In this document: piece after piece, positions 1 to 30,314 of the stretch
Layout: each line of letters opens with the position of its first letter
Numbering within the stretch: position 1 is the stretch's first letter
Origin: a virus
Direction: 5' to 3' (one strand)
Virus record (IMG/VR): IMGVR_UViG_3300021960_000335
Span: 1 to 30,314 of that record
DNA: 30,314 nt
The notes under the pieces: model-generated
What the model was told of the DNA's origin: nothing
Database searches by the model: none
What the model saw: only the letters and a program-made list of their open reading frames with translations
Program-made: the position numbers and the translations under genes

Positions 1-121
1 AGAAGCACGAATCAAAATAGCAAAAGAAATCAATCCTGAAGTTTGGACTTCAAGTAAGGGTGATGGTAAAAAAGAAACAATTTGTTATTGGGATAAAGTT
101 TTAAAAGATAAATGGTTATGA
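1..121 (+). CDS. 3' end of an unrecognised phage gene (partial)
   Basis: The open frame enters from the left edge (codons from base 2) and ends at TGA 119-121, giving the last 39 residues of a protein. The visible part is hydrophilic and contains INPEVWTSS and ends in WDKVLKDKWL. The stop overlaps the ATG of the next frame (ATGA at 118-121), the usual translational-coupling arrangement in this window, which supports the reading frame as real. Too little is visible to name a function. Confidence 0.6.
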   Translation, partial: EARIKIAKEINPEVWTSSKGDGKKETICYWDKVLKDKWL

Positions 122-303
122 AACAAGAAGTACTTGACAAACTAAAAGACTTCATCGATGCGTATGAAACTGAGTATGGTGATGTTGAATGATTTGAAAT
201 AACGTTAGAGCATCCTATTGTGGATGGTGAACGACAAGAGTTTGCAGATATCAAAGAGTTTGTAGTAAAAAGAATTGTAAGAGAGAAAATCGAAATAAAA
301 TGA
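118..303 (+). pseudogene. Small gene interrupted by an in-frame TGA at codon 25
   Basis: ATG at 118 opens a frame of 24 residues that stops at TGA 190-192. The same frame then continues without a stop for 36 codons to TGA 301-303, which overlaps the ATG of the next gene at 300 (ATGA). Both ends are thus coupled to neighbours in the way the intact genes are, and the two halves read as one charged protein (...EYGDVE-stop-FEITLEHPIVDG...). A single TGG to TGA change at 190-192 would explain it. Alternatives are a sequencing or assembly error, TGA read-through, or a genuine 24-aa peptide with a decayed tail. TGA is used as a normal stop by neighbouring genes (119-121, 7037-7039), so genome-wide reassignment is unlikely. 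Function unknown. Confidence 0.55.
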
Positions 304-662
304 TAGGCGGAGTACACCCTAAACTCATAGTTGGTTTTGATGAAGAAGGCAATATGACACTTGATGAAAACCAAGCTGAATTGTTAGGTTTGATAGAAAA
401 AGAATTCAATTGGAAATTGGTTCGTGAACGAGATGGTTTAACTAAACAATCTAAAGAAATAAAATGGTTAGAATGGGATAATGATGGTCGATACAAAGCT
501 GATTATCAAGAACCTGCTATTGGTCGTTCATTAATTATGTCGCCATTTAATGATTACTTTACTTGGCAAACAACTGATGTTATCGATATCGTAGAAGAAC
601 GAAAAGATTACGTTAAATTCAAAACACAAAATAGTAATTACGAATTATGGAAGCTATCTTAA
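300..662 (+). CDS. Hypothetical phage protein, 120 aa
   Basis: I do not recognise a family. The 120-aa protein is acidic and aromatic-rich, starts MIGGVHPKLIVGFDEEGN and has a C-terminal half with WLEWDNDGRY and SPFNDYFTWQTTDV, suggesting a small globular alpha/beta fold without membrane segments or signal peptide. The ATG at 300 overlaps the preceding TGA, and its own 3' end overlaps the next gene by 16 bases, so it sits inside a tightly coupled run of small genes. Real coding is supported by that packing and by an ordinary A/T-rich wobble pattern. Probably an early accessory protein; no function can be assigned. Confidence 0.75.
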   Translation: MIGGVHPKLIVGFDEEGNMTLDENQAELLGLIEKEFNWKLVRERDGLTKQSKEIKWLEWDNDGRYKADYQEPAIGRSLIMSPFNDYFTWQTTDVIDIVEERKDYVKFKTQNSNYELWKLS

Positions 663-895
663 AATTTAACTTAGATAATCCAGATGATAGAATGGAACAT
701 ATGAGATGTGTAAAAGCAACTGATATGGCTATTGTATTGTTTGAAATAACACATAATCTGAAAAGAACATTAGAATCGAGATTTGAATCTCAACCACAAC
801 CAAGAGATGAGTTTGATGGTATAGAAGAAACATTTAGTGAGATTTACAAGCTAATGGATGAACATGGTATTAACTTAGATGAACTTATACAGTAA
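647..895 (+). CDS. Conserved small phage protein, 82 aa
   Basis: The protein begins MEAILKFNLDNPDDRMEHMR and continues with a helical segment (KATDMAIVLFEITHNLKRTLE) and an acidic C-terminus. From memory, small phage proteins opening with 'M-A-L-x-FNL(D/P)..D' and a following long helix are common in unrelated tailed phages, but their function is not known. The start ATG lies inside the preceding gene (16-base overlap) and the stop TAA shares its last base with the next ATG (TAATG at 893-897). No catalytic motif, signal peptide or membrane helix is visible. Confidence 0.8.
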   Translation: MEAILKFNLDNPDDRMEHMRCVKATDMAIVLFEITHNLKRTLESRFESQPQPRDEFDGIEETFSEIYKLMDEHGINLDELIQ

Positions 896-1527
896 TGGAA
901 CCAGAAAAAGACATATTTGACCAATGGCAAGAAGAGAGAGAATCTCGTTCTTGCTTAAGAAAAAAGTTAGATTCTATTTCATTATGGTGGGAACATGATG
1001 GTAAATACCTTCATCTTAATTTTAAGAGAGGTATCAAAAATATTTGGTATTGGTTTCCTATCATTTGGAAAGACCGAAACTGGGATAGTTCATTTATCTT
1101 TGATATTCTTTCACATAAGTTAAAGGCACAATCAGCATATATTGGCGATAGAGGAATTCACGTAAGTGCTGAAAGAGACGCTGAAGTAATGATGACTTGC
1201 GTTCGTCTAATAGAAAAAGTTCAAGACGAATGGTACAGTATGGAATACATGGACTATCATAAGACCAAGAGTTGGTTTGAGCCAGTTGAAGATAAAGAGG
1301 GTTATTCAACTTGGGAGTCCAGAGAGTTAGAAGAGAACTTTGACGATTACTTTGCTAAATATCCATTGATTTATAAGAGAGTAATGAATGGCGAAGGTTG
1401 GTTAAAGATTGAGGATGAGAACGATAAGGATCGTATTGCAAGTAATATTGCTCATATCAATCATGATAGGGCAAGAAAGCTTCTATTTAAAATTATAGAA
1501 CAAAACATCGAAAAATGGTGGGATTAG
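895..1527 (+). CDS. Conserved phage protein with KRGIKNIWYWFPIIWKDRNWD motif region, 210 aa
   Basis: Acidic, Trp/Tyr-rich soluble protein. Residues about 45-65 carry a striking aromatic block (GIKNIWYWFPIIWKDRNWD), followed by a segment with SAERDAEVMMTCVRLIEKVQDEWY. This combination recurs, as I remember it, in a family of phage proteins of unknown function found in many large phages, so I call it conserved but uncharacterised. The ATG overlaps the previous stop by one base, and the next gene starts one base after its TAG stop. No transmembrane helix is predicted; the aromatic block is interrupted by charged residues. A role in nucleic-acid or protein binding is possible but not shown. Confidence 0.8.
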   Translation: MEPEKDIFDQWQEERESRSCLRKKLDSISLWWEHDGKYLHLNFKRGIKNIWYWFPIIWKDRNWDSSFIFDILSHKLKAQSAYIGDRGIHVSAERDAEVMMTCVRLIEKVQDEWYSMEYMDYHKTKSWFEPVEDKEGYSTWESRELEENFDDYFAKYPLIYKRVMNGEGWLKIEDENDKDRIASNIAHINHDRARKLLFKIIEQNIEKWWD

Positions 1528-1528
1528 T

Positions 1529-1828
1529 ATGAGTATAAAAAAAATTGGAAAGGAGTATAGAGAAACTCCTAAACGAGAAATTCGCGAAGCTGCTATTGAG
1601 AACTTCGTGTATGGGTTCTTGGGGTCAATCATTGTAGTGTTTATTACATTAAGAATTGATATTGCTGTATTGATTGCATATATGACTTATTACTTCTTTG
1701 TAGGTAAGGTTGTTAATAGACCTAAATACGTTACATCATTAGGTAAGTTTATTATATTTCCTGTACCAACTGCACTTGGAGCATTCGCAGGATACAAACT
1801 CGTAAATTTAATTGTACAGTATTTATAA
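1529..1828 (+). CDS. Small integral membrane protein, three predicted helices, 99 aa
   Basis: After a basic, hydrophilic N-terminus (about residues 1-22, with KKIGKEYRETPKREIRE) there are three hydrophobic stretches at about 24-42, 43-62 and 73-97, the first two separated only by a short turn with RID. The positive N-terminal segment suggests it stays in the cytoplasm. The length and three-helix layout do not match a holin family I can name with confidence, and there is no lysin gene beside it, so a lysis role is only one possibility; a membrane-associated accessory protein is equally likely. It starts directly after the TAG of the preceding gene and ends three bases before the DUF192-like gene. 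Confidence 0.75.
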   Translation: MSIKKIGKEYRETPKREIREAAIENFVYGFLGSIIVVFITLRIDIAVLIAYMTYYFFVGKVVNRPKYVTSLGKFIIFPVPTALGAFAGYKLVNLIVQYL

Positions 1829-1831
1829 TAT

Positions 1832-2179
1832 ATGAATTACGTAATAATAGGAACAAACAAATTCAGCACAGAAATTCAACGTACTGAATGGCAACATGCC
1901 CAAGGAATGCAAGGACGTACATGGAATGGTAGTGATTCTATGTATTTTGATATGGATTCAAGAATGCATTCTTTTCATACACAGAATTGTATAGTACCAA
2001 TGGATATTATTTTTGTACATCAAGGTAAGATTATGAAAGTATATCCAAATTGTCCACCTAACTCAGGCCGATCATATGTCGGTTTTGGTAATGTAGTTAT
2101 AGAGTTACCAGCAAACACAGTATTCATGCACAAAATAACACTGGGTCAAAAAGTTACATTATGGCAAAAAAAGACATAA
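1832..2179 (+). CDS. DUF192 family protein
   Basis: The 115-aa protein matches the DUF192 pattern: a 'GMQGR' type segment (residues about 28-32), a SMYFDMDSRMHSFHTQNC block corresponding to the family's 'GMLFVF...fWMkNT' region, then IVPMDIIFVHQGKIMKVYPN (family 'PLDiiFid..g.I..i') and a VVIELPANTVFMHKITLGQKVTL tail equivalent to 'vlElpaG....gi..GD.v'. DUF192 proteins are small beta-rich proteins, often secreted in bacteria; phage copies such as this lack a signal peptide and would act in the cytoplasm or in the virion. Biochemical function of the family is not established. The last 19 bases overlap the next gene. Confidence 0.8.
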   Translation: MNYVIIGTNKFSTEIQRTEWQHAQGMQGRTWNGSDSMYFDMDSRMHSFHTQNCIVPMDIIFVHQGKIMKVYPNCPPNSGRSYVGFGNVVIELPANTVFMHKITLGQKVTLWQKKT

Positions 2180-2436
2180 GTTTAAAACTTCCAATTGTAA
2201 TTACATATCGTAATACAGAAAGAAGCAGAACTAAGAAGATAAAAATAATTCGTGGCAAAACTGATGAAAATTTAGAGAAGCTATGTGAGCTACAAATACA
2301 TGGTATCAATGAAAAAACAGTGATTGATCATGTAGGAATTGGGTATCGATACGTTCCGCACGACAAATTAACAGCTGGCGATAAGCGAGCTATGAAATCT
2401 ATTCAACAAGAAAATCAAAATATCACTTCAAAATAA
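2161..2436 (+). CDS. Hypothetical basic protein, 91 aa
   Basis: Unrecognised. The protein is Lys/Arg-rich (MAKKDISLKLPIVITYRNTE, then RSRTKKIKIIRGK) with a compact C-terminal part containing VIDHVGIGYRYVPHDKLTAGDK. A strand-rich N-terminal half followed by helix is plausible. Start ATG at 2161 lies within the 3' end of the DUF192 gene, so translation is probably coupled. It is the last gene of the uninterrupted run from the window start: a motif and a 41-base gap follow. The basic charge would suit nucleic-acid binding, but nothing specific supports it. Confidence 0.7.
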   Translation: MAKKDISLKLPIVITYRNTERSRTKKIKIIRGKTDENLEKLCELQIHGINEKTVIDHVGIGYRYVPHDKLTAGDKRAMKSIQQENQNITSK

Positions 2437-2443
2437 CATTCTT

Positions 2444-2461
2444 GATATTTATTAATAAATA
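2444..2461 (+). promoter_or_regulatory. Candidate late promoter, ATATTTATT motif within a 16-bp palindrome
   Basis: The gap before the histone-like gene contains GATATTTATTAATAAATA. The core matches a motif repeated upstream of many virion genes in this window, 33 bases before the ATG at 2478. Bases 2446-2461 form a perfect 16-bp palindrome, so the motif is present on both strands. Confidence 0.5.
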
Positions 2462-2477
2462 AAAAGGATAATGTTAT

Positions 2478-2663
2478 ATGACATCGCAAGAACTTTATGA
2501 TGAAATGAAGCAAACCTGGGATGCTTTTGAAAAAGATCATGTCAGATTTTCTCAAAAAAACATCAAAGCAGCTGGTGCAAGAGCAAGAAAGGCAGCAACT
2601 GAACTAAAAAAACTTGCTTCACAATACAGAAACATAAATTTATCCGAAACAAGAGACAAATAA
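2478..2663 (+). CDS. Histone H1-like (Hc1-type) DNA-binding protein, 61 aa
   Basis: The core KAAGARARKAATELKKLASQYR (residues about 31-52, shown here in full only as its key elements NIKAAGARARKA and ELKKL) matches the small Hc1/histone-H1-like proteins of Bacteroidota, which typically read 'NKAAGtRARKaslElekllkeyRk' and are near 60 residues. An N-terminal helix with MTSQELYDEMKQTWDAFEKD precedes it, as in the family. The basic C-terminal helix is expected to bind DNA and help compact it. In a phage this could coat the phage or host nucleoid, or be packaged with the genome. It follows a candidate late promoter, and the next gene begins immediately at its stop (2663/2664), so the pair is probably cotranscribed. 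Confidence 0.75.
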   Translation: MTSQELYDEMKQTWDAFEKDHVRFSQKNIKAAGARARKAATELKKLASQYRNINLSETRDK

Positions 2664-3467
2664 ATGGATATTCGAAAGATAGTACAAGAAGAATTGCATC
2701 GTATCATTACAGAACAGGAAGAAACTGTAGATGTATCTCCATTTTCTGATGCTGAAAAGGCATTTTTAGGTAAATTTGCACAAAAACAAGCTACATACTT
2801 AGGCATTCTTTATTCAAAAACTGATGTTGGTATTGAAGAGTTCTTAACACGTTCTGGTGCTAATCTAAATTTAAACAGAGAAGTATTAGATAAGTTACTA
2901 AAAGATGATATAATTGAACTTGTACCATATGGAGGCTATGGTCGTAATGAAGATTATACTATACATCTTAAATTAGACCTTAAAGATGTCGAAGAATACA
3001 AACAAAATGCAGAACAAGGTGCTGAAGGCGGTGCTGAAGCAGCAGAAAGTGGTGGGGATCCTACCGGAGCAGAAGTTCCAGAAGAAGCTCCGACACCAGA
3101 ACCAGAAGAACCAGCAGAAACTCCTACTGAATGGACTTCTAGATATGGTGATATTTTGATTGAAACAGCACGTACTGCTAAGCGTTTAGTAGAACAACGA
3201 AATACAATATCAAGAAAACAACAATCTAAAGTGTATGCACGACAAGGACGTGTATTAAATCGGCTACCAAAAGGATACGTTCAATACTTAGAGCGAATTA
3301 TTACGATTTTAGCTGGTAAATTACGCAATGATTTAGAGCGAGAACATTTGGTTGCGGATATATTAGATAATTTAGCTCATAATTTTGGTTTAACACCAAA
3401 ACAGATTCTTCGTAGCTATATTTATTATAGAAATCAGAATAGATTACAACGAATAATAGGAAAATAA
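2664..3467 (+). CDS. Unknown two-domain protein with acidic EP-rich linker, 267 aa
   Basis: Three parts are visible: a helical N-terminus opening MDIRKIVQEELHRIITEQEE, a folded part to about residue 110, a low-complexity Ala/Glu/Pro/Gly linker at about 115-152 (AEGGAEAAESGG, PEEAPTPEPEEPAE), and a basic helical C-terminal domain with RLVEQRNTISRKQQSK and LEREHLVADILDNLAHNFGL. The linker suggests two independently folded units. The N-terminal amphipathic helix ending in I-T-E resembles the I/L-x-E sites cut by T4-type prohead proteases, so an internal capsid role is possible but unproven. It abuts the histone-like gene and is separated from the next gene by one base. Confidence 0.7.
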   Translation: MDIRKIVQEELHRIITEQEETVDVSPFSDAEKAFLGKFAQKQATYLGILYSKTDVGIEEFLTRSGANLNLNREVLDKLLKDDIIELVPYGGYGRNEDYTIHLKLDLKDVEEYKQNAEQGAEGGAEAAESGGDPTGAEVPEEAPTPEPEEPAETPTEWTSRYGDILIETARTAKRLVEQRNTISRKQQSKVYARQGRVLNRLPKGYVQYLERIITILAGKLRNDLEREHLVADILDNLAHNFGLTPKQILRSYIYYRNQNRLQRIIGK

Positions 3468-3468
3468 C

Positions 3469-4398
3469 ATGATCAAATTAAAAAGCATATTGCGTGAAGC
3501 TGGATTGTTAGGTGAACAAGCTAATCAAACACAAGTTTTAACTGTAACCCCAGGCACTACTCAGCAACAATTACAGCAACAATTAATTGATTCTGGATTC
3601 GATTTAAATAATCCGGTAACTATTAATTTAACATTTGACCGAGCTTTACCGGATAACAGTGTTCCAGATTCTAGCCAAATAACTCGGTTACAAACTACAC
3701 TAACAGCAATAAACACAATTGGAAAAAAGGTATCAACAGTTGTTAATGCAGGTACTACATCTAATATAGCTACGGGAGAAGGAGCTCCTGTTAGTCAATT
3801 TACACAAGGTGGAGCAGCTTTTGCGAGTGCATTTCCTAATATTGCGCAAGCATACCCAGTTACTAATAATAAAACTAGTAATAACTTTTTATTATTAAAT
3901 AGAGCTGGTTCTGTGTATCAAGCTGCAATCAATGCCGGTATTCAAAATGTTACTACAACAATACCAACTGATGGCACTGCTACAAGTTCAACCAAATTTG
4001 CGACACTAGGCGTTACTGCAGTATTCAATGCCCCAGTAACTGAATTTCCAGAAAGATACTTAGTTGTACAACCTAGGCCCGGAAGTAATGGTAAATTTTA
4101 TAATATTGTTATTCCATCAGATGGCTACCCAAATGCGGTTGATTATATGTCGCCAGAAGTAACACAAAGATTTATAACATCACACCCACATAATGATGAA
4201 ATTGACAAATCAACATTATTAGCATTTTTACAAGAAAATGGCGATGGTAAAGTACGTGTTAATTTAGTTGCATACCCAAAATATACCGTTATTGTAACTA
4301 ACTATAATAAAGAATTACCGCGTGATGGTTATGAATTAAACCAATGGGTAACTTCTAACAAATTACAACAAAAGCCAGGTGCAAATTTATTTAAATAA
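3469..4398 (+). CDS. Unknown Thr/Asn-rich protein, possible virion component, 309 aa
   Basis: The N-terminus MIKLKSILREAGLLGEQ is a short amphipathic segment containing L-R-E followed by A-G, which fits the T4 prohead-protease consensus (L/I)-x-E|(A/G/S). The rest is rich in Thr, Asn, Gln and Ala (QQQLQQQ near residue 35, NNKTSNNFLLLN mid-protein) and looks beta-rich, with a distinct C-terminal part (FPERYLVVQPRPGSNGKFYN...). No transmembrane helix, signal peptide or enzymatic motif is evident. It follows the 267-aa gene by one base and ends the transcription unit: the gap after it holds a T-tract promoter candidate. A structural role is inferred from composition and N-terminus only. Confidence 0.65.
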   Translation: MIKLKSILREAGLLGEQANQTQVLTVTPGTTQQQLQQQLIDSGFDLNNPVTINLTFDRALPDNSVPDSSQITRLQTTLTAINTIGKKVSTVVNAGTTSNIATGEGAPVSQFTQGGAAFASAFPNIAQAYPVTNNKTSNNFLLLNRAGSVYQAAINAGIQNVTTTIPTDGTATSSTKFATLGVTAVFNAPVTEFPERYLVVQPRPGSNGKFYNIVIPSDGYPNAVDYMSPEVTQRFITSHPHNDEIDKSTLLAFLQENGDGKVRVNLVAYPKYTVIVTNYNKELPRDGYELNQWVTSNKLQQKPGANLFK

Positions 4399-4415
4399 TA
4401 TTTGGATTCTACATC

Positions 4416-4434
4416 TTTTTTTCTTATATTATAG
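4416..4434 (+). promoter_or_regulatory. Candidate early/middle promoter, T-tract class
   Basis: TTTTTTTCTTATATTATA starts 34 bases before the ATG of the CAP gene. The same T-tract plus C(n)TTATA(A/T)TA string occurs at 8215, 9186 and 11621 at nearly the same distance (29-36 bases) from a start codon. No clear hairpin precedes this copy, so the T-tract is not simply a terminator tail here. Confidence 0.45.
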
Positions 4435-4449
4435 TATAAATTAAAAGAG

Positions 4450-4926
4450 ATGAAAAAGTTAATAGTAGTATTATTCGTTTTAAGTTCATTTAATTCATTC
4501 AGTCAAAAAGTTGATTTGGATTTAGATTCATTGAGATTTTACATGTTAGAATTAGTAAATGAATTTAGAACCGATCTTGGGTTTCGTGAATTACAACCAG
4601 ATTCATTTTGTAATCAAGCTGCACAAAATCATAGTGTTTATATGGCAAAGAATAATGTGTGTGTGCATATTGAAGATCCGAGAAAACCCGGATTCGCAGG
4701 CAGAACCCCTTTAGATCGAGGAGTAGGCAGCGAAAATGCTCAATTATATATATTTTTTAAAGAAACCCCAACAAAAGATATTGCAAAGATTCTTTTCAAA
4801 AGATGGGAAGCATCTCCAGGTCATAATACTACTATGAGGCAGCGTCGATACTTTGGCTTTGGAGTAGAAGTATTTGCAGAAACAGAATATGCGTTTTCAG
4901 TAGCTGCAACACAAACATTCAAATAA
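4450..4926 (+). CDS. Secreted CAP/SCP-domain protein, 158 aa
   Basis: Residues 1-18 form a typical signal peptide (MKKLIVVLFVLSSFNSFS, then QK) with the FSQ ending common in Bacteroidota; there is no lipobox cysteine. The mature part matches the CAP (SCP/PR-1) superfamily: LVNEFRTDLGFREL, AAQNHSVYMA with the conserved His, a G-x-E-N segment (VGSENAQL) and the WEASPGHNTTM block corresponding to the CAP signature with its second His, ending in a YFGFGVEV strand. Two cysteines (in SFCNQ and NNVCVH) could form a disulfide in the periplasm. CAP proteins are often secreted adhesion, inhibitor or lipid/metal-binding proteins; the phage role is unknown (surface modification or superinfection exclusion are guesses). 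It has its own promoter-like motif, consistent with a moron-like gene. Confidence 0.85.
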   Translation: MKKLIVVLFVLSSFNSFSQKVDLDLDSLRFYMLELVNEFRTDLGFRELQPDSFCNQAAQNHSVYMAKNNVCVHIEDPRKPGFAGRTPLDRGVGSENAQLYIFFKETPTKDIAKILFKRWEASPGHNTTMRQRRYFGFGVEVFAETEYAFSVAATQTFK

Positions 4927-4983
4927 TGGTTGGAATATTAATAAATAATCAATATAATAAGTAAAATAAATTAAATTAAAGTT

Positions 4984-5193
4984 ATGGGTTATTACACAGC
5001 AAAAGTGAAATGGGTAGATGTCATTGACACCCCGAAAGGTCAGAAAGAAAAGAAAGTTACAGAATCTTATCTTGTAGAAGCAATGTCAGTAACTGAAGCG
5101 GAGGCTAAGGTTATTAAAAGTTTTGAAGGATATACCTTTGATTTCGAAGTAACTGGTGTAAATGAAAGTCGAATCGTAAAAATTATTGATTAA
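4984..5193 (+). CDS. DUF4494-like small protein, 69 aa
   Basis: The protein matches the DUF4494 pattern of Bacteroidota: a short N-terminal strand (MGYYTAKVKWVDV), then KKVTESYLVEAMSVTEAEAKV, equivalent to the family's 'KVTE.YLVdAlSfTEAEarv', and a final strand pair with FEVTGV and IVKIID. Family proteins are 65-150 residues and of unknown function; the fold looks like a small alpha/beta unit. Its presence in a phage is a useful host hint because the family is found mainly in Bacteroidota and their phages (from memory). The ATG is preceded by TTAAAGTT and an A/T-only leader without a Shine-Dalgarno; the stop overlaps the next ATG by one base. Confidence 0.75.
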   Translation: MGYYTAKVKWVDVIDTPKGQKEKKVTESYLVEAMSVTEAEAKVIKSFEGYTFDFEVTGVNESRIVKIID

Positions 5194-5501
5194 TGGCTTC
5201 ATACAAAGAAGGAGATGTTGTTATAGTATTCAATAAACATCGTTATCAAGTAGCAATGGTTATTGGCAAAGTATATGACAACAAAAAGACACTATATGAC
5301 GTGTTATTAGAAAATCGTTCAGTGATTGCAGCTATTCCACGAGGCGCAATATCAAAACAGGCATATATTGATGTGAACTTGACAGAACGATTAATTGATT
5401 CTGGAGAAATTCAAACTACAATTCCAGAATACAGCTTAATGGTTGACAATTGGATGATTCCTGCATACCGAGAAGAATCTTCAGGTCCTAGAAGTTTTTA
5501 A
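5193..5501 (+). CDS. Hypothetical protein with likely SH3-like barrel start, 102 aa
   Basis: Not recognised by name. The N-terminus (ASYKEGDVVIVFNKHRYQVAMVIGKVYDNKKTLYDV, key elements KEGDVVIV and YQVAMVIGKV) has the pattern of a small SH3/Tudor-like beta barrel: G-D-x-V, then short strands and a turn. The C-terminal half is helical with KQAYIDVNLTERLI. No enzymatic residues stand out. TAATG coupling links it to the DUF4494-like gene upstream and only two bases separate it from the next gene, so all three are probably translated from one message. Confidence 0.7.
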   Translation: MASYKEGDVVIVFNKHRYQVAMVIGKVYDNKKTLYDVLLENRSVIAAIPRGAISKQAYIDVNLTERLIDSGEIQTTIPEYSLMVDNWMIPAYREESSGPRSF

Positions 5502-5503
5502 TC

Positions 5504-5803
5504 ATGGCAAATACTAAGTTATCAACAATAGAAAAGCTGCGTCGCCGGGTACAGAAAAGGTATCCGGCTTCAAAGGCAGTGTATGATAATGGTTGGTATG
5601 TTAGTTGGCAAGGGCAAAACTTAAATGACACGTTTCTATTAGATAATACAGAAACGGAAGAAGCTGCTTGGGAACAAGCCGCACTCGTAGCTAAACATGA
5701 GCAACATATTAACCGAACTCATCCACTCAAATCAATGTGGAGTAATACACAGAAAAATCAAAATAAAGAACGAATAGCAACACGTATACATTATGCTAGA
5801 TAG
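5504..5803 (+). CDS. Hypothetical phage protein, 99 aa
   Basis: Basic, helical N-terminus (MANTKLSTIEKLRRRVQKRY) followed by a small sheet-like part (YDNGWYVSWQGQNLNDTFLL) and a helix with TEEAAWEQAALVAKHEQHI; the C-terminus is basic. The middle reads like a compact domain that displays a short beta hairpin. I cannot name a family. The gene ends with TAG at 5801-5803 and overlaps the methyltransferase start by 11 bases, suggesting coupled translation. Confidence 0.7.
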   Translation: MANTKLSTIEKLRRRVQKRYPASKAVYDNGWYVSWQGQNLNDTFLLDNTETEEAAWEQAALVAKHEQHINRTHPLKSMWSNTQKNQNKERIATRIHYAR

Positions 5804-6452
5804 ATTTCGAGAAAAGATAGTGGCTATTTTATCTGCACAACCAGATGATGCCACACTTAAAGCAGATGCATTATTAGCAACAGATTCAGAATATTTAATC
5901 AATTCGCCTAGAGCAGTTGGTTATGAAACAACTCAAGAACAGTTATCATTATTATTAAATGTTATAATCGGATACTCTCCTAATAATAGCATTTTAGATA
6001 TCGGAGCTGGTAGAGGTGATTTATTTAATTTTATTCAAGATTTTTATGGTGTTGAATCTATAGATTATTTTGGTATTGAACAAAATCCGTTACTATGTGA
6101 TGCAGCAACTAAAAAATACAATATTGATTTACTAAACTCAATCTTTACTACAAAAAGTACATTACCTAAAAAAGATTGGGTTGTAGCGTCAGGATTGTTT
6201 TTTGAAAGAAAATGCGAAACTGAAGATCAAGATTTGCAAAAACTATTGGATGAAATTGATTTAATGTATGATGCAGCAGATTTAGCAGTATCATTTAATC
6301 TTCTTTCACCAATTAACAATGAAATTCATGATGGACAATTCTATGTTCACCCAGGACTTATTATGGATATGATGATTGAAAAATATCAATTAGTATCCGT
6401 TAAACACAATTATTCAAATTCAGTATATACAGTAACAATTTATAAATTTTAA
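5793..6452 (+). CDS. Class I SAM-dependent methyltransferase-like protein, 219 aa
   Basis: A Rossmann-type SAM-binding loop is present at residues 68-75 (LDIGAGRG), with an acidic residue at the end of strand 2 (E96 in YFGIEQNPLL) positioned to hold the ribose of SAM. A later strand (KDWVVASGLF, about 127-136) matches motif IV position but lacks the NPPY/DPPY signature of N6-adenine or N4-cytosine DNA methylases, so the substrate is unclear: small molecule, protein or nucleic acid. No separate target-recognition domain is visible. The start at 5793 overlaps the preceding gene by 11 bases. It sits among small unknown genes rather than next to a restriction or capsid gene. Confidence 0.75.
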   Translation: MLDRFREKIVAILSAQPDDATLKADALLATDSEYLINSPRAVGYETTQEQLSLLLNVIIGYSPNNSILDIGAGRGDLFNFIQDFYGVESIDYFGIEQNPLLCDAATKKYNIDLLNSIFTTKSTLPKKDWVVASGLFFERKCETEDQDLQKLLDEIDLMYDAADLAVSFNLLSPINNEIHDGQFYVHPGLIMDMMIEKYQLVSVKHNYSNSVYTVTIYKF

Positions 6453-6455
6453 AAT

Positions 6456-6842
6456 ATGGGAAGTATTAATCAGCCATGGGCTATTAGTGAGAAGTTTGTA
6501 CAACGATATGGTACAACATGGGCAAACACAGATTTTGTGATGAATGAGGTATATGAATCACAATTTAAAACAGATCCAATGGATTTGAAGGTAGGAACAT
6601 TACATGTAGGTAATGTAAAAATTGGATTTAAGTATAAATATTTACTTTCAGAAACACAACGTTTTAAGCATTTAATCAACGGAATGTATGCAACAAAAAC
6701 TCCAAAAGATCAAAAATTCCATTTGGAGATTGCTAATAGAGAATTTATTTTGCAAAAACATGAGATTGCTAAGATTGCTGAAACGTTAGAATTTGCATTA
6801 GATGCAATTCAGCGAAGATACCAACTCGGATTATATTTATAA
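6456..6842 (+). CDS. Hypothetical phage protein, 128 aa
   Basis: Unrecognised. Sequence begins MGSINQPWAISEKFVQRYGT and has an alternation of short strands in the middle (VGTLHVGNVKIGFKYKYLLS) with a long C-terminal helix (EIAKIAETLEFALDAIQRRYQ). Looks like a small soluble alpha/beta protein. It starts three bases after the methyltransferase stop. The last codons and the stop overlap a candidate promoter motif (6833-6847), so the C-terminal LYL sequence may be partly dictated by that element. Confidence 0.7.
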   Translation: MGSINQPWAISEKFVQRYGTTWANTDFVMNEVYESQFKTDPMDLKVGTLHVGNVKIGFKYKYLLSETQRFKHLINGMYATKTPKDQKFHLEIANREFILQKHEIAKIAETLEFALDAIQRRYQLGLYL

Positions 6843-6847
6843 TAAAA
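6833..6847 (+). promoter_or_regulatory. Candidate late promoter, TATATTTATAATAAA
   Basis: The 15-base string is identical to the one at 28606-28620 and matches the repeated (A)ATATTTAT motif. It starts 21 bases before the ATG at 6854. It overlaps the end of the preceding coding region, which lowers confidence because A/T-rich codons could produce it by chance. Confidence 0.35.
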
Positions 6848-6853
6848 GATGAT

Positions 6854-7039
6854 ATGCTGACGGATAACGACATATTAGAAATACAAAATATAGTTCATTC
6901 ATGCAATTCAAATGAAGAATTGCAAGAAAAACTTAAAATGTATTTTTTAGTAAATGTTGAAAATCTTAAAGGTGTCGACCCGGCTAGATTAGCATGGATA
7001 GTATATCAAAATATTATACAAAATAAATCGTTAAGATGA
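6854..7039 (+). CDS. Hypothetical small protein, 61 aa
   Basis: Helical, acidic 61-aa protein starting MLTDNDILEIQNIVHSC and containing SNEELQEKLKMYF and ARLAWIVYQNIIQ. No family recognised. ATGA overlap with the next gene (7036-7039) implies coupled translation. Its coding status is supported by that overlap and by a promoter-like motif 21 bases before the start, but the small size leaves some doubt. Confidence 0.6.
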   Translation: MLTDNDILEIQNIVHSCNSNEELQEKLKMYFLVNVENLKGVDPARLAWIVYQNIIQNKSLR

Positions 7040-7479
7040 ATATATTCAATAACATACAAGTATCGAGTGCAGAACTTGATTATGTAATTGGCTTATCTGC
7101 TATTGATCGTATACAGTATTTATTTGAAGTTTATGATATTGAAATTCACCGGCTAAAAAATCCAAATTTAAATCTTCGAGATTTCTTTAATGAACTAGAA
7201 ACTGATGATGTAGAAAACGAAACATTTTCAGAAACATTTGACGCGGGTGAAACTGGCAAAAGCCAGCACCGTGTTGATGTAATGGTTGATGACCAAAATA
7301 TTTTGATTGAATCAAATAGTTTAAAGGCATTGCGAATCATTAAATCGAGATTTATTGAAAATGGCTTTATATTGTGGCGTGATAAGGAAACTGAAAAGAT
7401 GTTTAAACGAGATAAAATTACTAAATATCTTCGAGTTTTTAAAATTGTTAGTCAAATAGATCCATTTTGTTATAATTAA
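7036..7479 (+). CDS. Hypothetical phage protein, 147 aa
   Basis: Unrecognised soluble protein. N-terminal helices (AELDYVIGLSAIDRIQYLFE), an acidic middle (FFNELETDDVENETFSETFD), and a C-terminal alpha/beta half with HRVDVMVDDQNILIE and a terminal part KYLRVFKIVSQIDPF. No cysteine clusters, signal peptide or membrane helix. It overlaps the previous small gene by four bases and is followed at once by a promoter-like motif and a hairpin terminator, so it closes this transcription unit. Confidence 0.7.
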   Translation: MNIFNNIQVSSAELDYVIGLSAIDRIQYLFEVYDIEIHRLKNPNLNLRDFFNELETDDVENETFSETFDAGETGKSQHRVDVMVDDQNILIESNSLKALRIIKSRFIENGFILWRDKETEKMFKRDKITKYLRVFKIVSQIDPFCYN

Positions 7480-7480
7480 C

Positions 7481-7490
7481 ATATTTATAT
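7481..7490 (+). promoter_or_regulatory. Candidate late promoter, ATATTTATAT
   Basis: ATATTTATATGAAA at 7481-7494 is identical to the string at 26612-26625 upstream of a virion gene. Here it lies 83 bases before the hsp20 ATG and directly in front of a hairpin. If initiation falls about 10 bases downstream, the transcript would start inside the hairpin's left arm. Confidence 0.45.
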
Positions 7491-7491
7491 G

Positions 7492-7515
7492 AAAGACACG
7501 GAAGGTCTTTTTATT
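7492..7515 (+). terminator. Hairpin terminator between the 147-aa gene and hsp20
   Basis: AAAGAC (7492-7497) pairs perfectly with GTCTTT (7505-7510) across the 7-base loop ACGGAAG, followed by TTATT. Stem is short (6 bp, 2 GC pairs), so termination may be partial. Confidence 0.5.
7498..7511 (+). repeat. Left copy of 14-bp inverted repeat flanking hsp20
   Basis: ACGGAAGGTCTTTT here is exactly the reverse complement of AAAAGACCTTCCGT at 7984-7997. The two copies bracket the hsp20 gene. The left copy overlaps the loop and right arm of the terminator hairpin. Confidence 0.75.
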
Positions 7516-7550
7516 AATAATAACGGTTAGCTAATGCAACCAAAAAACAC

Positions 7551-7556
7551 AGGAGG
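7551..7556 (+). promoter_or_regulatory. Strong Shine-Dalgarno of hsp20
   Basis: AGGAGG is followed by seven bases and the ATG at 7564. It decides the start: an upstream in-frame ATG at 7534 would place this site inside the coding region. Perfect sites like this are rare in the window, where most starts follow A/T-only leaders. Confidence 0.75.
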
Positions 7557-7563
7557 TTTAACT

Positions 7564-7977
7564 ATGACATTAATGAATGAACGAATGCTCAATGATTTAG
7601 ATTTAGTATTCAAAAATTTCTTCGATCAAAAACCTTATACTTCAGTTCGTGAAAGTAAAATAGGGTATCCAGTAGACATTATTAGAGATAAAGACCATGT
7701 TCGATTTGAAATTGCCGCTGTTGGCTTAGAAAAGTCGGATATTGAAATTACACTCGAAGGCGAAACATTACGAGTATCTCATAAACCAGATAGAGGATTA
7801 GAAACTGATAAAGTTTATATCCATCGTGGTATTGCTCGTAGATCTTTTGATTTAGCATGGAAAATATCAAATGACTTAGACCTAAGTTCGGCTTCTGCAT
7901 GCATGGATAAAGGGCTTCTTACAATTGAAATTCCATTTGCTGAATCAAGAGCACCAAAACAATTAAAGATCAAATAA
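7564..7977 (+). CDS. hsp20: Small heat shock protein, Hsp20/alpha-crystallin family
   Basis: The 137-aa protein holds an alpha-crystallin domain at about residues 34-128: YPVDIIRDKDHVRFEIAAVG (family 'P.vDi.e.dd.y.i.aelPG'), the turn LEKSDIEITLEGETLRVS, an IHRGIARRSFDLAW strand pair, and the closing G-x-L-x-I-x-x-P motif (GLLTIEIP). The N-terminal arm is short (MTLMNERMLNDLDLVFKNFF) and the C-terminal tail basic (KQLKIK), without the usual I-x-I oligomerisation motif except possibly L-K-I. Hsp20 proteins are ATP-independent holdases; copies are common in T4-like marine phages, where they are thought to help virion protein folding. Start chosen at 7564 by the AGGAGG site. It is an isolated gene flanked by the inverted repeat. 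Confidence 0.93.
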   Translation: MTLMNERMLNDLDLVFKNFFDQKPYTSVRESKIGYPVDIIRDKDHVRFEIAAVGLEKSDIEITLEGETLRVSHKPDRGLETDKVYIHRGIARRSFDLAWKISNDLDLSSASACMDKGLLTIEIPFAESRAPKQLKIK

Positions 7978-7983
7978 CGCACT

Positions 7984-7997
7984 AAAAGACCTTCCGT
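7984..7997 (-). repeat. Right copy of 14-bp inverted repeat flanking hsp20
   Basis: AAAAGACCTTCCGT is the reverse complement of 7498-7511. It lies six bases after the hsp20 stop and directly before the ATG at 7998, so it also forms the leader of the next gene. Confidence 0.75.
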
Positions 7998-8201
7998 ATG
8001 CTTTGTTATCCAATAATTCAATTTCAAGATAAGTTATATCATGTAAAAAGAAAAATCCGAGAATCGCATAGTCCTATTATAGATGCTTGGAAAGAGGTTA
8101 CAAATTCTGATACAGTACTTAGAAAGGATGGATACTTTTGGTTTGTTGAAGAAATAGTAGAAGTAGAAATTGAAGAATTTACACCATGGGAAGATGCTTA
8201 A
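7998..8201 (+). CDS. Hypothetical small protein, 67 aa
   Basis: Begins MLCYPIIQFQDKLYHVKRKI, has a helix (HSPIIDAWKEVTNSDTVLRK) and an acidic C-terminus (FVEEIVEVEIEEFTPWEDA). No family recognised. The ATG follows the right copy of the hsp20 inverted repeat without a Shine-Dalgarno. The last five codons and the stop contribute the left arm of a 10-bp terminator hairpin, so the 3' end of the reading frame doubles as a terminator element. Confidence 0.65.
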   Translation: MLCYPIIQFQDKLYHVKRKIRESHSPIIDAWKEVTNSDTVLRKDGYFWFVEEIVEVEIEEFTPWEDA

Positions 8202-8222
8202 TTGGATCTTCCCATTTTTTTC
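8186..8222 (+). terminator. Strong hairpin terminator overlapping a gene end
   Basis: ATGGGAAGAT (8186-8195) pairs perfectly over 10 bp with ATCTTCCCAT (8206-8215) across the loop GCTTAATTGG, followed by a run of T to 8221. This is the strongest intrinsic terminator in the window. The T run is shared with the promoter motif that follows. Confidence 0.88.
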
Positions 8223-8236
8223 CTTATAATAAATAA
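8215..8236 (+). promoter_or_regulatory. Candidate early/middle promoter, T-tract class
   Basis: TTTTTTTCCTTATAATAAAT begins 36 bases before the ATG at 8251 and matches the T-tract motif at 4416, 9186 and 11621. It overlaps the tail of the terminator at 8186-8222, forming a back-to-back terminator and promoter. Confidence 0.45.
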
Positions 8237-8250
8237 AAAAAGAGTTACAA

Positions 8251-8463
8251 ATGAAAAACATTAAATTGGTAGAATCAGAAGCAAGTATTTTTGATGATAA
8301 TGCATTATCTTCAGTTAGATTAGAAAATGAAACGAGAGAACAATACAAAGCTCGTTTAAAAGAAAATAAAAATTTCATGAAGATGTATAAACGATTCGGC
8401 AGAGAACGTTTTAAACAATTTATGAATTTTATGAAACAAATGGGAGAACGGGGTGCAGAATAA
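8251..8463 (+). CDS. Hypothetical basic helical protein, 70 aa
   Basis: MKNIKLVESEASIFDDNALS is followed by a long basic, Met/Phe-rich helix (YKARLKENKNFMKMYKRFGRERF, key part NFMKMYKRFGRERFKQFMNF). The helix is amphipathic and could bind nucleic acid or a partner protein. No family recognised. The leader AGAGTTACAA resembles that of the HD gene (CAGTTACGA), and both follow the T-tract promoter motif. The 3' end overlaps the next gene by 11 bases. Confidence 0.65.
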   Translation: MKNIKLVESEASIFDDNALSSVRLENETREQYKARLKENKNFMKMYKRFGRERFKQFMNFMKQMGERGAE

Positions 8464-8686
8464 TACATTTATTCCAATAATAGCAAAAAATGGAGAAAAA
8501 CATTATGTAAATACATCCCATATTATTGATTTATATGATGTAATACCTAATAATAGTCCATCTTATTGTATAGTTTATTTAACACACGGAAAGTCATTTT
8601 CTACAGATGAATTAGCTGTTTCTATTATTGAAAAAATACTTTTATCAAATGGCCAAGCAAAAGATACCAACTTCAATTCAAAATAA
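8453..8686 (+). CDS. Hypothetical small protein, GTG start, 77 aa
   Basis: The frame opens with GTG at 8453 inside the end of the 70-aa gene, preceded by GGAG at about 8442, and no in-frame ATG is available near the start. The product (M/V-QNNTFIPIIAKNGEKHYVNT, then SHIIDLYDVIPNNSPSYCIV) looks like a small beta-rich protein of LytTR-like or single-sheet size with an alpha-helical C-terminus (DELAVSIIEKILLS). No function recognised. It overlaps the next gene by 38 bases. Confidence 0.6.
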   Translation: MQNNTFIPIIAKNGEKHYVNTSHIIDLYDVIPNNSPSYCIVYLTHGKSFSTDELAVSIIEKILLSNGQAKDTNFNSK

Positions 8687-9185
8687 ATTTAATCGCCAGC
8701 AATTCAAAGTTGGCGATTATGTTTATATTAATTTCTTAGGCGAAAAATTATACGGTTATGTTAAAAAGATTACAGAACGCTCTGGTACGTTTACGTACAT
8801 GGTTCAAACAAGTACTTATAGTTACCCGTGCGGCATTCAGATTGAAGAGTATGAAAGCGGTACCGCAGGAAATATACTCTTCAATGACACAAAGCGGATC
8901 GGGTCTGAAGAAATTAAACGAAGATTTGACGTTGGAACAATACCTAGAGTCATCACAAGGTCAGCAAGCCCTGAGCCTCGCCAGGACAAAGTTGAGCGAA
9001 CAGATGCTAATAACACTATCAGCAAAGTATCACCAAAACGACGAAAAACCAAGCAGCCCAGAACTGTGGATGTACAGCCTTGCGATAACGGAAATACTCA
9101 AAGTAATAGAACAAGAAGAAAAAGCTATTCAAAACTTGACGAAGCAATAGAAAAACAAAAGAATTTTCTTAGGAAATTTACATAA
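8649..9185 (+). CDS. Hypothetical protein with barrel-like N-domain and basic tail, 178 aa
   Basis: The N-terminal domain (FKVGDYVYINFLGEKLYGYV, ITERSGTFTYMVQTSTYSYPCGI, then SGTAGNILFNDTKRIGSEE) has the G-D-x-V-x-x-x-F-L-G-E pattern of a small SH3-like barrel. From about residue 95 the protein becomes low-complexity and very basic (SPKRRKTKQPRT, NRTRRKSYSK) before a short helix (KLDEAIEKQKNFLRKF). ATG 8649 is preferred to an upstream alternative at 8628 because the family-like domain begins MAKQKIPTS and 8649 is the first ATG. The basic tail is encoded across the same DNA as the nested frame at 8884-9150; the unusual composition may result from that overlap. Confidence 0.7.
   Translation: MAKQKIPTSIQNKFNRQQFKVGDYVYINFLGEKLYGYVKKITERSGTFTYMVQTSTYSYPCGIQIEEYESGTAGNILFNDTKRIGSEEIKRRFDVGTIPRVITRSASPEPRQDKVERTDANNTISKVSPKRRKTKQPRTVDVQPCDNGNTQSNRTRRKSYSKLDEAIEKQKNFLRKFT
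8884..9150 (+). CDS. Out-of-frame nested gene inside the 178-aa gene, 88 aa
   Basis: ATG at 8884 opens an 88-codon frame wholly inside 8649-9185 but in another phase. The product is an ordinary-looking helical protein (LTLEQYLESSQGQQALSLAR, LSEQMLITLSAKYHQ, ELWMYSLAITEILKVIEQEE), whereas the enclosing frame becomes basic low-complexity exactly here. The stretch is clearly richer in G and C than its neighbours and the nested frame uses many G/C-ending codons (CTG, AGC, GCC, ACG) that are scarce elsewhere, as expected if both frames are constrained. Upstream there is only a weak AGGAAA about 12 bases before the ATG. It may be that only one of the two frames is translated over this part. Confidence 0.5.
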   Translation: MTQSGSGLKKLNEDLTLEQYLESSQGQQALSLARTKLSEQMLITLSAKYHQNDEKPSSPELWMYSLAITEILKVIEQEEKAIQNLTKQ

Positions 9186-9206
9186 TTTTTCTTATAATAT
9201 AAAAAA
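9186..9206 (+). promoter_or_regulatory. Candidate early/middle promoter, T-tract class
   Basis: TTTTTCTTATAATATAAAA begins 29 bases before the UV-endonuclease ATG and matches the T-tract motif seen at 4416, 8215 and 11621. No convincing hairpin precedes it. Confidence 0.45.
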
Positions 9207-9214
9207 GAAACATT

Positions 9215-10237
9215 ATGGTTAGATATGGGTATTGTTGCATCAACATGGAGTTGGGCAAGCAAAAAATTCGTACGGGTCGTACGATGATTCAGCGAAAATT
9301 TGAAGAAGGTGGTTTGCAACTTGCTTCTGATATATCTTTAGAAAATGCAATGGATTTGCTTCCTATACTTCAGTGGAATGAAGAGAGAGGCATTCGATTG
9401 TTTCGAATTGGCTCTGAGATATTTCCTCGTTGGAATCATTACAAACTAGAAGATTTACCCGAAATTGATCTTATTGCAGACATACTTCGTGAAGCGGGCG
9501 ATTATGCTCGTGAACATGGACATCGACTTACTACACATCCAGGTCCGTTCAACATCTTAGGTTCTCCAGATCCGGTTGTAGTAGACAATACAATTGTTAG
9601 TCTCGAACGACATTCAGAGATGTTTGATTTGTTAGGTTATGATGATGCTACTCCTGATAACCTTATCAATATTCATATAGGTGCTACTTATGGCGATAAG
9701 CCTAATACGATTGCCAGATGGCTTCGTAATTTTGATCGCTTGTCAGATCGCCTTAAAGCTCGCTTAGTTGTAGAGAATGATGACAAGGCTTCAATGTATT
9801 CTGTACGAGATCTTTATGAAATGGTACATAAGCAGACAGGCACTCCGGTTACTTTTGATTATTGGCATCACAAATTCAATACCGGTGATTTGTCTGAAGA
9901 AGAAGCTTTCTATATGGCTCGAGAAACATACGAGGTTCATGGCGTTACCCAATGTACCCATTATTCTGAATCTCGTCGCAAAGAATACCAAAAGAAGTTA
10001 GAATTGGTTTGTGAACAACACAATATTCCATTTGACAAATTAGAAGAATGGCCGACATTTGAAAAGTTATACAAAGAATTCAGCAAGATCAAAGAACAGG
10101 CACATAGTGATTATATCTTAGAATTACCTAATACTTATGATGTTGATGATTTAGACATCGAGGTTGAAGCTAAAGCAAAAGAACAGTCATTGTTGCAAAT
10201 TGGGTTGTACGAAACACCACAGATTTTACAAGATTAA
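9215..10237 (+). CDS. uvsE: UV-damage endonuclease (UvdE/UvsE family)
   Basis: UvdE enzymes are metal-dependent TIM-barrel nucleases that nick DNA 5' of UV photoproducts and start alternative excision repair. The N-terminus VRYGYCCINM fits the family's 'iRlGYvcin' start. Expected metal and active-site residues can be placed: H108 (THPGPFN), H133 (ERHSEMF), H154 (NIHIGATYG), E187 (VVENDD), D215 and H218 (FDYWHH), H249 with E252 (THYSES). The segment RLFRIGSEIFPRWNHY is the family's 'yRiSS.ifP' region. Length is 340 aa against roughly 280-320 for bacterial enzymes; the extra length is an acidic C-terminal tail after about residue 295. A phage copy would protect genomes from sunlight damage, which suits a surface-water habitat. 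It stands as the first gene after a promoter-like motif. Confidence 0.93.
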   Translation: MVRYGYCCINMELGKQKIRTGRTMIQRKFEEGGLQLASDISLENAMDLLPILQWNEERGIRLFRIGSEIFPRWNHYKLEDLPEIDLIADILREAGDYAREHGHRLTTHPGPFNILGSPDPVVVDNTIVSLERHSEMFDLLGYDDATPDNLINIHIGATYGDKPNTIARWLRNFDRLSDRLKARLVVENDDKASMYSVRDLYEMVHKQTGTPVTFDYWHHKFNTGDLSEEEAFYMARETYEVHGVTQCTHYSESRRKEYQKKLELVCEQHNIPFDKLEEWPTFEKLYKEFSKIKEQAHSDYILELPNTYDVDDLDIEVEAKAKEQSLLQIGLYETPQILQD

Positions 10238-10246
10238 TATTTATAT
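10236..10246 (+). promoter_or_regulatory. Candidate late promoter, AATATTTATAT
   Basis: Matches the repeated late-type motif and begins 23 bases before the ATG at 10259. It overlaps the last two bases of the UV-endonuclease stop codon and is followed by AAAAGGAAAGTT, which carries a weak AAGGAA ribosome-binding site. Confidence 0.5.
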
Positions 10247-10258
10247 AAAAGGAAAGTT

Positions 10259-10438
10259 ATGGCACATTATCGTTTTAAAGCAAAAATTTCTGATGACATG
10301 GTAGACGCCATGGAAATTATTAAAAGTGCAGGAAAGTCTATTGCAGCAGGTCATGCAGACAAAAATGCAATACTAACAAATTTAACTGCTGCTTATAGAA
10401 AATTAGAATCAGCAAAGTATTATTTAGATAGAGAATAG
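10259..10438 (+). CDS. Hypothetical small helical protein, 59 aa
   Basis: ATG at 10259 (after AAAGGAAAGTT) opens a 59-codon frame ending at TAG 10436-10438. The product starts MAHYRFKAKISDDMVDAMEI and is helical and amphipathic, with KSIAAGHADKNAILTNL and a C-terminal KLESAKYYLDRE. No family recognised. The last base of its stop is the first base of the GTG that starts the membrane protein, so the two are probably translated together; a small partner of that protein is an attractive but unproven idea. Confidence 0.7.
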   Translation: MAHYRFKAKISDDMVDAMEIIKSAGKSIAAGHADKNAILTNLTAAYRKLESAKYYLDRE

Positions 10439-11418
10439 TGAAAAATGTTTTTCCATACATTGTATACGCTTCAGCATTTGCATTAGCCGGCAGTGCTGCC
10501 TATTACAGTGTATTCGGATTAAGCAAACTATTTTCAGCTCAGGCATTAGCTGTTGTCATAATGGCTGGTACTTTAGAAATATCTAAACTTATTACTGCAT
10601 CGTATCTTCATCGATATTGGAAACGCATAGGACTTTTATTAAAGACCTATCTTGTTACTGCAGTATTTGTGTTGATGTTTATTACATCTATAGGTATATA
10701 TGGATTTTTAGTATCAGCGTATCAAACAACAGCAGATCAGCTTACAGTATTAGACAAACAAGTAGATGTAATTGAGTTGAAGCGTGAAAGATTTCAAACG
10801 CAACTAGATGAATATTCTGCAGAAAAGAAACAATTAAGTGAATCAATATCAGAATTATCTAAAGGTTTATCTAACAATGTAATTCAATATCGTGATAAAG
10901 AAACTGGTGAAATTATAACAACAACATCGTCCTCTACTCGTAAAGTTTTAGAAAGACAACTTGATGATTCTAAACAACAAAGAAATACAGTAAATTTAAA
11001 AATAGAATCATTAACTGATTCAATTACTAGTTTGGATTTGCAAGTATTAGATATAGAATCAAATAACGATGTTGCTGCAGAATTAGGCCCGTTGCGATAT
11101 GTAGCTGAATTAACTAATCAACCAATGAATCAGGTTGTGAATTGGTTCATTCTTATTTTTATTTTTGTGTTTGATCCGTTAGCAGTAACCTTACTAATTG
11201 CAGCACAAATTGCAAATAAAAAAACAGATATGACCGAACAAGATGTAAAAGATGGATTGTATGATGATTGGGATTCAACTCTTAATGATGGTTTGGATGA
11301 CACGTTAGCAGCAGAAGAATTTGAAGTCGACGATATTGAATGGCTTCAAAAACAAGCTGAACGGGAAGAATTATATCAAGAAAAGAAAAAAACAAATAGA
11401 CCTAAAATTATATCATAA
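10438..11418 (+). CDS. Membrane protein with four helices and a long coiled coil, 326 aa
   Basis: Start is GTG at 10438, overlapping the previous TAG (TAGTG). Hydrophobic segments lie at about residues 5-30, 34-58, 68-94 and 233-258. Between the third and fourth is a roughly 110-residue charged helical region (about 98-208, with DKQVDVIELKRERFQTQLDE and SITSLDLQVLDIE) expected to form a coiled coil on one side of the membrane. The C-terminal tail (260-326) is strongly acidic then basic. The order of three helices, coiled coil and a last helix resembles DUF4407-type membrane proteins, a comparison from topology rather than motifs. Possible roles are membrane remodelling, superinfection exclusion or anchoring of phage factories; none is shown. 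Confidence 0.75.
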   Translation: MKNVFPYIVYASAFALAGSAAYYSVFGLSKLFSAQALAVVIMAGTLEISKLITASYLHRYWKRIGLLLKTYLVTAVFVLMFITSIGIYGFLVSAYQTTADQLTVLDKQVDVIELKRERFQTQLDEYSAEKKQLSESISELSKGLSNNVIQYRDKETGEIITTTSSSTRKVLERQLDDSKQQRNTVNLKIESLTDSITSLDLQVLDIESNNDVAAELGPLRYVAELTNQPMNQVVNWFILIFIFVFDPLAVTLLIAAQIANKKTDMTEQDVKDGLYDDWDSTLNDGLDDTLAAEEFEVDDIEWLQKQAEREELYQEKKKTNRPKIIS

Positions 11419-11421
11419 GTT

Positions 11422-11619
11422 ATGGCAAAAAAGAAGTTACGATCAGATGGTTATGTTACCATGAAATGTAAATTATGTTCAAACAAAGTAGAACGTGTTG
11501 ATTCTTCAGCAAAATCAGTAATGTGCTGGGAGTGTACACATTTATATACTGAAGGATATTCTTTACAAGAAATTTCAGAAATGGGTGAAAAAGAAAGAAG
11601 TGTTATCTTTGTTAGATAA
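11422..11619 (+). CDS. Small zinc-ribbon-like protein, 65 aa
   Basis: Two Cys pairs (C-x-x-C in MKCKLCSNK and C-x-x-C in VMCWECTHL, spaced about 16 residues) can bind a zinc ion. The N-terminus MAKKKLRSDGYVTMKC is basic. Such small phage proteins are common beside replication or transcription genes and may bind nucleic acid or a host RNA polymerase; the specific role is unknown. Its coding sequence starts three bases after the membrane protein stop, and the final codons supply most of the hairpin terminator at 11602-11627. Confidence 0.75.
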   Translation: MAKKKLRSDGYVTMKCKLCSNKVERVDSSAKSVMCWECTHLYTEGYSLQEISEMGEKERSVIFVR

Positions 11620-11627
11620 CTTTTTTT
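11602..11627 (+). terminator. Hairpin terminator at the end of the zinc-ribbon gene
   Basis: GTTATCT (11602-11608) pairs perfectly with AGATAAC (11614-11620) around TTGTT, followed by seven T. The hairpin includes the final codons and the TAA of the gene. The stem is A/T-rich (7 bp with two GC pairs), so efficiency is uncertain. Confidence 0.7.
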
Positions 11628-11644
11628 CATTATATTATAAATAA
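11621..11644 (+). promoter_or_regulatory. Candidate early/middle promoter, T-tract class
   Basis: TTTTTTTCATTATATTATAA begins 36 bases before the ATG at 11657, matching the T-tract motif. The T run is also the tail of the preceding terminator, as at 8215. Confidence 0.45.
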
Positions 11645-11656
11645 AAACAGTTACGA

Positions 11657-12433
11657 ATGAATCTATCCGCAGAGACAATCAAGCAAAATTGGGAAACATA
11701 TCGTTCTAGAGTAAATGAACTATTTCCTACACGAAAAGACTCGCTCAACAAAATGTATGACGAGTATGAAAATAGAATGGCTATGATGCCAGCATCTTCA
11801 GTTGCTCATTATCATAATGCATTTGCCGGTGGCTATGTTGCACACGTTTTAAATGTAATGCGTTGTGCAGAGTTACAATATAATATGTGGAAAGGCGCGG
11901 GTGCTGATATGTCTGGTTATACTTTCGAAGAATTGATGTTTGCAGCAATGCATCATGATTTAGGCAAAGCAGGATTTCCGGGCGAAGGTAATGAAGTATA
12001 CCAAGTTGAAACATCTGATTGGCATCGAAAGAATATGGGAAGGATGTATAAGCATAACGAAAATATTCCTTTCACGATGGTTCCTGATTTATCAATCTTT
12101 TTGCTTCATCAATACGGTGTTGATATGTCTTGGAATGAATATCAAGCTATCAAAATTCACGATGGTATGTATGATGATGGTAATAAACCGTACTTTGTTG
12201 CAAGAACAGCTAAAGCAAAATTAAAAACAAATTTGCCTTTAATACTTCATCATGCAGATCATATGGCAGCTCAGATTGAATATGAAACATGGAGAAATAG
12301 TCAAAACGAAATGCCACAAGTTTCTGCACCTAAAGCTAAAGAAACTAAAATGAATGCAATAAAGAATTTATCAGAAAGTAATCCAGATTCAGCAAAAAGT
12401 ATTGCTGATATATTTAGTTCATTCGGAGATTAA
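11657..12433 (+). CDS. HD-domain phosphohydrolase, 258 aa
   Basis: The metal-binding pattern of the HD superfamily is visible: H63 (YVAHVLNVM), the HD pair H100-D101 (AAMHHDLGKAG), further histidines near H151 and H168, and D201 (LPLILHHADHMAAQ). HD proteins hydrolyse phosphomonoesters, phosphodiesters or nucleotides; without a second domain the substrate cannot be told. Similar genes occur in T4-like marine phages. The N-terminal 50 residues are helical (KQNWETYRSRVNELFPTRK) and the last 40 are a flexible Lys/Ala/Ser-rich tail (VSAPKAKETKMNAIKNL). It follows the terminator and T-tract promoter. One base separates it from the next gene. Confidence 0.85.
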   Translation: MNLSAETIKQNWETYRSRVNELFPTRKDSLNKMYDEYENRMAMMPASSVAHYHNAFAGGYVAHVLNVMRCAELQYNMWKGAGADMSGYTFEELMFAAMHHDLGKAGFPGEGNEVYQVETSDWHRKNMGRMYKHNENIPFTMVPDLSIFLLHQYGVDMSWNEYQAIKIHDGMYDDGNKPYFVARTAKAKLKTNLPLILHHADHMAAQIEYETWRNSQNEMPQVSAPKAKETKMNAIKNLSESNPDSAKSIADIFSSFGD

Positions 12434-12434
12434 T

Positions 12435-12734
12435 ATGACAATAGGATTTTCAATTATAATTATAGTATTTGGGTTCGCAGCCGGATACTTTGGGCATCGT
12501 GCTTATATGCTAGCTGGGTTATTAGCAGATCAGCAACAATATGTTGATGAGTTAGAATTTACATATGGTATGTTATTAGATAAAACAAAAGAAGCATATG
12601 ATGAAATGAAGCGAATTGACAGTAAAGGCGCGTTTGAATCAGATGATGAAGCAGGAACAACATTTGCACTTCTAAAACAAGTTGTGGATGATTTATATCA
12701 GGAGGCGTATGGGTCGCAAGAAGAAGAAAAGTAA
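12435..12734 (+). CDS. Membrane-anchored small protein with acidic C-terminus, 99 aa
   Basis: A single hydrophobic helix at about residues 4-20 (IGFSIIIIVFGFAAGYFG) is followed by a soluble helical, acidic part (RIDSKGAFESDDEAGTTF) that I recall as a conserved block in T4-like marine phages, function unknown. Start chosen at ATG 12435, just after the HD gene's stop, in preference to an in-frame upstream codon at 12402 that would lie in the HD gene. The 3' end overlaps the sigma-factor gene by 26 bases. Its position between the HD gene and the sigma gene suggests a single transcript. Confidence 0.75.
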   Translation: MTIGFSIIIIVFGFAAGYFGHRAYMLAGLLADQQQYVDELEFTYGMLLDKTKEAYDEMKRIDSKGAFESDDEAGTTFALLKQVVDDLYQEAYGSQEEEK

Positions 12735-13410
12735 TAAGTATTGGACGCAGATAACAGAATGTGCAGTATCTGCATATAATTTATCAGAGCCAGAACCGGT
12801 ATTGAGAGAAAGAATATATAGAAGATTTTTATTCCCACCTTTTATGAAATTGGCTGAGAATTTGATTAACAAAATGAAACCAGACTATATTGATTCTTCA
12901 TTTCAAGATTTACAAACAGATTTAGTTACATATTTAACTGAACGTTTAGATAAGTTTAACCCAGCTGCTGGTAAAGCATATTCTTATTATACAAGAACTG
13001 CATTTAATTATTTAATAGCTGAAAATCAAAAGGGTTATTCTAAATTGAAAAATGATTTAGAACCAATCAATGTAGATGAAGAACGAAATGTAATGATAGA
13101 AATACATAATGACGAAATGGCAGAAACACTTCGTTATTTTATGGATGCATATGTTGAATATTGCTATCAAAATTTAAATTATATCTTTACTAATACAACA
13201 GATATACATGTAGCGGATTCTGTTTTACATTTATTTGAAAATAGAGAGAACATTGAACAATTCAATAAAAAGGCTCTTTATATATTCGTACGAGAACGCA
13301 CCGGATTAGAAACTAATAATATCACGCGCGTAGTTAAAGTATTAAAAGAAATATATCAAACAAAATTTAAAGAATACGAACAAAATCAATACGTGAAATT
13401 GCCGTTTTAA
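12709..13410 (+). CDS. gp55: Late-transcription sigma factor, T4 gp55-like
   Basis: The 233-aa protein has the features of phage late sigma factors: a basic N-terminus (MGRKKKKSNKYW), then a sigma region-2-like helical core with PPFMKLAENLI, SFQDLQTDLVTYLTERLDKFNP and the core-binding/-10 type segment AGKAYSYYTRTAFNYLIAEN, as in gp55-type proteins. T4 gp55 is 185 aa; this version has an extra helical C-terminus. It would direct host RNA polymerase, together with a clamp, to late promoters. The ATG at 12709 is preceded by AGGAGG, but only three bases away; a longer start at 12688 (adding MIYIRRR) is possible. The downstream genes are virion proteins carrying the candidate late motif. Confidence 0.85.
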   Translation: MGRKKKKSNKYWTQITECAVSAYNLSEPEPVLRERIYRRFLFPPFMKLAENLINKMKPDYIDSSFQDLQTDLVTYLTERLDKFNPAAGKAYSYYTRTAFNYLIAENQKGYSKLKNDLEPINVDEERNVMIEIHNDEMAETLRYFMDAYVEYCYQNLNYIFTNTTDIHVADSVLHLFENRENIEQFNKKALYIFVRERTGLETNNITRVVKVLKEIYQTKFKEYEQNQYVKLPF

Positions 13411-13420
13411 TATTTATTAT
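13409..13420 (+). promoter_or_regulatory. Candidate late promoter, AATATTTATTAT
   Basis: Begins 27 bases before the ATG at 13436 and overlaps the sigma gene's stop codon. Matches the repeated motif and is followed by AAAGAGAACGG, which may contain a weak ribosome-binding site (GAGAA). Confidence 0.5.
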
Positions 13421-13435
13421 TAAAGAGAACGGTTT

Positions 13436-13861
13436 ATGGACAATTCACAAGAACTATTTAAAGGCGTAACGTTTTCGGACCTAATGTCTGATGTCTATCA
13501 TAACAGTAAAAAGAAAGATAGACAAATCAATCAACTTATCGCTCAGTTACAACCACTTATTACATCTACATCCGCTGCTACAATTGTAGTTCCATTAATT
13601 AAAGAATATTTGGATATTGCAGTTAAAAATGACGATCATCTCGTTAAATTAACTGCAATCGTTCAACGTTATATTTCTACGCAACAAACTATAATTGGCG
13701 AAGGTTCTTTACTTTCAGACGAAGAAAAGAAACAACTTCTCAAAGTAGCAAATGAAACGTTTGAAAATGAACTTACAGACGAAGTCCAAAGATTAGAAGA
13801 TGAAGACAAAGTATTAAAACAAAAAATTGCTGATGTAACAGAAAAACTTAATAAGGAATAA
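13436..13861 (+). CDS. Conserved helical protein at the start of the baseplate cluster, 141 aa
   Basis: Mostly helical: an N-terminal part with FSDLMSDVYHNSKKKDRQINQLI, a central segment (TIVVPLIKEYLDIAVKNDDH) and a C-terminal coiled-coil-like region (QRLEDEDKVLKQKIADVTEK). As I remember, similar proteins lie beside baseplate genes of marine T4-like phages with no assigned role. It is the first gene after the sigma factor and the next gene starts one base after its stop, so it probably belongs to the structural operon, perhaps as a small virion or assembly protein. Confidence 0.75.
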   Translation: MDNSQELFKGVTFSDLMSDVYHNSKKKDRQINQLIAQLQPLITSTSAATIVVPLIKEYLDIAVKNDDHLVKLTAIVQRYISTQQTIIGEGSLLSDEEKKQLLKVANETFENELTDEVQRLEDEDKVLKQKIADVTEKLNKE

Positions 13862-13862
13862 C

Positions 13863-14888
13863 TTGGCTACAACTGAAGATTCTATACAATATTATATTGC
13901 TGAGGTAAGGTCGTATGATGAAGATTATACATTTAAGTATCCAGATGAAACTGGTAAAAAACGTTTAAAAACGCCATATGACATAAAGTTTAAAACATAT
14001 TCGACATCTCCGATATCTGATTTTGCGTCGCCTGCTAATAATAATATTAAACAAATACCATTAATTGGTGAATTTGTAATAGTATTTCAGAGTATTAGTA
14101 AATTATCATCAGATAGAAATTATAAAAATAAATGGTATTATCATCCAACATTACCAATACAGGATTCGGGAACTAATAATTCTAAGTTACCGGGCATTAC
14201 TCGTGGTATTCAAGTTGTTCCAACTACTAATGCTCAGTCAACATCTACGGATGGTAAGGCAGAAAAAACTATAAAATTATTACAACCATATGATGGTGAT
14301 TTATTAATAGAAGGTCGTTTTGGTAATCGTATACGTTTGGGTCGTACAATTGCATCGCCGCCCGACAATGCAAAGCCAACTATATGGAAAACGGGTCAAG
14401 GTAAAGAAAATGACCCTATAATAATTTTATCAGTAGATAAAGAAACTGGTGGTAATGATTTATATGTTGAAGAAATTAAATCAATGGCGTCTTCGTTACA
14501 TTTAACAAGCACCCAAGATTTGTCGAATTCTTACGAATTATCAAAACAATTAACAAAAAGTAATTCATCAAACGGTTCTGAATTCATTGGTTCAGCTGAT
14601 AAAATGATTCTACAATCAAAAGTAGGCCCAGTTGTTATAGATGCTAAAAAACGATTATCAATAAATACAAATGAAATGTTAATTGGCAGTGAAAATGCAT
14701 CATCTCCAATTCCAAAAGGAGATATATTAGAACAGATATTAACACAAATTATAACTGCAATAAATGCAGGCGTAATTGGGCCAGCTGGCATTTATTCAAC
14801 ACCAACACCTGGGCAAGGATCGTTAGCGGCTGCGCAATCATTATTGCGACAATTAAACAGTAAAAAATTTTATATAGATAAGGAATAA
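13863..14888 (+). CDS. Baseplate hub/spike protein, gp5-like without lysozyme domain, 341 aa
   Basis: Start is TTG at 13863 after AAGGAATAAC, with no in-frame ATG nearby. The N-terminal part (about 1-95) has the OB-fold look of gp5 and related spike proteins (IPLIGEFVIVFQSIS), and the motif QPYDGDLLIEGRFGNRIRLG (about 139-158) is characteristic of hub/spike proteins of T4-like and marine myophages. The C-terminal half is Ser/Gly/Ile-rich and could make the trimeric beta-helix shaft (SADKMILQSKVGPVVIDAKK). T4 gp5 carries a central lysozyme domain of about 160 residues; none is visible here. The gene lies where a hub gene is expected, upstream of gp25 and gp6. Confidence 0.8.
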   Translation: MATTEDSIQYYIAEVRSYDEDYTFKYPDETGKKRLKTPYDIKFKTYSTSPISDFASPANNNIKQIPLIGEFVIVFQSISKLSSDRNYKNKWYYHPTLPIQDSGTNNSKLPGITRGIQVVPTTNAQSTSTDGKAEKTIKLLQPYDGDLLIEGRFGNRIRLGRTIASPPDNAKPTIWKTGQGKENDPIIILSVDKETGGNDLYVEEIKSMASSLHLTSTQDLSNSYELSKQLTKSNSSNGSEFIGSADKMILQSKVGPVVIDAKKRLSINTNEMLIGSENASSPIPKGDILEQILTQIITAINAGVIGPAGIYSTPTPGQGSLAAAQSLLRQLNSKKFYIDKE

Positions 14889-14891
14889 GTT

Positions 14892-15917
14892 ATGCCAGTT
14901 TCAGCGCCATTAGATAAAGTACCGGCTATACCAGCAAAATTAGTTAATATTATCATTACGCAAGTTAATAAACTAATTTCAGATTTAGCAACGCAGATAT
15001 TAGATGCTGCAGAAAAAGCTATACAATTACCAGATAGATGTGATTGTAACGACCCTAAAGTACAAGCAGCTTTAAAATCTATGCAAGATGCTCAAGCAAT
15101 TATTGCTAGAATTCAACAGTTATTACCATTAATTCAAACTATAATTACTACAATCAATACTGTAGTAACTACAGCAAAAGCGTTGAAAGCAGCACAATTA
15201 CTAAACCCAGTAACTGGCCCTGCTGTTATTGCAGCAGAATTAGTAATTGTACAAAATATGACTATTGCTAATGCGACAATTGCAGCAGAACAATTAAAAA
15301 ATATACCACAATATCTTGATGCAGCATTAGGTCCATTACAATCAAAATTAGGTGATATTGCTACAAAATTATCTCCAATTTGCGGTGCAATACCAGTTGA
15401 TGAAAATACTGCTAATGAAATGAATGCAAATGGGTTATTAAATAATGGATTATTAAATTTAGCAGATGAAATGGTAAAACAACAACAAGACTTTTTAACG
15501 TCGATTGAAGAAGCTCCTAGTAAAGTATATTCTGGTGTTGGAGAACCTGACCCAGAATTAGGTAAACAAGGTGATTATTATATTAATCTTTCTAACGATG
15601 AGATTTTTGGACCAAAATTAACAAGAACAAGTTGGACAGACAGTGCATTGAATTATGATGTGGAAAACTTTAGTTTTGATGTTAATATTGCTGACCCAGT
15701 AGCTACCGACAGTGCACCACCAGCTGTTCCAGATACTAGTACTGAAATAATTATTGACGTAGAACCATTTGGTGAAGAAGGGTCATCATTAGGCGAAACG
15801 AGATTTTTACTTAATTATCAAGGAACAGCTGCGCCACCCGGATCCCGATATAGATTTGAGTGGAATACAACCGAAACGAATGCCTTTTGGCAATTTATTG
15901 GATTAGAATCAATATAA
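14892..15917 (+). CDS. Baseplate-associated structural protein with helical and beta parts, 341 aa
   Basis: Residues 1 to about 175 are strongly helical and Ala/Gln/Leu-rich (VQAALKSMQDAQAIIARIQQ, TINTVVTTAKALKAAQLLN) with a short Cys pair (RCDCND). From about 210 the protein becomes beta-like, with GVGEPDPELGKQGDYYINLS and IFGPKL, which match the repeated 'G..P....G..GDYYI...t..iyGPK' element found in phage tail-fibre and tail-associated proteins. The C-terminus (FLLNYQGTAAPPGSRYRFEW) is another sheet. It lies between the spike and gp25 genes, starting three bases after the former's stop, so a virion role is likely. Exact equivalent in T4 unknown. Confidence 0.7.
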   Translation: MPVSAPLDKVPAIPAKLVNIIITQVNKLISDLATQILDAAEKAIQLPDRCDCNDPKVQAALKSMQDAQAIIARIQQLLPLIQTIITTINTVVTTAKALKAAQLLNPVTGPAVIAAELVIVQNMTIANATIAAEQLKNIPQYLDAALGPLQSKLGDIATKLSPICGAIPVDENTANEMNANGLLNNGLLNLADEMVKQQQDFLTSIEEAPSKVYSGVGEPDPELGKQGDYYINLSNDEIFGPKLTRTSWTDSALNYDVENFSFDVNIADPVATDSAPPAVPDTSTEIIIDVEPFGEEGSSLGETRFLLNYQGTAAPPGSRYRFEWNTTETNAFWQFIGLESI

Positions 15918-15937
15918 CATACAAAAAATAACATACA

Positions 15938-15947
15938 AATATTTATT
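15938..15947 (+). promoter_or_regulatory. Candidate late promoter, AATATTTATT
   Basis: Begins 25 bases before the ATG at 15963. Preceded by a short direct repeat (TAACATACAAA at 15914-15924 and 15929-15939). Matches the repeated late-type motif. Confidence 0.5.
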
Positions 15948-15962
15948 AAAAAAGAAGAAACT

Positions 15963-16466
15963 ATGGATGCAAAAACATTAGTTAAAGTTTTGAAACAAGT
16001 AGTACGAGAAGAAGTACGTTCTGTTATTAAAGAAGAACTTACTGAAATCTTAAAAGATGGGTTACGACCAACAATTAATGAAATAGCAAATAATAAACCA
16101 TCGAGTGCGTTATTTGAACCAACAACACCTGCAGGACCAAATAAAAGAAAAACAGTTAAATTTAATAAAACTGGGTTTGCTGATATTCTAAATGAAACAG
16201 ATTCACTAAAAGAACAGAATCCGTATGCTTCATCAATGAATCAACCATTAAATGAAGATATTATGATGACATCAGCGAATGCTCAAAGTTTTGGCCATGT
16301 ACGAGAAAAGATGCGTTCACAGATGATGGGAATATCTGCACCACAAGTAATGGCAGACCCAGAAACTGGTAAATCTATGCAAGTAGACCCAGTAGTTGCA
16401 AAAGCAATGACACGCGATTATTCAGCTTTAATGAAAGCTATGGATAAGAAAAAAGGTAAAGGTTAA
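15963..16466 (+). CDS. Conserved protein upstream of gp25, 167 aa
   Basis: An N-terminal amphipathic coiled helix (MDAKTLVKVLKQVVREEV followed by RSVIKEELTEILKDG) leads into a low-complexity middle (SSALFEPTTPAGPNKRKTVKFN) and a conserved-looking block (NKTGFADILNETDSL). The rest is Met/Gln-rich (MMTSANAQSFGHVREKMRSQ) and ends in a Lys-rich tail (KKKGKG). No enzymatic motif. The gene is inserted directly before the wedge genes and carries its own late-type motif. It may be a scaffold, assembly or minor virion protein; this is inference from position. Confidence 0.7.
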   Translation: MDAKTLVKVLKQVVREEVRSVIKEELTEILKDGLRPTINEIANNKPSSALFEPTTPAGPNKRKTVKFNKTGFADILNETDSLKEQNPYASSMNQPLNEDIMMTSANAQSFGHVREKMRSQMMGISAPQVMADPETGKSMQVDPVVAKAMTRDYSALMKAMDKKKGKG

Positions 16467-16470
16467 GTAA

Positions 16471-16926
16471 ATGCCATTTGACATTATACGATATGATATT
16501 ACAGATGAAAATTCTAAATTAGGAGTATTATTACAGTTTAACCAAACTAAAGTTTTTGTTTCTTCTGTAACTAATGTAGAAAAATCTATTTCAAATTTTA
16601 AAACCTTATTATTGACAAAATTAGGCGAACGAATAATGCAGCCAGATTTTGGAACTGCATTATATGAAATAATATTTGAACCAAATACTGAAGATATCGG
16701 TAATTTTATAGTAGAGTCAATTCAATCAGCTGTAACAAAATGGTTACCAGACATTAATATTATTTCAATTGAAACTATAACAAACGAACAAGATACTACA
16801 TTAGGCAATCAATTAAAAATTAAAATTACATTTAATGTTAATGTAGAACAAATAAATAGAACAATTTCTGTATTTGTAAATGAAAATGGAAACTTTTCTG
16901 TTTCGAATGCTGAATTAGCAGTATAA
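16471..16926 (+). CDS. gp25: Baseplate wedge protein, gp25-like
   Basis: gp25/W-family proteins link the tail sheath to the baseplate wedge. The signature LTKLGERIMQPDFGTALYEI (residues about 48-66), followed by IFEPN, is the classical 'l.t..GeR...P.fG..l....fep' motif, and the C-terminal strands (QLKIKITFNVNVEQINRTIS) complete the small alpha/beta fold. The length of 151 aa agrees with T4 gp25 (132 aa). It begins after GTAA and is followed by the gp6 gene 12 bases downstream, the conserved W-J order of contractile-tail phages. Confidence 0.93.
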   Translation: MPFDIIRYDITDENSKLGVLLQFNQTKVFVSSVTNVEKSISNFKTLLLTKLGERIMQPDFGTALYEIIFEPNTEDIGNFIVESIQSAVTKWLPDINIISIETITNEQDTTLGNQLKIKITFNVNVEQINRTISVFVNENGNFSVSNAELAV

Positions 16927-16938
16927 TAAGGAACGATA

Positions 16939-18819
16939 ATGAGCAATGTTAAAAAAGATATAAATTATTTAGGAAAAGATTTCGGGCAATTTAGAAAAAA
17001 TTTAATTGACCTTACTAAACAATATTTTCCTAATACATATCAGGATTTTAACGAGTCATCGCCTGGTATGATGTTATTAGAATTAGCATCATATGTAGGT
17101 GATGTATTATCATATTATAGTGATACTAATCTTAAAGAATCTTTATTACAACATGCTACAGAAAAATCCAATGTACAAGATTTAGCATATGCTCTAGGAT
17201 ATAATGTTAATAACTATATTGCTTCAAGAACAACATTAGATGTATTTCAATTAGTACCTGCAGTTGGCTCTGGTGATTCAGTAGGTCCAGATTATCGTTA
17301 TGCATTATCTATTAAAACTGCAATGCGTGTTAGTACCGAACAAGGTATTGGGTTTAGAACAACAGATGCAGTTGATTTTGGGTTTTCTTCATCATTCAAT
17401 CCAACAGAAGTTACAGTATATGAATATGATAATGCAACAAAACAGCCAACATACTTTTTGCTAAAGAAATCAGTTAATGCAATTTCTGGTACTGTTAAGA
17501 CTTCTACATTTACATTTACTACGCCAAAACCATATGATAAGATAGTACTTCCTGATACGGATATTATTGATATTATTTCAGTAGAAGAATCAGATGGAGA
17601 TAATTGGTATCAAGTTCCATATTTAGCTCAGGATACTGTATTTCAAACTGTGCCGAACTTATTAGAAAATGATCCAGATTTTGTACAATATCGTTCTTCT
17701 GTTCCTTCTCTTTTAAAACTTAGAAAATCTTCAAAACGATTTGTTTCTAGATTGCGAGCAGATAATAGATATGAATTACAATTTGGAGCAGGTGTTTCTG
17801 ATAATAACGATGAAGAAATTATTCCAAATCCAGATAATGTAGGAAATGGATTAGCAGGATTTAGACGTTCAGTAGATATTGATATTGACCCATCAAACTT
17901 TTTATATACAAGAGCATATGGTCAAGCTCCAGCAAATACTACGTTAACAGTAACATATACAACAGGAAAAGGATTACAAGATAATGTTGATGCAGATACC
18001 ATTACACGAATAGATAATGTACAATATGAAGATGATGTTAACACAACATTAACTAGCGGCGTAATTAGTTTTGTTAAAAGTTCGGTTGCAGTTAATAATC
18101 CAGTTCCAGCACGCGGAGGCAAAACAAGAGACTCATTAAATGAAATAAAAAATAATGCATTAGCTAATTTTGCAACACAAAATCGTTTAGTTACTAGAGA
18201 AGATTATATTATACGAGCATATTCTATGCCAGCTCGTTTTGGTAGTGTCGCAAAAGCATATATTGTACCTGACGATCAAATTGCACAAGAAGAATCGGAA
18301 GAACGCAGAGTAAAAAATCCATTAGCGATGAACATGTATGTTTTGGGATATAATTCGTCTAAACAATTAGTTGATCTTAATCCTGCAGTTAAAGAAAATT
18401 TAAAAACATATTTAGATCAATATCGTATGATGACAGATGCTATAAATATTAAAAATGCATTTATAATTAATATTGGTATTGATTTTGAAATTACTGTATT
18501 ATCAAATTATAATAGTAATGAAGTTCTTCTAAAATGTATTAGTCGTTTAAAAGAATATTTTGATATTTCTCGTTGGCAAATTAATCAAACTATCATAAAA
18601 AGTGATGTTTTAAATTCAATAGCTAATGTTAAAGGAGTGCAATCAGTATTAGATTTAAAATTTACAAATTTATATGATACTTCAACAAACTATTCTGGAA
18701 ATATTTATAATTTACAAACCGCAACAAAAAATGGAATCATATATCCATCGTTAGATCCATCAATATTTGAAGTTAAATTTCCAAATAAAGACATACGAGG
18801 ACGAGTAGTATCTTACTAA
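16939..18819 (+). CDS. gp6: Baseplate wedge protein, gp6/baseplate J family, 626 aa
   Basis: gp6/J proteins form the wedge dimers that ring the baseplate. The N-terminus (INYLGKDFGQFRKNLIDLTK, SSPGMMLLELASYVGDVLSYY, then HATEKSNVQDLAYALGY) is the typical J-family core. The C-terminal part carries the expected domain with FIINIGIDFEITVLSN, RLKEYFDISRWQINQTIIKS and NSIANVKGVQSV. The length is near that of T4 gp6 (660 aa). An AAGGAACG site lies just before the ATG at 16939. Located right after gp25. Confidence 0.93.
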   Translation: MSNVKKDINYLGKDFGQFRKNLIDLTKQYFPNTYQDFNESSPGMMLLELASYVGDVLSYYSDTNLKESLLQHATEKSNVQDLAYALGYNVNNYIASRTTLDVFQLVPAVGSGDSVGPDYRYALSIKTAMRVSTEQGIGFRTTDAVDFGFSSSFNPTEVTVYEYDNATKQPTYFLLKKSVNAISGTVKTSTFTFTTPKPYDKIVLPDTDIIDIISVEESDGDNWYQVPYLAQDTVFQTVPNLLENDPDFVQYRSSVPSLLKLRKSSKRFVSRLRADNRYELQFGAGVSDNNDEEIIPNPDNVGNGLAGFRRSVDIDIDPSNFLYTRAYGQAPANTTLTVTYTTGKGLQDNVDADTITRIDNVQYEDDVNTTLTSGVISFVKSSVAVNNPVPARGGKTRDSLNEIKNNALANFATQNRLVTREDYIIRAYSMPARFGSVAKAYIVPDDQIAQEESEERRVKNPLAMNMYVLGYNSSKQLVDLNPAVKENLKTYLDQYRMMTDAINIKNAFIINIGIDFEITVLSNYNSNEVLLKCISRLKEYFDISRWQINQTIIKSDVLNSIANVKGVQSVLDLKFTNLYDTSTNYSGNIYNLQTATKNGIIYPSLDPSIFEVKFPNKDIRGRVVSY

Positions 18820-18821
18820 CA

Positions 18822-18836
18822 AATATTTATATTAAA
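18822..18836 (+). promoter_or_regulatory. Candidate late promoter, AATATTTATATTAAA
   Basis: Begins 35 bases before the ATG at 18857, directly after the gp6 stop. Matches the repeated motif and is followed by TAAGGATATAAC, a plausible weak ribosome-binding site (AAGGA). Confidence 0.55.
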
Positions 18837-18856
18837 TAATAGTAAGGATATAACTT

Positions 18857-19999
18857 ATGTTCAGAATATTTTATGCAGAAAAAGATGCTACATTATATGA
18901 AACAGTACCTACATTAAATACTGGTATTGATGAAATATTAGAAGTAGGAAAACGATTAAATACATCAGGTGATGCATATGTACGATCTAGATCGTTGATT
19001 AAATTTGATATGTCTGAAATTTCAGATACATTAACAAAATATTCTACTACGTTAAATTCATGTAAATTTGTATTGCAATTATATACATCGCACGCAAAAA
19101 ATTTATCATCAAATTATACAATTGATGCAAAAATAGCTTATGATTCTTGGATTAATGGTACTGGATTTGAAAATTCATCTCCTTCTGTTACAGATGGTGT
19201 TTCATGGAATTATCCAGTATCTGGTTCATCCTGGACGACATCGGGTGATGTAACTCCTTCTTTAAAAATTACTGGTAGTTTAGGTGGAAGTTGGATATAT
19301 CAGTCTGGCTCTGGTGTTTATGATTTAACGAGATATGATCAAAGTTTTTATACACAACCAGGTGCAGATGGCGTGTCTGAAGCTTTTACCTATCGCCCAA
19401 CTGATATTAATATGGATGTAACAGATGCAATAAAATTATGGATTAATGGAAGTGCTGGCGTTACTATTAATAATAATGGGTTTTTACTTAAATTTTCTGA
19501 TGCAGATGAACAAGCAGGAACCACTACAGGATATGTAAGATTCTTTAGTAGAGAAACACATACTATATATGTTCCTAGACTTACCATGTATTGGGACGAT
19601 AGTGCGTATTCTAGCACTTTAGATGCACTTAATTTAGAATCATATATCATATATCCAAAATTAAAAAATGCGTATAAAGACACGGAAATAGCTCGTATAC
19701 GCTTGTATGGTCGTGATAAATATCCACAAAAATCAGCAACAAATTTATTTCCTTTACAAACCATAAAACGATTACCATCAACTACTTATTATTCAATAAT
19801 TGATGCTGCTACAGATGAAACAATAATTCCGTTCGATAATATTTATACTAAAGTGAGTTGTGATACTACAAGCAACTTCATTTATTTAGATATGAATGGA
19901 TTGATGCCAGAGCGTTATTATCGCATAGCATTAAAAATTGTAGATGGATTCACTGAGCAGTATATTGATAATGAATATTATTTTAAAGTAGTTAGATAA
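18857..19999 (+). CDS. Virion protein with DNRLRE-like beta domain, 380 aa
   Basis: The opening (EKDATLYETVPTLNTGIDEI, then RSRSLIKFDMSEIS) follows the DNRLRE/CBM96 pattern 'DATl.e..p..N.G....l.vg...RsLlrFDlS', a beta-jelly-roll domain known from bacterial surface and carbohydrate-binding proteins. The repeat pattern continues in the middle with VTDAIKLWINGSAGVTINNN and GYVRFFSRETHTIYVPRLTM, typical of such sheets. The C-terminus is a second beta domain with YRIALKIVDGFTEQYIDNEY. Located between gp6 and the 488-aa gene, it is probably a baseplate or fibre-associated virion protein, perhaps a carbohydrate binder. The stop overlaps the next ATG by one base. Confidence 0.75.
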   Translation: MFRIFYAEKDATLYETVPTLNTGIDEILEVGKRLNTSGDAYVRSRSLIKFDMSEISDTLTKYSTTLNSCKFVLQLYTSHAKNLSSNYTIDAKIAYDSWINGTGFENSSPSVTDGVSWNYPVSGSSWTTSGDVTPSLKITGSLGGSWIYQSGSGVYDLTRYDQSFYTQPGADGVSEAFTYRPTDINMDVTDAIKLWINGSAGVTINNNGFLLKFSDADEQAGTTTGYVRFFSRETHTIYVPRLTMYWDDSAYSSTLDALNLESYIIYPKLKNAYKDTEIARIRLYGRDKYPQKSATNLFPLQTIKRLPSTTYYSIIDAATDETIIPFDNIYTKVSCDTTSNFIYLDMNGLMPERYYRIALKIVDGFTEQYIDNEYYFKVVR

Positions 20000-21465
20000 T
20001 GAGTAATCAAAATAAAATTTTAAGTTTACGAAAATTAGATCGAGTTGGGCAACTTGCAGACGCTAATCTAAATCAGTTACAATCAGGCGGAAATTTGCAA
20101 TTGGAATCAGACGGAAATATTACGTTAGCGGAGCCAGCTACTAGAACGGTTGAAGCTAGAAGTTTGAACGAGCAATTATCAGTTTCTGTTGAACAACAAA
20201 GATCAATACAACAATATATAAAAAATGGTTTAGAATATGTCATGAATGGTGGTTATGTAACAACGCTACCTGGACAACGTATAATAAATCAACGAAATGA
20301 ATCTGGTGAATTTATTTTAATTGAAAATACTGATGATATTGATGTAACTAATCAAAGTTATTATATTGAACCAAATTATGAACAATTGCAACAAGTATCA
20401 GTAAATAATGTTATTGATACTCAATTTAGATATTTTAAATTTCCTCCTACAATAACTGTAACGCCAGTTACACAAATTACTACTACCGAAATTGATTTAG
20501 AAATCAATGATGATTTAAGCGCATACCAAGACGCGGTATTAGAAGCTTTAGAAGCAATACAAGCAGCACAAGAAGCAGCACAAGAAGCACTTATTGCAGC
20601 AGTCGCAGGTGCGGGTGAAGAAGAAGAAGGTGACGGAAGTACATCTGGCGAAAGAAATGGATTTGATATTATTAATGTTACTGACAATATATACTTATCG
20701 TTTAGTCCTATACTTCGTGCGCTCAACCAAGTGAACCCGGCTGTTTATACAGACGATCAAGTATTACGTACAGGATTTAATTGGCCAGATAATAAATTTT
20801 TAGGAGAAAGTGAATCTGCATTAGAAAAAATTGCAGCAGGTGCTGCGGTGTTTGTGGCTGGGGCAGCCTTAGCGCCCTTTTCAGTTCCAGTTGCTATAGC
20901 AGCTGTAAACCCAGCAGTTGCTCCAATAGTAGGAGGAGCTTTAATTGAATTGCTTGCAGATGGCGGATTAAAAGTTGATAAAAACTATGTTAATATTTCA
21001 TATCAATTATCGGGACAATATGAAGATGGACAAGATGCGGATGGAAATACATATGGATTGCGCGCGTTATTTGTAAGAGGTACTTCAGATTCTGAAAAAA
21101 CTGGTAAAGAATTATATAATAAAGCAAAACAAGCTAATAAAGATAAAAACTTTAAACGATTAAATGAAGGTTTACAGACAGTAAGTGGTGTTGATGATAA
21201 TGGAGAAACTATTTCAGTAACATTTGGAACTATTCAAATCCAATCTCCAACTAACAAATATGAAGATGATTATTATTTAATAATTGAAGTTGGTTTTGGC
21301 TCTGATGCAAAAGATTTCGAAGGCATTGAAGAAACAAGATTAAAATTAGGTCCTATTACTACCGTTAAAGCCAAAACAACAGATAAAGGTGGAACTAAAT
21401 TAGAAATAGAAAATAAAAACAATTCTCAGCCAGATTTTAAATATATGAATATTTTCCCAGTATAA
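19999..21465 (+). CDS. Structural protein with RVGQL N-terminus and hydrophobic segment, 488 aa
   Basis: The N-terminus ILSLRKLDRVGQLADA shares the pattern L(R/K)KLxRVGQL with the protein at 27297. Residues about 175-212 are a helical Ala/Glu/Gln segment (EALEAIQAAQEAAQEALIAA) followed by an acidic run, and residues about 274-320 form a hydrophobic Ala/Val stretch (AAVFVAGAALAPFSVPVAIA) that could be membrane-active or buried in a trimer. The C-terminal third is beta-like (DDYYLIIEVGFGSDAKDFEG). No family recognised; position and shared N-terminus point to the baseplate or fibre network. TAATG coupling links it to the DNRLRE gene. Confidence 0.7.
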   Translation: MSNQNKILSLRKLDRVGQLADANLNQLQSGGNLQLESDGNITLAEPATRTVEARSLNEQLSVSVEQQRSIQQYIKNGLEYVMNGGYVTTLPGQRIINQRNESGEFILIENTDDIDVTNQSYYIEPNYEQLQQVSVNNVIDTQFRYFKFPPTITVTPVTQITTTEIDLEINDDLSAYQDAVLEALEAIQAAQEAAQEALIAAVAGAGEEEEGDGSTSGERNGFDIINVTDNIYLSFSPILRALNQVNPAVYTDDQVLRTGFNWPDNKFLGESESALEKIAAGAAVFVAGAALAPFSVPVAIAAVNPAVAPIVGGALIELLADGGLKVDKNYVNISYQLSGQYEDGQDADGNTYGLRALFVRGTSDSEKTGKELYNKAKQANKDKNFKRLNEGLQTVSGVDDNGETISVTFGTIQIQSPTNKYEDDYYLIIEVGFGSDAKDFEGIEETRLKLGPITTVKAKTTDKGGTKLEIENKNNSQPDFKYMNIFPV

Positions 21466-21471
21466 CATATT

Positions 21472-24400
21472 ATGCTAACACAATATAAAAATATCGATAA
21501 AATCCAGAGCAGTAATAAAGCAATTACTGCAAATAGATTTACTGATGAAGAAATTTCATTATTTAAATATATAGTACCAAAAATTGAATGGGGATTTTCT
21601 AGAAATTATCGAACTGAATTACATGTTTATTCTGGCGATACGTGGATTACTGGTAATCATAAGGTAGATATTAAACCACCAGAAAAACGAGTAACATCAG
21701 TAACTGATCCTATAACAAATGAAACTATTAGTTTACCAAGAGCGGCGCTTAGTATTGATTTATACAATGAATTTGATAAATTAAATTTAACTAGAGGTAA
21801 TTATAGAGTTGCATTTAACTTTTTTAGAAATTTAATTGGTAGTTATGATAATCAGCACCTACGAATAGATGAAATATCTCCAGATCGTACTGAAATACGA
21901 TTAAAAGCAATTGATGCAACAGATGATGAATTTTTAGAACAAATTACTAATTATATTCAAACTGTTAATCAATTAGCAGAAGAAATTATAATAACTGTTA
22001 ATACAGCTACCGGACCGGTATCAGTAAGAATACCAACACCTAAATATAGTACATATTTGTTAAATTTTGGCCGTAACAAAACGGTAATGTATACAAATAG
22101 TGTTGTTATTGGTGAGTATTTATATGTAAAATTAAAAGAACCGCTTCCGGCTGATATACAACAAAACTTTAAATGTTGGGTTGTACAAGAAATGAAATCG
22201 CCGGTTATTGACCGTGTTTCTATACAACCGGCAGATGTGTTTGATTCTACATTAACAGAACTAGCAGGTCCTAATTGGGATGCAATATCTAAATTAGATA
22301 CATCAACTGATACTGGATTAAAAACATGGAATGATTTACTAGGTTCATCTGTCTCTACATCACAACAAATAGTTGATTCAATATTCTCAGGTAGTTTATC
22401 AGGAATTGATTTAAATATTGACTATGAAGATTTTAATAATTTTGTTTTTTACGGATCTGCTACAGAACGTGTTAAAAACTTTCATTATAAAATTTCATTA
22501 ATAGAATATTATGAATCACAAATATCTTTACTAAATTCATTATCTGGTAGTCAAAATAATGTAGTTGAATATTCTGATAGAAAAACGAAATTAATTTCTG
22601 GATTTGATTCATTTGAAAAGTTTTTATACTATGAATCATCATCTGGACAATTTTCTAATAATGTTCCTTTAGTAGACCCCAATATATCGTTTATAACAGG
22701 AAGTTACATAACGCCATGGCCAAAATCTAATAACACAAGAACATATACATTATATCCGTTATCATCATCTCAAGTAACTACTTGGTATGAAACGTTATTA
22801 GATAATGCAGCTACATATGATAAATTTAATAAAAATGCATTAGTATATGCAATTCCGGAATTTATACGTACGCAGACTGGTAATGAAGGTTTAGATACAT
22901 TTATTAATATGTTAGGTCAACATTATGACATATTATATACTTATATCAATTATATGTCTAAGATTCATTCTAGAGATGAACATCCAAAATATGGTGTTCC
23001 GAATGAATTATTATATTCTGTTGCTAAACAATTTGGTTGGTCGTTAACTGATGGTAATCAATATAAAGATCTTTGGGAGTATGTTTTGGGAACCAATGAT
23101 TCAGGTGTTCCTATAACTGGATCTAATTCTGTTGGAGAGCCTGCATTACCTGGTAAGGAAATGACTTATCATGTATGGCGTCGTATTGTAAATAACTTGC
23201 CATTACTTTTAAAATCTAAAGGAACTAAACGAAGTATAAAAGCTTTATTATCATGTTATGGTATTCCGCAAAGTATGATAACAATACAAGAGTTTGGCGG
23301 CCCAAGAATTGAAAGACCTCCAGTATATGAAAAATTAAATTTTGATTATGCTTTAGATTTAATTCGAAATGCAGCTGGTACTGTTGTTACTAATTATTCA
23401 CAAAGTATTGGTGCTGTAGAGGTTCGTTTTAGAACGGATAATGTATTAACAAACCCATCTATGCCTAGCACAATGAATTTATTTTCAGTAGGCTCAAACG
23501 ATGTTACATTAGATTTTACAAGAGGTACATTAGGTACTATTCAATTGAATGGAACTAGTTCGGCTAATTTTGAATGTTTTGATGGTGGTTGGATTACTGC
23601 ATTATTAAGAACATCTGGAAGTGGATTAGAATTAGTTGCTAAGAAATCAAAATATGGAAAAATTGTTGCTACTGTTGCAGCGTCATCATCTATTGCAACT
23701 TTCCCAGTAGCTGGATCTATTACATTAGGTGGTTCAAGCAGCGCTTCAAGATTACAAGGACAGTTGCAAGAATTAAGAATATGGACTAGTAGTTTAGGCG
23801 ATTCAGCATTAGATAATCACACAAAAGCTCCAGCGGCATATGATGGAAATGTAAGTGCATACGATGAATTAGTTTATAGATTACCACTAACACAAAAAAT
23901 AGATCAGTCTGCAACATCAAGTTTATCAGGAGTTCAACCAATATCATCAACAATTTCATCTTCATTTGCATCATGGACAAATGCAGAGCCATATGATTCA
24001 ATTGAAGAAACATATTATTTTGATGGAATATCTTTAGCTGCCGGTACATTTGATGATAATAAAATTAGATTAGAAGATAATGAATTAGTTGGTACATTAG
24101 ATGTTAAAACACGGGCAGAACGTAGTCAATTTGATAAAGCACCGTTAGATAGTAAAAAATTGGGAGTATATTTTTCTCCACAAACAATGATAAATGATGA
24201 TATCATTGCACAACTTGGATTTACTGAATTAGATTCATATATTGGAGATCCTGGCCAGCAATATGAGCGTTCATACCCAGATTTAATACGCGCTGCAAGA
24301 GATTATTGGAAAAAGTATGATACTAAAAATGATATTAATGCTTACATAAAAATATTTTCATTGTTTGATTTATCATTTTTTAATCAATTAGAACAATTAC

Positions 24401-26589
24401 TTCCAGCACGTGTTGATAAAGTTACTGGTGTATTAGTACAACCAAATATATTAGAACGAAATAAAGATTCAGTATTACCTAGGCCTAGTAGAACGTTAGA
24501 TTCATATAATACTGATATTGATGTACAACAAACATTAATATTTGATCCAACGTATGATACCTATTTAGGATCAGTAGATGGGGCAATTGCTACAATTACT
24601 GCACAAGATGATGACCAAATACAAGGCTTTGTAACAAGAAGTGCGGCAGAGAAATATGATGGTACAATTTATTCTAGAGATTATTTATATTGGACTGGTA
24701 CTGAATATATTGCGGGTGTAACACCATATTGGATGAGTGAAGCATTCATGCCGTATATTTCTAGTAGCACAAGATCTACTGATCGAGAAACACCATCATA
24801 TACTGAATATAGAAACTTTATATATGGTATAGCATATCCAATTGAAACTGGGTCAATACAATCAACTTCTAATACTGGAAGTATATTTGAGTCATTTGAA
24901 CAAAGTGGTTCTACACTAACACATACAACGTCATCGGTTAGTATTAATTTATTTCAATCATCATATTCTGAGAATCCAAGAGCCACAGACAACCCATACA
25001 TTTTAGATCCAAGCAATCCACGAATACCAATATTAGAAATTACATCTGGGTCTGATACTACTGCTGCTTTTTATCCGCCATCAATAGCTGCATATATTAG
25101 GCAAGTTATACCATCTTCAGCTGTAACTGAAGAAATTGTTACATATTATGAATTAATTAATAGTGGATCTGGTAATCCGACGGGTTCATATGGCAATGTA
25201 TTTTGGGGTGATTTATATGAATATTTAGTTCAATATGCTGGAAATACTGAATATACTAATAATTCAGACTTCTTTAGTATGCCAATTGCAATCGATGTAT
25301 CAAATCATGCTGTATTAAACCAAGTTGGTATAACATTAACATTAGGTAGCGGAAGTATTACTCCGGGAAGTATATCATCATCATTTGTACCAAGTGGTAT
25401 AGTTTCTAGTACAGCTATGATTGATACAACTGGGGGTAATGGAACGTATTATACGACGTTAACGTTCAACGGTGAATTAGCCACTTTATTAACTGCATTA
25501 GGACGAACAGGTGAATGGGCAAATGGAGCCGGTGTAATTTCAAAGTTACAATTAGATCTTTATGGTGCTTCAAATTTCGGTTCTGATACAGTTTCTTTAC
25601 AAACAACAGAACATTTAGGAACAACACTTCCTCAATCATACATATTAGCAAATATTTCATCTTCTAGAACAGATTCATCATCAATATCTGGTTATGTTAC
25701 ATCATCAGGTGCGTTATTTCCATTATCAACATGGTACACTACCGGAAGTTTTGATCCAGACTTAGATGGTATAGATGCATATGAAATTATTCCTAGTGCA
25801 TCACTCATAGAACTTTCATTTTCAAGTTCATTGTCAGCAAGTCTTGCAGCATCACTTGGTAATAATTTGATTCAATTTACTGGAATGGGTGTTGATATAA
25901 GTAAATGGGGAATAACGGGAAGTATTGCAGAAAGTGGCGACGAAATTATTGGTTTTAGTCCGTTACAAATTATAGATTATAATGTTATGATTAATGGCGT
26001 TGATGCAATACCATACCGTACGGGTAGTAATGTTTGGTCTACATCAACTACATATCCAAATGGGGGAGAACGTGTTGTTTATGGATTAACTAATGCGTTA
26101 TTAGTTAATGGCACTGTAGAAACGAATCCTGCTACAATTGATTCAATTATACGAGATTGGATATACACACAAACAACATACACAACAATGTCGATTGCAA
26201 TTCAACCAGCAATTCATTCAAGTGTTTACACAAATAATTCTGAATTAGCATATGCACGTATTAATAACGTTACGTTTTATTATACATATTCCGGATCGGC
26301 TGTAACTGGATCAACACCGATCGGCTATATTGTAGTTTCAGGATCTGATATTGAAGGCGCGGATGTTGGTGTCGAAATCAATGGTCCTGCAGAATATCAA
26401 GATTTTATCGGTACTGGTTTAGAAAATTCAAGATATAATGGAAGTAAAATGATATCACGTGGATTTAATATCTCTAGTTTAGATACTATAGATGGCGGAC
26501 CAGTAGTTGAGTTTAGAGAAGCAAATCCAAATCAATTAATATATCAAGCTCCAGGCGAAAATGGTAGCTTTACAATATCTGGCGGATAA
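21472..26589 (+). CDS. Giant baseplate wedge/tail protein, gp7/tail protein I-like with LamG-like insert, 1705 aa
   Basis: Residues about 470-606 contain the best clue: LDTFINMLGQHYDILYTYIN and YHVWRRIVNNLPLLLKSKGT, then KALLSCYGIPQSMITIQEFGG, a segment I associate with tail-protein-I/gp7-like wedge proteins of contractile phages. With gp25 (W) and gp6 (J) upstream, the order matches the W-J-I triad of P2-type tails. Residues about 640-790 look like a LamG/concanavalin-like lectin domain (FECFDGGWITALLRTSGSGL, then RLQGQLQELRIWTSS). After that the protein is a long Ser/Thr/Gly-rich beta region (many SGS, TGS, SSS) reaching the C-terminus. T4 gp7 is 1032 aa, so this is enlarged by fibre-like additions. 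It may present receptor-binding surfaces. Confidence is good for a tail structural protein and moderate for gp7 equivalence. Confidence 0.75.
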   Translation: MLTQYKNIDKIQSSNKAITANRFTDEEISLFKYIVPKIEWGFSRNYRTELHVYSGDTWITGNHKVDIKPPEKRVTSVTDPITNETISLPRAALSIDLYNEFDKLNLTRGNYRVAFNFFRNLIGSYDNQHLRIDEISPDRTEIRLKAIDATDDEFLEQITNYIQTVNQLAEEIIITVNTATGPVSVRIPTPKYSTYLLNFGRNKTVMYTNSVVIGEYLYVKLKEPLPADIQQNFKCWVVQEMKSPVIDRVSIQPADVFDSTLTELAGPNWDAISKLDTSTDTGLKTWNDLLGSSVSTSQQIVDSIFSGSLSGIDLNIDYEDFNNFVFYGSATERVKNFHYKISLIEYYESQISLLNSLSGSQNNVVEYSDRKTKLISGFDSFEKFLYYESSSGQFSNNVPLVDPNISFITGSYITPWPKSNNTRTYTLYPLSSSQVTTWYETLLDNAATYDKFNKNALVYAIPEFIRTQTGNEGLDTFINMLGQHYDILYTYINYMSKIHSRDEHPKYGVPNELLYSVAKQFGWSLTDGNQYKDLWEYVLGTNDSGVPITGSNSVGEPALPGKEMTYHVWRRIVNNLPLLLKSKGTKRSIKALLSCYGIPQSMITIQEFGGPRIERPPVYEKLNFDYALDLIRNAAGTVVTNYSQSIGAVEVRFRTDNVLTNPSMPSTMNLFSVGSNDVTLDFTRGTLGTIQLNGTSSANFECFDGGWITALLRTSGSGLELVAKKSKYGKIVATVAASSSIATFPVAGSITLGGSSSASRLQGQLQELRIWTSSLGDSALDNHTKAPAAYDGNVSAYDELVYRLPLTQKIDQSATSSLSGVQPISSTISSSFASWTNAEPYDSIEETYYFDGISLAAGTFDDNKIRLEDNELVGTLDVKTRAERSQFDKAPLDSKKLGVYFSPQTMINDDIIAQLGFTELDSYIGDPGQQYERSYPDLIRAARDYWKKYDTKNDINAYIKIFSLFDLSFFNQLEQLLPARVDKVTGVLVQPNILERNKDSVLPRPSRTLDSYNTDIDVQQTLIFDPTYDTYLGSVDGAIATITAQDDDQIQGFVTRSAAEKYDGTIYSRDYLYWTGTEYIAGVTPYWMSEAFMPYISSSTRSTDRETPSYTEYRNFIYGIAYPIETGSIQSTSNTGSIFESFEQSGSTLTHTTSSVSINLFQSSYSENPRATDNPYILDPSNPRIPILEITSGSDTTAAFYPPSIAAYIRQVIPSSAVTEEIVTYYELINSGSGNPTGSYGNVFWGDLYEYLVQYAGNTEYTNNSDFFSMPIAIDVSNHAVLNQVGITLTLGSGSITPGSISSSFVPSGIVSSTAMIDTTGGNGTYYTTLTFNGELATLLTALGRTGEWANGAGVISKLQLDLYGASNFGSDTVSLQTTEHLGTTLPQSYILANISSSRTDSSSISGYVTSSGALFPLSTWYTTGSFDPDLDGIDAYEIIPSASLIELSFSSSLSASLAASLGNNLIQFTGMGVDISKWGITGSIAESGDEIIGFSPLQIIDYNVMINGVDAIPYRTGSNVWSTSTTYPNGGERVVYGLTNALLVNGTVETNPATIDSIIRDWIYTQTTYTTMSIAIQPAIHSSVYTNNSELAYARINNVTFYYTYSGSAVTGSTPIGYIVVSGSDIEGADVGVEINGPAEYQDFIGTGLENSRYNGSKMISRGFNISSLDTIDGGPVVEFREANPNQLIYQAPGENGSFTISGG

Positions 26590-26610
26590 ATGGTATTTTT
26601 TTTAATCAAA

Positions 26611-26625
26611 AATATTTATATGAAA
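26611..26625 (+). promoter_or_regulatory. Candidate late promoter, AATATTTATATGAAA
   Basis: Begins 30 bases before the ATG at 26641; shares 14 identical bases with 7481-7494. A run of eight T at 26595-26602 lies just upstream but no hairpin is visible. Confidence 0.55.
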
Positions 26626-26640
26626 TAAAGGTAAATAATT

Positions 26641-27297
26641 ATGGGATATTTAGATAATAGTTCAGTAACAGTAGATGCAATTCTTACTAAGAAAGGTAGA
26701 GAGTTGTTAGCAAAGGGTAGAAATGCATTTCGCATTACACAATTTGCGTTGGCAGATGATGAAATTGATTATGATTTATGGAATCCTGATCATCCATTAG
26801 GTACTTCGTATTATGGTACTATTATAGAAAATATGCCAATTGTTGAAGCAGTTCCTGACGAAACTCAAATGTTAAAATATAAACTTATCACTTTACCTAA
26901 GAAAACAACTAAAATTCCTGTAATTACTGTAGGTAATACTTCTATTACATTGGTAGCAGAAGGAGATACAGCAACAATTAATCCTAATACATCTAATTTT
27001 TCTGGTGGTAATGCAACATTAGGATATACAGCAATCCTTTCGAATTCAGATGTTGCTGATATTAGAGTTGCATCAGGCGGCGAATTACAAAATTCAGTAT
27101 TACCAACAACACCAAGATTTATTGGTGATAATGAAGATGCACAAAGTGTTGCAGTAGCAGGTCGTAGTTTTGTTGTTAGAGCAAAACGACAAATAACAAA
27201 TCAAACTGCAACAATTACAATTATTGGTAATGAAACTGGTGGTAGTGTTACTGTTAACTTGACTGTAAATGCAGTTACTATTCAAACTGGAGCATAA
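26641..27297 (+). CDS. Conserved phage structural protein with Ig-like C-terminus, 218 aa
   Basis: The N-terminus (YLDNSSVTVDAILTKKGREL, ITQFALADDEIDYDLWNPDH, then IIENMPIVEAVPDETQMLKY) is a conserved block that I recall from many marine myophages and large phages, where it is a virion protein of unknown placement. From about residue 95 it is a beta-sandwich-like region (TSITLVAEGDTATINPNTSN, NQTATITIIGNETGGSVTVN) resembling an Ig-like domain, which could decorate the virion surface or bind carbohydrate. It follows the giant tail gene with its own late-type motif, and its stop overlaps the next ATG by one base. Confidence 0.8.
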   Translation: MGYLDNSSVTVDAILTKKGRELLAKGRNAFRITQFALADDEIDYDLWNPDHPLGTSYYGTIIENMPIVEAVPDETQMLKYKLITLPKKTTKIPVITVGNTSITLVAEGDTATINPNTSNFSGGNATLGYTAILSNSDVADIRVASGGELQNSVLPTTPRFIGDNEDAQSVAVAGRSFVVRAKRQITNQTATITIIGNETGGSVTVNLTVNAVTIQTGA

Positions 27298-28577
27298 TGG
27301 ATACTAAAATGAATATACAACATTTAAAAAAATTACCTAGAGTTGGCCAATTATTTAGAGGTCCAGGCGGCGTAATAGGTGCAGCTGCAGCTTCAGACAC
27401 ACCGCGTATTCCTGCACCACAAGCAAATATTAGTCAGCAAGTAGAACAATTGGCACAACAACGAGCAGAAGAAATAATTAGAGAGCAACAACAAGCTCAA
27501 ATATTAGCTCGAAATGGTCGTACTTTTACTAAATTTGATGCTGTTAATGATATTATCGATAATCAAACTGAAGTAGTAACGGCTGGGGTTTGGAGTGATG
27601 GTATTGCATCTTTAACGGCTCATTTTACGTCATCTGCACAAACAACATCACAACGAAGGTATTATGTTGATGTGTATCAAAAAGATCCGGCAGTAACTGG
27701 TTCTGCAGTACAATATTCAATTGCATATGGTAATGCAACTGGTTTGGGGTCTGATTCGCAAGGTCAATTGAATGATTCACCGAGTAGAGCTGTTTATTCT
27801 CAATACAAACAATTATTATTAGAATCTGCAGATACGAGGTTTACTTTTGATGGTGTTGATTCAAATTCTATTTATGTAGTTAATTTTAAACGTAGTAGAA
27901 TTAAAGAAAAAATCGATCCAGGTAATTTTGAACTTCCATTAGTTGATATTTCTGCAAGAGATACTAATGCAACTGGTTCTGTAACAGTTGGTACTACAGT
28001 ATATACATTAATTGATGATTCTGAAAATAGCGGAGCTCCGACAGTCGGTTCGTCTGGTAGAGTATATAATGTTGTTTCTGGTTCTATTAATGATGGTATT
28101 TATAATCCATCAGCTCCAGTATATTATGGATTAGTTTATCCTGATTATGGAACAATTATTTTAAATGGCGATACATTAGATAATAATTTAGGATTTACAA
28201 CTAATACCGGTTCATCATCTGAAGGAAATAACCATTTTGGATTATATCATTCAATTTCAGGTTCTGGAACATTAACAAACCCAGCAACTTCAGATCCATA
28301 TGGTTTCCAAGCAAGAAATGCTGAAACAATTACAAGTACACATTATTTTGTTAGAGTTAAAAATGCTGAATATAATTTTTCAAATAACCCATCATTTACA
28401 ACAGGTAGCGTAGGAGAATTTAGACAATCAACATTTATCGGAGACCCAAAAACTTATATTACTACAGTAGGTTTATATAATGATTCAAGAGAATTATTAG
28501 CAGTAGCAAAATTATCTAGACCATTATTGAAATCATTTAGCCGAGAAGCACTTATTAGAGTTAAGCTAGATTTTTAA
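27297..28577 (+). CDS. Fibre/baseplate-associated protein with RVGQL N-terminus and GLYND C-terminal domain, 426 aa
   Basis: The N-terminus (NIQHLKKLPRVGQLFRGPGG) shares the L+KLxRVGQL pattern with the 488-aa protein. A helical Gln-rich part follows (QQVEQLAQQRAEEIIREQQQ, coiled coil at about 45-68). The middle is beta-rich with Ser/Gly/Thr. The C-terminal part from about residue 278 (GLVYPDYGTIILNG) to the end, closing with TYITTVGLYNDSRELLAVAK and RVKLDF, is homologous to the end of the next gene. This C-terminal module is, as I remember it, widely shared among marine phage structural proteins. The product is probably a fibre or a fibre-attachment component. TAATG coupling links it to the upstream gene. 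Confidence 0.75.
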   Translation: MDTKMNIQHLKKLPRVGQLFRGPGGVIGAAAASDTPRIPAPQANISQQVEQLAQQRAEEIIREQQQAQILARNGRTFTKFDAVNDIIDNQTEVVTAGVWSDGIASLTAHFTSSAQTTSQRRYYVDVYQKDPAVTGSAVQYSIAYGNATGLGSDSQGQLNDSPSRAVYSQYKQLLLESADTRFTFDGVDSNSIYVVNFKRSRIKEKIDPGNFELPLVDISARDTNATGSVTVGTTVYTLIDDSENSGAPTVGSSGRVYNVVSGSINDGIYNPSAPVYYGLVYPDYGTIILNGDTLDNNLGFTTNTGSSSEGNNHFGLYHSISGSGTLTNPATSDPYGFQARNAETITSTHYFVRVKNAEYNFSNNPSFTTGSVGEFRQSTFIGDPKTYITTVGLYNDSRELLAVAKLSRPLLKSFSREALIRVKLDF

Positions 28578-28596
28578 TTAAAAACATAACTGAATT

Positions 28597-28635
28597 AAAG
28601 CCCTTTATATTTATAATAAATGTAAGGGGCTTTTT
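28597..28635 (+). terminator. Hairpin terminator with a promoter motif in its loop
   Basis: AAAGCCC (28597-28603) pairs with GGGCTTT (28627-28633), with a single bulged G at 28626 and further A/T pairing inside, followed by T to 28635. The loop region carries TATATTTATAATAAA (28606-28620). Confidence 0.75.
28606..28620 (+). promoter_or_regulatory. Candidate late promoter inside the terminator loop
   Basis: TATATTTATAATAAA is identical to 6833-6847 and begins 36 bases before the ATG at 28642. Initiation about 10 bases downstream of the core would give a message lacking the left arm of the hairpin. Confidence 0.5.
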
Positions 28636-28641
28636 ACTATT

Positions 28642-30303
28642 ATGGCAAGAAAGTTATTAGATATACAAAACGATCGTATTAAATCTACTGGTGAGTCCCC
28701 GAGTATTGTTAAACGAAATTTAGTAGCAAAAACAAAATCAGCTAGAAAATCAGTTGGATTGTTAGATGATACTGAATTAGAGTATAAAGGAAATTATCCT
28801 TCAGTTTTTAAAAAAATAGATCCATCAGATTTTAAAAAAGAAGAATTTGTTACTAATAAATTATTTATGTTTGTTTCTGGCAGTGCAACAAGTAGCGCTT
28901 TACCATTAGAAGCAAGATATAGTAATAGAAATAGTTTGCCAGCATTGGGTTCTGAATTAACATATAATGATGCTTCTAATATTGACGGGTCATTGCAAAG
29001 TATTACATACTTTTCTATAGACCATTTATATTATAAAAGAAAAGGCGAACCAGCTAATACATTTGGACCGACTGATTTAACAAGAACTAAAAAATTTCTA
29101 TATGAATCTGCTTCAGTATTTGTAATACCACAAAATAAGATTGGTGAAGGAATAAAACCAGCTTCATTTCAATTTACTAGTTCAGTTCTTCTTTCCGCAG
29201 ATAGATATGGTAATATCATTGATGGTAATTTTGACAGTGCATCTATTATTACTAATGTTCAATTTTATGAAGGTTTTAATGAATATTTTGATACAAATAG
29301 AATTCAATATATTTCTCATTCTGGCATAACATATGTAGATGGTGTTCCAACAACAGATGGGGATACATTACCTATAGGCCGAGCTGCAAGTTTTGATGGA
29401 TCTGGTCATTTTCAAACATCGATTGATGGATATTATGATAGACAACATGATTATGCAATATCATTCTTTTTATCTGGTTCAAATAATGGCGGTGATGAGC
29501 AAATTATATTAACTAAACAAAAACAAAACAATAACAAATATCCATTTAAAATTCAATTGAGTGGAAGTAATGATGTTAAATTTTCAATTTCTTCAGATTC
29601 TATACTAAATGCAACTGTTGCAACTACCAGTAGTCTGTCAGGATGGAAACATATACTATGTCAAAAATCTGGAAGTGAAATGTCAATTTGGGTAGATGCT
29701 GTAAAACACGTTTCTAGTTCATATGATTTCTTATTATATGGCGTAAATTCAATTTATACAGCATCAGGAAAGATTAGTAATGATGATCCATTGAATGTGG
29801 GTGGTTATAGCCCCAATAGCTCAAATCTTACGGGAGATCTAGATGAAATTAGAATCTTTAATAAGTCTCTATCTCAAGCACAAATAAGTTCTTTAGCGGA
29901 CCGTACAGAGGATGGTACATTTTTACAAACAAATCATGTAGGAAATGTATTTCCGAAACACGGAACAATTGTAATTTCGTCGCCGCATTATAAGTATGGT
30001 GATTTAACAAAAACTGCATATACTGCAAGTTATAGAAGTACATTAACTACTACAGAATATTCTACTTTAGTTAGAATAAGTAAAGATGATTTTAATTTAA
30101 CATTAAACCCATCAACATTACAAGATAATGGGGTTGATTATGATTCATATGTTTCTAGTAGTGATTTTGATCCTTATATAACAACTATCGGATTATATAA
30201 TGATGCAGGACAATTATTAGTTACTGGTAAGTTAGCATCACCATTACGTAAACGTGGTGACGTTGATATGAATATTTTATTAAGATTTGATGCAGATTTA
30301 TAA
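28642..30303 (+). CDS. LamG-domain tail fibre-like protein with GLYND C-terminal domain, 553 aa
   Basis: The N-terminus (MARKLLDIQNDRIKSTGESP) is basic and may attach to the baseplate. The middle (about residues 245-420) is a LamG/concanavalin-like domain: RAASFDGSGHFQTSIDGYYD, YAISFFLSGSNNGG, GWKHILCQKSGSEMSIWVDA and DLDEIRIFNKSLSQAQISSL, the typical closing element of LamG_3 domains. From about residue 433 (GNVFPKHGTIVISS) to the end (YITTIGLYNDAGQLLVTGKL, RFDADL) it is homologous to the end of the preceding gene. The lectin-like domain suggests recognition of surface polysaccharide, so this is a candidate receptor-binding or fibre protein. It is followed by AAGGAATAATAAT, probably the leader of the next gene. 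Confidence 0.8.
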   Translation: MARKLLDIQNDRIKSTGESPSIVKRNLVAKTKSARKSVGLLDDTELEYKGNYPSVFKKIDPSDFKKEEFVTNKLFMFVSGSATSSALPLEARYSNRNSLPALGSELTYNDASNIDGSLQSITYFSIDHLYYKRKGEPANTFGPTDLTRTKKFLYESASVFVIPQNKIGEGIKPASFQFTSSVLLSADRYGNIIDGNFDSASIITNVQFYEGFNEYFDTNRIQYISHSGITYVDGVPTTDGDTLPIGRAASFDGSGHFQTSIDGYYDRQHDYAISFFLSGSNNGGDEQIILTKQKQNNNKYPFKIQLSGSNDVKFSISSDSILNATVATTSSLSGWKHILCQKSGSEMSIWVDAVKHVSSSYDFLLYGVNSIYTASGKISNDDPLNVGGYSPNSSNLTGDLDEIRIFNKSLSQAQISSLADRTEDGTFLQTNHVGNVFPKHGTIVISSPHYKYGDLTKTAYTASYRSTLTTTEYSTLVRISKDDFNLTLNPSTLQDNGVDYDSYVSSSDFDPYITTIGLYNDAGQLLVTGKLASPLRKRGDVDMNILLRFDADL

Positions 30304-30314
30304 GGAATAATAAT

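Follow-up and report, generated by a model that had tools for sequence, protein, structure and literature searches.

Two genuine protein-coding genes, one nested inside the other, very probably occupy positions 8649 to 9185 of the window, herein meaning the whole analyzed stretch of 30,314 nucleotides from the IMG/VR virus record IMGVR_UViG_3300021960_000335. Selective constraint is divided between the two genes along the DNA, and the start of the inner gene is most likely at position 8758. In the initial annotation, an 88-codon frame had been described within a gene for 178 aa, in a different phase. This frame, which begins with ATG, was confirmed to be in phase +1 relative to the enclosing gene, and it forms the C-terminal two-thirds of the inner gene (Table 1). 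In the proposed mechanism, the outer gene would encode a small β-barrel followed by a disordered linker and a C-terminal helix, and the inner gene would encode a helical protein, most likely translated from the AUG at 8758. Both proteins would be produced from one mRNA, by ordinary initiation at the outer AUG and by independent internal initiation at the inner AUG. More tentatively, the inner gene may have arisen by overprinting in the flexible linker of the outer gene and later acquired a stable fold.

Table 1. Features of the nested gene pair, with positions in the window and the evidence for each.
Feature	Position	Strand	Evidence
Outer (enclosing) gene, 178 aa	8649..9185	+	70 distinct full-length relatives
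Parts of the outer protein: possibly SH3/Tudor-like β-barrel and helices, residues 8-95; disordered polar linker, residues 100-157; conserved C-terminal helix, residues 162-175			
Inner (nested) gene in the +1 frame, most likely 130 aa, entirely within the outer gene	8758..9150	+	Kept ATG, absence of +1 stops, GC step
88-codon frame of the initial annotation, C-terminal two-thirds of the inner gene; ATG not conserved	8884..9150	+	
Inner core under strong purifying selection, three predicted helices (8932-8949, 8953-9030, 9055-9144)	8926..9147	+	Codon-position switch, dN/dS, AlphaFold2
Inner N-terminal extension, basic, amphipathic, stop-free	8758..8925	+	Residue-level constraint undetected in the inner frame; the outer barrel dominates
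Outer disordered linker, residues 100-157, coextensive with the folded inner core	8946..9119	+	pLDDT <50; polarity
Outer C-terminal helix, family motif LDxAIxKQ(R/K)xFLxxF	9132..9173	+	Invariant L163, Q170, F173, and L174; post-overlap dN/dS

Layout and distribution of the gene pair

The GC content is 0.41-0.42 over positions 8758-9150, as compared with 0.30 in 8649-8757 and 0.32 in the window as a whole; the 267-nt stretch 8884-9150 reaches the 99th percentile for the window. Averaged over clusters of relatives, GC increases from 0.33 to 0.40 at the alignment column of 8758 and is 0.28 past the inner stop. Thus, the rise in GC reported earlier for the nested frame was confirmed, but it begins at 8758 and not, as had been stated, exactly at 8884.

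Two small genes located upstream of the pair also overlap each other (8251-8463 and 8453-8686). The second of them has a GTG start inside the first, shares its last 38 nt with the beginning of the outer gene, and weakly matches phrog_7644 (E 0.0017). The pair is flanked by genes for an Hsp20-type small heat-shock protein (7534-7977) and a UvdE-type UV endonuclease (9215-10237). The gene at 10438-11418 encodes a membrane/coiled-coil protein with weak matches to holin and spanin-like families (phrog_1296, E 5e-5), and 94 relatives of this protein were found in viral contigs.

Sequence searches against Pfam, PHROGs, and PDB revealed no consistent family for either the inner or the outer protein. 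With the window's own proteins as queries, no match was found in viral contigs or in 50,697 phage records; consensus family members gave no match in the phage collection either, and no copy was found in cellular genomes. Relatives were therefore collected through conserved neighbors, namely the UvdE-type UV endonuclease (9215), the protein at 10438, and a gp6-like baseplate protein (16939), yielding about 229 loci. By local tblastn, the outer protein was found in 91 of these loci at E ≤ 1e-5. Later scans brought the total to 82 distinct outer sequences, 70 of them full length and belonging to 24 clusters defined at a nucleotide distance of 0.3, with ancestry shared among clusters and sequence pairs.

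The carriers of the pair are a widespread group of uncultivated T4-like myoviruses, to which two orphan protein families are hereby added. By the baseplate protein, the nearest named genomes are those of Microcystis phage Mel-JY01 (54%) and Flavobacterium phage immuto (41%). Profile searches of nearly the entire genome of Mel-JY01, and of about 42 kb of the immuto genome surrounding its baseplate gene, found no copy of the pair. The UvdE proteins adjoining the pair in its relatives are 68-100% identical to that of the window, and the best named phage record is 35.5% identical.

Matches to the inner and outer proteins co-occur one to one, and the five outer matches lacking an inner one are fragments at contig ends. 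Homologues of the inner product alone, together with enclosing proteins ending near residue 90-95, had been proposed as objects of comparison in the initial annotation. Neither was found: every confirmed match obtained with two clade-specific inner alignments is on a contig already carrying the outer gene, and no relative has an enclosing protein that ends near those residues. No annotation of the inner gene was found in any of the searches made. Because long overlaps on the same strand are rejected by gene callers, genes of this kind escape annotation in the genomes of uncultivated phages, which form the bulk of viral databases.

Open frames, predicted folds, and selection

Each of the 70 distinct full-length relatives from the 24 clusters, down to about 25% protein identity, keeps both the outer and the +1 frame open. 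Among the first 59 sequences, the +1 frame is open for 106-171 codons in the same region and ends 23-68 nt before the outer stop. Across the 24 clusters, the inner core frame contains 0 stops vs 36 expected, and the outer frame, given the inner protein, contains 0 stops vs 46-103 expected. In the window alone, with the outer protein and the codon usage of the region taken as fixed, the probability of an open +1 frame over 8757-9146 is P = 0.0024. Stops in one of the two phases of homologues, regarded beforehand as an argument against nesting, thus did not occur. In 24 of 24 clusters, the outer linker is more polar and less hydrophobic than expected if it were a by-product of the inner frame.

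Structures were predicted with AlphaFold2 on alignments of 59 sequences. The inner product is predicted to form three helices with a mean pLDDT of 84 (below 50 for the first 11 residues and about 74-97 in the core). The outer protein is predicted as a confident small β-barrel with helices up to residue 95, a region of pLDDT below 50 at residues 100-157, and a helix at residues 162-175. The same bases therefore appear to encode a folded inner core and a disordered outer linker, and the earlier description of the enclosing protein as low-complexity at the overlap holds for residues 100-157, together with predicted disorder. For the outer protein, the only relative found by Foldseek in the structural library is A0A6J5NTH1 (34% identity, E 5.5e-13); the best PDB folds are tudor/chromo domains, at a non-significant E of 0.04. 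The inner hairpin gave no significant Foldseek match (best E 0.23). An unrelated long frame, L201:1-1179, contains a sequence similar to the motif of the outer C-terminal helix (LDKAIDKQKELLNGTIKK, E 0.0047), possibly as a shared short interaction motif or by chance.

Codon positions vary differently inside and outside the overlap. In 18 ungapped marine sequences, the third positions of the outer frame are the most variable ones outside the overlap (0.27-0.33) and the least variable ones inside it (0.05-0.20), where the most variable position is the outer first, that is, the inner third. The switch lies 5 codons before the inner core, is reversed at codon 63 after it, and is about one codon-window wide. 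The estuarine and freshwater clades have a like pattern with more noise. An RNA element as the source of this conservation is disfavored by the triplet periodicity, and Rfam gave no match in the window.

For the analysis of selection, dN/dS was calculated from four-class change counts by our own simplified version of the OLGenie idea. Inner dN/dS (NN/NS) in six clades was 0.58 (0.45-0.73), 0.59 (0.39-0.89), 0.54 (0.42-0.71), 0.62 (0.46-0.84), 0.39 (0.23-0.59), and 0.48 (0.27-0.81), and in a seventh clade it was 0.18; within-clade nucleotide distances reach 0.3, and saturation can bias these ratios. The ratio and its confidence interval are below 1 in the marine, estuarine, D, E, F, H, and I clades, which are all the clades with enough data. 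The empty +2 control frame gave 1.17-1.89 in the first six clades. The proposal of an out-of-frame nested gene is thereby borne out, as the inner frame is conserved and under purifying selection (NN/NS <1). The N-terminal extension of the inner protein has no residue-level conservation.

Outer residues in the linker have NN/SN of 0.9-2.2, i.e., no purifying selection at the residue level. Past the overlap, dN/dS of the outer residues is 0.02-0.47, and in every clade the outer C-terminal helix is conserved, its third codon positions varying in the normal way. Along the DNA, constraint as read from the alignments thus falls first on the outer barrel, next on the inner core, and last on the outer C-terminal helix. 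Purifying selection on one frame only had been listed in the initial annotation as evidence against overprinting. At the residue level this does describe the overlap, with selection on the inner core and none on the outer linker; nevertheless, the outer frame is open, polar, and conserved on both sides.

These data bear on the possibility that the inner frame alone has a function in the overlap, in which case the outer protein would end near residue 95 and its tail would be unselected read-through. The absence of residue-level selection in the linker and its disorder in the AlphaFold2 model agree with such a tail. Nonetheless, the conserved C-terminal helix can be reached only in frame 0, the outer frame is free of stops where dozens are expected, and no relative terminates early, all of which makes a read-through tail highly improbable. 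Since outer stops are absent, the linker is polar, and residues after the overlap are conserved, the outer tail is probably translated and kept soluble, with its exact sequence free.

A quite improbable alternative is a frameshift product. Here, a +1 (or -2) shift near residue 85-95 of the outer protein would join the barrel to the helical core, and this product would exist beside the unshifted barrel and tail. Dual products of frameshifting are known in phage tail genes. The sharp onset of inner constraint just past the end of the outer barrel and the lack of a universal start codon near the core are also in its favor. Against it, no common slippery motif is visible at the boundary in the 70 aligned sequences. 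Moreover, the absence of +1 stops, the kept ATG, and the GC step all begin 50-70 codons upstream, and none of these is predicted by frameshifting. With its constraint cleanly divided, the nested pair, represented by 70 diverged sequences in 24 clusters, offers a test bed for the origin of overlapping genes, nucleotide sharing, and fold evolution.

Start, age, and possible role of the inner gene

The most likely start of the inner gene is the ATG at 8758, giving a protein of 130 aa. This start is favored because the ATG is kept, +1 stops are depleted between it and the core, and GC steps up at the same column. The ATG is formed by an outer Tyr or His codon, TAT or CAT, standing before the G of a conserved Val codon. 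These YV/HV codons of the outer gene always read NAT-G (44 of 44 sequences, 20 clusters), although codons ending in T make up about 62% elsewhere in that domain; the product of background frequencies over clusters is 6e-5. Four estuarine relatives with a V to I replacement retain an ATG two codons earlier. In 18 of 18 marine sequences, an ATG is located 41 codons before the core, directly after the last +1 stop.

Stop depletion was counted from a fixed alignment column, equivalent to 8758, to the core. In this region, 11 +1 stops were found vs 45.7 expected. All of them come from five divergent clusters, and in four of these clusters there are candidate starts further downstream. In 19 of the 24 clusters, +1 stops are absent from the 8758 column onward. 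The stretch before the column contains 34 +1 stops vs 22 expected; counts for the +2 control agree with expectation. No start codon fits all relatives, and four divergent clusters must begin later. The lineage of L039 and L040 (also L273 and L274) has an outer protein of 215 aa and a +1 stop 32 codons before the core, the core position being set by hand in L039 as well as in L050; the inner start there can only be a late ATG, giving 86 aa. In this lineage the inner core alone seems sufficient. The basic and amphipathic character of the N-terminal extension in the inner protein is possibly only a by-product of the barrel.

The start at 8884 given in the initial annotation was not upheld, as its ATG is missing in most close relatives and the 8758 ATG or an equivalent is kept. 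A late start near the core, at 8884 in the window and at other codons in other lineages, would yield a protein of 80-90 aa and make the upstream openness a side effect. That the core alone folds and bears selection fits such a start, as does the restriction of the L039/L040 lineage to its late ATG. We nonetheless consider a late start unlikely: besides the poor conservation of the 8884 ATG, some relatives (L028 and L187) lack any ATG, GTG, or TTG over the 25 or so codons that precede the core, and the upstream stop depletion and kept ATG would stay unexplained.

Gene starts in the window have no obvious Shine-Dalgarno consensus by eye and are preceded by A/T-rich sequence, which suggests a host with Shine-Dalgarno-independent initiation. 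Because no such consensus stands out at these starts, initiation at an internal AUG lacking one is plausible for the inner gene at 8758.

Codons of both frames are atypical for the window, as had been observed before: synonymous log-odds in the overlap are -0.11 for the outer and -0.49 for the inner frame vs 0.34 for other window genes. Overall, the corresponding values are 0.047 and -0.132, with 0.276 for ordinary genes, and the inner score exceeds the outer one in only 3 of 51 cases. The outer frame is also further above its own by-product baseline than the inner one. Less genome-like codon usage is taken as a mark of the newer frame, and a newer nested frame is usual for +1 internal overlaps (PMC8227390). 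Because outer codon usage is closer to that of the genome, this criterion weakly suggests that the inner gene is the newer frame. The inner and outer frames have identical distributions among the relatives, which favor neither order. The initial annotation had favored the opposite order, with the enclosing tail as the newer product. This order was not supported, in view of the lack of any relative ending at residue 90-95, the conservation of the C-terminal helix in every relative, and the more genome-like outer codons.

In an account to which we attach middling confidence, the inner gene was born by overprinting in the flexible linker of a tailed-phage gene that already existed; it then came to fold stably into helices and was fixed across a whole T4-like radiation, with its start codon preserved inside the conserved barrel-coding region. 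As for function, a rather doubtful working guess is that the outer protein acts as a small adaptor, touching different partners with its barrel and its C-terminal helix, and that the inner protein, produced along with it, serves separately as an accessory or host-takeover factor.

Comparison with known systems

A T4-type clamp-binding C-terminus was considered for the outer protein. The C-termini of gp33, gp55, and gp43, which bind the T4 sliding clamp, are hydrophobic and acidic (PMC2988020). The QxxFLxxF end of the outer protein is hydrophobic but basic, and this candidate was rejected. A0A6J5NTH1, an uncharacterized protein from an uncultured Caudovirales phage, is a relative of the outer protein; for the inner protein, no counterpart was found in that structural library.

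Functional segregation has been described for the tat/rev and rev/env overlaps of HIV-1 (PMC9119678). As in these overlaps, nucleotides of the present pair appear mostly constrained by one protein, and a structured part lies over a disordered part. Unlike them, the present pair belongs to a DNA phage, was sampled over far wider divergence, and is known from sequence alone. Overprinted +1 internal genes of viruses (PMC8227390) resemble the present nested frame, which is less genome-like in codons and more hydrophobic than the enclosing tail. In contrast to those genes, the present nested product is predicted to fold well, and its distribution is no narrower than that of the enclosing gene.

In phage lambda, Rz contains Rz1 as an embedded gene in the +1 frame, and sensitive regions of one gene lie over silent regions of the other (PMC5295617). 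This likeness, together with the weak holin/spanin matches of the neighboring gene at 10438, raises the possibility of an embedded two-component spanin pair, the chance of which is vanishingly small. No transmembrane segment was found in either protein of the window (best 19-residue hydropathy of 0.16 in the outer and 0.79 in the inner), cysteine is missing from the inner protein of the window and of many relatives, which leaves no lipobox, and the outer protein begins with a β-barrel rather than a membrane helix and coiled coil. Spanin identity is thus refuted on its defining features, the N-terminal transmembrane helix of the i-spanin and the lipobox cysteine of the o-spanin. The present pair also differs from Rz/Rz1 in having no signal peptide, in its unrelated sequences and folds, and in its location outside a recognized lysis cassette. 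Shared with Rz/Rz1 are full embedding of the smaller gene, the +1 frame, a tailed-phage genome, and segregated constraint (PMC5295617).
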